From NCBI GenBank assembly GCA_030747595.1, contig JASLKK010000004.1:62001-126000 (forward strand): a DNA stretch of 64,000 nt, read 5' to 3'. The notes beneath the pieces are model-generated. The model saw only the letters and a program-made list of their open reading frames with translations. It did not search any database and was not told the origin of the DNA. Origin of the DNA: Acidimicrobiales bacterium (lineage in GTDB: Bacteria > Actinomycetota > Acidimicrobiia > Acidimicrobiales > MedAcidi-G1). Shown one piece after another: positions 1-64,000 of this stretch (its first letter is position 1; each line of letters opens with the position of its first letter). The position numbers were made by a program, and so were the translations under genes.

Positions 1-360
1 GGCCGCCTTGCTTCGTTCGAGCAGGTGCTCGGGCACACCGAACTGGTTGCCGGCCGCTCCGCTGCCACTGTCGCCCTCGCCGTCGTCGGCGGATTCCTCT
101 GGAGCCTCGGCGGCACGTCGTTCTGCTTCGGCCCGGTCGATCCGGTATGCGTCCCAGTCGGTGGCCAGGCAGACCTGTTGGTGGCCGACCTGTCCGAGCC
201 GAACGCCGTTATCAAAGTCGACCCAGTAGCGATACCAGGTCACGCCATTGGCCACCCGGACCTTGCCGGCTGTGCCCTCGGGGACGCCGGGAAGGTCGAC
301 GGTTGCGATGACTTTCTTGTAGCGCTTTATGGGCAGCGTGCGATCAATGGTTTTGGCCAT
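1..360 (-). CDS. Hypothetical protein, C-terminus cut by the window edge
   Basis: The minus strand is open from the ATG at 358-360 to base 1 with no stop, so at least 120 residues are present and the gene runs off the window. The protein starts MAKTIDRTLPIKRYKK, continues with a compact basic and aromatic region containing VTWYRYWVDF, and then becomes acidic and low in complexity (EESADDGEGDSGSG) from about residue 88. It follows proS on the same strand with a gap of about 50 bp, so the two could be co-transcribed. I do not recognise the family. Confidence 0.65.
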   Translation of the reverse strand, partial: MAKTIDRTLPIKRYKKVIATVDLPGVPEGTAGKVRVANGVTWYRYWVDFDNGVRLGQVGHQQVCLATDWDAYRIDRAEAERRAAEAPEESADDGEGDSGSGAAGNQFGVPEHLLERSKAA

Positions 361-413
361 GGGATTCCCGGGAGTCTCAGGTGGCTGGTTTCAGTGGGCA
401 GGTGGCGGCAACG

Positions 414-2129
414 CTAGCGGCCCGCCGACCGCCCGGTGACGACAGCGTCGACCACTCGGGCCACCACTTCGTCGATGGGCACGTCGACCTTCTCGCCGTC
501 GGCCCGGCTGGTGTATTCCAGTTGTCCGTTGTCCAGGCCGCGGGGCCCGATGGTGATCCGCAGTGGGATGCCGACCAGTTCGGCATCGGCGAACTTCACG
601 CCCGGACGACCGTCTCGGTCGTCGAGTAGAACGTCGACGCCGGCGGCCTGGAGTTCTCCGTAGAGGCGTTCGGCGACGGCCATCGATTCCTCGTGGTCGA
701 CCTTTACCACGGTCAGGACCACCTCGTACGGGGCGATCGACATGGGCCATATCAGGCCGTGTTCGTCATGGTGGGTCTCGGCGACGGTGGCCATGGCCCG
801 GCCCACGCCAATGCCGTAGGACCCCATGGTCGGCACTCGGTTGACGCCTTCGACGTCCAGGACGGTGACCCCCATCGCATCCGCGTATTTGCGACCCAGC
901 TTGAAGATGTGGCCGGCCTCGATGCACCGGACAACCCGCAGGGCATTGCCGCAGGTGGTGCAAGCTTCGCCGTCGAGGATGCAGCGAATGTCTAGCCAGT
1001 GGTCAACGGCGATGTCGCGTTCGACGTCGACACCTTCGAGGTGCTGGTCGTCGACGTTGGCCCCGGTGGTCATACCGGACCGGCCACGAAGTGCCTCGTC
1101 GGCATAGATGGGCAGTTCGGTCACGCCGACCGCGCCGAGGCTGCCCGGTGACGCGCCGAGGGCTGCCTTGATCTCGTCTGCGTCGGCAGGCACCACTTCG
1201 GTGGCTCCGGTGGCATCGGTGAATTTCTGCTGCAGGAACGGATGGTCGCCCCGCAGCAGGACCAACGTGAGCACTCCATCGACCTTGTAGACGAGCGTCT
1301 TGATCTGATGGACCGCCGGATGGTCGAGTTCGGCGAGTGCTGCGATGGTCCGCACTCCAGGCGTCGGAAAGCTCTGCGGTGCGTCGCTGGACGAGCGGTT
1401 CTCCACCGGTTCGAGCGCCGCAGTGGCCCGCTCCACGTTGGCGGCGTATCCACATCCATCACAGATCGCCACGTCGTCCTCGCCGGCGTCGGACTCGACC
1501 ATGAATTCGATCGAGGCGCTGCCGCCCATAGCGCCCGACGAGGCCTCCACTGGACGGGTATCTAGGTCGAGGCGCCGGAAGATCCGCTGGTAGGCGTCGT
1601 GATGGAGGTCGAAGGATCGGTCGAGGCCGTCGTCGTCGAGGTCGAACGAGTACGAGTCCTTCATGGCGAACTCGCGTACCCGCAGTAGCCCGGACTTGGG
1701 TCGGGGTTCATCCCGGAACTTCCACTGGATCTGGTACCAGAGCTGCGGTAGTTCCCGGTAGGAGTTGAGCTCTTGGGAGATGGTGGCGAACACTTCTTCA
1801 TGCGTCATGCCGAGGGCCAGGTCGGCACCCTTTCGGTCCGTCAGGCGGAACATCTCGTCGCCCATCGACTCCCAACGGCCCGAGGCCTGCCAGACAGAGG
1901 CGGGGTGCATGGCCGGCAGCAGGAACTCCTGGGCGCCGATGCCGTCCATCTCTTGGCGAATGACCGCGGCCACCTTCTGGTGGACCCGCCAGCCCAGTGG
2001 CAGCATTGAGTAGTGGCCGGACTGGAGTTGGCGCATGAAGCCGCCGCGGGCGAGCAGGCGATGGCTCACCGCCTCGGCCTCGGCCGGGGCGTCGCGCAGG
2101 GTGGGAATGAAAAGGGATGACCAGCGCAC
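414..2129 (-). CDS. proS: Prolyl-tRNA synthetase
   Basis: Charges tRNA-Pro with proline in the cytoplasm. The 571-residue protein has the bacterial-type class II layout: motif 2 with FRDE at 138-141 and the following Arg region, an inserted YbaK-like editing domain at about 225-400, motif 3 GIGVGR at 439-444, and a C-terminal anticodon-binding domain from about 465. Length is normal for the bacterial ProS with editing insert. Two Cys pairs flank the insertion (C223/C226 and C390/C393). The start is a GTG with a purine-rich GGAGAGGAG stretch a few bases upstream. Confidence 0.97.
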   Translation of the reverse strand: MRWSSLFIPTLRDAPAEAEAVSHRLLARGGFMRQLQSGHYSMLPLGWRVHQKVAAVIRQEMDGIGAQEFLLPAMHPASVWQASGRWESMGDEMFRLTDRKGADLALGMTHEEVFATISQELNSYRELPQLWYQIQWKFRDEPRPKSGLLRVREFAMKDSYSFDLDDDGLDRSFDLHHDAYQRIFRRLDLDTRPVEASSGAMGGSASIEFMVESDAGEDDVAICDGCGYAANVERATAALEPVENRSSSDAPQSFPTPGVRTIAALAELDHPAVHQIKTLVYKVDGVLTLVLLRGDHPFLQQKFTDATGATEVVPADADEIKAALGASPGSLGAVGVTELPIYADEALRGRSGMTTGANVDDQHLEGVDVERDIAVDHWLDIRCILDGEACTTCGNALRVVRCIEAGHIFKLGRKYADAMGVTVLDVEGVNRVPTMGSYGIGVGRAMATVAETHHDEHGLIWPMSIAPYEVVLTVVKVDHEESMAVAERLYGELQAAGVDVLLDDRDGRPGVKFADAELVGIPLRITIGPRGLDNGQLEYTSRADGEKVDVPIDEVVARVVDAVVTGRSAGR

Positions 2130-2267
2130 CGGCCGTCTCCTCTCCGGCTGTCGGGCCGTTCGGGGCGAAGGCAGATCTTACCGCCTCCCATCGGGGGCGA
2201 CGGTAGCCAAACGGCGCTAGTCCGGCCGGGTAGGAAGCGGTTGGCGGGCCCGTGTCAGACTCGATCC

Positions 2268-3539
2268 ATGACCGACACCGTTACCTCCGTGGCAGCGACC
2301 GGGACTCCTGACGAGGTCCGCGCCGAACTTGATGCCTGGCTTTCAGAGAACTGGGATCCTGACCTGACTGTCGAGGAGTGGTGGGCCCGTCTGGCTGGCG
2401 CCCGGTGGACGTCGCCGGCCTTGCCCCCCGAGGCTGGTGGCCGTGGCTACGGCCGGGACCTCGCCGCGGCGGTGTCGACCGGACTGGCGGAGGCCAATGT
2501 GGTTGGTCCGCCAATGGGGTTGGGCCTGATGCTGGCTGCACCGACCATTGGTGTGCACGGCACCCCCGAACAGATTGATCGCTGGGTGCCGCCCATCCTT
2601 GAGGGGACTGATGCCTGGTGTCAGCTGTTCTCCGAGCCGGGCGCCGGATCGGACCTTGCCGGCCTGCAGTGCAAAGCCATCCGCGATGGTGACGAGTGGA
2701 TCATCACCGGTCAGAAGGTCTGGACGTCAGGCGGTCACACGGCCCAGAAGGGGATGCTCATTGCCCGGACCGATCCCGAGGCTCCCAAGCACCAAGGCAT
2801 CACCTACTTCGGCATCGACATGGACCAACCGGGCATCGAAGTTCGACCGCTCCGGGAGATGACCGGGCAGGCATTGTTCAACGAGGTGTTCCTCGACGAA
2901 GCCCGGGTTCCCCACGACGCCGTCATTGGCGGCCTAGGCGTCGGCTGGGCGGTGGCCAACACCACGCTGGCCTTTGAGCGGGCCAGCCTCGGCGGCGGCG
3001 GAAAGCAGCCGGTGTCGGTGCCTCCGGGTCCGACGGCCGGCCGGCTTCAGGCGCGCGCCGGTGATTACACCGAGCGGGTCAACCGGGGTCCGGACGGTGA
3101 GGGCGGTCGTGGCATGGGCACATCGGCCATGATCGACCTGGCCCGTGCAGTGGGCAACGCTGATGACCCGATCGTGCGTCAGGAGATCGTGCAACTGCAC
3201 ATCCTTGGCGAGGTGAACCGACTCAACATGCAGAGGGCCAAGGCCGGCGGTAGCCGCACCGGGGCCGAAGGCAACCTGGCCAAGTTGGCCATGAGTGAAC
3301 TGGTTCGACGTAGCCGCGACGTGGGCAACCTGATTATCGGAGCCGACGGGATGCTGGCCCCGGCTAACTGCACCACCGGCGGGGTGGTCCAGGAGGTCAC
3401 GGTGTTCAGCCCGGCGCCGGCTATCTACGGCGGCACCGATCAGGTACAGCGAAACATCATCGGCGAGCGGGTGCTCGGCCTTCCCAAGGAGCCGGGCCCG
3501 GACAAGGGAACGCCGTTCCGGGACCTCCTCCAGAACTAG
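2268..3539 (+). CDS. Acyl-CoA dehydrogenase family protein
   Basis: FAD-dependent oxidation of an acyl-CoA thioester at the alpha-beta position, presumably feeding electrons to ETF. The 423-residue protein shows the ACAD fold. The middle domain has QLFSEPGAGSDLAGL and WIITGQKVW around residues 115-155, and the C-terminal domain ends in YGGTDQVQRNIIGERVLG, the usual FAD and substrate-binding region. I prefer the ATG at 2268 over the in-frame TTG at 2241 because the ORF there is very basic and not ACAD-like. The stop overlaps that of the convergent hydrolase by 4 bp. The substrate cannot be read from the sequence. Confidence 0.9.
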   Translation: MTDTVTSVAATGTPDEVRAELDAWLSENWDPDLTVEEWWARLAGARWTSPALPPEAGGRGYGRDLAAAVSTGLAEANVVGPPMGLGLMLAAPTIGVHGTPEQIDRWVPPILEGTDAWCQLFSEPGAGSDLAGLQCKAIRDGDEWIITGQKVWTSGGHTAQKGMLIARTDPEAPKHQGITYFGIDMDQPGIEVRPLREMTGQALFNEVFLDEARVPHDAVIGGLGVGWAVANTTLAFERASLGGGGKQPVSVPPGPTAGRLQARAGDYTERVNRGPDGEGGRGMGTSAMIDLARAVGNADDPIVRQEIVQLHILGEVNRLNMQRAKAGGSRTGAEGNLAKLAMSELVRRSRDVGNLIIGADGMLAPANCTTGGVVQEVTVFSPAPAIYGGTDQVQRNIIGERVLGLPKEPGPDKGTPFRDLLQN

Positions 3540-4342
3540 TTCGGAAACAGGTGGGCCAGAAGGGCTGACCGGACGGCGTCCGGATCCTCCATCATCGGGG
3601 CGTGTCCCGAGGTGGCCAGTTCGACCAGTGTGGCGTGACCAAGCGCGTCGACCAGCGGTTGGGCGCCCCGGCGTGGGGTCATCCGGTCGAGCGTGCCCAG
3701 TACCACCGTGGTCGGGCAGGTGATCGCGGCTCCCGCATCCACAGCGCCGTCGTACGCCCCGCACAGCGCCAGGTCGCCGGCCAGCACCCCGTCGGGCGAG
3801 GTCTCGATGACAGCCCGACTGGTTCCCGTCATCGACATTCCCGGGGTGGGGTTGGTGCCGAACTTCTGGTCGGGTCCGTGCATCCAGCCGGCCATGAGGT
3901 CGGCGGCCAAGGGATCGTCGTCGTCGGCGGCGGTTTGCAGGGCGGGATGCACGGGCATGGCTGCTCCGAGTCCCATCACGACCAGCGAGGCGATCTTGTC
4001 ACCGAGGGTGGCAGCCGCTTCGAGACCGATGAACGCACCCATGGAGTGGCCGATTACGTGCAGTGGCCCGCCGAGGGCCTCGGACAGGTCGCCCACCCAG
4101 GCAGCCAGTCCGGCTATCGACCCCAGCGCCGGCCCGTCGGAGTAGCCGTGTCCCGGCAGGTCGACAGCCACCGCCCGGGTGTCGTGGTGGGCCAACCAAC
4201 GGGTCTGGTGCGACCAGACGGTTCGGTCCATGCCGGCCCCGTGGATCAGGACGACGAGCGGGGCATCGGCCACCTCCGGTCGATTGATGGCCATTGCGCC
4301 AGTCGCCGCGTGCACCGATTGGCCTGCTACCTGGATTCTCAT
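3536..4342 (-). CDS. Alpha/beta hydrolase
   Basis: A 268-residue single-domain hydrolase. LIHGAG at about 33-38 forms the oxyanion region, GHSMG at 98-102 carries the nucleophile Ser100, and SGHAPMMEDPD near residue 247 supplies the catalytic His. The ATG at 4342 lies 7 nt beyond the metY stop and gives a normal fold start (MRIQVAGQSV), so I rejected an in-frame extension upstream. It is probably co-transcribed with metY. It is not MetX, because the homoserine acetyltransferase signatures are missing. The substrate is unknown; it resembles enol-lactonase or haloperoxidase-like hydrolases. Confidence 0.87.
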   Translation of the reverse strand: MRIQVAGQSVHAATGAMAINRPEVADAPLVVLIHGAGMDRTVWSHQTRWLAHHDTRAVAVDLPGHGYSDGPALGSIAGLAAWVGDLSEALGGPLHVIGHSMGAFIGLEAAATLGDKIASLVVMGLGAAMPVHPALQTAADDDDPLAADLMAGWMHGPDQKFGTNPTPGMSMTGTSRAVIETSPDGVLAGDLALCGAYDGAVDAGAAITCPTTVVLGTLDRMTPRRGAQPLVDALGHATLVELATSGHAPMMEDPDAVRSALLAHLFPN

Positions 4343-4349
4343 CGGTCGA

Positions 4350-5645
4350 TTACGCCTTCTGAGAGGCGCGTAGGGCCCGCGACAGGTCGGCACAGATGTC
4401 GTCGGGGTCCTCGAGTCCGACAGAGAGGCGGATGAGTTCCTCGCCTATTCCGGCGGATGCGAGGTCCTCGGCGCTCATCTGCTGGTGGGTGGTCGACCCG
4501 GGATGGATGACCAGTGTCTTGGCATCGCCCACGTTGGCCAGGTGCGAAGCCAGTTCGACGGCTTCGATGAAGCGGCGTCCGGCCTCTCGTCCCCCGTGCA
4601 CGCCGAAGCTCAGGATGGCACCAGCGCCCTTCGGGTAGAGCCGGGCGGCTAGTTCGTGGTCGGGGTGGCTGGGATGCGCCGGATGGCTGATCCACGACAC
4701 GGCGTCATGGGCGTCCAGCATCTCGATCACCCGGTGGGTGTTGTCGACGTGGCGGGCCATGCGCACTGGGAGGGTCTCGACACCCTGCAGCAGGTAGAAG
4801 GCGTTGGCCGGGCTCATGCAGCCGCCGAAATCGCGCAACCCCTCGGCTCGGGCGCGCATAGAGAGGGCGGTGGTGCCGAACTCCTCGGTGAAGGTGATGC
4901 CGTGGTAGCCCTCGTAGGGCTCCGACAGCGTGGGGAACTTCCCGGTGGACGCCCAGTCGAAGCGTCCACCGTCCACCACTACGCCACCGATCGCCACGCC
5001 GTGTCCGCCCAGAAACTTTGTCACCGAGTGGATGACGATGTCGGCTCCGTGGTCGATGGGGCGCATCAGGTATGGCGTGGCGAACGTCGAGTCGACGGCC
5101 AACGGCAGGCCGTGGGAGTGGGCGACCTCGGCCACCGCGGTTACGTCGAGTACCTCGATGCCTGGGTTGCCGAGGGTCTCGGCGAACACCAGGCGGGTCT
5201 CTGGGCGGATGGCCGCATCGAAGGCTCCGGGGTCACGGGGATCGACGAAGGTCGTGGTGATCCCGAACCGGGGCATGGTCAGGTTCAACATGTTGTGGCT
5301 TCCGCCGTAGATATTCCGGCTGGCTACCACGTGGTCACCAGCGTTCAGGATGGTGGCCATGGCCAGATGCAGGGCCGCCTGCCCGCTGGACGTGCACACG
5401 GCGCCCACTCCGCCTTCCAGTGAGGCGATCCGCTCCTCAAGCACGGCAACGGTTGGGTTGGAGATCCGTGAGTAGAGGTGGCCACTGACCTCCAGGTTGA
5501 ACAAGCCCGCTGCGTGGTCGACCGAGTCGAACACGTACGAGGTGGTCTGGTGAATGGGCACAGCCCGCGAGCCGGTGACAGGGTCGGGACGTTGTCCGGC
5601 GTGCAGGGCACGTGTGTCGAATCGGTGGTGATCAGGTTCGACCAT
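4350..5645 (-). CDS. metY: O-acetylhomoserine sulfhydrylase (aminocarboxypropyltransferase)
   Basis: PLP enzyme of the Cys/Met metabolism family that makes homocysteine from O-acetylhomoserine and sulfide. The 431 residues match the long MetY form, including the insertion around FDWASTGKFPTLSEPYEGYHG that the shorter cystathionine enzymes lack. The PLP lysine is K210 in SVTKFLGG, and SGQAALHLAM binds the cofactor phosphate. A TAGGTT box at 5652-5657 lies 6 nt before the ATG, so the message may be leaderless. A downstream alpha/beta hydrolase is likely in the same transcript. A separate cbs-metB pair sits at the other end of the window. Confidence 0.94.
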   Translation of the reverse strand: MVEPDHHRFDTRALHAGQRPDPVTGSRAVPIHQTTSYVFDSVDHAAGLFNLEVSGHLYSRISNPTVAVLEERIASLEGGVGAVCTSSGQAALHLAMATILNAGDHVVASRNIYGGSHNMLNLTMPRFGITTTFVDPRDPGAFDAAIRPETRLVFAETLGNPGIEVLDVTAVAEVAHSHGLPLAVDSTFATPYLMRPIDHGADIVIHSVTKFLGGHGVAIGGVVVDGGRFDWASTGKFPTLSEPYEGYHGITFTEEFGTTALSMRARAEGLRDFGGCMSPANAFYLLQGVETLPVRMARHVDNTHRVIEMLDAHDAVSWISHPAHPSHPDHELAARLYPKGAGAILSFGVHGGREAGRRFIEAVELASHLANVGDAKTLVIHPGSTTHQQMSAEDLASAGIGEELIRLSVGLEDPDDICADLSRALRASQKA

Positions 5646-5701
5646 GGGTGGAACCTAGGCCAGTCGGAGCGACACGATGGTGCTGGTCCGACTATGCCCG
5701 T

Positions 5702-5836
5702 TCAGTGCGAGACCCACTGGGCCAGTCGGTCAAGGGCCTCGTCGGTGTGGAACCGGGGCGCGGTGTCCCGCACGCTGAGCACCACGGCGCCCGTGTCCTG
5801 GCGGATCCGGGCGAACATGACCTGAGGGCAGGACAC
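5702..5836 (-). CDS. Possible small protein upstream of metY
   Basis: A short minus-strand frame from GTG 5836 (or ATG 5818) to a TGA at 5702-5704, about 44 or 38 residues. It contains MFARIRQDTGAVVLSVRDTA and HTDEALDRLAQWV, which reads like a real folded protein segment rather than antisense noise. It ends 56 bp before metY on the same strand. It could be a small gene or the remnant of a larger one. No family recognised. Confidence 0.35.
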   Translation of the reverse strand: MSCPQVMFARIRQDTGAVVLSVRDTAPRFHTDEALDRLAQWVSH

Positions 5837-5885
5837 GACGAGGGTCGGCTACCCCGTTGGTGTGCCGTGTCTAGAGTGCGCGGTC

Positions 5886-6869
5886 ATGCGCATCGGATTT
5901 ATCGGATTGGGCAACGCCGGCGGCAAGTTGGCTGGCAGCCTCCTCCGAAACGGCTACGACCTCACCGTTCGTGATCTCGACCCCGAGGTGGCCCGCCCGT
6001 TTGTCGATGGCGGTGCCTCGTGGGCTGACTCGCCGAGGGAGATGGCTGAGGCTTGTGATGTGGTGATCACGTGTCTCCCATCGCCCGCGGCCTGCTCGGC
6101 GGTCATGGAAGCCGATGACGGGGTCCTCGCCGGGCTGCGCGCCGTGGCTGAAGCGGGGGCTGATGCCGGCGGGTCGCGGATCTGGCTGGAGATGAGCACG
6201 ACCGACGAGTCCGAGGTTCGACGTATTGGTGCCCTGGTGGTTGAGGCGGGGGCCGAACCGGTGGACTGTCCGGTCTCGGGGGGCTGCCACCGGGCGGCCA
6301 CCGGGAACATCGCCATCTTTGCGGGGTGTGAACGGGAGACCTTCGAGCGGATCCTGCCCGTGTTGACCACCATGGGGCGGCGGATCTTGCACACCGGTCC
6401 GTTGGGCTCGGCGTCGATACTGAAGGTGGTGACCAACTACCTGGCGTCGGCCAACCTCCTGTCAGTCAGTGAGGCGCTAGTGACCGCATCGGCCGCTGGC
6501 ATGGACCTCAACACCTCGTACGAGGCCATCCGGATCTCTTCGGGCAACTCGTTTGTGCACGAGACCGAGGGTCAGGTCATTTTGAACGGCAGCCGGGACA
6601 TCAACTTCACCATGGACCTGGTGGCCAAGGACGTCGGCCTGTTCGATGCTTTGTCCCGCAGGCTCGACGTGCCGTTGGAACTCTCACCGTTGCTGGTCGA
6701 GGTCTTCGAGGACGGTCGGGCCCGCTACGGCGATCGGGAGTTCTCACCCAACATCATCCGGCGACTCGAGGAGGCCACCGGTCTGGACGTGCGGACGTCC
6801 GGCTTCCCGGCCGAGATCGTCGATGACGAGCCAGAGGAACCCGGCTACGAGGTGGTGCCGCCTCGATGA
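5886..6869 (+). CDS. NAD(P)-dependent beta-hydroxyacid dehydrogenase (3-hydroxyisobutyrate dehydrogenase family)
   Basis: Oxidises a 3-hydroxy acid, or reduces the semialdehyde, with NAD(P). The N-terminal Rossmann motif is GFIGLGNAG at residues 4-12, the substrate-binding signature is DCPVSGG at 127-133, and the catalytic lysine is K180 in ILKVVTNY. The 327-residue length is slightly longer than usual because of an acidic Pro-rich tail. The start at 5886 is preceded by TAGAGT at 5872-5877, 8 nt upstream, consistent with leaderless transcription. It overlaps the next gene by ATGA, so the two are translationally coupled and may act on the same substrate. Confidence 0.9.
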   Translation: MRIGFIGLGNAGGKLAGSLLRNGYDLTVRDLDPEVARPFVDGGASWADSPREMAEACDVVITCLPSPAACSAVMEADDGVLAGLRAVAEAGADAGGSRIWLEMSTTDESEVRRIGALVVEAGAEPVDCPVSGGCHRAATGNIAIFAGCERETFERILPVLTTMGRRILHTGPLGSASILKVVTNYLASANLLSVSEALVTASAAGMDLNTSYEAIRISSGNSFVHETEGQVILNGSRDINFTMDLVAKDVGLFDALSRRLDVPLELSPLLVEVFEDGRARYGDREFSPNIIRRLEEATGLDVRTSGFPAEIVDDEPEEPGYEVVPPR

Positions 6870-8041
6870 GCACGATTCCCGAGGTCATGACTGCCCTCCA
6901 GTTGGTGGGCAACGGTGGGCCGGAGATGCTCGTTCTACGCCACGACGTACCTGTCCCGGTCCCGGCCGACGACGAGGTGCTTGTGCGGGTGCGGGCGTGC
7001 GCCATGAACAACACCGACGTGAACACGCGGGTGGGTTGGTATTCCAAGGCAGTGACCGGGGCGACGGCCACCGAGGGGTTCACCGCCGTCGATTCGGTGG
7101 GAGAAGTGGCCGACGACGCCGCGTGGGGAGGCAGCGGCCTTGCTTTCCCGCTCATTCAGGGGGCCGATCCGTGCGGTGAGGTGGTGGCCGTGGGGGCGAC
7201 GGTCGACGCTGAGCTGATCGGACGACGGGTATTAGCCGACGGCTGGATTCGTGACCCCGACGACCCGTCGGACCGCTCGAAGGCCGGTTACCTCGGATCT
7301 GAACGGGATGGCGGTTACGCCCAGTACTGCGTCATTCCGGTCCGAAACGTCTATCCGATCGATCCGGCCGACGGACCCCCGCTCGACCTCACTGACGCCG
7401 AGTTGGCGTCGTTCCCTTGTTCGTGGGCAACCGCGGAACACATGCTCTCCCGCCCGGCGGTGGGTCTGTCCGACACGGTGGTGGTAACCGGGGCGTCCGG
7501 CGGGGTGGGATCGGCGCTGGTGCAGCTGGCCAGGCTGCGGGGCGCCCGGGTGGTGGCCGTGACCAGCGCCGCCAAGTTCGCCGCCGTCTATGCCATGGGG
7601 GCCGATGCCTGTGTGGATCGGGCCACTGATGATCTGGCCGCAGCGGTGGTTCAAGCGGCAGCCAGTCTGGTCGACAAGGGGTCCGACGGAGGATCCACCA
7701 TGGCAAGCGGCCGGGTCGACGTGCTGGCCGACGTGGTAGGTGGCCCCGACTTCGCTCCCCTGCTCGAGGTAGTGCGCAGGGGAGGGCGATACACGACTGC
7801 CGGGGCCATCGCTGGACCCATCGTGGACCTGGACCTTCGGACGCTGTACCTCAACGATCTCGAGTTGTTCGGTTGCACCGTGTACGAACCGTCGGTGTTC
7901 GAAGCGCTCGTCGCCTACATCCAGCGGGGAGAGGTGTACCCGGTGGTGGCCGCTACGTGGCCGCTCGCCGACTTCCATGCCGCCCAGGAGGCGTTCACCG
8001 CCAAGTCCCATGTGGGGGCCATGGTCGTCGAGATCCCCTGA
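6866..8041 (+). CDS. Zinc-binding dehydrogenase-type quinone oxidoreductase (MDR superfamily)
   Basis: A 391-residue medium-chain reductase. The N-terminal GroES-like domain holds VRVRACAMNNTDVNTR, and the nucleotide-binding motif is GASGGVGSALVQLA around residue 210, typical of NADPH quinone or enoyl reductases. The Cys/His set of catalytic-zinc alcohol dehydrogenases is absent, so a zinc-independent reductase is more likely. The start overlaps the stop of the preceding dehydrogenase (ATGA). The exact substrate is unknown. Confidence 0.85.
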   Translation: MSTIPEVMTALQLVGNGGPEMLVLRHDVPVPVPADDEVLVRVRACAMNNTDVNTRVGWYSKAVTGATATEGFTAVDSVGEVADDAAWGGSGLAFPLIQGADPCGEVVAVGATVDAELIGRRVLADGWIRDPDDPSDRSKAGYLGSERDGGYAQYCVIPVRNVYPIDPADGPPLDLTDAELASFPCSWATAEHMLSRPAVGLSDTVVVTGASGGVGSALVQLARLRGARVVAVTSAAKFAAVYAMGADACVDRATDDLAAAVVQAAASLVDKGSDGGSTMASGRVDVLADVVGGPDFAPLLEVVRRGGRYTTAGAIAGPIVDLDLRTLYLNDLELFGCTVYEPSVFEALVAYIQRGEVYPVVAATWPLADFHAAQEAFTAKSHVGAMVVEIP

Positions 8042-8054
8042 GGTCTCGTTGTCG

Positions 8055-8081
8055 GACACCCGTCCGATCGGAGCCGGTGTC
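8055..8081. terminator. Weak stem-loop between convergent genes
   Basis: GACACC at 8055-8060 can pair with GGTGTC at 8076-8081, and the loop itself holds the palindrome CCGATCGG. It lies in the 72-bp gap between the convergent reductase and fabH-like genes. There is no strong T-tract, so termination is only inferred from position. Confidence 0.3.
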
Positions 8082-8113
8082 AGGACAAGGGCCGGCTCCC
8101 GCGCATGGAAGGG

Positions 8114-9217
8114 TCAGCCGATGGGTGGGTCGTTGGCGTGGAGCGGGGCGTAGAAGTCCAGGTTCTGCCTGAGTAGGTCCATCGACGTCATGTTGGTTGG
8201 GGGCAATTCGCCCTCGTGTACGCCCACCGGTTCGGTGCGGTCGCCCCACGTCAGGGCTATCGACCCCCAGGTGACCCCGCCGCCGAAGGCCGTCAGTACG
8301 ACGGTGTCGCCAGGTGAGATGCGGCCCGCATCCAGCGCATCGGAGAGGGCCATGGGGATCGATGCCGCTGCCGTGTTGCCCAGGTCGGCGATGTTGACGA
8401 AGACTCGTCCCGCTTCGATGCCCAGTCGCCGCGTCGCCGAATCGATGATCCGGGCATTTGCCTGATGGGGGACAACCAGGTCGACGTCGTCGGCGGTTAG
8501 TCCGGCCCGTTCGAGCACGCGGGTCGCCGACGCCGAGATGCCCTGGACGGCGATCTTGAACACGGCCCGTCCTTCGAAGTGGAGGCGGGAAATTTCTGGG
8601 TCGTTCGTGGCCTGAGGTTCTCCGGCCGATCCCATGGACCTGATGACCATGGTGCCGCCTTTGCCGCCGTCGGCCCCTAGATCGACGGACAGCACCCCGG
8701 CCCCATCCTCGGAGGGCTCGAACACCGCGGCACCTGCGCCGTCGCCGAACAGAATGGCCGTTCCGCGGTCCCGGTAGTCCATGGCGAAGTGGAGTTTCTC
8801 GGCGCCCACCAGAAGCACCTTGTCGGCGTAGCCCGATTCAATCATCGAGGCGACCACCGACGTGCCGTACACGAAGCCCGAGCAGGCGGCGTTCAGGTCG
8901 AAGGCGGCGGAGTTGGAGGCACCGATCCGATCCTGGACCATGGCGGCCACGCTCGGGCAGAGGATCTCCGGGGTGCAGGTGGCCACCACGACAAGGTCGA
9001 CCTCGTCGGCGTCCAGACCGGAACAGGCCAGGGCCCGACGGGCGGCCAGCTCGGCCATATCGGTTACCTCGACGTGGGAGAGCTGGCGGTTGCGGATTCC
9101 GGTGCGTTCGACGATCCACTCGTCGTTGGTGTCCATGAGCTGCTCAAGGTCGGCATTGCTGAGCGACACGGGGGGAACACATTTCCCCCACCCGGTGATC
9201 ACGGCACGTCGGGACAT
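8114..9217 (-). CDS. 3-oxoacyl-ACP synthase III family protein (FabH-like)
   Basis: Thiolase-fold condensing enzyme that would join acetyl-CoA or another starter to malonyl-ACP. The triad is visible: C112 in NAACSGF, H251 in PHQAN and N281 in LGNTAAAS. At 367 residues it is some 35-40 residues longer than typical FabH. The extra length is a C-terminal tail after ALTWGD. The start at 9217 gives the canonical MSRRAVITGWG; an upstream in-frame extension is Arg- and Pro-rich and was rejected. No other fatty-acid synthesis genes are adjacent, so a stand-alone or secondary-metabolism role is possible. Confidence 0.9.
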   Translation of the reverse strand: MSRRAVITGWGKCVPPVSLSNADLEQLMDTNDEWIVERTGIRNRQLSHVEVTDMAELAARRALACSGLDADEVDLVVVATCTPEILCPSVAAMVQDRIGASNSAAFDLNAACSGFVYGTSVVASMIESGYADKVLLVGAEKLHFAMDYRDRGTAILFGDGAGAAVFEPSEDGAGVLSVDLGADGGKGGTMVIRSMGSAGEPQATNDPEISRLHFEGRAVFKIAVQGISASATRVLERAGLTADDVDLVVPHQANARIIDSATRRLGIEAGRVFVNIADLGNTAAASIPMALSDALDAGRISPGDTVVLTAFGGGVTWGSIALTWGDRTEPVGVHEGELPPTNMTSMDLLRQNLDFYAPLHANDPPIG

Positions 9218-9373
9218 GGGGAATTTCCTACCACGCACGGACGTTCGGACTCGTTGTCGGTGGCGGCCGGTCCTGTTTCCCGGGTGTGGTGGTTCGTGGT
9301 GCTTTGGCTTCGCTACGCCGGTAGGGACGTTCGGCTCTTGTGCCCCCGTAGGCCTGTTCCTACGGTCGAGGAC

Positions 9374-9481
9374 ATGGAGCGCCATCTGATGGTCCAGACC
9401 GTCGAGTTGCTGGCGCTCCGGGGATACATCGACTTCACGTACGCCGGTAGGTTCGTCTACGTATGTCGGTCGATCAGATGA
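9374..9481 (+). CDS. Possible 35-residue protein coupled to the DsbB-like gene
   Basis: A short ORF from ATG 9374 (or 9389) whose TGA at 9479-9481 overlaps an ATG at 9478 in the arrangement ATGA. The peptide contains MVQTVELLALRGYIDFTYAG. Most neighbouring co-directional genes here use the same overlap, which favours a translated leader or small protein. No family recognised. Confidence 0.35.
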   Translation: MERHLMVQTVELLALRGYIDFTYAGRFVYVCRSIR

Positions 9482-10047
9482 GCCTGTTCACGGCGCTCCT
9501 GGCGTTGGTTGCCGCAGCGGTGGCCTTGGTAGGGGTGGTTCTGTTGACCACCGCTGCCGGCCGGGTGGTACTCGTAGGGTTTCGAACAGACGCCCGACGG
9601 CTGGCTTTTTCGGTGGCCGGCGTCTCAACCGCGGCCAGTCTCTGGTTCTCCGAGGTCGGCGGCTTCATCCCCTGTGAACTCTGCTGGTATCAGCGGATCC
9701 TCATGTACCCGCTGGTCCTGGTCCTGGGTGCAACCGTCTGGGGAGGTGACGATCTTCTACGTTGGAGGGTCCTCCCGTTCTCGCTCCTCGGGGTGGCCGT
9801 GTCGGGCTACCACGTGCAGTTGCAGTGGTTTCCCGACCAGGCGTCCTCCTGTGAGGTGGCGACACCGTGCACCCAGCAGTGGGTCGACGAGTTCGGCTTC
9901 GTGTCGATCCCCGTGATGGCGTTCTTCGGTTTCGCTGCCATCACGGTGCTCGTGCTGGCCGCCACTGTTCGCGAGGATGCGGGCCTTCCGGACGGCCCGC
10001 GTGCTGGCCGGGACGTGGATTTCGTCACTTCGAAAGAGCGACCATGA
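9478..10047 (+). CDS. Disulfide bond formation protein, DsbB/BdbC-like
   Basis: Integral membrane thiol oxidoreductase that reoxidises a DsbA-like partner and passes electrons to quinone. From ATG 9478 the 189-residue protein has about four hydrophobic segments (near 5-25, 44-60, 74-90 and 142-162). It has the two DsbB-type Cys pairs, C66-C69 in PCELCWYQR and C125/C131 in the second outside loop. An ATG 15 bp earlier is possible, but 9478 forms an ATGA overlap with a small upstream ORF. The 3' end overlaps the next thioredoxin-fold gene by ATGA, as expected for a partner pair. Confidence 0.88.
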   Translation: MSLFTALLALVAAAVALVGVVLLTTAAGRVVLVGFRTDARRLAFSVAGVSTAASLWFSEVGGFIPCELCWYQRILMYPLVLVLGATVWGGDDLLRWRVLPFSLLGVAVSGYHVQLQWFPDQASSCEVATPCTQQWVDEFGFVSIPVMAFFGFAAITVLVLAATVREDAGLPDGPRAGRDVDFVTSKERP

Positions 10048-10709
10048 CCGACAAGATGACTAGTGGCGGAGGTCAGGGACGGACCATCGCGTACGTGCTG
10101 GTGGGGGCGGTTGCCCTAGCGCTGGTGGCCGCGCTGACCCTCGGGGGAGGCGAGCCGGTCGGTGATCTCGATGGCAATGAGACCGGTCCGGTGGTGGTGG
10201 CAGGCGAAGTCCTGCCCGAGTTTGGCGGCACGTCCGGCGATTCGGCAGTCGGGATGATGGCGCCTGACTTCGACGCCACCTCGTTCGATGGTCGAGAGGT
10301 GCTCATCCGTCCCGGTGAAGGGTCGGGCTACGTGTTGGCCTTCTTCGCCCACTGGTGTCCCCACTGTCAGGACGAGGTCCCCAAGCTCGTCGATTGGATC
10401 GGACGGGGCGGCATTCCCGACGGGGTCGAGGTGGTGGCCGTATCGACAGCGGTATATCTAGAGCGCGGCAACCCGCCACGGGCTTGGTTGGCCGGTGAGG
10501 GTTGGCCGGCCGTCGCGGTGCGAGACGACGACACGGGCACCGTGGCCGACGCGTTCGGGCTTCGGAGTTTCCCGTACTTCGTTGTCGTCGGAACCGACGG
10601 GAAGGTGCGCGGTCGGATCAGCGGAGGGCTGGCTCTTGAGGACTGGAACTGGGCGCTCGACCAGGCGGGGCGTTCAGGTGCAGTGCGCACTGGCTCCGGC
10701 TCCGCCTGA
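10044..10709 (+). CDS. Membrane-anchored thioredoxin-fold protein (TlpA/DsbA-like)
   Basis: A 221-residue protein with an N-terminal membrane anchor at about residues 15-33 and an extracytoplasmic TlpA/AhpC-TSA-like domain. The active site is WCPHC at 104-108, and a cis-Pro loop lies at SFPYFVVV near 178. It is a thiol-disulfide oxidoreductase, most likely the DsbA partner of the overlapping DsbB-like gene. The CPHC active site is that of DsbA and is unusual for reductive TlpA proteins, supporting an oxidising role. Confidence 0.88.
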   Translation: MTDKMTSGGGQGRTIAYVLVGAVALALVAALTLGGGEPVGDLDGNETGPVVVAGEVLPEFGGTSGDSAVGMMAPDFDATSFDGREVLIRPGEGSGYVLAFFAHWCPHCQDEVPKLVDWIGRGGIPDGVEVVAVSTAVYLERGNPPRAWLAGEGWPAVAVRDDDTGTVADAFGLRSFPYFVVVGTDGKVRGRISGGLALEDWNWALDQAGRSGAVRTGSGSA

Positions 10710-10839
10710 GTAGGGGACCAGAGAGGCGACGGCCGGCTCGGGACGCTGGCTGCCTGTCTAGACCTGGCGTTGGTGACGGTGAGAGTCGCGCCTTGCGTTA
10801 ACTACATGAGCCCTAACTGAGGTTTGGATGGGTCCGAAC

Positions 10840-11256
10840 CTACGAGCGGGGTGAGGGGATCACCCTGCCGGTCGCCAATTCCCCCAGGATCCAGCGCGTT
10901 GCCGGGGAGTAGACGTCGATAAACACCGCCTCCTCTTCGCCCAAGATCTCGCCCCCGTGAGGTACGCCCGAAGGGGCGTACCAGCCGTCGCCCGGTCCAA
11001 TCTCCCGGCTTTCCTCTCCCACGGTCAGCCGCATCCGGCCGGACAGCAGCAAGCTGAACTGCTCATGGGGATGACTGTGCATCTCGTAGGTCGAACCCGG
11101 CGCGTAGGCGGCCCGGATTAGGTGCATGTGCTCGCCGGTGACTATCTGTGCATCAAGCCCGTCGTCGTCCCAGCGCACCGTGTCGACCTCATCCCAACGA
11201 AAGATGCGCCGTGTGAAGATCTCGACACCATGCTCGTTTGTGAGTGATTCGCTCAT
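10840..11256 (-). CDS. Cupin domain protein
   Basis: A 138-residue single cupin. Motif 1 is about residues 56-70 (YEMHSHPHEQFSLLLSG, metal ligands H and E) and motif 2 is GDGWYAPSGVPHGG near 88-101, whose His completes the metal site. The ATG at 11256 is chosen because AGAGAGG lies 7 nt upstream, one of the better ribosome-binding sites in the window. It may bind or convert a small metabolite, and no enzyme activity can be read. It lies at the left side of the accessory block and is followed on the same strand, 130 bp upstream, by a VOC protein. Confidence 0.82.
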   Translation of the reverse strand: MSESLTNEHGVEIFTRRIFRWDEVDTVRWDDDGLDAQIVTGEHMHLIRAAYAPGSTYEMHSHPHEQFSLLLSGRMRLTVGEESREIGPGDGWYAPSGVPHGGEILGEEEAVFIDVYSPATRWILGELATGRVIPSPRS

Positions 11257-11386
11257 ACTGATCCTCTCTTTTCCCGTTAACTGACCAGGTCGGCACCGCA
11301 CCTACGAGCCCCAGTTTCGAGTCTGCACCTGATGTAACCCACCCCACCGGCCGGGGCGGCTTCACCTTGGGTCGACTGCAGGAGGC

Positions 11387-12043
11387 TCAATGGGTGCGAC
11401 CGAACTGCAAGCGGGAAGTCGCATTTGTGGTCGCGAGCACCACTTCACCTCGAGGGGAGTCAATCGTGACGAATATTCCCGGTGGCCCTTCAGATACTGC
11501 GATGTCGAGATCGATGGCACGCAGGGTGCCTGCGAGATCATCGGCGTCGGGCGTTGTGATGGCTAACGCCCTGAGCTCACCCCCGACGGGATTGGTGTCC
11601 TTCGGATTGGCACACTCGAGCCAATCGATGAAAAACGGTAAGCGCCCACCGTGTGGACTTCCGATAGGGAACAACAGATCCCACACAAGGAGTTCACCTG
11701 ATTGCGTCGTGCGCTGGGTGCGATTGGGACCCTGACTCGATACGCCGGCTAGTTCCAGTGCCTTGGCTATGGCGTTGAGATCACCTTCGGCCACCCAGGT
11801 GACCATTCCGCCACTCGTCAAGTTGGCGAACTGTGCGCCGGAGTTGCCTTCCTGAGACTGTGCCGGGTCAGGTGCGATGATCTCGAGATAGGTGGAGCCC
11901 AGGGACAGAAGTGCGTTGCGAGTTCCGAGACCCACATGCTCTCCTCCGTAAGCCGCTGCTACCCCGAACGTGTCCGCTGCCCACTCGATGCCTTCGTCTA
12001 GCGATGCCACGGCGTACATGAAGTGATCGATCCGCGTGGTCAA
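11387..12043 (-). CDS. VOC/glyoxalase-like domain protein
   Basis: A 218-residue protein with the N-terminal glyoxalase-like signature TRIDHFMYAVASLDEGIEWAADTFGV followed by a second half (ELRALAITTPDADDLAGTL), the layout of two-module glyoxalase_3 proteins. I chose TTG 12043 as start because GAGGGGG lies 9 nt upstream on the minus strand. In-frame GTG 12052 and TTG 12067 sit on top of or before that purine run. Function unknown; the family includes dioxygenases, lyases and binding proteins. Base composition is slightly more A/T-rich than the flanking core genes. Confidence 0.75.
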   Translation of the reverse strand: MTTRIDHFMYAVASLDEGIEWAADTFGVAAAYGGEHVGLGTRNALLSLGSTYLEIIAPDPAQSQEGNSGAQFANLTSGGMVTWVAEGDLNAIAKALELAGVSSQGPNRTQRTTQSGELLVWDLLFPIGSPHGGRLPFFIDWLECANPKDTNPVGGELRALAITTPDADDLAGTLRAIDLDIAVSEGPPGIFVTIDSPRGEVVLATTNATSRLQFGRTH

Positions 12044-12093
12044 GATGCTCACCCCCTCTGCCGGCAACGCATCCTTGCAGTCCTCGAGAGAAA

Positions 12094-12110
12094 GAAACTG
12101 CGAACACGTG
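12094..12110 (+). repeat. 17-bp direct repeat, left copy
   Basis: GAAACTGCGAACACGTG occurs here and again exactly at 20654-20670, with a 14-bp partial copy at 20678-20691 next to the tmRNA 3' end. The copies bracket the ZIP-to-hydrolase gene block. This could mark an integration duplication or a shared regulatory element (it ends in the palindrome CACGTG). Confidence 0.7.
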
Positions 12111-12127
12111 TGGAAATAGGAATGGTT

Positions 12128-12144
12128 CTCATTAGTATGAGTTG
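12128..12144 (+). promoter_or_regulatory. Leaderless promoter with overlapping inverted repeat, ZIP gene
   Basis: TAGTAT at 12133-12138 lies 6 nt before ATG 12145. It sits inside an inverted repeat CTCAT (12128-12132), TAGT, ATGAG (12137-12141). A protein bound there would cover the -10 element, so metal-dependent repression is plausible. It does not match the actinobacterial Zur consensus that I know. Confidence 0.45.
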
Positions 12145-13128
12145 ATGGAAATCTTCTACCTAGTCCTACTCATCGTTGTGGTTTCTCTTGGTCCTGGGCT
12201 ACTGCCCCAGGTGTTCGTCAACAGGGTCTCATCTCAAGGGCTTGCAGACCTGACTGGCTTCGCGTCCGGGCTCTTGTTGGTTTCGGCGTTTGTAGTCGTA
12301 GTCCCTGAGGGCTTTCATACCGCTGCTGAAAGCGGTGGCGGGTTCGCGTTCGATCCCGTGGTCCTTGGTCTTGCTGGTTTGGCGGGATTCAGCTTGCTGT
12401 TGGTGTTAGAAGGCTGGGGAATCGGTCACGCTGTTCACGAGGAGCATCACGACCACGAAAGCGGTCACGGCCACGAGCATGTACATCATCCGTACTCATC
12501 AGGAGTCGTTGCACTAGGGCTGTCGGTCCACGCTTTGGCAGATGGCCTTGCTATCGGAGCGGCCGCAACATCTGGCGAAACATCGTTCTCGCTGCTCGTA
12601 GCGTTTGCGGTGATCGTTCACCGCGTGCCGGCCGCCCTCAGCCTTGGAATCTTCCTGCTACATCAACCGGGGGGTAGGAGAGCAGCCATAAAGGGGCTTT
12701 TGTTATTCACTCTCGCCACGCCCGTGGCCATCGTCCTGTCATACCTGGTGCTCGACGGCGCTGATAAGTCAGTTCTGGCCCTCGTGTTGCTTTTCTCGGC
12801 TGGGACCTTCGTCTACGTAGCAACGGTCGACACTCTCCCGGCTATACACAATCTGACGACTGGTCGGCGGTCAGTGCGCAACGTGCTGTCAAGTGCGGCA
12901 GCGTTCTCCATGCTTCTGATAGTGCTGAATAGCGCTGGGATCTTGGAGCATGGCCATCATGAGATCGACGGTCATCACGATGATGGTCACGTAGGTCATC
13001 ACGATGATGGTCACGATGATGGTCACGATGATGGTCACGATGATGGTCACGACGATGGTCACGACGATGGTCACGACGATGGTCACGACGATGGTCACGA
13101 CGATGCCCACGCAGAAGACAGCCGTTGA
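12145..13128 (+). CDS. ZIP-family metal transporter with His/Asp-rich repeat tail
   Basis: Predicted inner-membrane importer for zinc or another divalent metal. The 327-residue protein has about eight hydrophobic helices. The usual His-rich cytoplasmic loop is at about 96-115 (HEEHHDHESGHGHEHVHH), and the metal-pore helices carry LSVHALADGLAIGAA and VIVHRVPAALSLG. The unusual part is the C-terminus: after residue 270 it is almost only His, Asp and Gly, with eight GHDD units. ATG 12145 is preferred over TTG 12142 because a TAGTAT box lies 6 nt upstream. It lies alone on this strand between divergent and convergent genes. Confidence 0.87.
   Translation: MEIFYLVLLIVVVSLGPGLLPQVFVNRVSSQGLADLTGFASGLLLVSAFVVVVPEGFHTAAESGGGFAFDPVVLGLAGLAGFSLLLVLEGWGIGHAVHEEHHDHESGHGHEHVHHPYSSGVVALGLSVHALADGLAIGAAATSGETSFSLLVAFAVIVHRVPAALSLGIFLLHQPGGRRAAIKGLLLFTLATPVAIVLSYLVLDGADKSVLALVLLFSAGTFVYVATVDTLPAIHNLTTGRRSVRNVLSSAAAFSMLLIVLNSAGILEHGHHEIDGHHDDGHVGHHDDGHDDGHDDGHDDGHDDGHDDGHDDGHDDGHDDAHAEDSR
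13009..13104 (+). repeat. Eight 12-bp tandem repeats encoding GHDD
   Basis: Eight exact-length units of GGTCACGAyGAT in frame within the ZIP gene. The first three use GATGAT for the Asp pair and the last five use GACGAT, which suggests block-wise duplication of units. The repeat number is likely to vary between strains. Confidence 0.9.
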
Positions 13129-13190
13129 CCATCAAGACTCGAGCCGGTAGTTCGTAGCGCGAATCCAACACCAGGGCGTTTAGGCAGTTT

Positions 13191-13223
13191 CGAGAAGGCA
13201 TTGCTCTTGGGGCTGCCTTCTCG
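13191..13223. terminator. Stem-loop after the ZIP gene
   Basis: CGAGAAGGCA at 13191-13200 pairs perfectly with TGCCTTCTCG at 13214-13223 around a 13-nt loop. It lies in the 180-bp gap between the convergent ZIP and ABC permease genes and may serve both. The same 10-nt arms form part of the stem at 20622-20654. Confidence 0.6.
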
Positions 13224-13308
13224 AGTTTCGGTGCCCTATGGCCTCTAGAGGGATCGCGTCGCCGTGGGCAGGGGATTGACCGTCGTCGACTAGGCAATCA
13301 TCCGGTGG

Positions 13309-14109
13309 TCACGCTCCCAGTCGACGCAACTGGTGGGCAGCGAGAGACCCGGCGACAGCCACCATGACACCAAGAGCTACGAGGCCTGGCCACGTCGTCG
13401 ACCAGGTGAGGTCACCCAGGAACCCTTGGCGGGCAAACCGCAGCACGTTGGTGACTGGATTCACTCTGGCGACGGTGTGTAGCCAGCCGTTCATGAAGTG
13501 AATCGGCACCTGGCCGGTGGACAAGAACATCAAGCTGAACCCGCAGACCTGGATCAGGATCATGGAGCGCATTGTGCGAAACCGATAGACGACTGCCAGG
13601 CCGAGAAGGCAGAACGCTGAGGCCATACCCGCCGTAGCCACGTAAACAGTCACCAGGGCAAGCGGTCCGCCGGGCAACCTGAGTCCACCAAGAGCCGAAA
13701 CTAGTAACACGCCTGTAGTCGGAATCGTCGACCTCAGCGCGCTGTAGGCCATCGTCCCAACCAAGATCGGTACTCGGCTGCCAGGAGTCAGCAACAGCCG
13801 ATCAAAGAAGCCGTTCTCAATGTCCTCAGCGGTAGTCGATGCACCACCCACCCCTGCAAACACCGCCCCCTGCATGGCGGCGTATACCGCCATCCAATTG
13901 AAAACATTGTCGGTCCCATAACCCTCGACCCGAGTGAGCGATCCGAATGCGCCTGTGAAGCTGACAACGAAGATCAGCGGCATCAGCAGCACCGGCATGA
14001 TCAAGGTTGGCCGCGCCATGATGCGGCGCATCCCCCGACCGCAGATTGCAGAGGCCACCATGCCGGCGAATCTCAGGTCCGTGGAGTGATCGACCGTGAC
14101 GGCGCTCAC
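13309..14109 (-). CDS. ABC-2 type transporter permease (second of pair)
   Basis: A 266-residue membrane protein of the ABC-2/DrrB type with about six hydrophobic segments and the conserved element DIENGFFDRLLLTPGS in the first cytoplasmic loop. The GTG start at 14109 overlaps the TGA of the preceding permease (GTGA), whereas longer in-frame starts run through that gene. It has the same length as its neighbour and shares the ENGFFDRL motif, so the pair probably arose by duplication and forms a heterodimeric exporter with the ATPase at 14917-15891. Confidence 0.87.
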   Translation of the reverse strand: MSAVTVDHSTDLRFAGMVASAICGRGMRRIMARPTLIMPVLLMPLIFVVSFTGAFGSLTRVEGYGTDNVFNWMAVYAAMQGAVFAGVGGASTTAEDIENGFFDRLLLTPGSRVPILVGTMAYSALRSTIPTTGVLLVSALGGLRLPGGPLALVTVYVATAGMASAFCLLGLAVVYRFRTMRSMILIQVCGFSLMFLSTGQVPIHFMNGWLHTVARVNPVTNVLRFARQGFLGDLTWSTTWPGLVALGVMVAVAGSLAAHQLRRLGA

Positions 14110-14906
14110 GAGGAACCGAGCTTCCGATTCAGGGCGACCACTGCCATCGTCACCGTGGCAACAGAAATCACCAATGGAACGACAAGTGCCTGACCAACGT
14201 CTGCCCACGACCAGCCCTCGAGTATGAGGCGCCTGACCGGGTCGATAATCCAAGTCACCGGGTTTGCTTCGGCCACCTCGCGGAACCAGCCGCTCATCAG
14301 GTTGGTCGGGAAAAACGCCGAGCTCATGAAGATGCTCGTGAATACCAGCGGAAACGTGGCGTTGACGGCCTCCTGGCTGCCCGTGAAGATCGCCAGCATC
14401 TGGCCCAGCCCCCCAATGGCGATGACGAGGAGGACCGCTGCGGCCACCAGCACGACAGCAGCAGCCGGACCACCGGCGATCTCGGCGCCAAACAACAGGA
14501 ATATGGCGATGATGAGAACCCCTTTGACGGCGGCTACTACTACGGCCCCGCCGAGTCGCCCCAACAACAACGGAAGGCGCGTGCAGGGCGAGGCCCGTAG
14601 CCGATCAAAGAAACCGTTTTCGATGTCACGGGCTAGTTCCGTTCCGGCCTCGGTCGCACCGAACGACACTGATTGAACGAGGCTGGCCGGCAGTACGAAG
14701 TCGAGAAACGAGTCGACGGCAGGGAAGCCGGGCAACAGGATGGCGCGGGTGAACTGGTGCGTGTAGACGGCGGCCAGCAGCAGCGGAAACACGATCCCTG
14801 GAACTACGTTGCCGAGCTGGCGCCATTCCGAGACAACGGATCGGCGGGTAAGGGCCAGAGTTTGGGCTCCGGCGAGGCGAAGCCCTGTTGCCGCACCTCC
14901 GCTCAC
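14106..14906 (-). CDS. ABC-2 type transporter permease (first of pair)
   Basis: A 266-residue permease with about six membrane spans, the loop DIENGFFDRLRASPCTRLPLL, and the NPVTWIIDPVRRL segment before the last helix, all typical of daunorubicin-resistance DrrB-like proteins. GTG 14906 lies 10 nt after the ATPase stop and is preferred over an upstream ATG inside that gene. Order ATPase, permease, permease on one strand with overlapping or near-overlapping ends indicates one operon. Confidence 0.87.
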   Translation of the reverse strand: MSGGAATGLRLAGAQTLALTRRSVVSEWRQLGNVVPGIVFPLLLAAVYTHQFTRAILLPGFPAVDSFLDFVLPASLVQSVSFGATEAGTELARDIENGFFDRLRASPCTRLPLLLGRLGGAVVVAAVKGVLIIAIFLLFGAEIAGGPAAAVVLVAAAVLLVIAIGGLGQMLAIFTGSQEAVNATFPLVFTSIFMSSAFFPTNLMSGWFREVAEANPVTWIIDPVRRLILEGWSWADVGQALVVPLVISVATVTMAVVALNRKLGSS

Positions 14907-14916
14907 AGTTGAAGAT

Positions 14917-15891
14917 TCACTTTTCGGCCCCCTCGAGGCGACGGCCGGTCGCGTCGGCGAACACGTCATCAAGACTGGGCAGGTCAAGTTCTAGGTGTGA
15001 AACGGTTACTCCGGCGTCATCTAGGGCCCGAACCACCTCGGCCACCCGTGCAGCACCTCCGTCGAGACCAATGGCGCAGCGACCCTCGAAAGCCGGACGC
15101 TCGGGTCCGAAGCCGATAAGAACGCTCCGAGCCGACTCGAGGAAGACAGGGTCGACGTCCACCCGCAGCGTCGGAGAACCGACCGTCGACTTGAGATCTG
15201 CCGGTGAGCCTTCGCGAACCAGCCGGCCATGGTCGATGATGGCGATCCGGCCGGCCAACTCGTCCGCCTCTTCGAGGTACTGGGTGGTGAGGAAGACCGT
15301 CGTTCCCAACTCGCTGTTGAGCCTGCGCACCTCCTCCCAGAGAGCAAGTCGGCTCGTGGGGTCGAGTCCAGCAGACGGCTCGTCGAGGAAAAGGATGCTG
15401 GGCTCATGCACCAGCGAGAGAGCCAGGTCTAGGCGCCTCCGCATGCCCCCCGAATAGGTGGCCACACGCCGGCTCGCCGCACCCGACAGTCCCACCCTCG
15501 CTAGGAGTTCCGCTCCACGATTCTTGGACTCCGATCGAGAGATGCCGTGGAGCACCGCTTGAAGTCGCATCAATTCGTTCCCCGTCATGAGCGGATCAAT
15601 AGAGGCGTCCTGCAAGGCCACACCGATAATCCGTCGGACAGCGGCGGCCGACTTCTCTACGTCGTGACCGTCGATTCTCGCAGTACCCCCGGTGGGTCGA
15701 AGCAGGGTGGTCAGCATCCGAACGGTGGTCGACTTGCCGGCACCGTTAGGTCCGAGAAAGCCAAAGATCTCACCACGGGCAACGGACAGGTCGATTCCTT
15801 CGACGGCGACCACCTCACCGAAGGTTCTCTTGAGGCCACTTGCCTCAATCACGACGTTGTCCGCCACTCGTAACCCCGTGTTCTCGTCCAT
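14917..15891 (-). CDS. ABC transporter ATP-binding protein, DrrA-like
   Basis: A 324-residue ATPase that would power export by the two permeases downstream. Walker A GPNGAGKST lies at 47-55, the Q-loop is in GVALQDASID near 95, the signature is YSGGMRRRLD near 146, and Walker B is ILFLDEPSAGLD near 166. The roughly 90-residue C-terminal extension with LPSLDDVFADATGR is characteristic of the DrrA/NodI group that exports hydrophobic drugs, lipids or polysaccharide. ATG 15891 has GTAGGAAGAG 6 nt upstream. The cargo is unknown. Confidence 0.92.
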   Translation of the reverse strand: MDENTGLRVADNVVIEASGLKRTFGEVVAVEGIDLSVARGEIFGFLGPNGAGKSTTVRMLTTLLRPTGGTARIDGHDVEKSAAAVRRIIGVALQDASIDPLMTGNELMRLQAVLHGISRSESKNRGAELLARVGLSGAASRRVATYSGGMRRRLDLALSLVHEPSILFLDEPSAGLDPTSRLALWEEVRRLNSELGTTVFLTTQYLEEADELAGRIAIIDHGRLVREGSPADLKSTVGSPTLRVDVDPVFLESARSVLIGFGPERPAFEGRCAIGLDGGAARVAEVVRALDDAGVTVSHLELDLPSLDDVFADATGRRLEGAEK

Positions 15892-16010
15892 ATGCGGCTC
15901 TTCCTACTCGCTGAACCCCACCCCGATGCCAGACGAGCGACGCTCTACTGAGCGGAGTCGTAATATCTCCCTCAAGTCTCACCTTCTTTACCGCTTAATC
16001 CGGAGTCGTC

Positions 16011-16913
16011 GTGTCGCGCTGGGCTGAGAATCTGATGAGGTCGCTGGATGGGCGAGCCACCATGGTCGAAACTGACCTTGGGCCAGTCCAGGTCGCCCGA
16101 GAAGGCGATGGACCCAGAGTGTTGAGCATCCACGGTTCGCCCGGTGGGTTCGACCAGGGCCTGGTCTGGGCCCAACGCCTGCGCACCGGCGGCTGCCAAC
16201 TGATCGCTCCGTCACGACCCGGGTATCTCCGGACACCACTTGATTCCGGTCGAAGTCCGTCCGAACAGGCCGACCTATACGCATCAATGCTCGACGCCCT
16301 CCACATCGACAAGGTGACGATCCTGGGCATCTCGTCAGGCGGCCCGTCGGCAGTCCATTTCGCCGCCCGACATCCAAATAGAACCAAAGCGCTGCTTCTT
16401 GACGCAGCCGTACTGTTGCCGATCTCCCCAGTGAGCAACGCGATCGAGCGAGCGATCTTTGAGTCCGGTGCCGGGGTCTGGCTCTCATGTCAGATAGCGA
16501 AAAGGTGGCCAAGGCTGACGGCGGCATTCGTGGTTGACGTTCTGTCAGCCGGGCTGAGCAAGGACCGCAAACGGGATGCAGTGGATTGGATCACTTCCAG
16601 TCCGGCACGACTCGACTGTGTTGTTGAACTCCCCGCCTCCCTCGCACCGAGGAGATTTCGAAAGTCTGGGCAGAGGAACGATGAATCAAATGAGATCAAC
16701 CTTGAGCCACTCCCCTTCGCCGAGGTGACGGCGCCAACGCTTATCGTCCAAGGCAACAACGATGCCTTTCCTCTCATCGACCACGCCATCAGCGCTGCCA
16801 GCAAGATTCCTGATGCCGAGTTGATGTTCGTCGAAGAGGGCCATCACGGATTGCCTTGGTGTCGACACATTGACGCAGTTGCTCGGCGGCAACTCGAACT
16901 CTCGCTCGCCTAG
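16011..16913 (+). CDS. Alpha/beta hydrolase, paralogue 1
   Basis: A 300-residue hydrolase with LSIHGSPGGFDQGL at about 38-51 (oxyanion region), nucleophile S108 in GISSG, a cap region with WVLS-like helices, and a late GHHGLPW supplying the catalytic His. It is clearly a paralogue of the hydrolase at 19658: both share SRPGYLRTPL, SGRxPxEQADLY and FAARHP, a layout also seen in proline-iminopeptidase-like enzymes. Start is GTG 16011 with GGAG 6 nt upstream. The substrate is unknown. Confidence 0.85.
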   Translation: MSRWAENLMRSLDGRATMVETDLGPVQVAREGDGPRVLSIHGSPGGFDQGLVWAQRLRTGGCQLIAPSRPGYLRTPLDSGRSPSEQADLYASMLDALHIDKVTILGISSGGPSAVHFAARHPNRTKALLLDAAVLLPISPVSNAIERAIFESGAGVWLSCQIAKRWPRLTAAFVVDVLSAGLSKDRKRDAVDWITSSPARLDCVVELPASLAPRRFRKSGQRNDESNEINLEPLPFAEVTAPTLIVQGNNDAFPLIDHAISAASKIPDAELMFVEEGHHGLPWCRHIDAVARRQLELSLA

Positions 16914-16945
16914 TAGGTCTCTATTGACTAGTAGGTCTCTATTGA
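16910..16945 (+). repeat. 18-bp exact tandem duplication at the hydrolase stop
   Basis: CTAGTAGGTCTCTATTGA is repeated twice head to tail (16910-16927 and 16928-16945). The first copy includes the TAG stop of the hydrolase. A recent slippage event is the simplest explanation. Confidence 0.85.
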
Positions 16946-16999
16946 TCGGAACCGAACCTGGACGATGACGATCTAGGCCAAGACCTGGGGCTCTCTAAT

Positions 17000-17200
17000 G
17001 TGCACGTAGAGGCTTTCTGGGTGGCGCTGAACGAGCGCGAAGACACAGCGGACTTGGTCGAGATTACGGCTCTGCTGCGAGTGGCCACCCGTGTAGGGGC
17101 TTCCGAAATATGGTTACCAGCGCAGCTCCCAATAGAACTACCTATAGCGCAGACGTATCTGGGAGGTCGGATCGCGGAACCGAGAGGTGGAGGCCAATGA
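17000..17200 (+). CDS. Possible 66-residue protein before the alcohol dehydrogenase
   Basis: A GTG-initiated frame (17000) with no clear ribosome-binding site whose TGA overlaps the ATG of the next gene (ATGA at 17197-17200). The peptide has a plausible helical segment, ADLVEITALLRVATRVGASE. It could be a small gene or a relic left by insertion and deletion next to the 18-bp duplication. No family recognised. Confidence 0.3.
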   Translation: MHVEAFWVALNEREDTADLVEITALLRVATRVGASEIWLPAQLPIELPIAQTYLGGRIAEPRGGGQ

Positions 17201-18306
17201 GAGCAGCGGTGCTCCACGGGGTGGGTGAACCGCTCACCATCGAAGACGTCAAGTTGGACAACCCGTGGCCGCACGAGGTGGTCGTACGGACGGCCGCCTG
17301 TGGCGTCTGTCGTAGCGATCTGCACTTCATCGAGGGCCACTACGGCACTGACCTCCCTGTCGTCCTAGGTCACGAGGCCGCGGGTGTTGTCGAGGCTGTT
17401 GGGTCTGAGGTGACCTACGTGCAGCCCGGCGACCGGGTCATCACCTGCATGTCGGTGTTCTGCGGACGCTGCGCCGATTGCACCGGTGGCCGCCCCTATC
17501 TGTGTACGAGCCCGGACGTGCGCCGTGGCCCCGATGATCCGTCTCGGCTGACTCTCGACGGCGAACGGGTCGCTCAACTCTACGAACTGTCCGCATACGC
17601 AGAGCAGATGCTGGTACACGAGAACGCCACAGTGAAGGTACGTGACGAGATGCCACTGGATCGGGCGGCTCTCATCGGCTGCGCCGTGATGACTGGTTTC
17701 GGTGCCGTCGTCAACACCGCTCGAGTGTCTCCGGGTGCCACCGTGGCGGTAATCGGTTGTGGCGGCGTCGGTCTTTCGGCGGTTAATGCCGCCGCTATCA
17801 CCGGCGCTGGACGGATCATCGCCGTCGACGTGGCCGAAGCCAAACTGAGCCTGGCCAGCTTGGTGGGCGCTACCGACGTGGTCGACGCCTCTCGGGAGAA
17901 CCCGGTCGAGGCCGTCCTGGAGCTGACCGCGGGCGGGGTCGACTTCTCGTTTGAGGCATTGGGTCGCCGTGAGACAGCGGAGCAGTCGTTCCAGATGTTA
18001 CGTAGTGGCGGCACCGCAACGGTGATCGGCATGGTGCCCGAAGGCCAGATGATGGAGGTCGAGGCGGCCAAGCTCCTCGAGGAAAAATCACTCCAAGGTT
18101 CCAATATGGGCTCGAACCGGTTCCGGGTGGACATGCCGCTACTCGTCGAGCACTACCTCGAGGGGCGCCTCCTCCTCGACGAGGTGACTGCCCGGCACAT
18201 CCACCTCGACGAGGTGGATGAGGCCTTCCACGAGATGCGTACCGGTGGCCTTGGCCGCAGCATCGTCGTGTTCGATGGGACTCGTAGGGGAGGCTTCACC
18301 CGTTAA
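17197..18306 (+). CDS. Zinc-dependent alcohol dehydrogenase (MDR family)
   Basis: NAD(P)-dependent oxidation of an alcohol or reduction of an aldehyde. The 369-residue protein has the catalytic zinc ligands C38 and H59 (GHE), the full structural zinc set C89, C92, C95 and C103, and the Rossmann motif GCGGVG near 190. Similarity is to class III-like and mycothiol-dependent dehydrogenases. ATG 17197 has GAGGTGGAGG upstream, and the next gene lies 170 bp downstream. It is encoded between the two hydrolase paralogues, together with a CoA-transferase, suggesting a small catabolic set: hydrolysis, oxidation, CoA activation. Confidence 0.91.
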   Translation: MRAAVLHGVGEPLTIEDVKLDNPWPHEVVVRTAACGVCRSDLHFIEGHYGTDLPVVLGHEAAGVVEAVGSEVTYVQPGDRVITCMSVFCGRCADCTGGRPYLCTSPDVRRGPDDPSRLTLDGERVAQLYELSAYAEQMLVHENATVKVRDEMPLDRAALIGCAVMTGFGAVVNTARVSPGATVAVIGCGGVGLSAVNAAAITGAGRIIAVDVAEAKLSLASLVGATDVVDASRENPVEAVLELTAGGVDFSFEALGRRETAEQSFQMLRSGGTATVIGMVPEGQMMEVEAAKLLEEKSLQGSNMGSNRFRVDMPLLVEHYLEGRLLLDEVTARHIHLDEVDEAFHEMRTGGLGRSIVVFDGTRRGGFTR

Positions 18307-18477
18307 GTGGGGGAGGCTCTACAGTTTCGTAAATCTGTGAAAACCTGTGTGTGCTACACCATGCTCTCTTGATGTCTGCGTCCGGGAAGGCCTTCGATTC
18401 GATCGAGCGCCAGTGGTGCGCGGCGTCGTAGGCCCCGTCGGGTCGAACCACCAGACCCCAGCAGCAAGGACCTCACC

Positions 18478-19665
18478 ATGACTTCCCGTCCACTCGACGG
18501 CATCCGGATCGTCGATCTCACTCATGTTCTCGCCGGGCCGTACTGCTCGTACCAGCTCGGCCTGCTCGGCGCCGACGTGATCAAGGTCGAGCCTCTCTCC
18601 GGCGATCTTGTCCGCCCGTGGAGGGGTACCCGGGAGCAGGTTATGTCCGGCATGGGCACCGGGTTCATGGCCCAGAACGCCGGCAAACGCAGCCTGTCGG
18701 TCGACATCTCCCAGCCCGAGGGGAGCGACCTCGTCCTCGAACTGGCCGCTGGCGCCGACGTGTTTCTCGAGAATTACCGTCCCGGCTCGCTCGCCCGCCA
18801 CGGCCTCGGCTACGACGACGTCGCTGCGGTGAACGACACGGTCGTGTACGCCTCGATCTCAGCGTTCGGCCAGACCGGACCGCACGGCCACCGCCCGGGG
18901 TTCGACGATGTCATCCAGGGGACATCCGGCTTCATGGCCACGAACAAGCGCGACCGGGGCCCGGTCCGTACCGGTGGCCCGGTACTCGACTATGCGACCG
19001 GCATGCACGCAACCTCCGCGATCCTGGCCGCGCTGATGCTGCGCAACCAGACCGGCGAGCGCCAGCGAGTGGACGTCGCGATGCAGGACGTCACCATGCT
19101 GCTCGTCAACTACGACACCACTGCCGCCTCTCAACACGGCGGCGTCTCCGAACTGAACGAGGACATCGAAGCCCCCATGCTCGGGCGGTTCGCTACCGCC
19201 GACGGTTACGTGATGCTCGCGGGCTACCTACCCCGTCACTGGCAGGCCATCGCCGCTGCTATCGGTCTCGATGAACTCACCGACGTGGAGTTCGAAGACC
19301 TCTTCGCCCGCAGCGACGAAATTCAAGCCCTCGTCGAGGCCCGTCTCCTGGAGAGAACCACCGACGAATGGGACCGAATCTTCGCTGAAGCTGGTGCGGT
19401 CGGCGGCGGCGTCCGCGAGCTCGCCGAAACCTTCGCCTCCGGCCAGCCCGACGCCCGCGGCATCACCGAACCGCTCCACACACCGGTCGGCGAAATCCAC
19501 GTCACCACCAACGGCTACCGGATCAACGACCAGGCCTGGGGCCCTCGCTCCAGCGTGCCGATGCTCGGCGAACACTCCCGCGACCTGCTCGGCGAACTCG
19601 GCCATGACGACGCCGCCATCGACGCCCTCATTACCGACGGCGTGATCCGCCAGCACGATGCCTGA
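18478..19665 (+). CDS. CaiB/BaiF family CoA-transferase
   Basis: Class III CoA-transferase (395 residues) that moves CoA between a donor thioester and a free acid. The N-terminal block IRIVDLTHVLAGPYCSYQLGLLGADVIKVE is typical, and the catalytic Asp is in GPVLDYATGMHA near residue 170. It lies in the block with alcohol dehydrogenase and overlaps the next hydrolase by 8 bp, so it is likely in the same transcript. Codon use has more C-ending codons than the neighbouring ZIP and VOC genes. The acid substrate cannot be inferred. Confidence 0.9.
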   Translation: MTSRPLDGIRIVDLTHVLAGPYCSYQLGLLGADVIKVEPLSGDLVRPWRGTREQVMSGMGTGFMAQNAGKRSLSVDISQPEGSDLVLELAAGADVFLENYRPGSLARHGLGYDDVAAVNDTVVYASISAFGQTGPHGHRPGFDDVIQGTSGFMATNKRDRGPVRTGGPVLDYATGMHATSAILAALMLRNQTGERQRVDVAMQDVTMLLVNYDTTAASQHGGVSELNEDIEAPMLGRFATADGYVMLAGYLPRHWQAIAAAIGLDELTDVEFEDLFARSDEIQALVEARLLERTTDEWDRIFAEAGAVGGGVRELAETFASGQPDARGITEPLHTPVGEIHVTTNGYRINDQAWGPRSSVPMLGEHSRDLLGELGHDDAAIDALITDGVIRQHDA

Positions 19666-20578
19666 GCCCAAGATGCGCTGGTCCGAGAGGCTGCGGACTG
19701 ACCTGGGTCGCCGCGCGGCCGTCATCAACACGGAGCGCGGTCACGTAGAGGTCGCCCGAGAAGGCTACGGAACTCCTGTGCTGGTGATTCACGGCGGCCC
19801 CGGCGGTTTCGATCAGGGGTTGATGTACAGCCGCCACCTCCGCGACAACGGGTGCGAGCTCGTCGCCCTGTCTCGTCCCGGCTATCTACGCACGCCGCTC
19901 TCGTCGGGTCGAACGCCGACCGAGCAGGCCGACCTGTACGCGGCCGTACTCGACGCCTTGAAGATCGACCGAATCACAGTGCTCGGCTACTCCGCAGGCG
20001 GCCCATCAGCGCTACATTTCGCGGCCCGCCACCCCAGTCGGGTCAGGTCGCTACTCCTCGATTCGGCGGTACTAGACCACTACGACTCATCAGAAAGCCT
20101 GGTCGAGCGGTTGTCGCTCTTCTCGACCTTTGGTGCGTGGTTCTGGCACACGGTGGGCCATCGCTGGCCGAAGGTTGCAACGTCCGTGCTCATCGACAGC
20201 ACCACTACAGGCCTCGACAAGGTCCAGAGGCGAGCAGCAGTGGAGTGGATCATGACTGACCAGGAGCGGGTCGAGTCTGTTCAGGAGATGTTGACCTCGT
20301 TCGCACCGTGGAAGCTACGGCGAGCAGGGTTCGACAACGACGTAGACAACGAAGACCCTCTGGCACCACTGCCGATCGCAGAAATCACGTGCCCGACCAT
20401 GATCACCCACGGGATGAATGACGGTGCAGTCCCCGTGGAACTCGCCATACGGGCGAGCGAGTCCCTCAAGAGTGCAGAACTCGTACTGATCGATGAAGGT
20501 CATCACCTCCTGCCTGTCGCTCGGCACTTCGAGGCGGCAATGGAACGGCGCCTCGAGTTCGTTCACTCCGACAACTGA
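19658..20578 (+). CDS. Alpha/beta hydrolase, paralogue 2
   Basis: A 306-residue hydrolase with VIHGGPGGFDQGL (oxyanion), nucleophile Ser in GYSAG near residue 114, and a late DEGHHLLP His. It is a paralogue of the gene at 16011-16913, and aligns along its whole length. ATG 19658 overlaps the CoA-transferase stop; ATG 19673 (MRWSERL) would match the N-terminus of the paralogue equally well. It is the last gene before the tmRNA terminator. Confidence 0.85.
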   Translation: MPEPKMRWSERLRTDLGRRAAVINTERGHVEVAREGYGTPVLVIHGGPGGFDQGLMYSRHLRDNGCELVALSRPGYLRTPLSSGRTPTEQADLYAAVLDALKIDRITVLGYSAGGPSALHFAARHPSRVRSLLLDSAVLDHYDSSESLVERLSLFSTFGAWFWHTVGHRWPKVATSVLIDSTTTGLDKVQRRAAVEWIMTDQERVESVQEMLTSFAPWKLRRAGFDNDVDNEDPLAPLPIAEITCPTMITHGMNDGAVPVELAIRASESLKSAELVLIDEGHHLLPVARHFEAAMERRLEFVHSDN

Positions 20579-20621
20579 CTGAGGCCCATCGTCCACTTCC
20601 CCTAGTCATTGGCTGAAAACC

Positions 20622-20654
20622 CGAGAAGGCAGCGCCAAAAGCGCTGCCTTCTCG
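20622..20654 (-). terminator. Terminator of ssrA (bidirectional stem)
   Basis: A perfect 14-bp stem, 20622-20635 with 20641-20654, around a 5-nt loop. Read on the minus strand it is followed by GGTTTTC, so it suits termination of tmRNA. On the plus strand it follows the hydrolase stop by 43 bp. The outer 10 bases of each arm are the same as in the stem at 13191-13223. Confidence 0.75.
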
Positions 20655-20691
20655 AAACTGCGAACACGTGCACGCAAAAACTGCGAACACG
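20654..20691 (+). repeat. 17-bp direct repeat, right copies
   Basis: Exact copy of the 17-bp repeat of 12094-12110 at 20654-20670, then a 14-bp partial copy at 20678-20691. The second copy ends three bases before the tmRNA 3' end at 20695. Confidence 0.7.
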
Positions 20692-20694
20692 CCG

Positions 20695-21084
20695 TGGTGG
20701 AGCTGGGGGGAATCGAACCCCCGTCCGTCGAAGGGTGACCGTGCGTGATACGACCGTTCCCGAGACTGTGGCTTAATGGCTGCCACCCCGCCGGGTCGGG
20801 CGGGCCACGAGGGCCCCGCCACGGGGTCTTTCCCCCGGGTCAGCGTTCTTTCACGCCGTCAGCAGTCTGTCCCAGCTGTCTCCACCGCTTCTGTTGCCGG
20901 GTTGCGGTGGACCGACCCCGCGTGCCGTTACCGGTCGCGATGACTCTCGGTCACCTGACTAGGTCAGGCGGCGAGAGCGAGATCGTCCGTCTTGGCGTCT
21001 CTGTTGGTGCCCCGTTTAAGGAGTCTGGGCCACTCCGGTCGCACGTCACGACCACTGCAATCGGCGTCGAAACCGATCAGCCCC
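20695..21084 (-). ncRNA. ssrA: tmRNA (transfer-messenger RNA)
   Basis: The 5' end GGGGCTGATCGGTTTCGAC at 21084 downward and the 3' end GTTCGATTCCCCCC-AGCTCCACCA ending at 20695 form the tRNA-like domain, with CCA encoded. Length is 390 nt. The tag frame, 20964-21011 on the minus strand, reads GTNRDAKTDDLALAA followed by TGA, with the typical -LALAA protease signal. With SmpB it releases stalled ribosomes and tags the nascent chain. smpB lies 1.5 kb away on the same strand. The 3' end is a common site for genomic-island integration. Confidence 0.95.
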
Positions 21085-21226
21085 GTGGTCGGTGGCCCGC
21101 AGGCCACCATGTGCGGATATCAAGTGCTCGGTTGTCAAGTTGTCCGGATTCGTCCCGGTCCGGTATCGGGAACCGGTGCTTCATCCGCTTGACAAGGGTA
21201 TCGCCGGCCTGTGACCCCCGGTTTCG

Positions 21227-22555
21227 ATGGACCGGTGTCTGAGAACCCCACTGGGCAGACAGGCCTGCCAGACTCCGGTGATCGACGACCAACGTGCTGC
21301 CTCCTACGCGTTCATCCCCTCCACTGACGTCCCCCCGGTCGTCGAGCGGGCCGAGGGCTGCACACTCTTTTTCGCCGACGGACGCGAGGTCATCGATGCT
21401 GGTGGGGGAGCCATTGCCGTCAACATCGGGCACGGACGCTCCGAGGTGGCCGATGCTGTAGCCGAAGCCACCCGACGGGTGTCGTACGTGATCCCGCCGT
21501 GGGTGACGGAGGAACGTGTCGCCCTGGTCGAACTGCTCCGTAACCGCTGGCTGCCGCCAGAGTTGACCCGGGTGGGCTTCACCAGCGGAGGATCCGAATC
21601 AGTCGACACGGCCATCCGGCTGGCCATCACCCACTTCACGTCAGTCGGACAACCTCAACGCCGCAAGGTCATCGGCCGAGAAGCTTCCTACCACGGGGTG
21701 ACCCTTGCCTCCCTCGCCGTCGGCGGCCACCGGGCCCGCCGGTCCGGGTTCGAACAGGTGCTCGTTGACCATCCACGGATGCCGAACTTCGATACCGAGG
21801 GTCTGGTCAGGGTGATTGAGACTGAGGGGCCGGAGACAATCGCCGCGGTGATCGCTGAGCCGGTCATCGGAGCCACGGCGGGCGCCCTGATCCCCCCCGA
21901 TGACTGGTGGCCCGACGTTCGGACGATCTGTGATGATCACGGGATCCTGCTGATCACAGATGAGGTCATGACCGGCTTTGGGCGTACCGGCCGGAAGTTC
22001 GGCATCGACCACTGGGATGTCGTGCCCGACATCCTGGTGGGCGGCAAGGGCCTATCCGGCGGCTACGCGCCGCTCGGCGGGGTAGTCGCCACCGACCAGG
22101 TGGTCACACCCATCGCCGAGGCCGGTCGTGGCCTGATGTTTTTCACCTATTCGGCCCACTCGGCGGCCTGTGCGGCCGGTATCGCCGCATTGACAATCCT
22201 TGAGGACGAGGACCTGGTGGCGGCCAGTACCAAGAAGGGCGCCGACTTCTTGGAACGGCTGCGCCTCCTGGAGGCCCATCCCAACGTCACCGAGGTGCGG
22301 GGCCTAGGACTGATGATCGGTATTGAGCTGACGGCCAACCCAGTGACCGGTGATTCCGTCAGCGAGTCGTCAGGCGGGCTGGGCGCCCGGGTGGTAGCCG
22401 AGGCCCTGCGGCGCGGCGTGTGGGTCTATCCGGCGGGGGACGGCCACGTGCCCGATGCCCTGCTCATCGGACCGCCGTTCACCATCACGGACGTCGAGAT
22501 GGACCGGGTGGTCACCGTGGTGACCGAGTCGATCACCACCGTCTGTGGCGTCTGA
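21227..22555 (+). CDS. Class III aminotransferase
   Basis: PLP-dependent omega-aminotransferase of 442 residues. The PLP lysine is K274 in VGGKGLSGGYAPLGG, the cofactor Asp is in LLITDEVMTGFGRTG near 245, and TSGGSESVDTAIRLA near 119-132 binds the phosphate. The substrate could be a beta-amino acid, GABA or a diamine; the sequence alone does not decide. Start is uncertain: ATG 21227 has no ribosome-binding site, and GTG 21278 is also in frame. Confidence 0.88.
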   Translation: MDRCLRTPLGRQACQTPVIDDQRAASYAFIPSTDVPPVVERAEGCTLFFADGREVIDAGGGAIAVNIGHGRSEVADAVAEATRRVSYVIPPWVTEERVALVELLRNRWLPPELTRVGFTSGGSESVDTAIRLAITHFTSVGQPQRRKVIGREASYHGVTLASLAVGGHRARRSGFEQVLVDHPRMPNFDTEGLVRVIETEGPETIAAVIAEPVIGATAGALIPPDDWWPDVRTICDDHGILLITDEVMTGFGRTGRKFGIDHWDVVPDILVGGKGLSGGYAPLGGVVATDQVVTPIAEAGRGLMFFTYSAHSAACAAGIAALTILEDEDLVAASTKKGADFLERLRLLEAHPNVTEVRGLGLMIGIELTANPVTGDSVSESSGGLGARVVAEALRRGVWVYPAGDGHVPDALLIGPPFTITDVEMDRVVTVVTESITTVCGV

Positions 22556-22567
22556 CGGCCTGGACTT

Positions 22568-23041
22568 TCAACGCCGGCGTACGGCCCCCATGGCCCGGTC
22601 GGCCTCGCGGTCGGCCTCCTTGCGGGCCAGCGCCTGGCGCTTGTCGTGCAGCTTGCGGCCTCGCGCCAGGGCTACCTCGACCTTGGCGTTGCCACCCTTG
22701 AAGTAGAGCTTGAGTGGCACCAGTGTGAGACCCTCGAGGTTCATGCGCTCGATGATGCGGCGGATCTCGGCGCGGTGCAACAGCAACTTGCGGGGCCGGT
22801 CGGGGTCGTGGCCCATGGACTCACCGCCGCTCATGGCGTACGGCGGCACGTGCATGCCGACTAGCCAAAGCTCGCCCTTGTCCTCGCGTCCGAACGCTTC
22901 GGCGATCTGGACCTTGGCACCCCGGATCGACTTCACCTCGCTACCGCGCAGGACGAGACCCGCCTCCCACGAATCAAGGAGGTCGTACTCGTGCCGGGCC
23001 CGGCGGTTAGAGGCGACCGTGCGGTCGATTTCGTCTGCCAC
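22568..23041 (-). CDS. smpB: SsrA-binding protein
   Basis: A 157-residue RNA-binding protein that delivers tmRNA to stalled ribosomes. The sequence carries NRRARHEYDLLDSWEAGLVL, the GSEVKSIRGAKVQI block and the LTLVPLKLYFKGGNAKVEVALARGRKLHDKR segment of the OB-fold, followed by the basic tail needed in the mRNA channel. GTG start, with TACGAT at 23049-23054 located 7 nt upstream, suggests leaderless transcription. It is encoded close to its RNA partner ssrA. Confidence 0.97.
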   Translation of the reverse strand: MADEIDRTVASNRRARHEYDLLDSWEAGLVLRGSEVKSIRGAKVQIAEAFGREDKGELWLVGMHVPPYAMSGGESMGHDPDRPRKLLLHRAEIRRIIERMNLEGLTLVPLKLYFKGGNAKVEVALARGRKLHDKRQALARKEADREADRAMGAVRRR

Positions 23042-23128
23042 GGGCCAGATCGTACCGGCGACCCCTGTTGAGGCTGGGTCGGAACAGCGTCCCGACGGGC
23101 CCCGGGGGCGCCGTTAGCCTCGTCGCCG
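23042..23128. promoter_or_regulatory. Divergent leaderless promoters of smpB and the JAMM gene
   Basis: Two -10 boxes face outward in this gap: TACGAT on the minus strand (23049-23054, 7 nt before smpB) and TAGCCT on the plus strand (23115-23120, 8 nt before ATG 23129). Confidence 0.55.
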
Positions 23129-23587
23129 ATGGGAGACGACCGGCCGGAGATCCTGACGCTGACCAGCGACGTGCATGCGGCGATGGTCGATCGGGCCCTG
23201 ACGCAGATGCCCGCCGAAGCCTGCGGTCTGTTCACCGGTGCGCCCGGCACACTGCACGTCGACGGCTACCACCCAATGGCCAACAAGGCTGGTCCCGACG
23301 AGGCATGGAAGCTCTACGTATTGGACGGCCAGGAGATGCTCGACGTCGAAGCTGAGGCTGACTCGGCGGGCCGGGCCGTGCTCGGCGTCATGCACAGCCA
23401 CACCCACACCACCGCCTATCCGTCGCCCACCGATGTTGCTGACGCTGGCCGGTTCGACCCTTTCGGGTCGTGGATCTTCGTGATCGTGTCGCTCAAACAT
23501 CCCGATCCGACGCTACGGGCCTACCGGATTCTGGACGGCGGCATCACCGAGGTGCCCGTCGAGACCGAAAGCCTGATTGTCTCCTAG
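23129..23587 (+). CDS. JAMM/Mov34 metalloprotease (M67 family)
   Basis: A 152-residue isopeptidase-like protein. The EACGLFTG motif supplies Glu30, and the zinc motif HSHTHTTAYPSPTD at 89-102 gives H89, H91, S99 and D102. Actinobacterial homologues (Mec+) remove amino acids from the thiocarboxylated sulfur carrier CysO in cysteine synthesis. Here no CysO or CysM gene is adjacent, so this link is only inferred. The gene starts a short run with rph and rdgB. Confidence 0.87.
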   Translation: MGDDRPEILTLTSDVHAAMVDRALTQMPAEACGLFTGAPGTLHVDGYHPMANKAGPDEAWKLYVLDGQEMLDVEAEADSAGRAVLGVMHSHTHTTAYPSPTDVADAGRFDPFGSWIFVIVSLKHPDPTLRAYRILDGGITEVPVETESLIVS

Positions 23588-23689
23588 ATTCTCTCTCGTT
23601 CTCCCGCCGACCCTCTCTCGAACCCAACAATCGGACCCACCGCCGCTCAGCGGCGCAGGTAAATCGATCGACTAGCCCATGGAGGCACC

Positions 23690-24424
23690 GTGTCCCAGTC
23701 CAGTCCCCGTCCCGACGGCCGTGCCGATGACGAACTCCGGCCTATGTCCTTTGAGCGGGACTTCACCGAGATGGCCGCCGGTTCGTGTCTGGTCACCTTC
23801 GGCCGCACCCGTGTGCTGTGCACCGCGTCGGTGGGTGACGGCGTGCCGCCATGGCTTCGGAACACCAACCGCGGCTGGGTGACCGCCGAGTACTCGATGC
23901 TTCCAGGGTCCAGCCCAGAACGCATCCGACGCCGTACCTCGGGGCGTGATCAGGAGATCCAGCGCCTCATCGCCCGCTCGCTGCGGGCCGTCGTCGACCT
24001 TGAGGCGATGCCCGAGATGGAACTCACCGTGGACTGCGACGTGCTCCAGGCCGATGGCGGCACCCGTACCGCGTCGATCTGTGGTGGTTTCGTTGCCCTT
24101 CACGACGCCTTCACCCGGCTGGTGGCCGCCGGCGACTTACCGGTTTCACCAATCATCGAGGAACTAGCCGCTATCTCGGTGGGCGTCGTCGACGGTGCCC
24201 CCCGGCTCGACCTGCCCTACGTCGAAGATTCCACGGCCCAGGTCGACTTCAACGTCGTCATGACCGGCTCGGGTCGTTTCGTCGAGGTACAGGGCACCGC
24301 CGAGGGTCAGGCCTTCGAACGCTCCCAACTCGATGCGCTCGTGGACTTGGCCACCGGCGGAATAGCCGACATCGTCGAGGCCCAGCGGGCCCTTTTGGCT
24401 ACGCCGCCCGCCACCCGGACCTGA
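23690..24424 (+). CDS. rph: Ribonuclease PH
   Basis: Phosphorolytic 3'-5' exoribonuclease that trims tRNA precursors. The 244-residue protein has [20 protein letters not shown], the R-rich [16 protein letters not shown] segment and the phosphate site [18 protein letters not shown], all at family positions. GTG 23690 has GGAG 5 nt upstream. It is followed 35 bp later by rdgB, a common bacterial gene order. Confidence 0.96.
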
Positions 24425-24459
24425 CCGACATCGAAAACGAGGCCGAGACCGGGGCGCCA

Positions 24460-25074
24460 ATGGGGGACTCTGCGGCGCTGCCCCGCCTGGTGATAGCCAG
24501 CGCAAATCCCCACAAGGTGGCCGAGATCAGCTTGGTCATGGAGGGTCTGGCCCACCTCGAACCCCGACCGGCCTGCGTGCCCGATGTGGTCGAGGACGGC
24601 GACACCCTGGAAGCCAACGCCCGCCTGAAGGCCATGGCCATCTGTGAAGCCACCGGAGCGGCCGCGGTGGCCGACGACACCGGTCTGGAGGTCGACGCCC
24701 TCGGTGGTGCGCCCGGCGTGCACTCGTCCCGCTACGCGGCGGATGGGGGTACCGGCGCCGAGGGCGACGCGGCGGCCAACACCGCTCGTCTACTCGGTGA
24801 ACTAGCGGGCGTTCCGGCCGGTCGTCGGACGGCACGGTTCCGAACCGTGGCCCTCGTGCGGCACCCCGACGGCACCGAGCTGATCGCCACGGGCACCGTT
24901 GAGGGGCACGTCATCGAGGAACCGGCTGGTGATGGTGGCTTCGGCTATGACCCGGTGTTCGTACCCGTGGAGGGCGACGGTCGAACGTTTGCTGAGATGG
25001 GCGACGACAAGCACGCCATCTCACACCGTGGCCGGGCCTTTCGCGATCTGGCGAGGCGCCTAGATCGCTCCTGA
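24460..25074 (+). CDS. rdgB: XTP/dITP pyrophosphatase (RdgB/HAM1)
   Basis: Removes non-canonical purine nucleotides such as dITP and XTP. The 204-residue protein has the N-terminal substrate motif IASANPHKVAEI, the ADDTGLEVDALGGAPGVHSSRYA block with the catalytic Asp near 68, and the C-terminal SHRGRAFRDLARRL. It sits directly after rph. Confidence 0.96.
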   Translation: MGDSAALPRLVIASANPHKVAEISLVMEGLAHLEPRPACVPDVVEDGDTLEANARLKAMAICEATGAAAVADDTGLEVDALGGAPGVHSSRYAADGGTGAEGDAAANTARLLGELAGVPAGRRTARFRTVALVRHPDGTELIATGTVEGHVIEEPAGDGGFGYDPVFVPVEGDGRTFAEMGDDKHAISHRGRAFRDLARRLDRS

Positions 25075-25173
25075 ACTTCCGGTTCGTCCCGTCGTCCCAC
25101 TGCGGCGGTTTCGGGACGTCTCCCGGTGGCGGGTATCTCAGTTCGAGGGACTGGTGGACCCGAGGGTCGACCG

Positions 25174-27696
25174 TCAGTTCTGGGAGATGTCCGCGCCAGT
25201 CAGGCCCGGTCCGAGGAACCGATCGAACTCCGCGTCGGTGACCGGTTCGGAAAAGTGGAAGCCCTGGGCCTGGTCGCAACGCAGGCGTCGGAGAATCCTG
25301 AGCTGCTCATCGGTCTCCACTCCTTCGGCTACCACCCGCAGACCAAGGCTGTGGGCCAGCGCAATGGTGCCGGTCACGATGGCTGTGTCGTCGCCGTCCC
25401 GTTCGGCTGCCGGCACCGGATCACGGACTTCGTCCTCTCGGAGACCGGCCACGAAGGACCGGTCGATCTTCAGGAAGTCGATGGGGAATCGCTTGAGGTA
25501 CGCCAGGGACGAGAACCCGGTCCCGAAGTCGTCCAGGCCCATCCGTACGCCGAGGGCAGTTAACTCGCCGAGCACCGACCCGGTCACCGGATTAGCTGCA
25601 ATCAGGGCACTCTCGGTGAACTCGAGGGCCACGTGGGTCGGGTCGACCCGGTTGTCAGCCAGCGTGGATGCGACCAGACGGGGGAACATCGGATCCGACA
25701 GCTGACGAGCCGACACGTTGACGGCCATCGATAGCGGCTCGTCGCCGGAGCTCACCTGGGACCGCTCATTCCACGCGGCGAGGCGACTCACGGCAATGGT
25801 CAGCACCCGGGCACCCAGATCGGCAATGAGTCCCGTGTCCTCGGCGATGTCGATGAACTGGGCCGGCTGGAGCAGTTCGCCGCTCGAGGCCCGGATCCGT
25901 GCGAGGGCCTCAGCGCCAACCACCCGGGCATCGGCCAGACGAATCACCGGCTGGAAGTGAACCTCGATTCGGTCCTCGTCGAGTGCCGAGCGGAGCTCCT
26001 GCTCGACCGAATGGCGGCGCACCGCCTGGGCCCGTAGGTGGGCACCGAACATGACCGCACGGTCGCGGCCACCCTCCTTGGCCCGGTACATGGCGGTGTC
26101 GGCGTCGCGTAGCAGGTCGGCCGGGGTCTCGGTGCCGTGGGCCACCGCTATGCCCACGCTGGCCGACATCACAGTGGTGTCGGCACCGAACGCCACTGGG
26201 CGGGCCAGAGCGGTTCGGACCCGTTCGGCGGCGGCCAGGGCATCAGTGGTCCGAACCATGTCGGCAATGACCACCACAAACTCGTCGCCACCAAGACGGG
26301 CCACTAGGTCACCGGGACGGATGGTCCGTTCGAGGCGTCGGGCAGCCTCCCGGAGCAGGTCGTCGCCGACGCCGTGGCCCAGGGAATCGTTAACCACCTT
26401 GAATCGGTCGAGGTCCAAGAACAGCACGCCGACCATCCGGTCGTGGCGGGCCGCTCGATGCAACGCATCTTGAAGTCTGTCCAACAGCAAGGCTCGGTTA
26501 GGGAGCCCGGTGAGCTCGTCGTGATAAGCCCGCTCCTCGAGCTGGGCGGCCACCTCAACTCGTTCAGTGACGTCCCGGGCGTTGACCACCACGCCGGCTA
26601 CCGCCGGATTGCCGAGCAGATTGGTGGCCACGATCTCCATGTGGCGCCAGCCGCCCTCGGCGTGGGCTACTCGCGCCTCGGCGGCCGGTGACATTCCGGG
26701 GCGGGCCACCACCTCGGCGGCCCGGGCGCCCAACATTCCGACATCGTCGGGGTGGACCACTTCAGTGACGTCCAGACCCTCGAGTTCGTGAGCTTGGCTT
26801 CCGAGGATGCGGGCCACTGCCGGGCTGGCGTAGACGATGCGTCCGTCCTCGCCGATCACGCACACCAGGTCCGATGCGTGCTCGACCAGGGCGGCCAGGC
26901 GGATCTCGGATGCTTCGACGCGTTCCTGGGCGGCGTGCAGGTCGGTGAGATCGCGACCCATGACCGAGATGGCGTCCACGGCACCTTCCTCGTCGCGGTG
27001 GGTCACCAGGATCGCCGAGATAGGCACAGTCCCGCTGTCGCCCACCAGTCGGAGCTCGCCTCGCCACGTTCCCTCGGACCGGACTGTGGGCAGCGCCGCG
27101 GTGGCGTACCGAGCCTGGGACCAACCATCCAACAGGTCCAGGATGCGAACCGGCTCACCGGTCCGGGAGGTCGTTACGGCACCGTGGCGCTGTAGGGCGT
27201 CGTTGGCCCACACCACGTATTCGCCTGAAGGGTCGAGTACGGCCACCGGATCGGGTGTGGCCTCCAGCACTCGGGTCAACTCGTGGGCCCGACGAGTCTC
27301 GTCCATTTCGTCGGAGACGTCGACCACGGTCAGGAGAGCACCCGTGCCACCGGAAGAACCCGAAGTCACGGGTGTGGTGGACAGGTCAACCCAGCGGGTG
27401 GAGCCATCGGCGGCCAGGAACCGGAGTCGACCTCGCAGTGCTGTCCCATTGTCTAGCGAACGAGTCAGATCGGCCAGGAAGTCAACCCGGCCGTCGGGGT
27501 CGATGTCGGCGGCCCAGCCATCGCCCAGGGCATCTTCGGCGGGCTGGCCGGTGGTGGATTCCCAGTGGGCGTTCACCCGGACGGCCCTGCCCGTCTCGTC
27601 CAACCTCGCCGAACCTGTCGGAGCCGCGTCAACCAGGCCGTCGAGAACGTCAGGTGTCGCGGAATCAGACGTCGGGGGCGCGGGCAACTCGGTCAC
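25174..27696 (-). CDS. PAS-GGDEF-EAL protein (cyclic di-GMP metabolism)
   Basis: An 840-residue protein with no signal peptide or membrane span, so probably cytosolic. Three PAS domains (about 15-128, 138-255, 262-378) precede a diguanylate cyclase domain with intact GGDEF at 469-473 and an RPGD inhibitory site at 460-463, and an EAL phosphodiesterase domain from about 575 with EAL, DDFGTGFSS and AEGVET motifs all conserved. Both activities could be functional. GTG 27696 begins 1 nt after the mature 3' end of tRNA-Leu, so either the message starts inside the tRNA or a later start is used. Confidence 0.92.
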   Translation of the reverse strand: MTELPAPPTSDSATPDVLDGLVDAAPTGSARLDETGRAVRVNAHWESTTGQPAEDALGDGWAADIDPDGRVDFLADLTRSLDNGTALRGRLRFLAADGSTRWVDLSTTPVTSGSSGGTGALLTVVDVSDEMDETRRAHELTRVLEATPDPVAVLDPSGEYVVWANDALQRHGAVTTSRTGEPVRILDLLDGWSQARYATAALPTVRSEGTWRGELRLVGDSGTVPISAILVTHRDEEGAVDAISVMGRDLTDLHAAQERVEASEIRLAALVEHASDLVCVIGEDGRIVYASPAVARILGSQAHELEGLDVTEVVHPDDVGMLGARAAEVVARPGMSPAAEARVAHAEGGWRHMEIVATNLLGNPAVAGVVVNARDVTERVEVAAQLEERAYHDELTGLPNRALLLDRLQDALHRAARHDRMVGVLFLDLDRFKVVNDSLGHGVGDDLLREAARRLERTIRPGDLVARLGGDEFVVVIADMVRTTDALAAAERVRTALARPVAFGADTTVMSASVGIAVAHGTETPADLLRDADTAMYRAKEGGRDRAVMFGAHLRAQAVRRHSVEQELRSALDEDRIEVHFQPVIRLADARVVGAEALARIRASSGELLQPAQFIDIAEDTGLIADLGARVLTIAVSRLAAWNERSQVSSGDEPLSMAVNVSARQLSDPMFPRLVASTLADNRVDPTHVALEFTESALIAANPVTGSVLGELTALGVRMGLDDFGTGFSSLAYLKRFPIDFLKIDRSFVAGLREDEVRDPVPAAERDGDDTAIVTGTIALAHSLGLRVVAEGVETDEQLRILRRLRCDQAQGFHFSEPVTDAEFDRFLGPGLTGADISQN

Positions 27697-27697
27697 G

Positions 27698-27779
27698 TGC
27701 GGACGGGGGGATTCGAACCCCCACGCCTTTCGGCGCCGGCTCCTAAAGCCGGTGCGTCTGCCAGTTCCGCCACGTCCGC
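27698..27779 (-). tRNA. tRNA-Leu (anticodon TAG)
   Basis: The acceptor stem GCGGACG (27779-27773) pairs with CGTCCGC (27705-27699), with discriminator A at 27698. The anticodon stem CCGGC/GCCGG encloses TTTAGGA, giving anticodon TAG. A long variable arm and GGTTCGAATCC T-loop complete a class II tRNA. The 3' CCA is not encoded. It lies between clpP and the GGDEF-EAL gene on the same strand. Confidence 0.95.
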
Positions 27780-27817
27780 GTCACTGAACCCTATGGGGTT
27801 CGGTTCAAATGCCCGGT

Positions 27818-28420
27818 TCAGTGCATCTCGCCGCGGCGCACGATCACCTTGTCGATGATCCCGTATTCGCGGGCCTCGTCGGCGGTGAACCAGCGGTCGC
27901 GGTCGCTGTCGGACTCGATGGTCTCGACCGTCTGACCGGTGTGTCCGGCGATGCGTTCCTGCAGCATTTTCTTGGTGTAAGCCATCTGCTCGGCCTGAAT
28001 GGCGATATCGGAGGCCTGCCCACGGACCCCACCGAGGGGCTGGTGCATCATGATCCGGGCGTGGGGGAGGGCGTAGCGCTTCCCCTGGGCCCCGGCGCAC
28101 AACAGGAACTGGCCCATCGAAGCACCCAGACCCATGCAGATGGTGCCCACCTCGGGGCCCACGAACTGCATGGTGTCGTAGATGGCCATGCCGGCTGTGA
28201 CCGAACCGCCGGGTGAGTTGATGTACATCCAGATCGGTTTCTCGGGATCCTGGGCCTCTAGGAAGAGCATCTGGGCAATGATGAAGTTCGCCATGTCGTC
28301 GTTCACGTCGGTGCCGAGGAAGACAATGCGGTCCTTCAGCAGCCGGGTGTAGACGTCGAACCTGCCGTGCTCGAGAGCATCAACGTCGGCGGCCATCGGT
28401 GAGAGTGAGGGGGCGTTCAT
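27818..28420 (-). CDS. clpP: ATP-dependent Clp protease proteolytic subunit
   Basis: A 200-residue serine peptidase that forms the ClpP tetradecamer. The catalytic triad is S101 in GASMGQF, H126 in MMHQPLGG and D175 in DRDRWFTA. It works with ClpX or ClpC, neither of which is in the window. Substrates would include proteins tagged by the tmRNA of this window. TACCCT at 28429-28434 lies 8 nt before the ATG, suggesting a leaderless message. A downstream in-frame ATG at residue 9 is also possible. Confidence 0.96.
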
Positions 28421-28447
28421 GGAGGCGCAGGGTAGCGGCGCGGCCGG

Positions 28448-29116
28448 TCAGGCCTGCGCCGCCTCGGCGCGGGCACGCAGGTCCGACACGGCGTGCTCAA
28501 GGCCCTCCGGGTCCCGGAACAGGGCGCTTCCTGAAACCAGCCGATCAGCGCCGGCGGACACCACGTCGGCCACCGTCGATGGTCCGATACCGCCGTCGAC
28601 CTCCACTGAGCAGTCGTAGTCCTCAAGCATGGCGGCCACTTCGGCGACCTTTGCCTCAAGGGGGATGTAGGCCTGTCCGCCGAATCCTGGGTTGACCGTC
28701 ATGACCAGCACCACGCCCAGTAGGTCTCGTACATGGCGGATCACGCTGGCCGGGGTGTGCGGGTTCAACGCAACTCCGGGGGTGGCGCCCAGTTCGGCAA
28801 TGTGACCCAGCGTGCGGTGCAGGTGGTCGCACGCCTCGGCGTGGACGAGCACCGTCGAACAACCCGCGGCGACGTAGCGGTCGATGATGCGATCGGGTTC
28901 AACCACCATGAGGTGGGCCTCGAACTCCAGGTCGACCAGCGGTCGGATCGACCCGATGACGTCGGGCCCGAACGTCAGGTTGGGCACGAACACGCCGTCC
29001 ATGACGTCCCAGTGGATGAGATCAACACCGGCCTTCTCGAGTGTCTGGCATTCCTCTCCAAGGCGGGAGAAGTCGACGGGCAGAACCGACGGGGCGATCC
29101 TCACGGGGCGTGACAT
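28448..29116 (-). CDS. rpe: Ribulose-phosphate 3-epimerase
   Basis: Interconverts ribulose 5-phosphate and xylulose 5-phosphate in the pentose phosphate pathway. The 222-residue TIM barrel shows HWDVMDGVFVPNLTFGP (metal His and Asp), EAHLMVVEP, and VEVDGGIGPSTV. TAGTCT at 29123-29128 lies 6 nt before the ATG and overlaps the aceK stop codon, so rpe could have its own start within the aceK end. Confidence 0.96.
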   Translation of the reverse strand: MSRPVRIAPSVLPVDFSRLGEECQTLEKAGVDLIHWDVMDGVFVPNLTFGPDVIGSIRPLVDLEFEAHLMVVEPDRIIDRYVAAGCSTVLVHAEACDHLHRTLGHIAELGATPGVALNPHTPASVIRHVRDLLGVVLVMTVNPGFGGQAYIPLEAKVAEVAAMLEDYDCSVEVDGGIGPSTVADVVSAGADRLVSGSALFRDPEGLEHAVSDLRARAEAAQA

Positions 29117-29125
29117 CAGCCGAGA

Positions 29126-30934
29126 CTAACCCGGTGTCACGGAGTCGACGGCACGTGAATCGGCGGCTTCGACCGGTTTGCGGCGGAATCGCAAGCGCTC
29201 GGAGTAGGGGTAGAACTCGGGCAGGTCGCGGCGGGCCAGGCGACTCTGGACGTCCTTCCAGAAGGCCACCGTGTACAGGTCGGCATGCACCTCGTCGAAC
29301 CGCTTGCGAACCTCTGACGACACGTCGCTGGGGAAGGCCATGAAGGTTGGGAACTGCTCAGGGAACACGTCACCCGGCTCCACCGAGAACCACGGCTGGG
29401 ATCGCATCTCGTCGGCCGGATCATCGGTTTGGGGGATGGCCCGGAAGCGGCACTCTTCAAGCAGCACCAGTTCGTCGTAGTCGTAAAACACGACGTTGCC
29501 ATGACGGGTCACGCCAAAGTTCTTGGTGAAGAGGTCGCCGGGGAACACGTTGGCGACTGCCAGATCCTTGATGGACCAACCCCAGTCGATGGCCGCGGCT
29601 ACCGCCTTGTCAGTCGACATCTCTCGCAGGTACAAGTTCAGCGGGTACACCTGCCGTTCCGAGTAGACGTGTCGGATCACCACCTGGTCGCCGACTACCC
29701 GGACCGACTCGGCCGCCGTTGCCAGGAGCTCCTCGAGCAGGTCAGGATCGAAGCGGTCTTTCTCGAACGACAGGTTCTCAAACTCCCATGCTTCGACCAT
29801 ACGGCCCACCCGGTCATGGTTGTAGACGAGGTCGTAGCGACGCTTGACGGCGTCCCGGGTGGTGTTCTTCGGGGGGTCGAACCGGTCCTTGATGATCTTG
29901 AAGACAACGTTGAACGAGACCAGGGTAAAGACGGCCATGACCATTCCCGGGGTGCCGCGGGTGCGGACGAACTTGTCGTGGGAGTGGTCAAGATGCCGGT
30001 ACAGCGAACGGTAGAGACTGGTCTTGCCGTGCTGAGGAAAGCCGATCGCCGTGTACAACTCGGCTAGTGACTTCATGGGCAGCAGTGACTTGAGGAAGCC
30101 GACCAGTTCAGACGGGTTGGGCCACTCCACAAAGAAGTGCGACCGGGTGAAGCTGAACAGACGGCTGGCGTGGGACTCGGTGACCAGGACCGTGTCGACC
30201 CGCAGGCCGTCGTCGCCGTGCACCACAGGGATGACAATGGGTGTCACTCGGTTTAGTTGTCGGAGACGTCCCACCAGGTAGGCGCCCTTGTTGCGGTAAA
30301 AGACGGGTCGGAGCATGTCGATGCCGTCGGCTAACAGGCTGTCCCACTCATCGAGGAGAAACGAGTCGATGCGGGCCGCTACTCGGCGGGAGTCACCGTC
30401 GATGTCGGCCCACGGGGCGTCGAAGGCCGCCGCTTCGAGGATCTCGCGGACCATGGCCGCGGTGTCGCGCACCCGGGTGGCCGTGGTGAACAACTCGGCC
30501 CGGCCTTCGCCCCGCGAGATGGTGGTGGCGCCGAACCATCGGAGTTCGACGTCGTTGTCGACTCCGATGGTGGTAAAGATCCGGCGGGTCACTGAGTTGA
30601 AGAATGTTTCGGCCAGACCGAAATCGCTGCGGTCGGCGATCCGCTCCTTGTAGTGGCTGCGTCCGGACCGCCAGATTCCACGCCGGTCGGCCACACCGTC
30701 GACCAACGGGCGGACCCGGTCCACAGTGGTCACCACGGTGGCCCGGTGCATGAGGAGTCGCCGGTCGGCGTCGTCGCCGCCGGCGCTCCAGTTTCGATCC
30801 GTGAAGTGCGCGCCGGCTCGACGTGACACCTTCCGGAAGCCGGCGATGTAGTCGACAAAGCCGGCCAGGATGGTGTCGGCGATCTGGTGACCGATTCGAT
30901 CGTCGTCTCGCTCGGAGTTCTGGTGGTCGCTCAC
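29126..30934 (-). CDS. aceK: Isocitrate dehydrogenase kinase/phosphatase
   Basis: Bifunctional enzyme that phosphorylates and dephosphorylates isocitrate dehydrogenase and so sets flux between the TCA cycle and the glyoxylate shunt. The 602-residue protein matches AceK over its length. The kinase-like half has VVFKIIKDRF (catalytic Lys region), HDRVGRMVEAWEFENL, ANVFPGDLFTKNFGVTRHG and VVFYDYDE with the metal and catalytic Asp residues, and ends with the AceK-specific SVEPGDVFPEQF. GTG 30934 overlaps the stop of the SnoaL-like gene (GTGA). AceK is best known from proteobacteria, which makes this occurrence notable. Isocitrate dehydrogenase and lyase are not in the window. Confidence 0.94.
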   Translation of the reverse strand: MSDHQNSERDDDRIGHQIADTILAGFVDYIAGFRKVSRRAGAHFTDRNWSAGGDDADRRLLMHRATVVTTVDRVRPLVDGVADRRGIWRSGRSHYKERIADRSDFGLAETFFNSVTRRIFTTIGVDNDVELRWFGATTISRGEGRAELFTTATRVRDTAAMVREILEAAAFDAPWADIDGDSRRVAARIDSFLLDEWDSLLADGIDMLRPVFYRNKGAYLVGRLRQLNRVTPIVIPVVHGDDGLRVDTVLVTESHASRLFSFTRSHFFVEWPNPSELVGFLKSLLPMKSLAELYTAIGFPQHGKTSLYRSLYRHLDHSHDKFVRTRGTPGMVMAVFTLVSFNVVFKIIKDRFDPPKNTTRDAVKRRYDLVYNHDRVGRMVEAWEFENLSFEKDRFDPDLLEELLATAAESVRVVGDQVVIRHVYSERQVYPLNLYLREMSTDKAVAAAIDWGWSIKDLAVANVFPGDLFTKNFGVTRHGNVVFYDYDELVLLEECRFRAIPQTDDPADEMRSQPWFSVEPGDVFPEQFPTFMAFPSDVSSEVRKRFDEVHADLYTVAFWKDVQSRLARRDLPEFYPYSERLRFRRKPVEAADSRAVDSVTPG

Positions 30935-31509
30935 GCTGACGGTTCGTCCCCGTGCGCCTGACGTTCCTCCCAGAAGGCCTGCCAGGTCGGGTCGGCTTCG
31001 GGCAGGGTGCCCCAGCCGTCGTGGTTGGTTGGCCAGTTCGCCGGGGGCAGGCCAACCGGGTTGGCGCCAACCTCGGCGCCGTAGAACAACTGGTGCTTTC
31101 GGCCCACGAACAGCCACTGTCCGTCCACCCGCCGGTACCGGTCGTCGTAGCGGATCGTCTGGTGGATCCAGCGATCACCGTCCTGGATCTCTGCCCGACA
31201 GTAGACGTGGCCGGTGGCGTCGTCGTCGCCCTGAAGATCAATCTGGTGGGTGCCCACGTGGAGAATGGTCACCCCGATGGCGCCCAGCTGGCCGGCCAGA
31301 TTCTCACGGAGGGCCTCGATGCCTCGTACCGGTTCACCGGATGGGTCGCGTCCCACCAGCACGTCGGGCACGAACAGGGCCACCAGAGCGTCGAGATCGC
31401 GCTGGTCGGTAGCCACCGCATAACGGGCGACCAATTGGCGGATATCGGCTTCGGCGATCAAACGGGCCAGGGGGCCGTCGTTCGTGCTACCGCCCACGAG
31501 ACTGCTCAC
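30931..31509 (-). CDS. SnoaL-like/NTF2-fold protein (second)
   Basis: A 192-residue NTF2-fold protein with the SnoaL_4-type start ARLIAEADIRQLVARYAVATDQRDLDALVALFVPD and a later HQTIRYDDRYRRVDGQW. It ends in a Pro-rich tail with a WEERQ segment. GTG 31509 overlaps the stop of the preceding gene by GTGA and its end overlaps aceK the same way. Such proteins act as hydrolases, isomerases or dehydratases on polyketides or steroids, but none is identifiable here. Confidence 0.82.
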   Translation of the reverse strand: MSSLVGGSTNDGPLARLIAEADIRQLVARYAVATDQRDLDALVALFVPDVLVGRDPSGEPVRGIEALRENLAGQLGAIGVTILHVGTHQIDLQGDDDATGHVYCRAEIQDGDRWIHQTIRYDDRYRRVDGQWLFVGRKHQLFYGAEVGANPVGLPPANWPTNHDGWGTLPEADPTWQAFWEERQAHGDEPSA

Positions 31510-31988
31510 GAGGAATCCGTGCCTTGGAGTCGTCGATCGGCCCATCCGCCAGGGGTGGTGCCGTCGACCCGCACTCGCCGTGAGGCGAAGCGCCAACGAC
31601 CGTCAATCACCCGGTAGGCATCCTGGTAGCGGCCCCAGTGGTCCACGCCCTGATCGGTCATGACCGTGAAGTAGGCATGACCCGAGGCCTCTGTCGGTCC
31701 GTCAACGGTAATAGCGGGTGCCGCGGTGTGGTGCTGGAGGTAGCGGGGGCTGGTTGACCCGTCGTCGGAGGTGTCGGAGGACCCGCCGGCGACCGAATCA
31801 CGAGTACCGGTGAAAATGGTACGGATCTCGTCAACGCCGTCGTAGGTACGTCCATCACCGACGTCCATGACCGCATCGTCGGCGAACAGGGCCATCACCT
31901 CGTCAAAACGGCCCCGGTCTCCGTGGGCGTTGTACGAGGCGACCAGGTCGCGGATCTGTTCGCGGGCGTCAAGTTCCCAGGCCTCCAC
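31506..31988 (-). CDS. SnoaL-like/NTF2-fold protein (first)
   Basis: A 160-residue NTF2-fold protein with EQIRDLVASYNAHGDRGRFDEVMALFADDAV and a later GRYQDAYRVIDGRWRFASRRV. It is a paralogue of the next gene. GTG 31988 has AAGGAG 4 nt upstream and is preferred to long in-frame extensions that are Ser- and Pro-rich antisense to the divergent gene. It heads a three-gene overlapping run that ends with aceK. Confidence 0.82.
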   Translation of the reverse strand: MEAWELDAREQIRDLVASYNAHGDRGRFDEVMALFADDAVMDVGDGRTYDGVDEIRTIFTGTRDSVAGGSSDTSDDGSTSPRYLQHHTAAPAITVDGPTEASGHAYFTVMTDQGVDHWGRYQDAYRVIDGRWRFASRRVRVDGTTPGGWADRRLQGTDSS

Positions 31989-32031
31989 GCGGCTCCTTCC
32001 GGGGATGGGGACCCCACTAGCGTGCCCGACG

Positions 32032-33240
32032 ATGAGCGACCTCCACGATATCCGACGCCGATTTCCCGGGATTGCCACAGGAGGTGCCTTTGAGGCGGTC
32101 TCTGGGAAAGGCTGCGAATGGGCCCGATTCGACGGCCCGGCGGGCACCCAGGTAGTCGACGTGGCCATCGAGGCGGCGGCCGAATGGCAGCGCAGTGGAA
32201 ACAACGCCAACTCGCACGGGGCGTTCGCCGCGGCCGCTGCCTGTGACGCACTAGTGGACCGGACCAGCGCGGTCATGGGCCGCCTTCTGGGAGTCGACCC
32301 GACAGGCATGGTGTTCGGGCCCAGCACGACGGCCAACATGATGGCTCTGACACGGGCCATTGGACGGAGTCTGGGCCCTGACGACGAGATCGTCTGCACA
32401 ACCTTGGACCACGATTCCAACGTGGCGCCCTGGCTGCTGCTGGCCGCTGATACCGGGGCCACGGTCCGTATGGCCGAGTTCGACTCGGCCACCGGTCGCC
32501 TCAGGGTCGACGCCGTCACATCCCTGATCGGACCGTCGACCCGCTGGGTGGCGGTCACCGGGTCATCCAACGCGGTGGGGACCGTTCCCGATGTCGGCGC
32601 CATCACCCGGGCCGCCCACGAGGCGGGTGCCCGCGTGGTGGTCGACGGCGTTCACCTCACGCCCCACCGGCCCGTCGACGTGGCGGCCATCGGGTGCGAC
32701 GTCTTTACCACCTCGTCCTACAAGTGGTACGGGCCGCACGCCGGGATTATGTGGGTGCAGCCCGACCTGCTTGACGACCTTGAGGCCTACAAGGTGCGAC
32801 CGGCGCCTGAACGGGGACCTGGGCGTCTCCAGTACGGCACGCCCTCATGGGAGGCGCTGGCTGGCATCGAGGCCGCAGCGGACTTTCTTCTGGACGTCGG
32901 TCTCGACGTCATCGCTGCGTCCGAGGCGGAACGGTTCGCTCGTCTGATCGGTGGCCTGCACGCCATCGACGGCGTCCGGGTGGTCGGACCACAGGATGTG
33001 GCGGACCGGGCACCCACGCTCATGTTCGAGGTGGCCGGCCAGACGCCGGTAGCGGTTTCTGAACGGCTGGCGACAGACCGTGTCGCCGTCTGGGACGGCC
33101 ACAACTACGCCGTGGAGGCGATGGGGCCGCTTGGACTGGACGTCGAGGCGGGCGCCGTGCGGGCCGGCATCAGCATCTACACCACCGATGACGACGTGGA
33201 CCGCCTGCTGGCTGCAGTGATCGACCTCGCCGCGACATGA
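32032..33240 (+). CDS. Class V aminotransferase, cysteine-desulfurase-like, without catalytic Cys
   Basis: A 402-residue PLP protein of the SufS-like VC1184 subfamily. The PLP lysine is K231 in TTSSYKWYGPHAG, and VVVDGVHLTPH carries the cofactor Asp and His. The desulfurase Cys found in SufS of this window (GHHCAKP) is replaced: the matching segment here is GHNYAVE, so persulfide formation is unlikely. TAGCGT at 32018-32023 lies 8 nt before the ATG. It is followed 19 bp later by an SDR gene on the same strand. The reaction is unknown. Confidence 0.85.
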   Translation: MSDLHDIRRRFPGIATGGAFEAVSGKGCEWARFDGPAGTQVVDVAIEAAAEWQRSGNNANSHGAFAAAAACDALVDRTSAVMGRLLGVDPTGMVFGPSTTANMMALTRAIGRSLGPDDEIVCTTLDHDSNVAPWLLLAADTGATVRMAEFDSATGRLRVDAVTSLIGPSTRWVAVTGSSNAVGTVPDVGAITRAAHEAGARVVVDGVHLTPHRPVDVAAIGCDVFTTSSYKWYGPHAGIMWVQPDLLDDLEAYKVRPAPERGPGRLQYGTPSWEALAGIEAAADFLLDVGLDVIAASEAERFARLIGGLHAIDGVRVVGPQDVADRAPTLMFEVAGQTPVAVSERLATDRVAVWDGHNYAVEAMGPLGLDVEAGAVRAGISIYTTDDDVDRLLAAVIDLAAT

Positions 33241-33259
33241 CCCCTGACACCGAGGCATC

Positions 33260-34150
33260 GTGACGGACGGCAGGGAGTCGGCTACCTCCAGCCAGGATCC
33301 GTCGAGGGTGCCGCCCATCGAGGACTGGCACCGTTTACTGGATGGTCGGGTCGCTGTCGTCACCGGAGGTGGAGCAGGCATCGGTGGTGCCATCTCGAGG
33401 CTGTTCGCCCAGCATGGAGCCCTCGTCGAGATCGTCGAGATCAACCCCGACCGGGCGGCTCTGGTCGTCGAGGACATTGAGGCTGTCGGGGGAGTGGCCC
33501 GGGCCCACGTGGTTGACGTCCGGTGCGACGCTGAGGTAGAGGACCTCCGTGGCGAGGTGCTCGGCGAACACGGGCGGATCGACGTGCTGGTCAACAACGT
33601 AGGCGACCATCGGCCGCTGGTCCGGTTCCACGAGTCCGATCCGGAGTCCTGGTCGGCCATGTACGCCGTGAACCTTGAGCACTTGTTTCGGGTCACCCGG
33701 GCATTCCTTGCGCCCATGATTGATGGTGGTGGCGGGTCGATCGTGAACGTGCACTCCGTGGAGGGCATGCGGGGATTCCCCGGCGAGCCCGTCTACGCAG
33801 CCATGAAGGCCGCGGCGGCCCATTTCACGACCTCGCTGGCTACCGGGTACGGCCACCGAGGGATCCGGGTGAACGGCATCGGCCCTGACCTCACCCAGAC
33901 ACCCCAGGTCGACTACCTGGCCCCCGACGGACCGTCGGGGGCGGGCGACCACCTATGGGAGTCGTGGGCACCGGTTGGGCGCCTGGGATGGCCCGTGGAC
34001 CAGGCTCGGGTTGCCCTCTTTCTGGCCAGCGACCTGTCGGCGTTCGTGACCGGACACAACGTGCCCGTGGATGGCGGGACCCTGGCCGGTGGCGGTTGGT
34101 TCTTCTCGCCTGAGGCCCGCCGCTTCGTTAATCGACCGACTGGCCTGTGA
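33260..34150 (+). CDS. Short-chain dehydrogenase/reductase
   Basis: A 296-residue classical SDR with TGGGAGIG at 35-42, NNVG near 115, Ser in VHSVEG and the catalytic YAAMK near 178. NAD(P)-dependent oxidoreduction of an alcohol or ketone. GTG start. The stop overlaps the next gene (GTGA), so it is in a unit with the CoA-transferase and probably with the preceding aminotransferase-like gene. Confidence 0.9.
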   Translation: MTDGRESATSSQDPSRVPPIEDWHRLLDGRVAVVTGGGAGIGGAISRLFAQHGALVEIVEINPDRAALVVEDIEAVGGVARAHVVDVRCDAEVEDLRGEVLGEHGRIDVLVNNVGDHRPLVRFHESDPESWSAMYAVNLEHLFRVTRAFLAPMIDGGGGSIVNVHSVEGMRGFPGEPVYAAMKAAAAHFTTSLATGYGHRGIRVNGIGPDLTQTPQVDYLAPDGPSGAGDHLWESWAPVGRLGWPVDQARVALFLASDLSAFVTGHNVPVDGGTLAGGGWFFSPEARRFVNRPTGL

Positions 34151-35421
34151 GCATCGGGAGAGTGGAAGTACGAGACGAGATGGCGGAAGGGGGTGAGGAG
34201 GAGCCGTCCATTGTTCGCCCATTGCACGGCGTCCGGATCCTGGCGGTGGAGCAGATGGCTGCTCTGCCGTTCGCCACACAGCTGATGGCCCGCCTAGGTG
34301 CCGAGGTGGTCAAGGTTGAGCACCCGTCGACTGGGGATAGCGCCCGTGGTTCGCTCCCGGCCGTACACGATCCCGAGGGTCGCCCGGTGGGCGCCACCTT
34401 CCTTCGCAACAACCTCAACAAGCGGAGCGTGGCCATTGACCTAAAGCAACCCGAGGGCGTCGATCTGGTGTTACGGATGTCCCGCAACTTCGATGTGTTC
34501 GGTGAGAACTTCCGGGCCGGAACGGCCGACCGACTAGGCATCGGCTATCAGGCCGTACGGGCAGTGCACCCTGCGACGGTGTACCTATCAGTGTCGGGGT
34601 TCGGACAGGACCCTGCGTCGCCGTATCGAGACATGGGCGCCTACGCTTCGATCGTCGAGGGGATGTCGGGGATCTACGAGTTCAAGCGTGCGCCGGGACG
34701 GGCCCCGACCGCCAACCCCGTTGGGGCGTTGGGTGACATCAGCTCAGCGTTGTTCGGCGCGGTCGGCGTGCTTGCCGCGTTGCGCCAGCGGGACCGCACC
34801 GGTCTCGGCCAGCACGTGGATGTGGCCATGCTGGATGCGACGGTGGCCATGACCGACATCGTGGCCAACTTCTTCTCAATGGGTGTCGAGCGCGAGTGGG
34901 GAAGCGGCGTTGGCATCGTCGACACGTTTGCGGCGTCCGATGGCCACTTCGTCCTGCAGTGCGTGCGTGAACACCACTTCGCCGTACTGTGTGCTGAGAT
35001 TGGTAGGCCTGAATTGGCCGATGACGAGCGACTGGCCACCCGGGCCGGTTGGCAGGATCACATGGACGGAATCCTGCGGCCGGCCATCGAGGCATGGTCG
35101 ACCGGTCGCACCACCGTCGAGGCCGTCACTGCGCTCTCTGGTGCCGGGATGGCGTGCGGACCGTCCCTGACTCCGAGCCAGGTGGTAGCCGATCCGCACC
35201 TGGCGGTCCGCAACATGCTGATCGAAACTCTCCCCGGAGATGCCGAGGCGCCGGTCCTGGTGCCCGGCAACCCAGTCAAGCTCTCCGAGGTACCTGAGGC
35301 CGATGACACCCGGGTCCCGTGGCTGGGCGAACACACTGACGACGTGCTGGGTAGTGAGTTGGGCCTGGACGACACCGAACTGGACGACCTTCGAGCGCGG
35401 GGCGTCATCGGCGCTGTCTGA
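34147..35421 (+). CDS. CaiB/BaiF family CoA-transferase
   Basis: A 424-residue class III CoA-transferase with HGVRILAVEQMAALPFATQLMARLGAEVVKVE near the N-terminus and the catalytic Asp in PVGALGDISSALFGAVG near residue 198. GTG 34147 overlaps the SDR stop. The first 25 residues lie before the conserved block, so a later start such as ATG 34180 is possible. The substrate is not evident. A second gene of this family lies at 18478. Confidence 0.9.
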   Translation: MSIGRVEVRDEMAEGGEEEPSIVRPLHGVRILAVEQMAALPFATQLMARLGAEVVKVEHPSTGDSARGSLPAVHDPEGRPVGATFLRNNLNKRSVAIDLKQPEGVDLVLRMSRNFDVFGENFRAGTADRLGIGYQAVRAVHPATVYLSVSGFGQDPASPYRDMGAYASIVEGMSGIYEFKRAPGRAPTANPVGALGDISSALFGAVGVLAALRQRDRTGLGQHVDVAMLDATVAMTDIVANFFSMGVEREWGSGVGIVDTFAASDGHFVLQCVREHHFAVLCAEIGRPELADDERLATRAGWQDHMDGILRPAIEAWSTGRTTVEAVTALSGAGMACGPSLTPSQVVADPHLAVRNMLIETLPGDAEAPVLVPGNPVKLSEVPEADDTRVPWLGEHTDDVLGSELGLDDTELDDLRARGVIGAV

Positions 35422-35500
35422 GTGGCGACCTACTGTGGCGAGATGCCATCGGATACCGGTGGCGTTAGATCACGAAACAGGTACGGGAGGGGGTGAACCC

Positions 35501-36547
35501 ATGGTGGAGAATCGCCGGCTGACCCAGTTCAGCCATGGCGCTGGTTGAGGCTGCAAGCTCGCCCCCGGTGAGCTGGCGCACGTCGTGCGCCGTTTGGCAC
35601 CCGTCAACCATCCTGACCTGCTCGTTGGCAGCGCCACCGGCGATGACGCCGCGGTGTGGCGTCTCGACGACCAGCGCGCTCTGGTGGTGACCACCGACTT
35701 CATCACCCCGGTCGTCGATGACGCACGGATGTGGGGTCGCGTGGCGGCAGCCAATGCGGTCTCCGATGTGTATGCCATGGGTGGCCGTCCGCTGCTGGCG
35801 CTCAACCTTGTGGGGTGGAACAGCGAGGAGCTGTCGACTGACCTGTTGGGTGACGTCCTGCTCGGAGCGCAGGACGTGGCCGACGCGGGCGGGTTCGTGA
35901 TCGCCGGGGGCCACACGGTCGACGACCCGGAGCCCAAATTCGGCCTGGCTGTCGTCGGTGAAGCCGATCCCAACCGACTGCTCACCAACGCTGGCTTCCG
36001 GCCCGGCGACGTCCTGGTTCTGACCAAGCCGTTGGGCGTAGGGGTGATCACCACGGCTATCAAGCAGGGCGACGCTCCGACTGACGTGATCGATGCTGCG
36101 CAGGCCTCGATGACCCGTCTAAATGCGGAGGCGGCGACGGTTGCTCTGGGCTGCGGGGCCACGGGTGCCACCGACGTAACGGGCTTCGGTCTGCTGGGCC
36201 ACCTGGGTCGGGCCGTGGTCGAATCGACGGTGGACGCCACCATTGAGGTGGGTGCGGTGCCCCTGTTGCCCGGTACCCGGGAACTGGCAGAGTCCGGCGC
36301 CATGCCCGGAGGCAGTCGCCGAAACCTGGACTGGGCCGATGACCTCCTCGACAGGGGCGGCTTCGGCGACCTCGATGCGTTGCTCATGGCCGATGCCCAG
36401 ACCTCGGGGGGTCTGGTGTTCGGCGTGGCTCCCGACCGGGCTGACGAGGCGCTGGTTGCGCTTGCAGCCACCGGCCACGTCGCGGCGGTTGTCGGACATG
36501 TGGTGGCTCGAGGCAGTGATGGTTCCCATCGCCTTCGATTGGTCTAG
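35501..36547 (+). CDS. selD: Selenide, water dikinase; selenoprotein with in-frame UGA
   Basis: Makes selenophosphate from selenide and ATP. The frame from ATG 35501 reads MVENRRLTQFSHGAG, then TGA at 35546-35548, then GCKLAPGELAHVVRR, exactly the SelD active-site region, where TGA stands at the position of the catalytic Cys (residue 16). The open frame continues to 36547, giving 348 residues, normal SelD length, with GDDAAVW and GGHTVDDPEPKFGLAVVG. ATG 35501 has GGGAGGGGGTGA upstream. A standard caller would start at 35585 and lose the active site. A hairpin follows the UGA. selA, selB and tRNA-Sec are not in the window. Confidence 0.93.
35556..35574 (+). promoter_or_regulatory. Candidate bacterial SECIS hairpin in selD
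   Basis: AGCTCGCC (35556-35563) pairs with GGTGAGCT (35567-35574), one G-U pair included, around CCC. It begins 8 nt after the UGA, with its apex about 16-18 nt downstream, a spacing compatible with SelB recruitment. The loop does not show the E. coli fdhF loop sequence. Confidence 0.55.
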
Positions 36548-36561
36548 GAGCCCTGAGGAAC

Positions 36562-37752
36562 GTGGCCAAGCGACTTCCTCTCAACATCCCTCAGACGCCC
36601 GGTGAGATCACTGCCGACTGGCTAACCGACGTCGTGCAGTCCTCGGGCATGGTTACTGCCGCCCGAGTGGTCGACTTCGAGGTGGGGAGCCCCGGATCAG
36701 GCGTCGGGTTCACCGGCCAGACGCTGCGGGTCGGATTGACGTGGGACGTCGTGGAGGACGACGCGCCGAGCGCGGTGTTGGTGAAGTTCCCCAGCGAGAA
36801 TGCGGGTAATCGTGGGTTGGCCGAGGCTGAGGGTGGATACGACCGGGAGTTCGACTTCTACGAGCGGCTGGCCCACCTGGTGCCCGTTCGGGTGCCTCGG
36901 CTCATCCACGCGGTGCGAGACCCGGGACCTTCAGGGGCGGCCCGGAAGCGTCGAGAGCGGATCATCGACGGGTTGCCGGCACCGGTGGCGAAGTTCATCG
37001 GCCGCCACGCCCGCAAGATGGTTCGGGCATCGCGCCGCCGCTACGCGTTGGTTCTGGAGTACGTGGCCGACACTCGGGTCACCACGGCCCAGACCTTCCC
37101 GCCTGCCGAGGACCTGACCGAGATCCTCCACACCCTGGCCCGCCTGCACGCCCACTTCTGGCGCCACCCGATGTTGGACGATGCAGCGGTCATCGAGTGG
37201 TCGATGGTGACCCAGATGCCCAACGTCATGCACGGCCTTTACCGGGCATGGCGCAACGAGGTGGTGGCACGACGTCCCGATCTTTTCGTCGAGCGGTTCA
37301 TGCACCACGCCGACTGGTTTGGCGACAACATCGAACGGCTCGTGGCTCACCTCAACGAGCCGCTGGCCCTGCGCCACGGTGACAGTCGGACTGACAACAT
37401 GCTCTTCACTGACTCGGGAATGGTGCTCATCGACTTTGGGGTGTCGGGCTCGGGTCGTCCGGCCGGAGATGTGGCCTACCTGCTTTCGGAGAGCATCCCG
37501 CCGGGTCCTGGGGCCCGGGAGGCTTTCTTGGCGGGTTGCTGCGATTACCACGCCGAACTGGTGGCCGTCGGGGTGGACGACCACCCCTTGGATGCCTTCC
37601 TCGTGGACTGCGAAGTCGTGCTGGCCGCACAGGCCTACCGGGCGGTACTTATGGAGGCGACTTACGAGGCCGACTATGACGGGGAGTCGTTGGCTGAGAT
37701 CTGGGGACCCCGGATCGGTGCCCTGTTGGCCGAGGAACCGCCGGAGATCTGA
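36562..37752 (+). CDS. Phosphotransferase family protein (APH/ChoK-like kinase)
   Basis: A 396-residue kinase-fold protein. SAVLVKFPSE near 77 holds the ATP-binding Lys, the catalytic loop is LRHGDSRTDNML near 271-282, and the metal motif is IDFGVSGSGRPAGDVAYLL. GTG 36562 follows selD by 14 bp with GGAG upstream. Members act on aminoglycosides, choline or acyl-CoA-pathway metabolites. Given the catabolic surroundings, a small-molecule kinase is more likely than antibiotic resistance. Confidence 0.85.
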   Translation: MAKRLPLNIPQTPGEITADWLTDVVQSSGMVTAARVVDFEVGSPGSGVGFTGQTLRVGLTWDVVEDDAPSAVLVKFPSENAGNRGLAEAEGGYDREFDFYERLAHLVPVRVPRLIHAVRDPGPSGAARKRRERIIDGLPAPVAKFIGRHARKMVRASRRRYALVLEYVADTRVTTAQTFPPAEDLTEILHTLARLHAHFWRHPMLDDAAVIEWSMVTQMPNVMHGLYRAWRNEVVARRPDLFVERFMHHADWFGDNIERLVAHLNEPLALRHGDSRTDNMLFTDSGMVLIDFGVSGSGRPAGDVAYLLSESIPPGPGAREAFLAGCCDYHAELVAVGVDDHPLDAFLVDCEVVLAAQAYRAVLMEATYEADYDGESLAEIWGPRIGALLAEEPPEI

Positions 37753-37795
37753 TCGGTCGGGCTGGCGCCCTCCCTCTACCGGATACTCGTTTCCC

Positions 37796-38629
37796 TTAGC
37801 GGACGCGCGGTTCGGGTCGCTCGCCGGAGCTGAATCCTTCGACTCCGGCGGACAGCGCGGCCTTATCGGTCGCCGCACTGAGGATCGACGCCGCCATGGT
37901 CCGGCTCCCGAGTCGGCCAAGGTCACGGGCGGCCCAGATGGCCCGCAGCGTTCCTTGCACCGCCCAAGGCGGGTTAGCGGCAATGGCGCACGCCAGTCGG
38001 TCGGCCGCCGCATTCAGTTCGTCACCTGGGACGACCTCCGACACCAGGCCCATTTCGCGGGCCGAGTCGGCTGAGATCCGTTCGCCGTTGCCGGTAAGGG
38101 ACATCCGCATCAACTCGCCAAACGGCATCATCCCCAGCATCTTCATTGGCTCGTAGACCGCGGGCATCCCGTAGGTCACGTGAGGATCGAAGAACGTGGC
38201 GTGATCAGCGGCGATCAGGACATCGCACTCGCCCAACAGGTAGAAGGCGCCGCCGCAGGCCATGCCGTTGACGGCTCCGATCACCGGCTTCCAGAGGTCG
38301 TTGGACTTTGGTCCCAGCCAATCACCGGGGTCGTCGTACATGAAGTTGTTCGACGTGCCGTACAGCGCCGGCGAATCATCGAGGGCGGTGAACGGCTCGT
38401 TGCGGTCGATGCCGGTACAGAACGCCCGGTTGCCGGCCCCGGTCAGGACGATCACCCGGACGTCGTCATCGCCCCTTAGCGCCTCCCACAGGTCACGGCA
38501 GTCGCGCTTCATGCCGGCGGTGAAGGCATTGTGGGCGTCGGGGCGGTTCAACACCACCGTGGCCACGTGGTTGGTGACGGTCACCAGCAGCGTGTCAAAG
38601 ATGTAGGACCCGCTCTCACCATTGCTCAT
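37796..38629 (-). CDS. Enoyl-CoA hydratase/isomerase family protein
   Basis: A 277-residue crotonase-fold protein with VATVVLNRPDAHNAFT, the first oxyanion Gly region FCTGIDRNEP, and the second in VIGAVNGMACGGAFYLLGECDVLIAADHATFFDPHV. It would hydrate or isomerise an unsaturated acyl-CoA. ATG 38629 is supported by TAGTGT at 38637-38642, 7 nt upstream. Divergent from the amidohydrolase at 38695, with a 65-bp shared promoter region. Confidence 0.9.
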   Translation of the reverse strand: MSNGESGSYIFDTLLVTVTNHVATVVLNRPDAHNAFTAGMKRDCRDLWEALRGDDDVRVIVLTGAGNRAFCTGIDRNEPFTALDDSPALYGTSNNFMYDDPGDWLGPKSNDLWKPVIGAVNGMACGGAFYLLGECDVLIAADHATFFDPHVTYGMPAVYEPMKMLGMMPFGELMRMSLTGNGERISADSAREMGLVSEVVPGDELNAAADRLACAIAANPPWAVQGTLRAIWAARDLGRLGSRTMAASILSAATDKAALSAGVEGFSSGERPEPRVR

Positions 38630-38694
38630 CAGCCCGACACTAGTGCCGGGCCCCGTTCGGCCTCGTCCCCGGTCGGTCGGTACTGTCCCGCTTT
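38630..38694. promoter_or_regulatory. Divergent leaderless promoters
   Basis: TAGTGT (minus strand, 38637-38642) lies 7 nt before ATG 38629 and TACTGT (plus strand, 38681-38686) lies 8 nt before GTG 38695. The two start sites are only 65 bp apart, so the two promoters must share upstream DNA. Confidence 0.55.
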
Positions 38695-39912
38695 GTGAAC
38701 AGCGCAACGGCAGGGGAAAGCATCGGAGCGGACTTCCGCCCGTTCGACTGCGACAACCACTACTACGAGTGCGAGGACGCCTTCACCCGGCATGTACCTG
38801 AGGCCATGCGCCACCGGGTGGTGCAGTGGGTGGAGATTGACGGACGTCGACACCATCTGGTGGGTGGACGCCTATCCAACGCGGTGGCCAATCCGACGTG
38901 GAACCCGATCGCGCGGCCCGGAGCTCTTCACTCGTACTTTCGCGGGAACCCCGAGGGGAAGAACCCGTTGGAGCTCTTGAAGGACCGTGAACCGCTGCCT
39001 GACGCCTACGTGGACCGTGACGCCCGCCTGGTCGTGGTCGCCGAGCAGGGGCTTGAGGCCATCTGGTTATTTCCGACGCTCGGCGTGCTCTACGAGGAGC
39101 TGTTGAAACACGACGTGGAGGCCGTCGGAGCGCTCATGGTCGGATTCAACCGATGGTTGCTGGAGGACTGGGGCTTCGGTGCCGAAGGCACCATCTTCGG
39201 CGCGCCGTACCTGTCCCTGGCCGACGTGGACCTCGCGGTCACCGAACTTGAGTGGTGCCTGGACAATGGCGCCCGCACCATCGTGATGAGGCCCGCTGCT
39301 GTCGAGACGGCCACCGGCCCACGGTCTCCCGGTGATCCTGTGTTTGACCCGTTCTGGTCCCGGGTGAACGAGGCTGGGATCACCACGGTCGTGCATGCCG
39401 GCGACAGTGGTTACTCGACCCATGGGTACGCCGAGGACGGTTTCAGCTCGTCGGGGGTGTCCAGGGGTACGGGTCGCTACCGGCCGTCCATAAAGGCCTT
39501 CAACATCGAACGGGCGGCACACGACTGGCTCATCACGATGTCGATGGAGAAGATGTTCACCCGCTTCGGAAATCTCCGGATCGCCTCGGTGGAGAACGGT
39601 TCGGACTACCTCGGGCCGATGTTCCGCAAGCTTGAGCAGCAGGCCCGGAAGTCACCCCGCTGGTTCGATGAGGACCCGGTGGCCCTGTTTCGCGAACACG
39701 TCTGGATGAACCCGTTCTGGGAGGACGACGTCGACGAGGTGGTAGCCCTCATGGGTCCCGACCACGTCATCTTCGGATCGGACTGGCCTCACATCGAGGG
39801 CATGCCCACACCATTGGACTACTTGCCCGAGGTGGCGGGCCTGTCGGACGCCGACCGGCGGCTCGTATTGCGTGACAACACCCGTGCGTTGACCGAGTTA
39901 CGGCCCGCCTGA
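38695..39912 (+). CDS. Amidohydrolase 2 family protein
   Basis: A 405-residue metal-dependent hydrolase of the ACMSD-like TIM-barrel type. FDCDNHYYE near the N-terminus is the metal-binding start, TTVVHAGDSG gives the central His, and HVIFGSDWPHIEGMPTPLDY near the C-terminus gives the catalytic Asp. The family hydrolyses or decarboxylates ring-cleavage products. GTG start with a TACTGT box 8 nt upstream. It is followed 33 bp later by the carboxylase gene. Confidence 0.87.
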   Translation: MNSATAGESIGADFRPFDCDNHYYECEDAFTRHVPEAMRHRVVQWVEIDGRRHHLVGGRLSNAVANPTWNPIARPGALHSYFRGNPEGKNPLELLKDREPLPDAYVDRDARLVVVAEQGLEAIWLFPTLGVLYEELLKHDVEAVGALMVGFNRWLLEDWGFGAEGTIFGAPYLSLADVDLAVTELEWCLDNGARTIVMRPAAVETATGPRSPGDPVFDPFWSRVNEAGITTVVHAGDSGYSTHGYAEDGFSSSGVSRGTGRYRPSIKAFNIERAAHDWLITMSMEKMFTRFGNLRIASVENGSDYLGPMFRKLEQQARKSPRWFDEDPVALFREHVWMNPFWEDDVDEVVALMGPDHVIFGSDWPHIEGMPTPLDYLPEVAGLSDADRRLVLRDNTRALTELRPA

Positions 39913-39945
39913 GCGGTCCGGTCACGTGATGCAAGGAGAACGCCC

Positions 39946-41577
39946 ATGACCGGAGACCAGCCCGGTGATGATCTGGTGGCGGGTGTCTGGCAGCCAGAGT
40001 TGGAAGAGTTGGCCCGCCGGGAGGCCTTGGCCGAACAGATGGGCGGCCCGGAGAAGGTGGCCCGACAGCACGATCGGGGAAAGCTCGACGTTCGCCAACG
40101 CATCGATGCCCTGGTCGACGACGGGTCATTCCACGAGATCGGGAAGATTTCGGGCAGCGCCTCCTATGACGCCGACGGCCAGCTGGCCAACCTCCGATCA
40201 GCCAACTTCCTGTTCGGTCGGGCCCGCCTCGACGGTCGCACCGTGGTGGTGGCCGCTGACGACTTCACCGTGCGTGGCGGCGCGGCCGATGCGGCCATCG
40301 TCGGCAAGCAGATCGGGGCCGAGAAAATGGCCGGGGAACTTCGCCTGCCCATCGTGCGCCTCATCGATGGCACTGGGGGTGGCGGTTCCGTCCGCACACT
40401 GGACACCGATCCCTCCAAGAAGGTGTCCGAGGGCGACGGCGGCTACGGCCGGGGTGCCCGCACCTACGTCCCGAGCAATCCAGGTTGGGAGCACGTGGTG
40501 TCGAACCTGGCCACCGTGCCCGTGGTGGCCCTGTGTCTGGGGTCGGTGGCCGGTCTGGGGGCGGCCCGGGCAGTGACCAGCCACTACTCGATGATGGTCA
40601 AAGGGACGTCCCACCTGTTCGCCGCCGGGCCGCCGGTGGTGAATCGGATGGGTGGGGAACAGGTCGACAAGGAAGACCTGGGCGGCAGTCGGATCCACAC
40701 CCGCAATGGCGTGGTTGACGACGAGGTACGTAGCGAGACTGAGGCCTTCGAACGGACCCGTCGGTTCCTGTCGTATCTCCCATCGTCGGTGCACGAGTTG
40801 GCCGAACGAGGCCCGGTTTCCGACGATCCCGGCCGGACCGACGATGCTCTAAGAGATGTCGTGCCCCGGGATCGCCGACAGGTGTACCAAATGCGGTCGA
40901 TCGTCTCGTCGGTGGTCGACAAGGGTTCGTTCTTCGAGATCGGCCGTGCCTTCGGTCGGTCGGCCATCTGTGGCCTAGCCCGGCTCGACGGCTGGCCGGT
41001 AGCGCTACTGGCCGGAGACCCCTACCACTACGGGGGCGGCTGGACGGCCGACTCGTCCCAGAAGGTGACCCGCTTCTTGGATCTGGCCGAGACCTTCCAT
41101 CTCCCGGTCGTGCACCTCGTGGACAACCCGGGGTTCGTGATCGGGACCGAGGCCGAACAGCAGGCCACCATCCGGCATGGCTCGCGGGCTCTGGCGGCCG
41201 TCTACCAGCTCACCGTCCCTTGGTGTTCAGTGCTGGTCCGTAAGGCGTTCGGGGTGGCCGGTGCGGCCCACTCGCCGGCGCACCGCTTCCAGTACCGGTA
41301 CGCGTGGCCATCTGGTGACTGGGGGTCACTGCCGGTCGAGGGTGGCGTGGAGGCCGCCTACCGGGCGGACCTCGAGGCGTCCGACGATCCCGAGGCATTG
41401 CTGGCCGAGATCACCGAGCGACTCAACAAGGTGCGGTCTCCGTTCCGCACCGCCGAGGCGTACCTGGTCGAGGAGATCATCGATCCTCGGGATACCCGGC
41501 CGCTGTTGTGCGAGTTCGCCAACCTGGCGGCGCCGCTACGCACCCCCGGGCCGGCAGGGTTTCCATACCGGCCCTGA
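39946..41577 (+). CDS. Acyl-CoA carboxylase beta subunit (carboxyltransferase)
   Basis: A 543-residue carboxyltransferase that moves CO2 from biotin to acetyl-, propionyl- or another acyl-CoA. Two crotonase-like halves are visible: GGAADAAIVGKQIGAEKMAGELRLPIV in the first, and VDNPGFVIGTEAEQQATIRHGSRALAAVY plus KAFGVAGAAHS in the second. ATG 39946 has AAGGAG 8 nt upstream. A biotinyl carrier protein lies convergent just downstream. No biotin carboxylase subunit is in the window, so substrate and complex remain open. Confidence 0.92.
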   Translation: MTGDQPGDDLVAGVWQPELEELARREALAEQMGGPEKVARQHDRGKLDVRQRIDALVDDGSFHEIGKISGSASYDADGQLANLRSANFLFGRARLDGRTVVVAADDFTVRGGAADAAIVGKQIGAEKMAGELRLPIVRLIDGTGGGGSVRTLDTDPSKKVSEGDGGYGRGARTYVPSNPGWEHVVSNLATVPVVALCLGSVAGLGAARAVTSHYSMMVKGTSHLFAAGPPVVNRMGGEQVDKEDLGGSRIHTRNGVVDDEVRSETEAFERTRRFLSYLPSSVHELAERGPVSDDPGRTDDALRDVVPRDRRQVYQMRSIVSSVVDKGSFFEIGRAFGRSAICGLARLDGWPVALLAGDPYHYGGGWTADSSQKVTRFLDLAETFHLPVVHLVDNPGFVIGTEAEQQATIRHGSRALAAVYQLTVPWCSVLVRKAFGVAGAAHSPAHRFQYRYAWPSGDWGSLPVEGGVEAAYRADLEASDDPEALLAEITERLNKVRSPFRTAEAYLVEEIIDPRDTRPLLCEFANLAAPLRTPGPAGFPYRP

Positions 41578-41608
41578 AGCCTGTCTCCAGGGAGACAGGT
41601 GCCTTCAG
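41574..41608. terminator. Strong two-step stem-loop, bidirectional
   Basis: CTGAAG (41574-41579) plus CCTGTCTCC (41580-41588) pair with GGAGACAGG (41591-41599) and CTTCAG (41603-41608), with a 2-nt loop. It lies between the convergent carboxylase and biotin carrier genes and overlaps the carboxylase TGA. Confidence 0.75.
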
Positions 41609-41617
41609 AGATGCGGC

Positions 41618-41842
41618 TCAGTCCGTCTCGACGACGGCTACGGGATCGTCCTCGGAGACCTGATCGCCTTCGGCCACCAGGACCTCTTCGACCGTGCCTG
41701 CCTCGGTGGCCTCGACGGGGATTTCCATTTTCATGGACTCCACGACGACCACGGCGTCGCCGGCGGCCACCACGGCTCCGGGGCCTCTGGCTACCTTCCA
41801 CACCACGCCGGTGACCGGCGATTCCAGTTCGATTCGTGCCAT
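41618..41842 (-). CDS. Biotin/lipoyl-binding carrier protein
   Basis: A 74-residue stand-alone biotinyl domain with the biotinylation motif ESMKMEIP, target K38. The sheet pattern SPVTGVVWKVARGPGAVVAAGD and EVLVAEGDQVSEDDPVAVVE fits the domain fully, so the gene is complete and not a fragment. It is the likely carrier for the adjacent carboxyltransferase, although transcribed convergently. Confidence 0.9.
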   Translation of the reverse strand: MARIELESPVTGVVWKVARGPGAVVAAGDAVVVVESMKMEIPVEATEAGTVEEVLVAEGDQVSEDDPVAVVETD

Positions 41843-41956
41843 GGTTCGAGTTCAGCATCGGGTCGGCAGCCGCGCCACCATGGGCCGATGGGTGCCGTTC
41901 CGGGCAACGGGATCGGGGGCCGATCGCGGGATCAAGAGTCCACTAGGGTTATCAAG

Positions 41957-42190
41957 ATGACTGTAGAGCCCATCAGCGATTCGCCAGTGAACCCGACCTG
42001 GCTGGGGGTTGGCGACGTGGCGGCTCGTCTGGGCGTCGTGTCTAAGACGGTGTACCGCATGATCGACAACGGAAGCCTGACGGCCTATCGGATCGGTCGG
42101 GTGATTCGGGTGAAGGAGTCGGACCTCGTGTCCTACGAGGACTCCTGTCGGATTCAACCGGGTGACCTGACGCATCTGATCGAGGGCTGA
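41957..42190 (+). CDS. Helix-turn-helix excisionase-family DNA-binding protein
   Basis: A 77-residue protein with a MerR/Xis-type domain: LGVGDVAARLGVVSKTVYRMIDNGSLTAYRIGRVIRVKESDLVSY at 16-60. Such small actinobacterial proteins (BldC-like) bind DNA cooperatively and control transcription. No recombinase is near, so excision is not its obvious role. TAGGGT at 41944-41949 lies 7 nt before the ATG. It lies 150 bp upstream of sufD on the same strand and may regulate it. Confidence 0.85.
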   Translation: MTVEPISDSPVNPTWLGVGDVAARLGVVSKTVYRMIDNGSLTAYRIGRVIRVKESDLVSYEDSCRIQPGDLTHLIEG

Positions 42191-42219
42191 TCGTCGGTCG
42201 GGGATTACACCTACGACGA

Positions 42220-42343
42220 TAGGGTAAATCCCAAGTAACCGCCCATTGGCCAGCTTGACTGACCCCTCCGCCTGACTGACTCCTCCGCCCGACCGGCTCC
42301 CGAAAGGGGAGTCGGTTGTCTGGACCGGCTCCGAGGTACCGCC
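42220..42343 (+). promoter_or_regulatory. Structured leader upstream of sufD
   Basis: TAGGGT at 42220-42225 is a candidate -10. The following leader of about 110 nt holds two 17-bp tandem repeats TGACTGACyCCTCCGCC (42256-42289) and a 9-bp hairpin (42293-42315, loop GAAAG) that ends 28 nt before the CTG proposed as sufD start. Most genes nearby lack leaders, so regulated expression of the suf operon is likely. Confidence 0.5.
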
Positions 42344-43648
42344 CTGAACGCCTTTTCTGCCAATGTCTCGAGTGGTCTCCCCGGACCGGACTGGCTTGCC
42401 GATCTTCGTCGCTCCACCCTCGAAGGCCTCGACGACGTCGAGCGTCCAGACACCGATGAAGAGGTATGGCGCTATTCCCGGGTCGGCGAAATCGATCTCG
42501 ACGGGTATGCGCCGCTGAAGCGCCAGCGGGCCGCTGACACCATCGTTCAACGCGACCTGTCCGCCTATGGCGAAATGGCCGCCGTCGTGGTCGTCCGCAA
42601 CGGCTGGGTGGTCGAGACCACCAGTTCGTCAGATGCTGTAGACGCTGGCGTGTACGTCGGTCCGGTGGGTGAGGCCCCGGACGGCGAATCGTTGTTCGGT
42701 TCGGCGATAGAGGCCCCGGTCGACCTCTTCAGTCACCTGAATCGGGGCTTCGGACCCGAACCGGTGGCCGTGGTGGTCCCCGACGGGGTACGCCTCCAAG
42801 CGCCGATCGTGGTCGTCGTGCTGACCGACGCCGATGGCGCGGCAGTCTTCCCCCGGGTGCTGGTGCGGTGCGGAGACGACGCAGCGGCCACGGTGGTCGA
42901 GCTCCACACGTCCACCGACGTGGACTCCCTCGTGGTCCCCGTCTTGGAGGCCACCGTCGGACGTAACGGACACCTCCGACATGGCCTGGTCCAGGAACTC
43001 GGCCCCCGGGTCTTTCAGTTGGGTCACCAGGCGTTCCGGGTCGGCCAGTCGGGTCGGATCGACGCCTTTGCCGCCGCCCTCGGGGGCGACTATGCCCGCA
43101 CCCGTACCGACTGTCGTCTCGTGGGTCGGGGTGCCGAGGGACGACTGGCCGCCGCCTACTTTGGCGAGGACGACCAGACGTTGGACTTCCGGACCTTTCA
43201 GGACCATGCGGCGCCCGACACCCGGAGCGAACTGCTGTTCAAGGGAGCGTTGGACGGTGCGTCGCGTTCGATCTACACGGGTCTCATCCGGGTCCGCCCC
43301 GAGGCGGTTCGGACGGTGGCCAACCAGACCAACCGCAACGTGAAACTCTCGCCTGAGGCATGGGCTGAGAGCGTTCCCAACCTGGAGATCGAGACCGACG
43401 ACGTGGTGTGCAGTCACGCCTCGACGGTGTCTCCCGTCGACGAGGATCAGCGCTTCTTCCTTGAGAGCCGTGGCGTGCCCACGGTGACTGCCGAGCGACT
43501 CCTTCTGGAAGGCTTCTTCGAGGACGTGGCCGCCACGGCCCCTCATCCGGCCGTGGCCGAAACCCTGAGGGAAGCATTGGCTGACCGGCTCGACCGACGT
43601 GATGCCAGTTCTCGTGAAGCCGTTGCTGAAATGGGGGCGACGGCGTGA
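42344..43648 (+). CDS. sufD: Fe-S cluster assembly protein SufD, probable non-ATG start
   Basis: Scaffold subunit of the SufBCD complex. The first ATG in frame is at 42575, but family sequence clearly continues upstream: FSANVSSGLPGPDWLADLRR and DTDEEVWRYSRVGEIDLD are the conserved SufD N-terminus. The frame stays open back to a TGA at 42260 with no ATG, GTG or TTG. CTG 42344 (giving MNAFSANV) with GAGGT 6 nt upstream is the best start, 434 residues. The C-terminal core (NQTNRNVKLSPEAWAESVPNLEIETDDVVCSHAS) confirms SufD rather than SufB. It overlaps the Rieske gene by GTGA. sufB is not in the window. Confidence 0.9.
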   Translation: MNAFSANVSSGLPGPDWLADLRRSTLEGLDDVERPDTDEEVWRYSRVGEIDLDGYAPLKRQRAADTIVQRDLSAYGEMAAVVVVRNGWVVETTSSSDAVDAGVYVGPVGEAPDGESLFGSAIEAPVDLFSHLNRGFGPEPVAVVVPDGVRLQAPIVVVVLTDADGAAVFPRVLVRCGDDAAATVVELHTSTDVDSLVVPVLEATVGRNGHLRHGLVQELGPRVFQLGHQAFRVGQSGRIDAFAAALGGDYARTRTDCRLVGRGAEGRLAAAYFGEDDQTLDFRTFQDHAAPDTRSELLFKGALDGASRSIYTGLIRVRPEAVRTVANQTNRNVKLSPEAWAESVPNLEIETDDVVCSHASTVSPVDEDQRFFLESRGVPTVTAERLLLEGFFEDVAATAPHPAVAETLREALADRLDRRDASSREAVAEMGATA

Positions 43649-43980
43649 ATGCCGTGCCGGCCTGCGCACTGGGAGACCTAGCCGAGGGCAATGCTTTGCG
43701 GGTGGTTCTAGACGGCCGACCGGTGGCGCTGGTCCGTTTTGGCGACGAGGTGCACGCCATTGACGACACCTGCAGCCACGCCGAGGTCTCCCTCGCCGAG
43801 GGCGAGGTCGACACCGAGGAGTGTGCGCTCGAATGCTGGAAGCACGGCAGCCTGTTCGACCTGCGAACCGGGGAGGCCCTGACCCTGCCGGCGGTCAAGC
43901 CGGTAGCCGTGCACGTGGCTGTCATCGACGGTGGCGACGTGTTCGTAACACTCGCCGATGACGGGCGGTCGAACCGATGA
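43645..43980 (+). CDS. Rieske [2Fe-2S] ferredoxin
   Basis: A 111-residue small Rieske ferredoxin with ligands C43, H45 (CSH) and C64, H67 (CWKH). Electron carrier, here in a Suf operon, so it may donate electrons or act as a client or sensor. The GTG start overlaps the sufD stop, and its end overlaps sufC by ATGA. The order sufD, ferredoxin, sufC occurs in other actinobacterial suf operons. Confidence 0.93.
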   Translation: MNAVPACALGDLAEGNALRVVLDGRPVALVRFGDEVHAIDDTCSHAEVSLAEGEVDTEECALECWKHGSLFDLRTGEALTLPAVKPVAVHVAVIDGGDVFVTLADDGRSNR

Positions 43981-44831
43981 GCGAATCAGCGGGGGACCGC
44001 GTGCTCCGGATCGAAGGCCTCACTGCTCGGGTGGGCGCTATAGACATCCTCCACGGCGTCGATCTGGAGGTGCGACCCGGCGAGGTGCACGCCGTGATGG
44101 GCCCCAACGGATCGGGCAAGTCGACGCTGTCCCACGTCCTGATGGGGCGTCCCGGCTACGAAGTGACCGGAGGGTCGGTCACCCTCGACGGAGTGGACCT
44201 GCTGGCCCTGCCCACCTGGCAGCGGGCCCGGGCCGGACTGTTCCTGGCCCTGCAGCACCCAACCGAGGTGCCCGGGGTCAGCTTGGAGTCGGTGGTGGCT
44301 GAGGCTGGCCGTGCCGCCGGCCGCCCCATCGAGGGCATCCACGAGTTGCTGGTTGCTGAGGCGACCCGCATCGGGTTCGACGAGCGGCTCGTGTCCCGAC
44401 CGATGAACGTGGACCTGTCAGGCGGTGAAAAGAAGCGCAATGAGATGCTGATGCTGGGAGCCCTGGAGCCGAAGTACGCGGTGCTCGACGAGATCGATTC
44501 GGGGCTCGACGTGGATGCTCTGGCCGCTGTGTCACGGAGGGTCCAGGAGGCAACTGAAGAAGACGGGCTCGGTGTGCTGGCCATCACGCATTTCAGTCGC
44601 CTGCTCGAGGTTCTCGAGCCTGACCGGGTGCACGTGCTGGCCGCTGGCCGGATTCAAGCCGTGGGTGGGAAGGAACTCGCCCAGAGGTTGGAGGCCGAGG
44701 GTTACGCCGGCGTGTTGGCCGAAGCCGGGGCGTCGGTGGGTCTGCCGGCCGGTGTGACCCATCCCCACAATCATGAAGCGGGCTTCGGCGAGGACCCGTT
44801 CGCCGATCCCTTCGCCGGTCCCACGGCCTGA
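43977..44831 (+). CDS. sufC: Fe-S cluster assembly ATPase SufC, copy 1
   Basis: Soluble ABC-type ATPase of the SufBCD complex. Walker A GPNGSGKST at 42-50, SufC-type signature LSGGEKKRNEMLML, and Walker B AVLDEIDSGLDVDAL are present. The 284-residue protein has a tail from residue 245 rich in His, Asp and Phe. ATGA overlap with the ferredoxin. A second sufC lies at 47997 on the other strand; the two differ clearly in sequence, so this is not a recent duplication. Confidence 0.95.
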   Translation: MSESAGDRVLRIEGLTARVGAIDILHGVDLEVRPGEVHAVMGPNGSGKSTLSHVLMGRPGYEVTGGSVTLDGVDLLALPTWQRARAGLFLALQHPTEVPGVSLESVVAEAGRAAGRPIEGIHELLVAEATRIGFDERLVSRPMNVDLSGGEKKRNEMLMLGALEPKYAVLDEIDSGLDVDALAAVSRRVQEATEEDGLGVLAITHFSRLLEVLEPDRVHVLAAGRIQAVGGKELAQRLEAEGYAGVLAEAGASVGLPAGVTHPHNHEAGFGEDPFADPFAGPTA

Positions 44832-44863
44832 GTTCGGCTCGGATCACTGACGAGTCAACCCCG

Positions 44864-45184
44864 ATGGCTGACCGGACGCTACTGACCGATGGGGAACGGG
44901 CCGACCTGGCTACACGGCTGCCCGACTGGGAACTAGCCGGAGATCAGCTCCGCCGGACGTTCACGTTCGCCAACTTCGTGGAAGCGTGGGCGTTCATGGC
45001 TGAAGTGGCGGCCATAGCCGAAGATCTGCGACACCACCCCGATTGGTCCAACTCGTGGAATCGGGTGGACATGGCCATCACCACCCACCGTCTGTCCGGT
45101 CCTGATGGGGCCAACGGCGCCGGTGGTTTGACTCACCTCGACGTGACCTTCGCCGAAGCGGTTGGTCGACTTCTCGGGCCCTGA
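44864..45184 (+). CDS. Pterin-4a-carbinolamine dehydratase
   Basis: A 106-residue dehydratase that recycles tetrahydrobiopterin-type cofactors. The motif HHPDW at 57-61 and H75 in ITTH form the active site. It lies 32 bp after sufC, probably in the same transcript, but has no known role in Fe-S assembly. Adjacent placement to suf genes may be chance. Confidence 0.9.
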   Translation: MADRTLLTDGERADLATRLPDWELAGDQLRRTFTFANFVEAWAFMAEVAAIAEDLRHHPDWSNSWNRVDMAITTHRLSGPDGANGAGGLTHLDVTFAEAVGRLLGP

Positions 45185-45208
45185 TCGGACCCTTGTGGAG
45201 GGGTTGGG

Positions 45209-45616
45209 CTACTTCCACTCCCAGAGATCCCAGGATGCAACACCGTCTGGATCGACCTCCCAGTCGTAGACGATTGCGATTCCATTCAGGGACGAGAGAG
45301 ATGGTGCAGCAGTATCGAAGTACGTGACCCCTCTGAACGAAAACCCGCCCTCGGGTGTTGGGGACCCGATTCCAGTCGCTCGGAAGGTGGCTACTCCATC
45401 TGCTGCCAGGATCACGCCAGAGTTTGGACACTCGCCGTAGAAGGAACCATCAGCCCGCATCGTCGCTGAATATGTTGCAAAGCTCGCTACTTCAGCACCG
45501 GCAAGGGTTCCTGATAGGCCAGAAGCGACAGTCTCAAACGACGGATACCCGCCTACGGCCGGGAGGGCCTTCATCGTGGTGGGTCCCGAAATGGAACCGA
45601 CGTTGTTTCCCAACAT
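45209..45616 (-). CDS. Hypothetical protein
   Basis: A 135-residue protein that is Gly-, Ser- and Ala-rich, with beta-type pattern and the closing WEVDPDGVASWDLWEWK. ATG 45616 has GGAG 8 nt upstream, the best start. No signal peptide or membrane span. The 3' part (RADGSFYGECPNSGVILAADGVATFRATG) is repetitive in alternating hydrophobic residues, like a lipocalin or barrel. I do not recognise the family. Codon use is a little more A/T-rich than neighbours. Confidence 0.6.
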   Translation of the reverse strand: MLGNNVGSISGPTTMKALPAVGGYPSFETVASGLSGTLAGAEVASFATYSATMRADGSFYGECPNSGVILAADGVATFRATGIGSPTPEGGFSFRGVTYFDTAAPSLSSLNGIAIVYDWEVDPDGVASWDLWEWK

Positions 45617-45713
45617 GATTGATCTCCTCAATAGTGTCTGTTACTACAACCTGCTTTGCAGGAGGTGTTCCAACCCCAAACCCCCCTGTCGGTATTGCTC
45701 TCTCCGACGGAAG

Positions 45714-46154
45714 TTAGGACTGGCGGGAGGTGGGATGCCAATCCGTCAGCGTGACCACCACCGCGCAGTCGCTCAGCGGGCCACGGCCGCTAAGGCGGGC
45801 GGGGATCGCCTGGAGGCTGATCTTAAGATCCTCCAACCGGTACTTTCGCCGGACGGCCCGCCGGACGGCCCTGAACGCCGGGCCATGGACGACTCGAGCG
45901 CTCGCCGTGATCGGGAGCGATCCTGGGAGCAGGGCGCCATCGATGTCACTGGGCTGCAACTCGACGGCAGGGTTTCTGAGGATGCGCCGCACCTTCCACG
46001 ACTTCGAACCCGTCGTGAAGCCGACCCGGACCTGGGAGTCATCCGACCCTCCGGGGGCCAGCCCGACGATCCAGACCGGCGTGTGTTTCGGACGCCCGTC
46101 GCTCGTCCAGGTGGTGAGGCGGACGTAACGCTCGTTAGGCAGGTCGCCGTTCAA
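45714..46154 (-). CDS. Pyridoxamine 5'-phosphate oxidase-family (PPOX/F420-type) protein
   Basis: About 146 residues with the split-barrel start LPNERYVRLTTWTSDGRPKHTPVWIV and VGFTTGSKSWKVRRILRNPAVELQPSD, typical of F420 or FMN-dependent PPOX-class proteins. The start is uncertain: TTG 46154 lies 20 nt after the sufU stop, while TTG 46208 would overlap sufU by 35 bp. It is probably in one transcript with sufU. The C-terminal RRAVRRKYR suggests a basic surface. Confidence 0.75.
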   Translation of the reverse strand: MNGDLPNERYVRLTTWTSDGRPKHTPVWIVGLAPGGSDDSQVRVGFTTGSKSWKVRRILRNPAVELQPSDIDGALLPGSLPITASARVVHGPAFRAVRRAVRRKYRLEDLKISLQAIPARLSGRGPLSDCAVVVTLTDWHPTSRQS

Positions 46155-46173
46155 CGAGCGCCTGACCTGGTGG

Positions 46174-46662
46174 TCACTCGCTGGAGGATTCAGTGAGTGC
46201 TTGGTCAAAGGTATTCCAGCCGAGGGTGGCGCACTTGATGCGAACCGGGAACTTCACCACGCCCCGCAGGGCCTCCAGGTCGCCGAGACCGGAAGCGCCC
46301 GGCTGATCCGCAGTGTTATCACCGGCGCGATCGCCGTTGTCGCCATCCAGCCCGTGCTCGTGGATCGACATCATCTCCTTGAACTGCCGCAGCATGTCGC
46401 GGGCCTCGTCAATCGACTTTCCGATCACCGCTGTGGACATCATCGACGCTGACGACTGGCTGATCGAACAGCCCTGTCCGCCGATTCGCATGTCGCTGAT
46501 TACCCCGTCGTCGACCTCGAGGTACACCCGGATCTCGTCGCCGCACAGCGGGTTGAAGCCCTCGGCCATGGTGGCCGGCGGCACCTCGAGCTCGCCACGG
46601 TTCCGGGGACTCCGGTAGTGGTCGAGGATGATCTCGCGGTAGAGGTCTTCGAGTCCGGCCAT
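46174..46662 (-). CDS. sufU: Fe-S assembly scaffold/sulfurtransferase SufU
   Basis: A 162-residue NifU N-terminal-like protein that activates SufS by taking its persulfide. The three Zn/persulfide Cys are in NPLCGDEI, GQGCSISQSSAS and IKCATLGW. It also has a SufU-type insertion (HEHGLDGDNGDRAGD). ATG 46662 has CAGGAG about 10 nt upstream. It is preceded by sufS in the same orientation. Confidence 0.93.
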   Translation of the reverse strand: MAGLEDLYREIILDHYRSPRNRGELEVPPATMAEGFNPLCGDEIRVYLEVDDGVISDMRIGGQGCSISQSSASMMSTAVIGKSIDEARDMLRQFKEMMSIHEHGLDGDNGDRAGDNTADQPGASGLGDLEALRGVVKFPVRIKCATLGWNTFDQALTESSSE

Positions 46663-46743
46663 GGTGTAGGTGCTCCTGGGGCGGCTGGTCAATCGATGGG
46701 AATGCGGCGGATGCTGCGTCTGGCAGCGGGTCCAGAAATCGGG

Positions 46744-47982
46744 TCAGAGGGCGAAGAAGTCGCTGGCGTAGGCCATTGCATCGGCCAGCGCGTCGACATC
46801 AGATTCATCGTTGTAGAGGTAAAGCGAGGCACGGGCCGTGGCGTTGACGCCCAACACCTTCATGAGGGGCTTGGCGCAGTGGTGGCCGGCCCGCACACAG
46901 ACGCCGTGTTGGTCGAGTACCTGGCTGAGATCGTGCGGGTGGATGTTCCGGTAGGCCAGCGACAGGGTGCCGCCCCGTTCCTCGACGGTGCTCGGACCGT
47001 GGATAATTAGGTCGTCGCCGAACCGTTCGGTGAGGGTACGAAGGGCGTAGGCCGTGAGGTTCCGCTCGTGGGCGGCCACGGCCTCCATGCCGAGGCCCTC
47101 GAGAAAATCAATTGCCGCGTTCCAGCCGACGATCTCGGCAATGGGCTGGGTGCCTGCCTCGAAGCGGGCGGGAACGTCGGCCGGGGTGAATCCTTCGAAG
47201 GTGACGTTCTGGATCATCGACCCGCCGCCTAGGAACGGTGGCATGGCATCGAGCAGCTCCTGACGGCCCCACAGCGCGCCGATGCCCGTCGGGCCACACA
47301 TTTTGTGGCCGGTGACAGCCACGAAGTCGGCGTCCCAGGCGGTTACATCGGTCGGCAGGTGGGGGACCCACTGGCTGGCGTCGACCAGCACGGTGGCGCC
47401 CAAGGCGTGGGCTGCGTCGGCCAGATGGCGGATCGGAGGCAGTGCACCGGTCACGTTGGATGCCGCGGTGACGGCCAACAGTTTCACGTCGTCTAACAGA
47501 ACGTCTAGATCGGCCAGGTCGAGGCGTCCGTCGTCGTCGACCGGGATCCAACGGATGTCCAAGCCCCGCTCGGTGGCCAACTGTTGCCACGGGACAATGT
47601 TGGCGTGGTGCTCAAGCGCGGTTAGGAGGATGACGTCGCCTTCCACCAGGTTGGCCCGACCCCATGAGTAGGCGACCAGGTTGATGGCCTCGGTGGCGTT
47701 CTTGGTGAACACGATCTCTTCTGCCGAAGGTGCGCCGAGGAACCGGGCGAGGGCGACCCGGGAGTTTTCCACGGCAGTGGTGGCCCGCTCGGCGATCAGG
47801 TAGGCGCCGCGGTGGATATTGGCGTTGATTTCGGCGTAGTACTGGTCCATGGCATCCAGTACTGACTGGGGCTTCTGGGAGGTTGCGCCCGAATCGAGGT
47901 AGACGATGGGGTGGTCGTTGACTTCCCGCTGCAGCAGCGGGAACTCGGCCTTGATGGCGGCGACGTCGAGGGTGGCGGACAC
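46744..47982 (-). CDS. sufS: Cysteine desulfurase SufS
   Basis: Takes sulfur from cysteine for Fe-S assembly. The 412-residue class V PLP enzyme has K227 in AVTGHKMCGPTG and the catalytic C369 in RAGHHCAKPLM, both intact. It lies between sufC copy 2 (14 bp upstream) and sufU (81 bp downstream). ATG-type start at 47982 is GTG on the minus strand with GGATTCCCC upstream, no strong ribosome-binding site. Confidence 0.96.
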   Translation of the reverse strand: MSATLDVAAIKAEFPLLQREVNDHPIVYLDSGATSQKPQSVLDAMDQYYAEINANIHRGAYLIAERATTAVENSRVALARFLGAPSAEEIVFTKNATEAINLVAYSWGRANLVEGDVILLTALEHHANIVPWQQLATERGLDIRWIPVDDDGRLDLADLDVLLDDVKLLAVTAASNVTGALPPIRHLADAAHALGATVLVDASQWVPHLPTDVTAWDADFVAVTGHKMCGPTGIGALWGRQELLDAMPPFLGGGSMIQNVTFEGFTPADVPARFEAGTQPIAEIVGWNAAIDFLEGLGMEAVAAHERNLTAYALRTLTERFGDDLIIHGPSTVEERGGTLSLAYRNIHPHDLSQVLDQHGVCVRAGHHCAKPLMKVLGVNATARASLYLYNDESDVDALADAMAYASDFFAL

Positions 47983-47996
47983 GGGGAATCCCGGGC

Positions 47997-48791
47997 TCAG
48001 GTCCCGGCAGCCGATCCGGCCGGCCGGAATGCCTCATAGCCCTCGGCTTCGAGACGGGCGGCCAGGTCCGGGCCACCACGTTCGACAATCCGTCCGTCGA
48101 CGAGGATGTGCACCATGTCGGGATGGAGCTTGTCGAGGAGTCGCTGGTAGTGGGTGATGGCTAGCACGCCGAGTTGGGGACGGTCGCTGCGGACCTCGGC
48201 CACACCTTCGGCCACCACCTGAAGGGCGTCAATGTCAAGGCCCGAGTCGGTCTCGTCGAGGATGGCCATCTCCGGTTCGAGGATGGCCATCTGAAGAATC
48301 TCGTTGCGCTTCTTCTCGCCACCTGAGAAGCCCTCGTTGACGTGGCGGTCGGCGAACGATGGATCCATGCCGAGGCGGTCCATCCAGTCCATGATCGAGA
48401 GGCGAAGTTCAAGCACCGAGAGGTCGATGCCCTTGCGGGCCGACAGGGACTGGCGCAGGAAGTTGATGACCGACACGCCGGTGATCTCCAGGGGGTATTG
48501 GAAGGCCAGGAAAATGCCGGCTTTGCCACGCACGTCGGGCGACCAGTCGGTGATCTCGTCGCCCCGGAACCGCACCGAACCACTGGTCACCACGTATTCG
48601 GGGCTTCCGAGAAGAACCGAGGCCAGCGTTGACTTGCCGGACCCGTTGGGTCCCATGAGGGCGTGGACCTCACCGTGCTGGACCACCAGGTCGACGCCCC
48701 GCAGGATCTCGACGCCGTCGGTGGTCGACGCGTGGAGATCCGTCACCTCGAACAGTGGGGCCACGGGTACGGGAATTTCAGGGGTGCTCAC
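47997..48791 (-). CDS. sufC: Fe-S cluster assembly ATPase SufC, copy 2
   Basis: A 264-residue SufC with Walker A GPNGSGKST at 47-55, signature FSGGEKKRNEILQM and Walker B MAILDETDSGLDIDAL. It contains the longer RQSLSARKGIDLSVLEL insert usual for SufC, which copy 1 lacks. This copy looks like the canonical one. GTG 48791 has TAGACT 6 nt upstream, so the message may be leaderless. It heads sufC-sufS-sufU. Confidence 0.95.
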   Translation of the reverse strand: MSTPEIPVPVAPLFEVTDLHASTTDGVEILRGVDLVVQHGEVHALMGPNGSGKSTLASVLLGSPEYVVTSGSVRFRGDEITDWSPDVRGKAGIFLAFQYPLEITGVSVINFLRQSLSARKGIDLSVLELRLSIMDWMDRLGMDPSFADRHVNEGFSGGEKKRNEILQMAILEPEMAILDETDSGLDIDALQVVAEGVAEVRSDRPQLGVLAITHYQRLLDKLHPDMVHILVDGRIVERGGPDLAARLEAEGYEAFRPAGSAAGT

Positions 48792-48797
48792 GATCTG

Positions 48798-48838
48798 AGT
48801 CTAGGAGGGTGCCCCCATTCCCACTATGGCGATAGTGG
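48798..48838 (-). promoter_or_regulatory. Promoter and inverted repeat of the sufC-sufS-sufU operon
   Basis: The -10 TAGACT is at 48798-48803. A perfect inverted repeat CCACTAT (48821-48827), GGCG, ATAGTGG (48832-48838) sits at the -35 position. A bound repressor would block the promoter. Confidence 0.5.
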
Positions 48839-48865
48839 TAATCCTCGGCCTGTTCCTGAACCCCG

Positions 48866-49252
48866 TCAGAGCAGGCTTCGCTTCCATTCACGGAACCGTG
48901 GATAGACGGCTTCGTCGGCGCCCACCCCTGACCCGGTGCCGTCGGCGTAGAGCCGGAACGAAAGGTGGCGGTCGAGATCGTCGGCGTGGATGGCCATGTA
49001 ACGGGCGTCGCCCTTGGCGGGGCCCGCCCGCCACAACAGCCACCCGCCGAGTCGCCGCTTGTAGGCGATTCGGACCGGCCGACCGTCGGCTGACGGAATT
49101 CCTTCGGCGGCGGCCAGTAGGGCGTCGGGAGCCTCCACCCACGCTTCGGCTGGCACGTTGCGGTCCCGGATCGGCGTGTCGGGCAGTTCCACGGTGTGGA
49201 TCGGAGTGTCGTCAAACGGGCGATCGTCGGCCGGTAGGGAAACGTCCGTCAC
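48866..49252 (-). CDS. Hypothetical protein
   Basis: A 128-residue protein with no signal peptide or membrane span. It contains RPVRIAYKRRLGGWLLWRAGPAKGDARYMAIHADDLDRHLSFRLY, a mixed beta pattern that could bind a nucleotide or metal. GTG 49252 overlaps the stop of the MBL-fold gene (GTGA), so the two are translationally coupled. No family recognised. Confidence 0.6.
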   Translation of the reverse strand: MTDVSLPADDRPFDDTPIHTVELPDTPIRDRNVPAEAWVEAPDALLAAAEGIPSADGRPVRIAYKRRLGGWLLWRAGPAKGDARYMAIHADDLDRHLSFRLYADGTGSGVGADEAVYPRFREWKRSLL

Positions 49253-49962
49253 CAGCCCCGGTCCACCCACTCATCGAGCTTCGGCTGCTCGGCACCGATG
49301 GTCGTGTCCGCGCCATGCCCGGGCATGACGACTGTTTCGGGGGGGAGGGGAGCAAACAGCCGTCGGTCAATGGACCCGATGATGGTAGAGAAGTCGCCGC
49401 CCTCGAACGTGGTATTCCCGGGACCCCCGGGAAACAGGGTGTCGCCGCTGAACAGAATCGGTGAACCTTCGAGACGGAAACAGATGGACCCCGGGGTGTG
49501 GCCCGGCGTGCAGATGGTGTGCAGGCGAAGGCGACCCACCTCAAGCACCGTCTCGTCCTCGAGAAGGTCGTCGTAGCTGGGGAGCATCGCCGCGTCGTCG
49601 GCTGTCACGGCCACCCGGTAACCCGCGGCGCGCACGGCGGGTACGGCCTGGATGTGGTCCCAGTGACCGTGGGTCTCAAGTACCGACTGCACGTTGAGCG
49701 CCCGGCAGAGTTCAAGGAGCTTGTCGTGCTCGTTGGCGGCGTCGATCAGGACCGACTGGCCGGTCTGGCGGCACCTCAACACGAACACGTTGTTCTCGTA
49801 GTCACCGACCACGATCCGGTGGATCTCGGCCTGCTCGTCGCACCAATGGAGGGTCACCCCGGACACTGGCGGTCGGGGATGGTCGTGGTGGGTGCACGGC
49901 CCGGCGTGCGGTGACGTGGGCACCGTCATGGTGGAGTCGTCATCGGCGGAGGTTGTGTCCAT
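49249..49962 (-). CDS. MBL-fold metallohydrolase (glyoxalase II-like)
   Basis: A 237-residue metallo-beta-lactamase fold with metal motif HGHWDH at 98-103, then CTPGHTPGS, SGDTLF and VMPGHG. Likely a hydroxyacylglutathione or mycothiol thioester hydrolase. A His-rich N-terminus (PCTHHDHPRP) precedes the domain. ATG 49962 has CATGAT 6 nt upstream. A later ATG at 49929 is also possible. Its 3' end overlaps a hypothetical gene. Confidence 0.88.
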   Translation of the reverse strand: MDTTSADDDSTMTVPTSPHAGPCTHHDHPRPPVSGVTLHWCDEQAEIHRIVVGDYENNVFVLRCRQTGQSVLIDAANEHDKLLELCRALNVQSVLETHGHWDHIQAVPAVRAAGYRVAVTADDAAMLPSYDDLLEDETVLEVGRLRLHTICTPGHTPGSICFRLEGSPILFSGDTLFPGGPGNTTFEGGDFSTIIGSIDRRLFAPLPPETVVMPGHGADTTIGAEQPKLDEWVDRGW

Positions 49963-50154
49963 GGTGAGATCATGACACTGAGAGTCCTGTGACGGGCGGC
50001 CAGTCGGCCCGATGTCGTACCGGTGGGGGCCGACTGGTAGAACGATGCCATCGAAACGGTCCATCGGGCCGTCGATCCAGTCACGTAACGCCAGTCATTG
50101 GCCACATGCCGCTGACCACAAACCACCGGCCAGCAACAAACAGGGAGCATCCAC

Positions 50155-51270
50155 ATGAACTTCGCATTCAGCGAGGAACAGGAACAGCTGCGGGAGTTCG
50201 TCCGCCAGTTTCTCGAGAACTACTCGCCGGAGACTGCCGTCCGTGAGCTCATGGAGACTGAGGTCGGCTACGACGCCGAGACCTGGTCGATGATGGCCGA
50301 GCAGCTCGGACTGCAGAGCCTCGTCATCCCCGAAGAGTACGGCGGTCAGGGCTTCGGCTACGTCGAGCTCATCGTGGTGCTCGAGGAGATGGGTCGGGCC
50401 CTACTGTGCGCCCCGTTCTTCTCCACCGTGGTGCTGGCTGCCAACACGCTCATCCACGCCGGTGACGAGGCTGCGGCTTCGGCTCTGCTGCCCGGTATCG
50501 CCTCGGGTGAGACCATCGCCACGCTGGCCTTCACCGAGGAGAGCGGCCGTTGGGACGAGGCGGGTATCACCATGGAGGCTTCGGCCAGTGATGACGCCTG
50601 GACCCTCTCGGGCTCCAAGATGTACGTCCTGGATGGTCACATCGCTGACCTGGTGCTGGTGGCGGCCCGTACCACCAACGGTGTGTCGCTGTTCCACGTG
50701 GCCGGTGACGCCGATGGCCTGACCCGCACCGCACTGGCCACCATGGACATGACCCGTAAGCAGGCCCGCCTCGACTTCGACGGCGTGTCGGCCACCCTGA
50801 TCGGTGCCGAGGGGGCCGGCTGGCCGGTGCTCGAGCGGGTACTGGACCTGGCTGCGGTGGCTCTGGCGGCCGAGCAGGTCGGTGGCGCCCAGATCTGTCT
50901 GGACACCGCCGTTCAGTACGCCAAGGACCGCGTCCAGTTCGGTCGGCCCATCGGTTCGTTTCAGGCCATCAAGCACAAGTGCGCCGACATGCTGCTCGAA
51001 GTGGAGTCGGCGAAGTCGGCCGCCTACTACGCCGGTTGGTGTGCAGCAGAGTTGAACGACGAGCTTCCGTCGGTGGCCTCGTTGGCTAAGGCGTACTGCT
51101 CAGAGGCCTACTTCCACACGACGGCTGAGAACATCCAGATCCACGGCGGCATCGGTTTCACGTGGGAGCACCCGGCGCATTTGTACTTCAAGCGGGCCAA
51201 GAGTTCCGAGTTGCTGTTCGGCGACCCGACCTATCACCGGGAGTTGCTCGCCCAGCGAATCGGAATCTGA
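50155..51270 (+). CDS. Acyl-CoA dehydrogenase family protein
   Basis: A 371-residue ACAD of the FadE type seen in steroid and aromatic-ring catabolism, with YGGQGFGYVELIVVLEEMGRALLCAPF, DRVQFGRPIGSFQAIKHKCADM and GGIGFTWEHPAHLYFKRA. The C-terminus closes with a family-typical RIGI. ATG 50155 has CAGGGAG 7 nt upstream. In heteromeric members one subunit lacks the catalytic base; whether this one needs a partner is not known. The gene is single and not in an operon. Confidence 0.9.
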   Translation: MNFAFSEEQEQLREFVRQFLENYSPETAVRELMETEVGYDAETWSMMAEQLGLQSLVIPEEYGGQGFGYVELIVVLEEMGRALLCAPFFSTVVLAANTLIHAGDEAAASALLPGIASGETIATLAFTEESGRWDEAGITMEASASDDAWTLSGSKMYVLDGHIADLVLVAARTTNGVSLFHVAGDADGLTRTALATMDMTRKQARLDFDGVSATLIGAEGAGWPVLERVLDLAAVALAAEQVGGAQICLDTAVQYAKDRVQFGRPIGSFQAIKHKCADMLLEVESAKSAAYYAGWCAAELNDELPSVASLAKAYCSEAYFHTTAENIQIHGGIGFTWEHPAHLYFKRAKSSELLFGDPTYHRELLAQRIGI

Positions 51271-51365
51271 ATCACGGCCCTGATCCGGGGCTAACAGTCC
51301 CCGCGTCCTCATCCCGGTGACGGTCCTGGCGCCACCGGCGTCGGTCGTGCTGGCATGATCCAACC

Positions 51366-51845
51366 GTGACCTGGTTCTTCCTCGCCCTCGGCGCGCTCCT
51401 TGTCGTGGGGATCGCCCTGATCGCCGTGGGTTCCGCTGTGGGTCGACTCAGCGGCACGTTGCGCCCCGCAGTGCTGGAGATCGACGACGCGGCGGACTGG
51501 ATCGCCGAGCGGCTCCCCTCCGAGGCGGCCGGGCAGCTCAGCCTCGACGACGTGATCGCCGTGGTGGGTTGGTACCTCGAGGTGTTCGACGAGGCCGGTC
51601 TGGCCACCGAGCATGGTCAGGAACTGGGCGATGCGGCAGTCGACGAGCGTCCTGAAGTCGGGAACCGGACCGCCCAACTCGACGGGATTCTGGAACACGT
51701 GGTGGCCCGAGGGCTGGAACGTAGCGAGCCGCTGGACGCCGTATCGGTGGCCATGGTGGCCGAGTTGTTGGGCACCTACCTCCGAGAGTTGGGCGCCATC
51801 GGTTCGCCGGCCACGCCCCCCGGCGAGAACCCGGCTCAGGACTAG
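51366..51845 (+). CDS. Hypothetical membrane-anchored protein
   Basis: A 159-residue protein with one N-terminal hydrophobic segment (FFLALGALLVVGIALIAVGSAVG, residues 4-26) and a cytosolic helical domain rich in Asp and Glu. GTG start, with CATGAT 6 nt upstream. No family recognised. It lies 95 bp downstream of the ACAD gene on the same strand. Confidence 0.65.
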   Translation: MTWFFLALGALLVVGIALIAVGSAVGRLSGTLRPAVLEIDDAADWIAERLPSEAAGQLSLDDVIAVVGWYLEVFDEAGLATEHGQELGDAAVDERPEVGNRTAQLDGILEHVVARGLERSEPLDAVSVAMVAELLGTYLRELGAIGSPATPPGENPAQD

Positions 51846-51921
51846 CGTCGGCCCATGACCATGCCCGTCGAGTTCGTCGACCACGTTGACGGTGTCGACC
51901 GATGACCGAGCCGGTTCGCGG

Positions 51922-52872
51922 ATGATCGACCGGTCAGCGCCCCTGTTCGTCGCTGGACACCGCGGCCTCGTCGGCTCAGCGATCGTCCGGCGGTTGAAGG
52001 ACGAGGGATTCACTGATCTGCGAACCGTCGGCCGTGACGACCTGGACCTTCGGGACCAGGCGGCGGTTGACGCCTGGTTCGATGCCGAACGCCCCCAGTA
52101 CGTGTTCTTGGTGGCTGGCACGGTGGGCGGTATCCACGCCAACAGCACCCGACCGGCCGAGTTTCTCTACGACAACCTGATGATCCACGGCACAGTGGTG
52201 CAGGCCGCCCACCGGACCGGGGTGGACAAGTTGCTGTACCTCGGCAGTTCGTGCATCTACCCGCGGCACGCAACCCAACCGATTACCGAGGAGGCCCTGC
52301 TGTCGGGGCCGCTGGAACCCACCAACGAAGGCTACGCACTGGCCAAGATCGCCGGCATCAAGCTGTGCGAGACCTACCGGCGCCAGTACGGCGATGACTT
52401 CATCTCGGCCATGCCGACCAACCTCTACGGGCCAGGCGACAACTTCGACCTAGAGGGTGGCCACGTGCTTCCCGCCCTAATGCGACGCTTCCACGAGGCC
52501 CGTCTGGCCGGGGACGACTCGGTGACCGTGTGGGGAACGGGTACAGCCCGGCGGGAGTTCCTCCACGTGGACGACCTGGCCGATGCGTGCCTCCACCTGA
52601 TGGACCACTACTCGGCGCCCGGTCACGTCAATGTGGGCACGGGCATCGACCTGACCATCCGAGAACTGGCTGAGGCGATCCGGGACCTGGTCCACCCGGA
52701 CGGAGCGTTGGTGTTCGACACCAGCAAGCCGGACGGCATGCCCCGCAAGGTGCTCGACGTGTCCCGTCTGGCTGCCCTGGGCTGGACGGCATCGACGCCA
52801 CTGTCCGACGGGCTCGCTGCCACCTACGACTGGTTCCTGGAAGCAGAGGCCGAGGGCAACCTGCGCCTCTAG
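51922..52872 (+). CDS. GDP-L-fucose synthase
   Basis: Converts GDP-4-keto-6-deoxymannose to GDP-L-fucose. The 316-residue extended SDR has GHRGLVG at 12-18 (NADP), SSCIYPR with the catalytic Ser, YALAKIAG with Tyr and Lys, and NLYGPGDNFDLEGGHVLPALMRRFHEA, a GDP-fucose synthase hallmark. ATG 51922 (MIDRSAPLFVAGHRG) is preferred over ATG 51886. GDP-mannose dehydratase is not in the window. A role in surface polysaccharide is inferred. Confidence 0.9.
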   Translation: MIDRSAPLFVAGHRGLVGSAIVRRLKDEGFTDLRTVGRDDLDLRDQAAVDAWFDAERPQYVFLVAGTVGGIHANSTRPAEFLYDNLMIHGTVVQAAHRTGVDKLLYLGSSCIYPRHATQPITEEALLSGPLEPTNEGYALAKIAGIKLCETYRRQYGDDFISAMPTNLYGPGDNFDLEGGHVLPALMRRFHEARLAGDDSVTVWGTGTARREFLHVDDLADACLHLMDHYSAPGHVNVGTGIDLTIRELAEAIRDLVHPDGALVFDTSKPDGMPRKVLDVSRLAALGWTASTPLSDGLAATYDWFLEAEAEGNLRL

Positions 52873-52880
52873 CCGGAGCC

Positions 52881-52917
52881 CGGATTCGCCCGGATTCGCC
52901 CGGATTCGCCCGGATTC
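52881..52917 (+). repeat. 10-bp tandem repeat after GDP-fucose synthase
   Basis: CGGATTCGCC occurs three times in a row, then CGGATTC. It is between the convergent GDP-fucose synthase and HhH-GPD genes. Confidence 0.85.
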
Positions 52918-52934
52918 TGTCGGCGGAGTGTCCG

Positions 52935-53543
52935 CTACTGCTGCTTGGTCTTCCCGGCGGCCTTCTGGGCCTTCTTCCAGGCCCGCACGGTGGTGAGTGC
53001 TTCCGGGCCGTCGATGTCGGCCACCGATCGGGGTACGTCATCGGCGAACGGGCCGGCCGCAGCCTCCCAGCCGTCGGGCCGATAGCCCATCCGTTTGGCC
53101 AGGATGGCCACGAAGATCTTCGTCTTCTCGGCGCCGTAGCCGGGCAGCGCCTGAAGTCGGTGGGCCAGGTCGGCTCCGTCGGTAGCACCGACCCACACGT
53201 TGGCGGCATCACCGTCGTGATGGTCGACGAGGTGCCGGCACAGGTCCTGGATGCGGCCGGCCATCGAGCGGGGGAAGCGGTGGATGGCCGGCTTAGAGCT
53301 ACAGGTTTCGAGGAACGCCTCGGGGTCGGCCGCCGCGATGGCTTCAGGATCGAGATGGCCAAGGCGGCCGGCCAGGGTGGCCGGCCCCTTGAACGCCCAT
53401 TCCATTGGGACCTGCTGGTCCAGAAGCATGCCGATAAGCAGGGCCAACGGGTTGGTGTTGAGCAGACGGTCGGCGGCCTCGTCGCCGGTGATGGCCAGCG
53501 TGCCCGGCGGGTTGCCCTTAGAACGTGCTGGTGGGGAAGTCAT
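52935..53543 (-). CDS. HhH-GPD-type base excision DNA repair protein
   Basis: A 202-residue member of the actinobacterial HhH-GPD family TIGR03252, related to endonuclease III. The helix-hairpin-helix is at ALPGYGAEKTKIFVAILAKRMG (about 133-154), and LLIGMLLDQQVPMEWAFKGP opens the domain. The usual four-Cys Fe-S loop is absent, as in the family. The C-terminus is basic (KKAQKAAGKTKQQ). TAGGTT at 53550-53555 lies 6 nt before ATG 53543. Confidence 0.9.
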   Translation of the reverse strand: MTSPPARSKGNPPGTLAITGDEAADRLLNTNPLALLIGMLLDQQVPMEWAFKGPATLAGRLGHLDPEAIAAADPEAFLETCSSKPAIHRFPRSMAGRIQDLCRHLVDHHDGDAANVWVGATDGADLAHRLQALPGYGAEKTKIFVAILAKRMGYRPDGWEAAAGPFADDVPRSVADIDGPEALTTVRAWKKAQKAAGKTKQQ

Positions 53544-53585
53544 GCGCTGAACCTACCGGTCGGCTCGCCGGGTCAGGAGACCGGA

Positions 53586-56387
53586 TCAGGTGCTGCGAGC
53601 ACCATCGTCCCCGTCGCTATGCCCCACGCCCTGGCCGGGTTCGGGCACCGTGTCAGCTCGTCCAGGATCGGCGATCTCGGTGTCCAGCCCGTGGTGGGCA
53701 ATGGCCTCGGCGACCACGGCCGGGTCGATGGTGCCCTCACGGGCCAAGGCGTGCAGCACGGCTACCACCACATGACCGGTGTCCACCTCGAAGAAGCGGC
53801 GCAGCGCCTCGCGAGTGTCGCTGCGGCCAAAACCGTCGGTACCGAGGGTGTGGTACGGGCGAGGGATCCAACGGGCCACCTGGCCGGGAACCAGCTTCTG
53901 GTAGTCCGATACAGCGACCACCGGCCCCTCGCCGTCGGACAGCAGCCGGGTCACCAGCGGAACCTCGGCGGGATCCATCGGGTGGAGCCGGTTGCGGCGC
54001 TCAACGGCGAGGGCTTCCTCTCGGAGCCGCTTGTAGGAGGTGGCACTCCAGAGATCCACGGCGACGTCCCACCGTTCGGAGAGTTCGGCGGTGGCGGCCC
54101 GGGCCGCTCCCTGTGCTGAACCGGAAAACATCAGCGTCGCCCGAGCGCGAGCCGAGTTCGGACTAGCCCCTATAGAACCGGACCCATCGGGAGCATCCGC
54201 CCAGAGGTAGAGCCCTCGGACGACGTCCTCGGCGGTGACATGGTCGGGCCGGGGAGGCATCTCGTAGGCCTCGTTGTAGAGCGTCACGTAGTAGAAGACG
54301 TCCTCGTTCCCATGGGGCTCGTCGCTTCCGTACATCCGGGTCAAGCCGTCCTCGATGATGGCGCCCACCTCGTAGGCGAACGCCGGGTCGAAGGCCTGAC
54401 ACGCTGGGACGGTCGCGGCCAGGAGGAGACTGTGGCCGTCCTGGTGCTGGAGGCCTTCGCCGGCCAGCGTGGTCCGTCCAGCCGTGGCCCCCAGGAGGAA
54501 GCCTCGAGCCCTTGAATCGGCAGCCGACCAGATTGAGTCACCGACCCGTTGGAAGCCGAACATCGAATAGAAGGTGTAGAAGGGCACCATCGGCACGCCG
54601 AGGTTGGCGTAGGTCGTACCGGCGGCGATGAAGCTGGACATCGACCCACATTCGGTGATGCCCTCTTCGATGAGCTGCCCATCGGTGCTCTCGCTGTACG
54701 ACAACAGCAGCTCGTGGTCGACCGGTTCGTAGAGCTGGCCGAACGGGGCGTAGATGCCGAACTCCCGGAACAGCGAGTCCATGCCGAACGTGCGGGCCTC
54801 GTCGGGAACGATGGGCACCACGCGTGGACCGAACGCCTCGTCGCGCATGAGGTCGCGCAACAAATTGGTCATGGCCATCGTGGTCGACACGGCCCGACCC
54901 TCGGATCCCTTGGAGAGCCCGGCGAACACCGACGGGTCGGGCATGGTGAGTGGGCGCCGATTACGGATCCGACGCTTGGGGATCGAACCACCGAGTGCCC
55001 GACGGCGTTGCACCATGTACTCGTTCTCGGGACTGTCCTCGGCAGGCCGGTAGTAGGGCGCCCGGTCGCCGGCCAGGGCCGACTCGGGGATCTCGTCCTC
55101 CAGGTGGAGGCGCTCTCGCAGGGCCAGCAGTTCGTTGGCCGTCATTTTCTTGATCTGGTGGGTGGCGTTGCGGGCTTCGAAGCCCGGGCCGAGCGTCCAG
55201 CCCTTGATGGTCTTGGCCAGGATCACCGTGGGGGCGTCGTTCTCCTCGGTGGCATTGCGGTAGGCGGCGTAGACCTTCTGGTAGTCGTGACCGCCCCGAG
55301 GTAGGTCGGCCAACTGCTGGTCCGACAGGTGTTCGACCATCGCCCTGAGGCGGGGATCGGGGCCGAAGAAGTGTTCCCGGACGTAGTCCCCGCCCTCGAC
55401 GGCCAGGCGCTGGTACTCACCGTCGACGGTGGAGTTGAACTTGTTGAGGAGGACCCCGTCGACGTCAGCGTGGATCAGCTCGTCCCATTCCGAACCCCAG
55501 ATGACCTTGAGGACGTTCCAGCCGGCGCCCCGGAACACACCCTCCAGTTCCTGGATTATCTGGCCGTTGCCCCGGACCGGGCCGTCGAGTCGCTGCAGGT
55601 TGCAGTTGACGATCCAGATGAGGTTGCCCAGGCCCGACCGGCCGGCCAGGGAGATGGCGCCCAGGGTTTCGGGTTCGTCGCACTCGCCGTCGCCCAGAAA
55701 GCTGAACACCCGGCTCTCCGACGTGTCGTCGATCCGGCGGTTCTGGACGTACTTGTTGAAGCGGGCGTGGTAAATGGAGTTGATCGGTCCGAGCCCCATC
55801 GAGACGGTGGGGAACTCCCAGAAGTCGGGCATGAGGCGGGGGTGGGGGTAACTGGACAGGCCGTCGCCGCCGATCTCCATGCGGAACCGGTCCAGATGGC
55901 GTTCCTCCAGCCGGCGTTCCAGGAAGGCCCGGGCGTACACGCCGGGAGCGGCGTGGCCCTGGAAGTAGACGTGGTCGCCGGGGCGGCCGTCGTCCTTGCC
56001 CCGGAAGAACCAGTTGTAGCCCACCTCGTAGAGGGAGGCCGACGAGGCGAACGTCGAGAGGTGGCCGCCGATCCCGTCAGCGGTCTTGTTGGCGTTGATG
56101 ACCATGGCAGCGGCGTTCCAACGGATGAAGGCCCTGATGCGTCGTTCGATGTGCTCATCACCCGGGAACCACGGCTGGTCTTCGGTAGCGATGGTGTTGA
56201 CGTACGGAGTCCATGTAGGTGGCGCATGGCCGACGTTGAGTTCGCCGGCGCGTTCCAGGAGTTTGGCCAGCATGAATCGACCGCGACGTCGGCCCGACTG
56301 GTCGACAAGTGAGTCAAAGGAGTCGATCCACTCCCGGGTCTCGCCGGGGTCGCCATCCGGGAGTTGGTTGATGAATCCGTCGATCAC
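53586..56387 (-). CDS. aceE: Pyruvate dehydrogenase E1 component, homodimeric
   Basis: The 933-residue E1 decarboxylates pyruvate for the pyruvate dehydrogenase complex. The ThDP motif begins GDGECDEPETLG at 232 and continues to NCNLQRLDGPV. The N-terminal region EWIDSFDSLVDQSGRRRGRFMLAKL is the E1p-type E2-binding head. The C-terminal domain has YHTLGTDGFGRSDTREALRRFFEVD and ends in an acidic tail. GTG start with GGGAG 10 nt upstream. E2 and E3 are not adjacent, which is usual in actinobacteria. Confidence 0.96.
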   Translation of the reverse strand: MIDGFINQLPDGDPGETREWIDSFDSLVDQSGRRRGRFMLAKLLERAGELNVGHAPPTWTPYVNTIATEDQPWFPGDEHIERRIRAFIRWNAAAMVINANKTADGIGGHLSTFASSASLYEVGYNWFFRGKDDGRPGDHVYFQGHAAPGVYARAFLERRLEERHLDRFRMEIGGDGLSSYPHPRLMPDFWEFPTVSMGLGPINSIYHARFNKYVQNRRIDDTSESRVFSFLGDGECDEPETLGAISLAGRSGLGNLIWIVNCNLQRLDGPVRGNGQIIQELEGVFRGAGWNVLKVIWGSEWDELIHADVDGVLLNKFNSTVDGEYQRLAVEGGDYVREHFFGPDPRLRAMVEHLSDQQLADLPRGGHDYQKVYAAYRNATEENDAPTVILAKTIKGWTLGPGFEARNATHQIKKMTANELLALRERLHLEDEIPESALAGDRAPYYRPAEDSPENEYMVQRRRALGGSIPKRRIRNRRPLTMPDPSVFAGLSKGSEGRAVSTTMAMTNLLRDLMRDEAFGPRVVPIVPDEARTFGMDSLFREFGIYAPFGQLYEPVDHELLLSYSESTDGQLIEEGITECGSMSSFIAAGTTYANLGVPMVPFYTFYSMFGFQRVGDSIWSAADSRARGFLLGATAGRTTLAGEGLQHQDGHSLLLAATVPACQAFDPAFAYEVGAIIEDGLTRMYGSDEPHGNEDVFYYVTLYNEAYEMPPRPDHVTAEDVVRGLYLWADAPDGSGSIGASPNSARARATLMFSGSAQGAARAATAELSERWDVAVDLWSATSYKRLREEALAVERRNRLHPMDPAEVPLVTRLLSDGEGPVVAVSDYQKLVPGQVARWIPRPYHTLGTDGFGRSDTREALRRFFEVDTGHVVVAVLHALAREGTIDPAVVAEAIAHHGLDTEIADPGRADTVPEPGQGVGHSDGDDGARST

Positions 56388-56454
56388 GTCGGCAGTCTCC
56401 CATGCCGAGTCGGTTCGCTAGGTAATGACGGCTGTGTGGGTAGGGTCGCTGACC

Positions 56455-56985
56455 GTGCCCAACTCCGACCGACTGTTCGATCCGTCCGCAGCCGATGAGC
56501 CGGCCCGGGTGGGAAATAATTCTGCGTCGGTGGACGGCGAGTCGGCCGGCGAGCAGGTGGTCGCCTACACGGATGGTGCGTGCTCGGGAAACCCCGGCCC
56601 TGGAGGTTGGGCGTGGGTGGTGCCCGACGGTCCGTACGCCGCCGGGTGCGCCGTTGAGACGACCAATCAACGAATGGAGCTGACGGCCACGTTGGAAGCG
56701 GTGCGGGCCTTCGCTGGCCCACTGCTGGTGGTCAGTGACTCGACGTACGTCGTGCACTGCTTCCGGGATGGCTGGTGGGAGAAGTGGCTCCGCAAGGGCT
56801 GGGTCAACGCCAAGAAGGAACCAGTAGCCAACCGGGATTTGTGGGAGCCGCTGATTGAGGCGGTCCAGGCACGGGGGAATGTCGAGTTCCGCTGGGTGAA
56901 GGGCCACTCGGGTGATCGGTGGAACGACGAAGCCGATCGCCTCGCTGTCGAGGCAGGCACCCGACAGGTGGGTCTGAAGGGCTAG
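56455..56985 (+). CDS. rnhA: Ribonuclease HI
   Basis: Degrades RNA in RNA:DNA hybrids. The catalytic residues are visible: D40 in VVAYTDGACSGNPGPGGW, E75 in NQRMELTA, D95 in VSDSTYV and a final Asp in WNDEADRLA. The 176-residue form has a 34-residue N-terminal extension without a hybrid-binding domain. GTG 56455 is preferred over ATG 56425 because TAGGGT at 56441-56446 lies 8 nt upstream. Divergent from aceE. Confidence 0.93.
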   Translation: MPNSDRLFDPSAADEPARVGNNSASVDGESAGEQVVAYTDGACSGNPGPGGWAWVVPDGPYAAGCAVETTNQRMELTATLEAVRAFAGPLLVVSDSTYVVHCFRDGWWEKWLRKGWVNAKKEPVANRDLWEPLIEAVQARGNVEFRWVKGHSGDRWNDEADRLAVEAGTRQVGLKG

Positions 56986-57027
56986 GGACTCGGTTCCGCG
57001 GTCTGCCTCACGTGTGGGTCGGCCAGA

Positions 57028-57993
57028 TCAGTCGAGCAGGTTCAGCCACTTCACGAGGGCGGCCCGGGGAGTACCGGGCAGGGCGATGGCCACCACGGCG
57101 TCGTCGCCACCGTCCCACGGTCCGTCGACGGTGACCGTGGAGGACGACCCACAGACCTGAAGCACGGTGCGATCATCCGGTCGGTCGTTGACGCGGATGA
57201 GGCCCTTTGCTCGGACGACTCCGCTGGGTCGGGCTCGTGTCCAGGTGTCGATCGAGGCGCGGGTGACCGGCCCGGCCAGACGACGGGAAATGGTCACGTG
57301 CTCAGGATCGGACACCCTGGTCGGGCCCGATCTGCTGGCCGGAGTCGTCGCGGCGCCGGTTACTGGCCCCCGGCTCGATGACGGGCCATTCCCGGCGACA
57401 GATCGAAGAAGAGGCCCGAGGAGCACACCGGTCGGAACTGGCGCCCGAAGCACCGTGGCATCGGTGGCGCTGCTCAGCCATATCTCGGTGGCTTCCAACT
57501 CGGTAGCACCGGCTACGTCGGTCCGGCTGATGACCACAAGATCGGCCTCGGATACCTGGGCCAAGATGGTCTCACCGACGTACCGGTCGCTGGCCCGGTC
57601 GCGAACGGACAGGGGGTCGACGAGGACGACGGTCCCGTCGGGACTGAACCCGGGGGAGTGCCCCCACTGGGCGACCTTGTGGGGTTGGCCGACGCCGCTC
57701 ACCTCGACGACCACCCGGTCGATCCGGTTGGCAAAGCCACGCACGATGTCGAGTGTTTCGGCGAATCCATCGGCCATGGTGCAGCAGATGCATCCGTTGG
57801 CTAGTCGGAGTACGTCGTCGGTCGCCGAGTCGAGTAGTCGGCCGTCGATGTCAATCTCTCCGAAGTCGTTGACCAGCACGGCGATGCGTTGGCCGTCGGG
57901 GTCGGCCAACAGGCGGTTCAGCAGGGTGGTCTTACCAGCCCCTAGGTAGCCCCCGATGACGGTGAGGGGCAGGCGCATGTCCTTGGTGGCCAT
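57028..57993 (-). CDS. CobW/COG0523 family GTPase
   Basis: A metal-chaperone GTPase of 321 residues. Walker A GGYLGAGKTT at 14-23, the metal motif CICC at 68-71, and a CobW C-terminal domain with VLQVCGSSSTVTVDG. The C-terminal region is shorter and less His-rich than in zinc-loading members, so the metal is unknown. ATG 57993 was chosen; an upstream extension runs into antisense sequence. Targets are not adjacent. Confidence 0.88.
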   Translation of the reverse strand: MATKDMRLPLTVIGGYLGAGKTTLLNRLLADPDGQRIAVLVNDFGEIDIDGRLLDSATDDVLRLANGCICCTMADGFAETLDIVRGFANRIDRVVVEVSGVGQPHKVAQWGHSPGFSPDGTVVLVDPLSVRDRASDRYVGETILAQVSEADLVVISRTDVAGATELEATEIWLSSATDATVLRAPVPTGVLLGPLLRSVAGNGPSSSRGPVTGAATTPASRSGPTRVSDPEHVTISRRLAGPVTRASIDTWTRARPSGVVRAKGLIRVNDRPDDRTVLQVCGSSSTVTVDGPWDGGDDAVVAIALPGTPRAALVKWLNLLD

Positions 57994-58099
57994 GATCGTA
58001 AGTCTCGCGCCGGTCGGTAGGGAACGGGTCGGTAGGGGTCGGCAGAGCAGGAGCCGAAGGGTCGACTGGCCAGCAATGGGCTGGGCGGAACCGGTTCGG

Positions 58100-59782
58100 T
58101 TAGGCGGTCTGGGGCGAGCCCTCGTGGAGCACGCCACCGCTCATGGTGCCCCAGACTGGAACGTCTCGCAGTTCGCCAGGATCGACTTCGAACGGGTCGG
58201 CCTCGAGCACCGCACAGTCGGCGAACTTCTGCGGGGTGATGGATCCGATCTCGTCTTCCATTCGGAGTTGCCAGGCGGCACCCATGGTGATGGCGTGTAG
58301 GGCTTCGGCCACGGTGATCCGTTCGTCGACGCCCAGCACCTGCCCTGAAGGGGTGAGTCGGTTGACGGCCGCCCACGCCACGTGCAGGGACCCGAGAGGA
58401 GAAACCGGCGAGTCAGAGTGGATGGACAACGGCACGCCAAGGTCAAGGGCCGTGCGGGCGGCGTTCATGCGGGCCGCACGGTCGGGACCGACGGTGATGT
58501 CGCGATGCTGGTCACCCCAGAACCACGTGTGGTTGGCGAACACGTTGGCGCACATGCCCAGTGCCCGCATCCGGCGGTACTGGCCGGGGGTGGTGAGCTG
58601 GCAGTGCTGGACGGTGTGACGGTGGTCGGGCCTCGGATGGGCGAGCTGAACCTGCTCGAGGCCGTCGAGGAGTACGTCGACTGCCTCATCGCCATTGGCG
58701 TGAGTGTGGACCTGGAGTCCCGCTCGGTGGTACGGCGCCAGGCGTTCGGCGAACTGATCGGGGGCTATCAGCCAGATGCCGTTGGGGCCTCCGTGGTGGT
58801 AGCCGGGCCACCTGAGGCGGGCGGTACCGCCCTGGATGGAGCCGTCGAGCAGCAACTTCACATTGCCGAACCGGATGCGATCAGTGGACCTGTCTTTCAG
58901 GTCGACCATGGCCGCTGCGCAGGCCTCGTCGCCGTCGGGGGCATTGGCGAGGGCGCCGTGGAACATAGCGACTCGCAGCGGGAAGGAGTCGTCGGCCAGG
59001 CTGGTCCACTGGCGGACGATTGCCTCGTCGAGCAGGTTGGAGGTGCCGAGGTCGGTGAGGGTGGTGACCCCTACGTTGCGGGCGGCGTTCCCGAAGAGGC
59101 GGACCGAGTCGTCGGAACGTTGCCGTCCGAAGAACGAGCGGAAGGCCGGACCGGCCAGTGCCATGGCCGGGAACTCTTGGAGTTCACCGGTCGGCCAACC
59201 TGAGCCGTCCTTGGGCACTCCAGCGGCTGCGGTGTCGGGGTTGATGGCCTCGGCTTCCATGAGCGCCGAGTTCACGGTGGCGAGGTGCATGTTGGAGTGG
59301 CACACGAAGATCCGACGGGTAGTCGACACGGCGTCGAGGTGACGACGGTCAAGCCGGTCACCGGGCCAGAAGATGGGGTCGAGGCCCCAGCCCAGAAGGG
59401 GTTCGTCGGGATCTTCGAGCAGGCGTTCGGCTTCGCGGAGGCGCTCGATCACGGCATCGAAGGTGGTGCAACCGGGCCAGAGGCGGCCGTTTGGTCCCCG
59501 TCGAGCCTCGTAGCCCACGTAGGTGAACTGCCAGATGCCGCCGGTGTCACGGTGGCTGTGGGCCTCCACGAAGCCGGGGAGGAGGACCTTGTCGGCCAGG
59601 GTGTCATCGATGGTGCCTCCGTAGGTGGCCACCAGTTGGTCCGTGTCGCCCACGGCTAGGAATCGGCTGTCACGTACGGCGACCGCCGAGGCGATGGGAC
59701 GGGCCGGGTCGAGTGTGTGAACGATTCGGCCCGGAAAGATCGTGGTGCGCGAGGTGCCTCCTCCCGCTTTGGTCTCGGACAT
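58100..59782 (-). CDS. Amidohydrolase family protein, YtcJ-like
   Basis: A 560-residue amidohydrolase of the YtcJ/AepA type. EAHSHRDTGG is the first metal-binding pair, QVHTHANGDEAVD is the HAN motif, and LSIHSDSPVSP the final Asp. It probably hydrolyses an N-acyl or cyclic amide, substrate unknown. ATG 59782 has TACCAT 7 nt upstream. A perfect 11-bp inverted repeat follows the -10 upstream side and suggests repression. No regulator gene is next to it. Confidence 0.88.
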   Translation of the reverse strand: MSETKAGGGTSRTTIFPGRIVHTLDPARPIASAVAVRDSRFLAVGDTDQLVATYGGTIDDTLADKVLLPGFVEAHSHRDTGGIWQFTYVGYEARRGPNGRLWPGCTTFDAVIERLREAERLLEDPDEPLLGWGLDPIFWPGDRLDRRHLDAVSTTRRIFVCHSNMHLATVNSALMEAEAINPDTAAAGVPKDGSGWPTGELQEFPAMALAGPAFRSFFGRQRSDDSVRLFGNAARNVGVTTLTDLGTSNLLDEAIVRQWTSLADDSFPLRVAMFHGALANAPDGDEACAAAMVDLKDRSTDRIRFGNVKLLLDGSIQGGTARLRWPGYHHGGPNGIWLIAPDQFAERLAPYHRAGLQVHTHANGDEAVDVLLDGLEQVQLAHPRPDHRHTVQHCQLTTPGQYRRMRALGMCANVFANHTWFWGDQHRDITVGPDRAARMNAARTALDLGVPLSIHSDSPVSPLGSLHVAWAAVNRLTPSGQVLGVDERITVAEALHAITMGAAWQLRMEDEIGSITPQKFADCAVLEADPFEVDPGELRDVPVWGTMSGGVLHEGSPQTA

Positions 59783-59789
59783 GTCGGCA

Positions 59790-59823
59790 ATGGTACTCCG
59801 ACAGTACGAATCCGTACTGTCGG
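59790..59823 (-). promoter_or_regulatory. Leaderless promoter with an 11-bp palindromic operator
   Basis: TACCAT (59790-59795) lies 7 nt before ATG 59782. Immediately upstream, CCGACAGTACG (59798-59808) and CGTACTGTCGG (59813-59823) form a perfect inverted repeat with a 4-nt spacer, covering the -35 area. The size and symmetry suit a TetR- or GntR-type dimer. Confidence 0.6.
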
Positions 59824-60159
59824 AACAAATGTTGGGCACGTGGTGACCGTGGGGCATAGGTTCGCGATTACCGACGAGAGGAGGTGGTCCAGATCAGTAG
59901 TGATTCTTCCAGTAAACGATGTGGGACTTCGGAGGTGGGCGGCCGCTGAGCGGCGCTGGGCCATTCGGCGAAATCCACGCCGACCCACCCTCGGGACCCG
60001 ACCGCCGGCACTGGTCCCCGCCGGCACGAACGGTCGCTCCCGTGAATCCCAGATGAAACTGAAGTCAAGAGTTCCGGCGTGGGGGCGTGTCCGACTGGAC
60101 ACGTCCTCCGTCGCGTTCCGGGGGTTCCTCAATCAACCCCCGGGGGTAACGTCGGTGGC
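59824..60159. other. Gene-free stretch of about 336 bp
   Basis: No convincing CDS. It holds two short hairpins, CGTGTCC/GGACACG at 60086-60103 and GGGGGTT/AACCCCC at about 60120-60142. The TAACGT -10 of the next gene is at 60147-60152. Antisense ORFs here are Arg- and Pro-rich and look non-coding. Confidence 0.6.
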
Positions 60160-60363
60160 ATGGATCGACCGTCGGCATTCGCCCATCACCGCTTCATCGG
60201 CGACAAACGGACCCAGCAGGTCTACGACCTGGACGAGGTGGCCGACGAGGACGCCATGGCGGTGGTTCTCGACGAGTTGATGGCCAGCGAACGCTTTCTG
60301 TGCTTTGGACCGGATTCGCTGGCCGAGGCCCGCAACCGGGGCTACCGACTCCGCAGAGTCTGA
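60160..60363 (+). CDS. Small conserved-looking protein preceding the DMSP-lyase-like gene
   Basis: A 67-residue protein with an acidic middle (YDLDEVADEDAMAVVLDELMASERFLCFGPD) and a basic C-terminus (AEARNRGYRLRRV). TAACGT lies 7 nt before ATG 60160, so it may be leaderless. It ends 8 nt before the TTG of the next gene, so both are in one transcript. No known domain. A regulator or partner of the next gene is possible but unproven. Confidence 0.65.
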   Translation: MDRPSAFAHHRFIGDKRTQQVYDLDEVADEDAMAVVLDELMASERFLCFGPDSLAEARNRGYRLRRV

Positions 60364-60371
60364 CCGGCGAC

Positions 60372-61013
60372 TTGTCTCGAGACCCGGTCGGTGCCCTGCG
60401 CCGAGACCTAGTGGTCGCCCTAGTCGGCTTCTACAACGGCCATCCGGATGCCGAGCGCTTTCCGATGTTGGCTGAGGTAGGCGGGCACCTCACCGATGCC
60501 CTGGAGGGCGGAGGCCTGGCTAGTCCCGACCCGGTCCGGCTTCCAGTGGCGCATCTGCTCGACGAGGTTGACCCTCGGAGCGACGTGCTAGGTGTCGAGT
60601 CGGTGCTACGGGCCTTTGCCGCGGCGGCGCCGATCCTGCGCTGGGTCCAGACACCTGCGTACCGGGCGACCCTCTCGCAGCACTACCTCGACAACTACGG
60701 CTATGTGCGGGTCATCGGCCGCGGCGGCCTGGTGGAGTCGTCACTGGTGAGCGCTGGCCTCGGCATCTGGGGTGCCGGACTGCACTACCCCCGCCACGAG
60801 CATCCGGCCGAGGAGACGTACCACGTGCTCCACGGGGCGGCGAGATTCCAACGAGGAGACGGCCCGTTCGAGACCAAGAGGGTGGGGGAGTCGGTTCACC
60901 ACCAGCCCTGGGAACGTCACGCTCAGAGGTTTGGCGACGAGACGTGTGTGCTGCTCTGGGCGTGGACGGGCGATGTGACCGTTGACGCCCGCCTCATTCC
61001 CGACGAGGACTGA
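60372..61013 (+). CDS. Dimethylsulfoniopropionate lyase-like cupin
   Basis: A 213-residue protein with a C-terminal cupin. LHYPRHEHPAEETYHVLHG contains H144, E148 and Y150 in the H-xxx-E-x-Y spacing of DddQ/DddL-type DMSP lyases, and H176, H177 and H183 follow in ESVHHQPWERHAQRF. The N-terminal part, with NYGYVRVIG before the barrel, also suits that family, as does the size. Such enzymes release dimethyl sulfide and acrylate from DMSP. TTG 60372 gives this length; GTG 60300 overlaps the small upstream gene. Acrylate-detoxifying genes are not adjacent. It could instead act on a related substrate. Confidence 0.62.
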   Translation: MSRDPVGALRRDLVVALVGFYNGHPDAERFPMLAEVGGHLTDALEGGGLASPDPVRLPVAHLLDEVDPRSDVLGVESVLRAFAAAAPILRWVQTPAYRATLSQHYLDNYGYVRVIGRGGLVESSLVSAGLGIWGAGLHYPRHEHPAEETYHVLHGAARFQRGDGPFETKRVGESVHHQPWERHAQRFGDETCVLLWAWTGDVTVDARLIPDED

Positions 61014-61253
61014 ACCCCCGGTCAGGTTGGGTAGTGGGCTCCAATAGATTCGATCAGCGTTGGCCGGTCAAGGACGCGTGGATCGTCCGCTAACCGGGAG
61101 TTCACCGGATGGATACCTGCGAAACAGGCCTTCACATCGGACAACTCGCCCTACTGCCCGTCGTCTCCGACCCGCTTTGGACTGCCACACGGCGCCCAGA
61201 TCGCCTCGCATTCGCCCGGAAATCGTTCATGGCTTATGTGCTTCAATTGGGTG

Positions 61254-62024
61254 ATGGACCGTAGGCGCCCTATCGGCCATGTCCAATCGAACCGGATCGT
61301 TTGGGACAACTGGGCTGACGAGTACGTGGCGGCGGGCCGGCGGGCCTGGGGTGATGCTCAGCCCAGATGGGGGATTTACGGCAGCCCAGAGTCTGCGGTT
61401 GGATTAGTCGACACCTTCGATGGTGGCGATGTGATCGAGTTGGGGTGCGGAACGGCTTATGTTTCGGCGTGGCTGGCACGACGCGGCGGACAACCGGTCG
61501 GGCTCGACAATTCGGAGGCGCAACTAGCGACTGCGGCGAGTTTCCAGAAAGAGTTCGACCTGCGGTTTCCGCTCATTCACGGCGATGCGGAGAGGTTGCC
61601 GTTCGCCGACGAGAGCTTCGACTTTGCGATCTCCGAGTACGGAGCGGCCATCTGGTGTGATCCGTACCGGTGGCTCCCCGAGGCGGCGAGAGTGCTGCGC
61701 CCCGGAGGCCGCCTGGCGTTTCTAGGAAACTCCGTGTTGATGACACTTTGTGTGTTCGACGACAACGAGCCAGCTAGTGACCGATTGCAGCGCCCGCAAT
61801 TCGGCATGCACCGGTTTGAGTGGCCAGATGATCCAGGGGTCGAGTTCCACATCTCCCACGGTGACCGCATCCGACTCTTGCGTGATTGCGGGTTCGAAGT
61901 CGAAAACCTCATCGAACTTCAACCACCTGTCGAAGCCGAAGAAACTCGCTATCCGTTCGTGCAACTCGACTGGGCAAGGCAATGGCCGGTCGAGGAAGCG
62001 TGGATCGTCCGCAAGACGGGCTGA
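61254..62024 (+). CDS. Class I SAM-dependent methyltransferase
   Basis: A 256-residue methyltransferase with motif I DVIELGCGTAYVSAWLA near 59-75, the acidic loop GLDNSEAQ and a motif IV-like DFAISEYGAAIW. The substrate is unknown. ATG 61236 is also in frame, but ATG 61254 gives the usual N-terminus (MDRRRPIGHVQSNRIVWDNWADEY). About 240 bp upstream separate it from the DMSP-lyase-like gene. It is more A/T-rich than neighbouring genes. Confidence 0.85.
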   Translation: MDRRRPIGHVQSNRIVWDNWADEYVAAGRRAWGDAQPRWGIYGSPESAVGLVDTFDGGDVIELGCGTAYVSAWLARRGGQPVGLDNSEAQLATAASFQKEFDLRFPLIHGDAERLPFADESFDFAISEYGAAIWCDPYRWLPEAARVLRPGGRLAFLGNSVLMTLCVFDDNEPASDRLQRPQFGMHRFEWPDDPGVEFHISHGDRIRLLRDCGFEVENLIELQPPVEAEETRYPFVQLDWARQWPVEEAWIVRKTG

Positions 62025-62113
62025 CCAAGGTGGCCGGAGCTCGTGCGCCGGCTTCGCTGCACTGGCTGGTCTGAACCTGAGCGAAGACCACCCCGTGGGG
62101 ATCAGGACGTTGT

Positions 62114-63310
62114 CTAGGCGGTGGCCAGAGCCCGTTCGAGGTCCGCCACCAGGTCTTCGACGGACTCGATACCCACCGAGATCCGAATCAGGTCGTCCGG
62201 TACCTCGAGGGCCGACCCTGCAGCCGAAGCATGGGTCATCACGCCGGGGTGCTCGATGAGCGATTCCACGGCACCGAGCGACTCGGCGAGGGTGAACACT
62301 TCGGTGCTGACCGCCACTTTCTCGGCGGCTTCCCGTCCTCCAGCGAGACGAAACGACACCATGCCTCCAAAGCCGTCCATCTGTCGTCCGGCGATCTCAT
62401 GACCTGGGTGTCCCTCGAGCCCCGGGTAGAGCACGTGGGACACTCGGGGGTGTTGGACTAGAACCTCGACGATGGTCGACGCGTTGGTGCAGTGCCGGTC
62501 CATGCGCACAGCCAGGGTCTTCATGCCCCGTAGCACCAGGTAGCAGTCAAATGGCCCAGGGACGGCACCCACCGCGTTCTGAACGAAGCCCAGATGGTCG
62601 GCGATCCGGTTGTCTGAGGTGGCGACGAAGCCGCCGACTACGTCGCTGTGGCCCCCGAGGTACTTGGTCGCCGAGTGCACTACGGCGTCAGCACCAAGGG
62701 AGATCGGGCGTTGAAGGTAGGGCGTGGCAAAGGTGTTGTCGACCACCACGGTTCCTCCGAGCTCGTGGACAACGTCGGCAACTCGGTCGATGTCGATCAC
62801 GGTAAGCAGCGGGTTGGTGGGGGTTTCAAGCCATACCATTCGGGTCTCGGGTGTCCAAGAATCCCGAATGGCGTCCGGATTTGTCAGGTCGACCGCAGTG
62901 TGTCGGATTCCCGTGGCTCCATGGACCTTCGAGATCAGACGGAACGTTCCGCCGTATGCATCGTCTCCCAGTAAGACCTGATCTCCGGGCTCGAGCATTC
63001 GCAACAGGGCGTCCTCGGCGGCCAGCCCACTTGCGAAGGCGAAGCCGTGCGATGCCCCCTCCAAGCTGGCTAGGCACTCTTCATAGGCGTGCCGGGTTGG
63101 GTTTCCGGTCCGTGCGTATTCGTAGCCAAACTTTGGTTCTCCCACGGCATCCTGGGCGAACGTGGTCGACAGGGCTATCGGAGTGACTACTCCTCCGGTT
63201 CGGGGATCATGTGGCTGCCCAGCGCGGACAGCCCGCGTCTCAAATCCGTAGTCGTCCGGGTTCTCGAATCCCGAAAGCAAGGGGTCACCTCCCATGGCAG
63301 GCCCAGTCAC
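62114..63310 (-). CDS. metB: Cystathionine gamma-synthase/lyase
   Basis: A 398-residue PLP enzyme of the Cys/Met family without the MetY insert. K216 in HSATKYLGG binds PLP, YEYARTGNPTRHAYEECLASLEG is the substrate region, and NTFATPYLQRPISLGAD is conserved. Directly after a cystathionine beta-synthase gene, it probably acts as a gamma-lyase in reverse transsulfuration, but synthase activity cannot be excluded. GTG 63310 has AGAGGAC upstream; ATG 63295 is the alternative. Confidence 0.92.
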   Translation of the reverse strand: MTGPAMGGDPLLSGFENPDDYGFETRAVRAGQPHDPRTGGVVTPIALSTTFAQDAVGEPKFGYEYARTGNPTRHAYEECLASLEGASHGFAFASGLAAEDALLRMLEPGDQVLLGDDAYGGTFRLISKVHGATGIRHTAVDLTNPDAIRDSWTPETRMVWLETPTNPLLTVIDIDRVADVVHELGGTVVVDNTFATPYLQRPISLGADAVVHSATKYLGGHSDVVGGFVATSDNRIADHLGFVQNAVGAVPGPFDCYLVLRGMKTLAVRMDRHCTNASTIVEVLVQHPRVSHVLYPGLEGHPGHEIAGRQMDGFGGMVSFRLAGGREAAEKVAVSTEVFTLAESLGAVESLIEHPGVMTHASAAGSALEVPDDLIRISVGIESVEDLVADLERALATA

Positions 63311-63311
63311 T

Positions 63312-64000
63312 TCAGGTCCTCTCGTCGTGGGGGGACAAGAAGCCCAGGAGGTCGGTTCGCGACACGATCGTTCTGGGTCTCCCACCCTCGAGGACCAGCA
63401 GCGCCGGGGCATGCTCAAGCAGTTCGGCGGCCCTGTCGATTGGCTCACCGGCCCCGATGGTTGGTAGGGCGGTCTGCATGACGTCCTCAACCGGCTTGTC
63501 CAGAATCTCGTCGGACTGGTAACTCTGGGTCATCAGCCAGAGTTCGGATACCGAACCAATCACTTCGGCGGCCGACAGCGGCATCTCGCCCTTGGCCACT
63601 GCGATCTGGGACACCCCGTACTTGCGCATAGTCAGCGCTGCGTCGCGCACAGTGTCTTCCGGACTGACATAGATGAGCTCTGGCAGATCACCGACGCGGG
63701 TTTCAAGGAGGTCGGAGATCACCGTGCCGTCCACTCGGTCGAATCCCATGGTGGCCATCCACCCGTCGTCGAACACCTTGGTCAGGTAGCCGCGCCCAGA
63801 ATCAGGGACCAGTACGACCACCAGATCATCTGCGGTCAACCCGGCAGCCACCTCGAGCGCTGCGGCGACTGCAGTGCCCCCCGACCCGCCGATCAGCAGC
63901 CCTTCCTCTCGGGTGACGCGGTGGGCCATGGCGAACGAATCGGCATCGCTCACCGGCACCGTCGCGTCGACCACGTCAGGGTGGTAGGTATCGGGCCAGA
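63312..64000 (-). CDS. Cystathionine beta-synthase, N-terminus cut by the window edge
   Basis: The C-terminal 229 residues are present and the frame is open to base 64000. The PLP part has REEGLLIGGSGGTAVAAALEVA, the CBS and cysteine synthase phosphate loop, and SGRGYLTKVFDDGWMATMGF. Two CBS repeats follow, one near VSPEDTVRDAALTMRKYGVSQIAVAKG and one near PTIGAGEPIDRAAELLEHAPALLVLEGG. With metB downstream it converts homocysteine and serine to cysteine. Confidence 0.9.
   Translation of the reverse strand, partial: WPDTYHPDVVDATVPVSDADSFAMAHRVTREEGLLIGGSGGTAVAAALEVAAGLTADDLVVVLVPDSGRGYLTKVFDDGWMATMGFDRVDGTVISDLLETRVGDLPELIYVSPEDTVRDAALTMRKYGVSQIAVAKGEMPLSAAEVIGSVSELWLMTQSYQSDEILDKPVEDVMQTALPTIGAGEPIDRAAELLEHAPALLVLEGGRPRTIVSRTDLLGFLSPHDERT

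Follow-up and report, generated by a model that had tools for sequence, protein, structure and literature searches.

A selD gene with a predicted selenocysteine codon and two conserved hairpins in a family of Acidimicrobiales

Introduction

The selD gene of the window—by which the whole analyzed stretch of 64,000 nucleotides is meant—carries a TGA triplet within its reading frame. The locus raises the question of whether this triplet is a stop, an error, or a codon for selenocysteine (Sec), and, in the last case, which part of the mRNA would mark it as such. Sec-containing SelD is a long-known family, of which the selD of the window is a new member. SelD is among the most widespread selenoproteins of an ocean survey, according to the available part of PMC2398784, and appears in the table rows of Symbiobacterium and Rubrobacter under Actinobacteria in the part of PMC1794560 that was available. 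In the literature searched, no prior report was found of selenoproteins of Acidimicrobiia or of a Sec formate dehydrogenase in this group.

The selD gene and its in-frame UGA

The gene and the features at its 5′ end are as follows:

35486..35496, + strand: Shine–Dalgarno-like stretch GGAGGGGGTGA, 5′ of the selD start (direct reading of the sequence)
35501..36547, + strand: selD (selenide water dikinase), encoding 348 aa with Sec predicted at residue 16 (TIGR00476, PF00586, PF02769, and E. coli SelD 3u0o)
35546..35548, + strand: in-frame UGA, predicted selenocysteine codon, aligned with residue 17 of E. coli SelD (frame, homolog codons, and alignment)

The frame starts with ATG 35501, features the TGA as codon 16, and runs to the next in-frame stop, TAG 36545–36547. 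The sequence-only reading of this locus had described SelD on both sides of the TGA and a ribosome-binding site 5′ of the ATG. The latter is recognized by eye as a GGAGG-type motif at 35486–35490, and the former is borne out by the profile match: with one residue placed at the UGA, the product matches TIGR00476 across this position, over residues 6–313, with 363.7 bits (E 7e-109) against a curated cut-off of 125 bits. Both AIR synthase-related domains—the N-terminal PF00586 and the C-terminal PF02769—are matched as well. The best solved relative is 3u0o_A (E 8e-75), which we take to be the E. coli SelD protein. Residue 5 of the query is aligned with residue 6 of the chain, and the alignment continues ungapped up to the UGA, placing residue 16 on residue 17 of 3u0o_A—presumably the catalytic Cys17 of E. 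coli SelD. The UGA was also proposed to sit at the active-site Cys, and the alignment agrees with this. Residues 16–19 read U-G-C-K and form the UxxK motif.

A plain ORF caller puts selD at 35585–36547 with a GTG start and 320 aa, so that the catalytic loop is lost. This output would suit a pseudogene broken by a nonsense codon or a shorter SelD that starts at GTG 35585 and lacks the catalytic loop. However, a SelD without that residue is without its catalytic Cys or Sec. The stretch before the UGA (LTQFSHGAG in the window) is kept in frame across the TGA loci with few substitutions, and the remainder of the frame 3′ of the UGA is open and conserved, with 96% identity to the nearest relative. 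A broken or shortened gene is extremely unlikely in view of these features.

The UGA codon among SelD homologs

The codon at this position was compared in 130 SelD loci: 30 from the search of relatives, 20 chosen at the order or family level, and the best 80 of 580. These loci encode 128 different proteins, and a few records may be one organism twice. The codon is TGA in 62 loci, TGC in 39, TGT in 29, and nothing else—a share that is no estimate for SelD at large, because the loci were picked as best matches to the SelD of the window. The 100 genomes searched are the window's own and those of 99 relatives. The SelD match contains TGA in 61 and no TGA in 18, and no match is counted for the remaining 21, the weak hits of G056 and G057 at 5e-5 being scored as no SelD. 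The named relatives in the window's family are MedAcidi-G2B, recorded as a marine actinobacterium, and other Acidimicrobiales bins. TGA-SelD occurs in 44 of the 47 genomes of this family (own genome included, and G042 by a fragment only). None of the 47 has a Cys-form SelD, and the three without a SelD match are incomplete.

That the TGA is an error of sequencing or assembly, in place of a true TGC or TGT, was named beforehand as a finding that would undo the claim. The genome of the window is a draft assembly (2.46 Mb in 84 contigs, 95.87% complete), and 68 of the 130 homologs do have TGC or TGT at this position. However, the same codon is conserved as TGA in the other 62 loci, which include many from other species, and throughout nearly the whole family, which leaves an error at this site barely conceivable.

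Mapped onto a quick tree of the 130 SelD proteins, the Sec label can be explained by 6 changes, compared with 43.6 in shuffles; well supported branches demand 3 of the 6. The Cys-form proteins of L053, L061, L080, and L081 are placed among the Sec forms, partly at unresolved forks, as expected from the Sec-to-Cys conversions of SelD described in the available part of PMC1794560. L053 is probably a natural conversion of this kind: its source genome, G058, retains selB and a TGA-containing FdhA, and hairpin 2 (see below) is lost, with 4 of 7 pairs and an MFE of 0. In G073, the selD frame shows an additional TGA, which proved to be the normal stop of that gene.

The Sec-decoding machinery

The genome search for selA, selB, and tRNA-Sec(UCA) that had been proposed along with the original observation finds all three in the window's genome, on contig C2. 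The tRNA-Sec with the anticodon UCA scores 66.9 bits (cut-off 47), selB features the C-terminal SelB winged-helix domain, and selA adjoins selB. Across the 100 genomes, selB lies over the cut-off in 55 of the 61 with TGA-SelD, 14 of the 18 whose SelD has no TGA, and 4 of the 21 without SelD—that is, in 69 of 79 genomes with SelD versus 4 of 21 without (Fisher p 5e-9, related genomes being counted singly). Five of the six TGA-SelD genomes that have no selB over the cut-off are 69–88% complete, among them G067 with a 579-aa selB-like frame at 230.6 bits, just under the cut-off; the sixth, G096, is 92% complete. The four genomes with selB and no SelD (G004, G030, G037, and G056) are drafts that are 70–85% complete, and G056 is one of the two with the weak SelD match.

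An open frame, and nothing more, speaks for an altered code in which UGA stands for Trp or another amino acid genome-wide. Against this, UGA terminates 27 of the 38 long ORFs in the window (at least 250 aa, greedy pick, uncurated), which argues for local recoding and not for reassignment. The aligned codon in the 68 other homologs encodes Cys and not Trp, and the sole UCA-anticodon tRNA in the stretches scanned, which make up part of the genome, is the tRNA-Sec. A reassigned UGA can be given next to no credence. The claim that the organism decodes UGA as Sec is supported instead by selA, selB, tRNA-Sec(UCA), the residue-17 position, and the family-wide occurrence of the codon.

Two hairpins downstream of the UGA

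Two RNA structures follow the UGA within the coding sequence:

35556..35574, + strand: hairpin 1, first hairpin and putative spacer, 8 bp with the 3-nt loop CCC, starting 7 nt after the UGA (fold and conservation in Sec rows)
35575..35591, + strand: hairpin 2, bacterial SECIS element, 7 bp with the loop GUC (or the 5-nt loop CGUCG), at a distance of 33 nt from the UGA (fold and conservation in Sec rows)

A hairpin after the UGA had been noted from the sequence. It is present, but the description was incomplete: there are two hairpins in tandem, and the one nearest to the UGA is not the SECIS element, which is the second. The alignment rows of the TGA loci (Sec rows) used for their comparison number 61—the 62 loci minus L047, which contains N—and 52 of them are distinct. 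The bacterial SECIS model, as given in the available part of PMC13188914, has a loop of 3–9 nt, a stem of 4–16 bp, a G within the first two loop positions, a spacing of 16–37 nt, and an energy of at most −7.5 kcal/mol. Hairpin 2 agrees with every part of it: The loop has 3 or 5 nt with an early G followed by U, the stem 7–8 bp, the spacing is 33 or 32, and the energy is −12.3 or −9.9 kcal/mol. All 52 distinct Sec rows have GU in this loop. Hairpin 1 was rejected as a SECIS element, since its loop is CCC in the window and has no G in the first two positions in 49 of the 52 distinct Sec rows; lying between the UGA and the SECIS with a C-rich loop, it differs from that published model. A hairpin alone is weak evidence, because 47 of 3000 random window sites have a SECIS-like hairpin that equals or exceeds hairpin 2 in stability (−12.3 kcal/mol); the evidence is conservation. 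G-loop hairpins of −6.8 kcal/mol or better with at least 6 bp occur at 379 of 3000 such sites.

In the 52 distinct Sec rows, the pairs are kept in 91.3% of cells for hairpin 1, 94.8% for hairpin 2, and 92.9% for both together. Changes on both sides of a pair are seen in 5 of the 8 pairs of hairpin 1 and 4 of the 7 of hairpin 2 (9 of 15 in total). The cells changed on both sides amount to 46 over both hairpins, a number as high being reached in 0 of 500 shuffles, and likewise none of 500 shuffles reached any of five measures. Shifting the structure by 1–3 columns drops the paired cells to 30–41%. RNAalifold, with no structure supplied, recovers five pairs of hairpin 1, the inner ones, and all but one of the seven of hairpin 2.

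Stability beyond the coding requirement was judged by synonymous recoding of 25 of the 61 Sec rows, each less than 72% identical to the others. Hairpin 2 has a mean MFE of −9.26 compared with −2.72 in the recodings (z −14.9) and hairpin 1 exceeds its recodings with z −8.1, while the 68 Cys rows show no excess stability (z +1.4 for hairpin 1 and −0.5 for hairpin 2) and neither do the 11 actinobacterial Cys rows (−0.1 and −0.9); owing to the kinship of the rows, these z values and the above shuffles overstate independence—a fault that the Cys control shares. Individually, the rows ranking under 5% of their respective null number 9 of 25 for hairpin 1 and 18 of 25 for hairpin 2; pooled codon usage makes these counts 10 and 20. 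The row of the window itself ranks at 0.054 for hairpin 1 and at 0.008 for hairpin 2, so that the window by itself gives no significance for hairpin 1. Both hairpins are conserved beyond coding need in the Sec forms and not in the Cys forms. They accompany TGA and not the Cys codons, which also speaks against a sequencing error.

Further probable selenoprotein genes of the genome

The sequence-only reading had suggested that other selenoprotein genes may be split by in-frame TGA. Searches of the own genome with five protein families add no fewer than seven genes in which a known Sec motif contains an in-frame TGA:

UGA at L157:4668: FdhA, motif UHAP
UGA at L158:2100 (−): SelW-like gene, motif CVPU
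UGA at L159:2647 and L160:204 (−): two PrdB/GRDB-like genes, motifs UPVC and UPLC
UGA at L161:1621: Prx, motif TPGU
UGA at L164:1603: Trx/Prx-like protein, motif UGC
UGA at L168:1597: AhpD-like gene, motif CHYU

These motifs appear for their families in the available parts of PMC2398784 or PMC13188914. The GOS marine survey, as far as the available part of PMC2398784 goes, gives as Sec families SelD, SelW-like (CxxU), PrdB (pfam07355, UxxC), Prx (TxxU), AhpD-like (CxxU), Prx-like (UGC), and FdhA. Each of these seven families has a TGA-containing member in the window's genome; the survey deals with environmental reads, whereas a single genome is concerned here. The TGA lies within the family match in five of the seven further genes and just beyond the matched stretch in the two PrdB-like genes, the second of which is also near a contig end; these two are therefore the weaker cases. 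The searches with TIGR01591, PF00578, and PF02627 also give matches without TGA. A codon-score scan for in-frame TGA in the window, L017, and L018 missed selD itself, so that it is no evidence for an absence of further TGA sites. The profile search of the own genome for SelU (TIGR03167) gave no match; on the evidence of this SelU search, SelD most likely serves Sec only.

In selD, 33 nt separate the UGA from the loop, versus 17–21 nt for the hairpins that best fit the model in the other seven genes (limits 16–37 nt or 12–37 nt). The 60-nt minimum-energy fold includes this hairpin in FdhA, the SelW-like gene, and Prx and omits it in the two PrdB-like genes, the Trx/Prx-like gene, and the AhpD-like gene; with four of seven outside this fold, these spacings are candidates.

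The locus of the Sec-containing FdhA, L157:4431–9077 (C2:257431–262077 of the own genome), features a split enzyme: The catalytic gene is without the N-terminal Fe4S4 domain, and a NuoG-like ferredoxin gene, 3′ of a NuoE–NuoF fusion gene, carries this domain as a fusion. The gene order is common to 7 of 7 loci, although in L173 the contig end cuts the Fe-S gene before the Fe4S4 domain. Among the matches listed, all 28 TGA-bearing FdhA matches with E < 1e-160 begin at profile position 40–52. Four weaker ones (G053, G055, G056, and G059) among those listed begin at position 2, so unsplit forms of FdhA also exist.

Neighboring genes

Upstream of selD, the window contains the following gene:

31867..33240, + strand: cysteine desulfurase-like gene, TIGR01976 (profile match; adjoins selD in genera of the family other than the window's)

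In 17 loci, which belong to MedAcidi-G2B and further genera of the family, the TIGR01976 gene ends 91–221 bases 5′ of the Sec codon on the same strand, and in 3 more loci, it ends 1.3–2.3 kb 5′ of this codon. This gives a match in 20 of the 130 loci searched, many of which have too little upstream DNA; the gene is absent in eleven loci with about 3 kb upstream (L072–L082). In the genus of the window, an SDR gene and a CoA-transferase gene stand between the TIGR01976 gene and selD. Speculatively, the cysteine desulfurase-like protein may be a partner that delivers selenium to SelD. The window also contains a tmRNA at 20695–21084 (−) with the tag AKTDDLALAA.

A proposed mechanism of UGA recoding

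As judged from sequence comparison, selD almost certainly encodes a selenophosphate synthetase with Sec at the catalytic residue 16, inserted via SelB and hairpin 2. The tRNA-Sec(UCA) would be charged with Ser, and SelA would turn Ser into Sec, using selenophosphate made by SelD. SelB would bring the Sec-tRNA to the ribosome and recognize hairpin 2 by its loop GU motif within the selD coding sequence—switching UGA 35546 from stop to Sec. The binding of hairpin 2 by SelB and the insertion of Sec are inferred from established knowledge of such systems.

The role of hairpin 1 is a matter of speculation: It may act as a spacer or stimulator that shortens the unusually long distance between UGA and SECIS. 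Folding of its 19 nt would reduce the 33-nt path from UGA to the loop to about 14 nt, near the candidate 17–21 nt of the other genes. Alternatively, hairpin 1 may slow the ribosome so that termination loses. From these distances, a two-part recoding signal in the selD mRNA of this clade—a proximal hairpin resembling the eukaryotic Sec redefinition element (SRE) and a distal SelB-type SECIS—is suggested tentatively, with the odds somewhat against it. Hairpin 1 could possibly reflect some other constraint on this stretch of Sec genes.

Relation to known systems and significance

The protein shares with Sec-containing SelD/SPS2 (TIGR00476) the score above the cut-off, the UGA at the catalytic position, the residues UGCK—the UxxK motif is tabulated for this family in the available part of PMC13188914—and the presence of selA, selB, and tRNA-Sec alongside. 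No difference was found at the protein level. The mRNA does differ: The SECIS loop lies 33 nt from the UGA, near the top of the 16–37 range, and an extra conserved hairpin is found in between. This double hairpin is the less usual part of the system and the only one for which no description was found in the literature searched; the supplement of PMC4561486, reported to contain predicted SelD bacterial SECIS elements, may already show both hairpins. The eukaryotic SRE and the hymenopteran readthrough element of SPS genes (available part of PMC4561486) likewise lie a few bases past the UGA and are separate from the true SECIS. However, hairpin 1 is bacterial and lies inside a SelB system, and the likeness is one of position. 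The SRE elements are proposed in the same available part to descend from bacterial SECIS elements, an idea on which the double hairpin bears. If it holds true, the two-part signal would correspond in bacteria to the SRE and SECIS pair of SPS genes, and it could tie SelD output to selenium supply. The double hairpin is a defined and mutable case for the long-distance action of a bacterial SECIS.

Plain annotation truncates or splits at least eight genes of the window's genome. SelD makes the precursor of Sec yet itself needs Sec, so its output can feed back on the selenium supply. That this actinobacterial family decodes UGA as Sec appears settled, to the extent that sequence can settle it.
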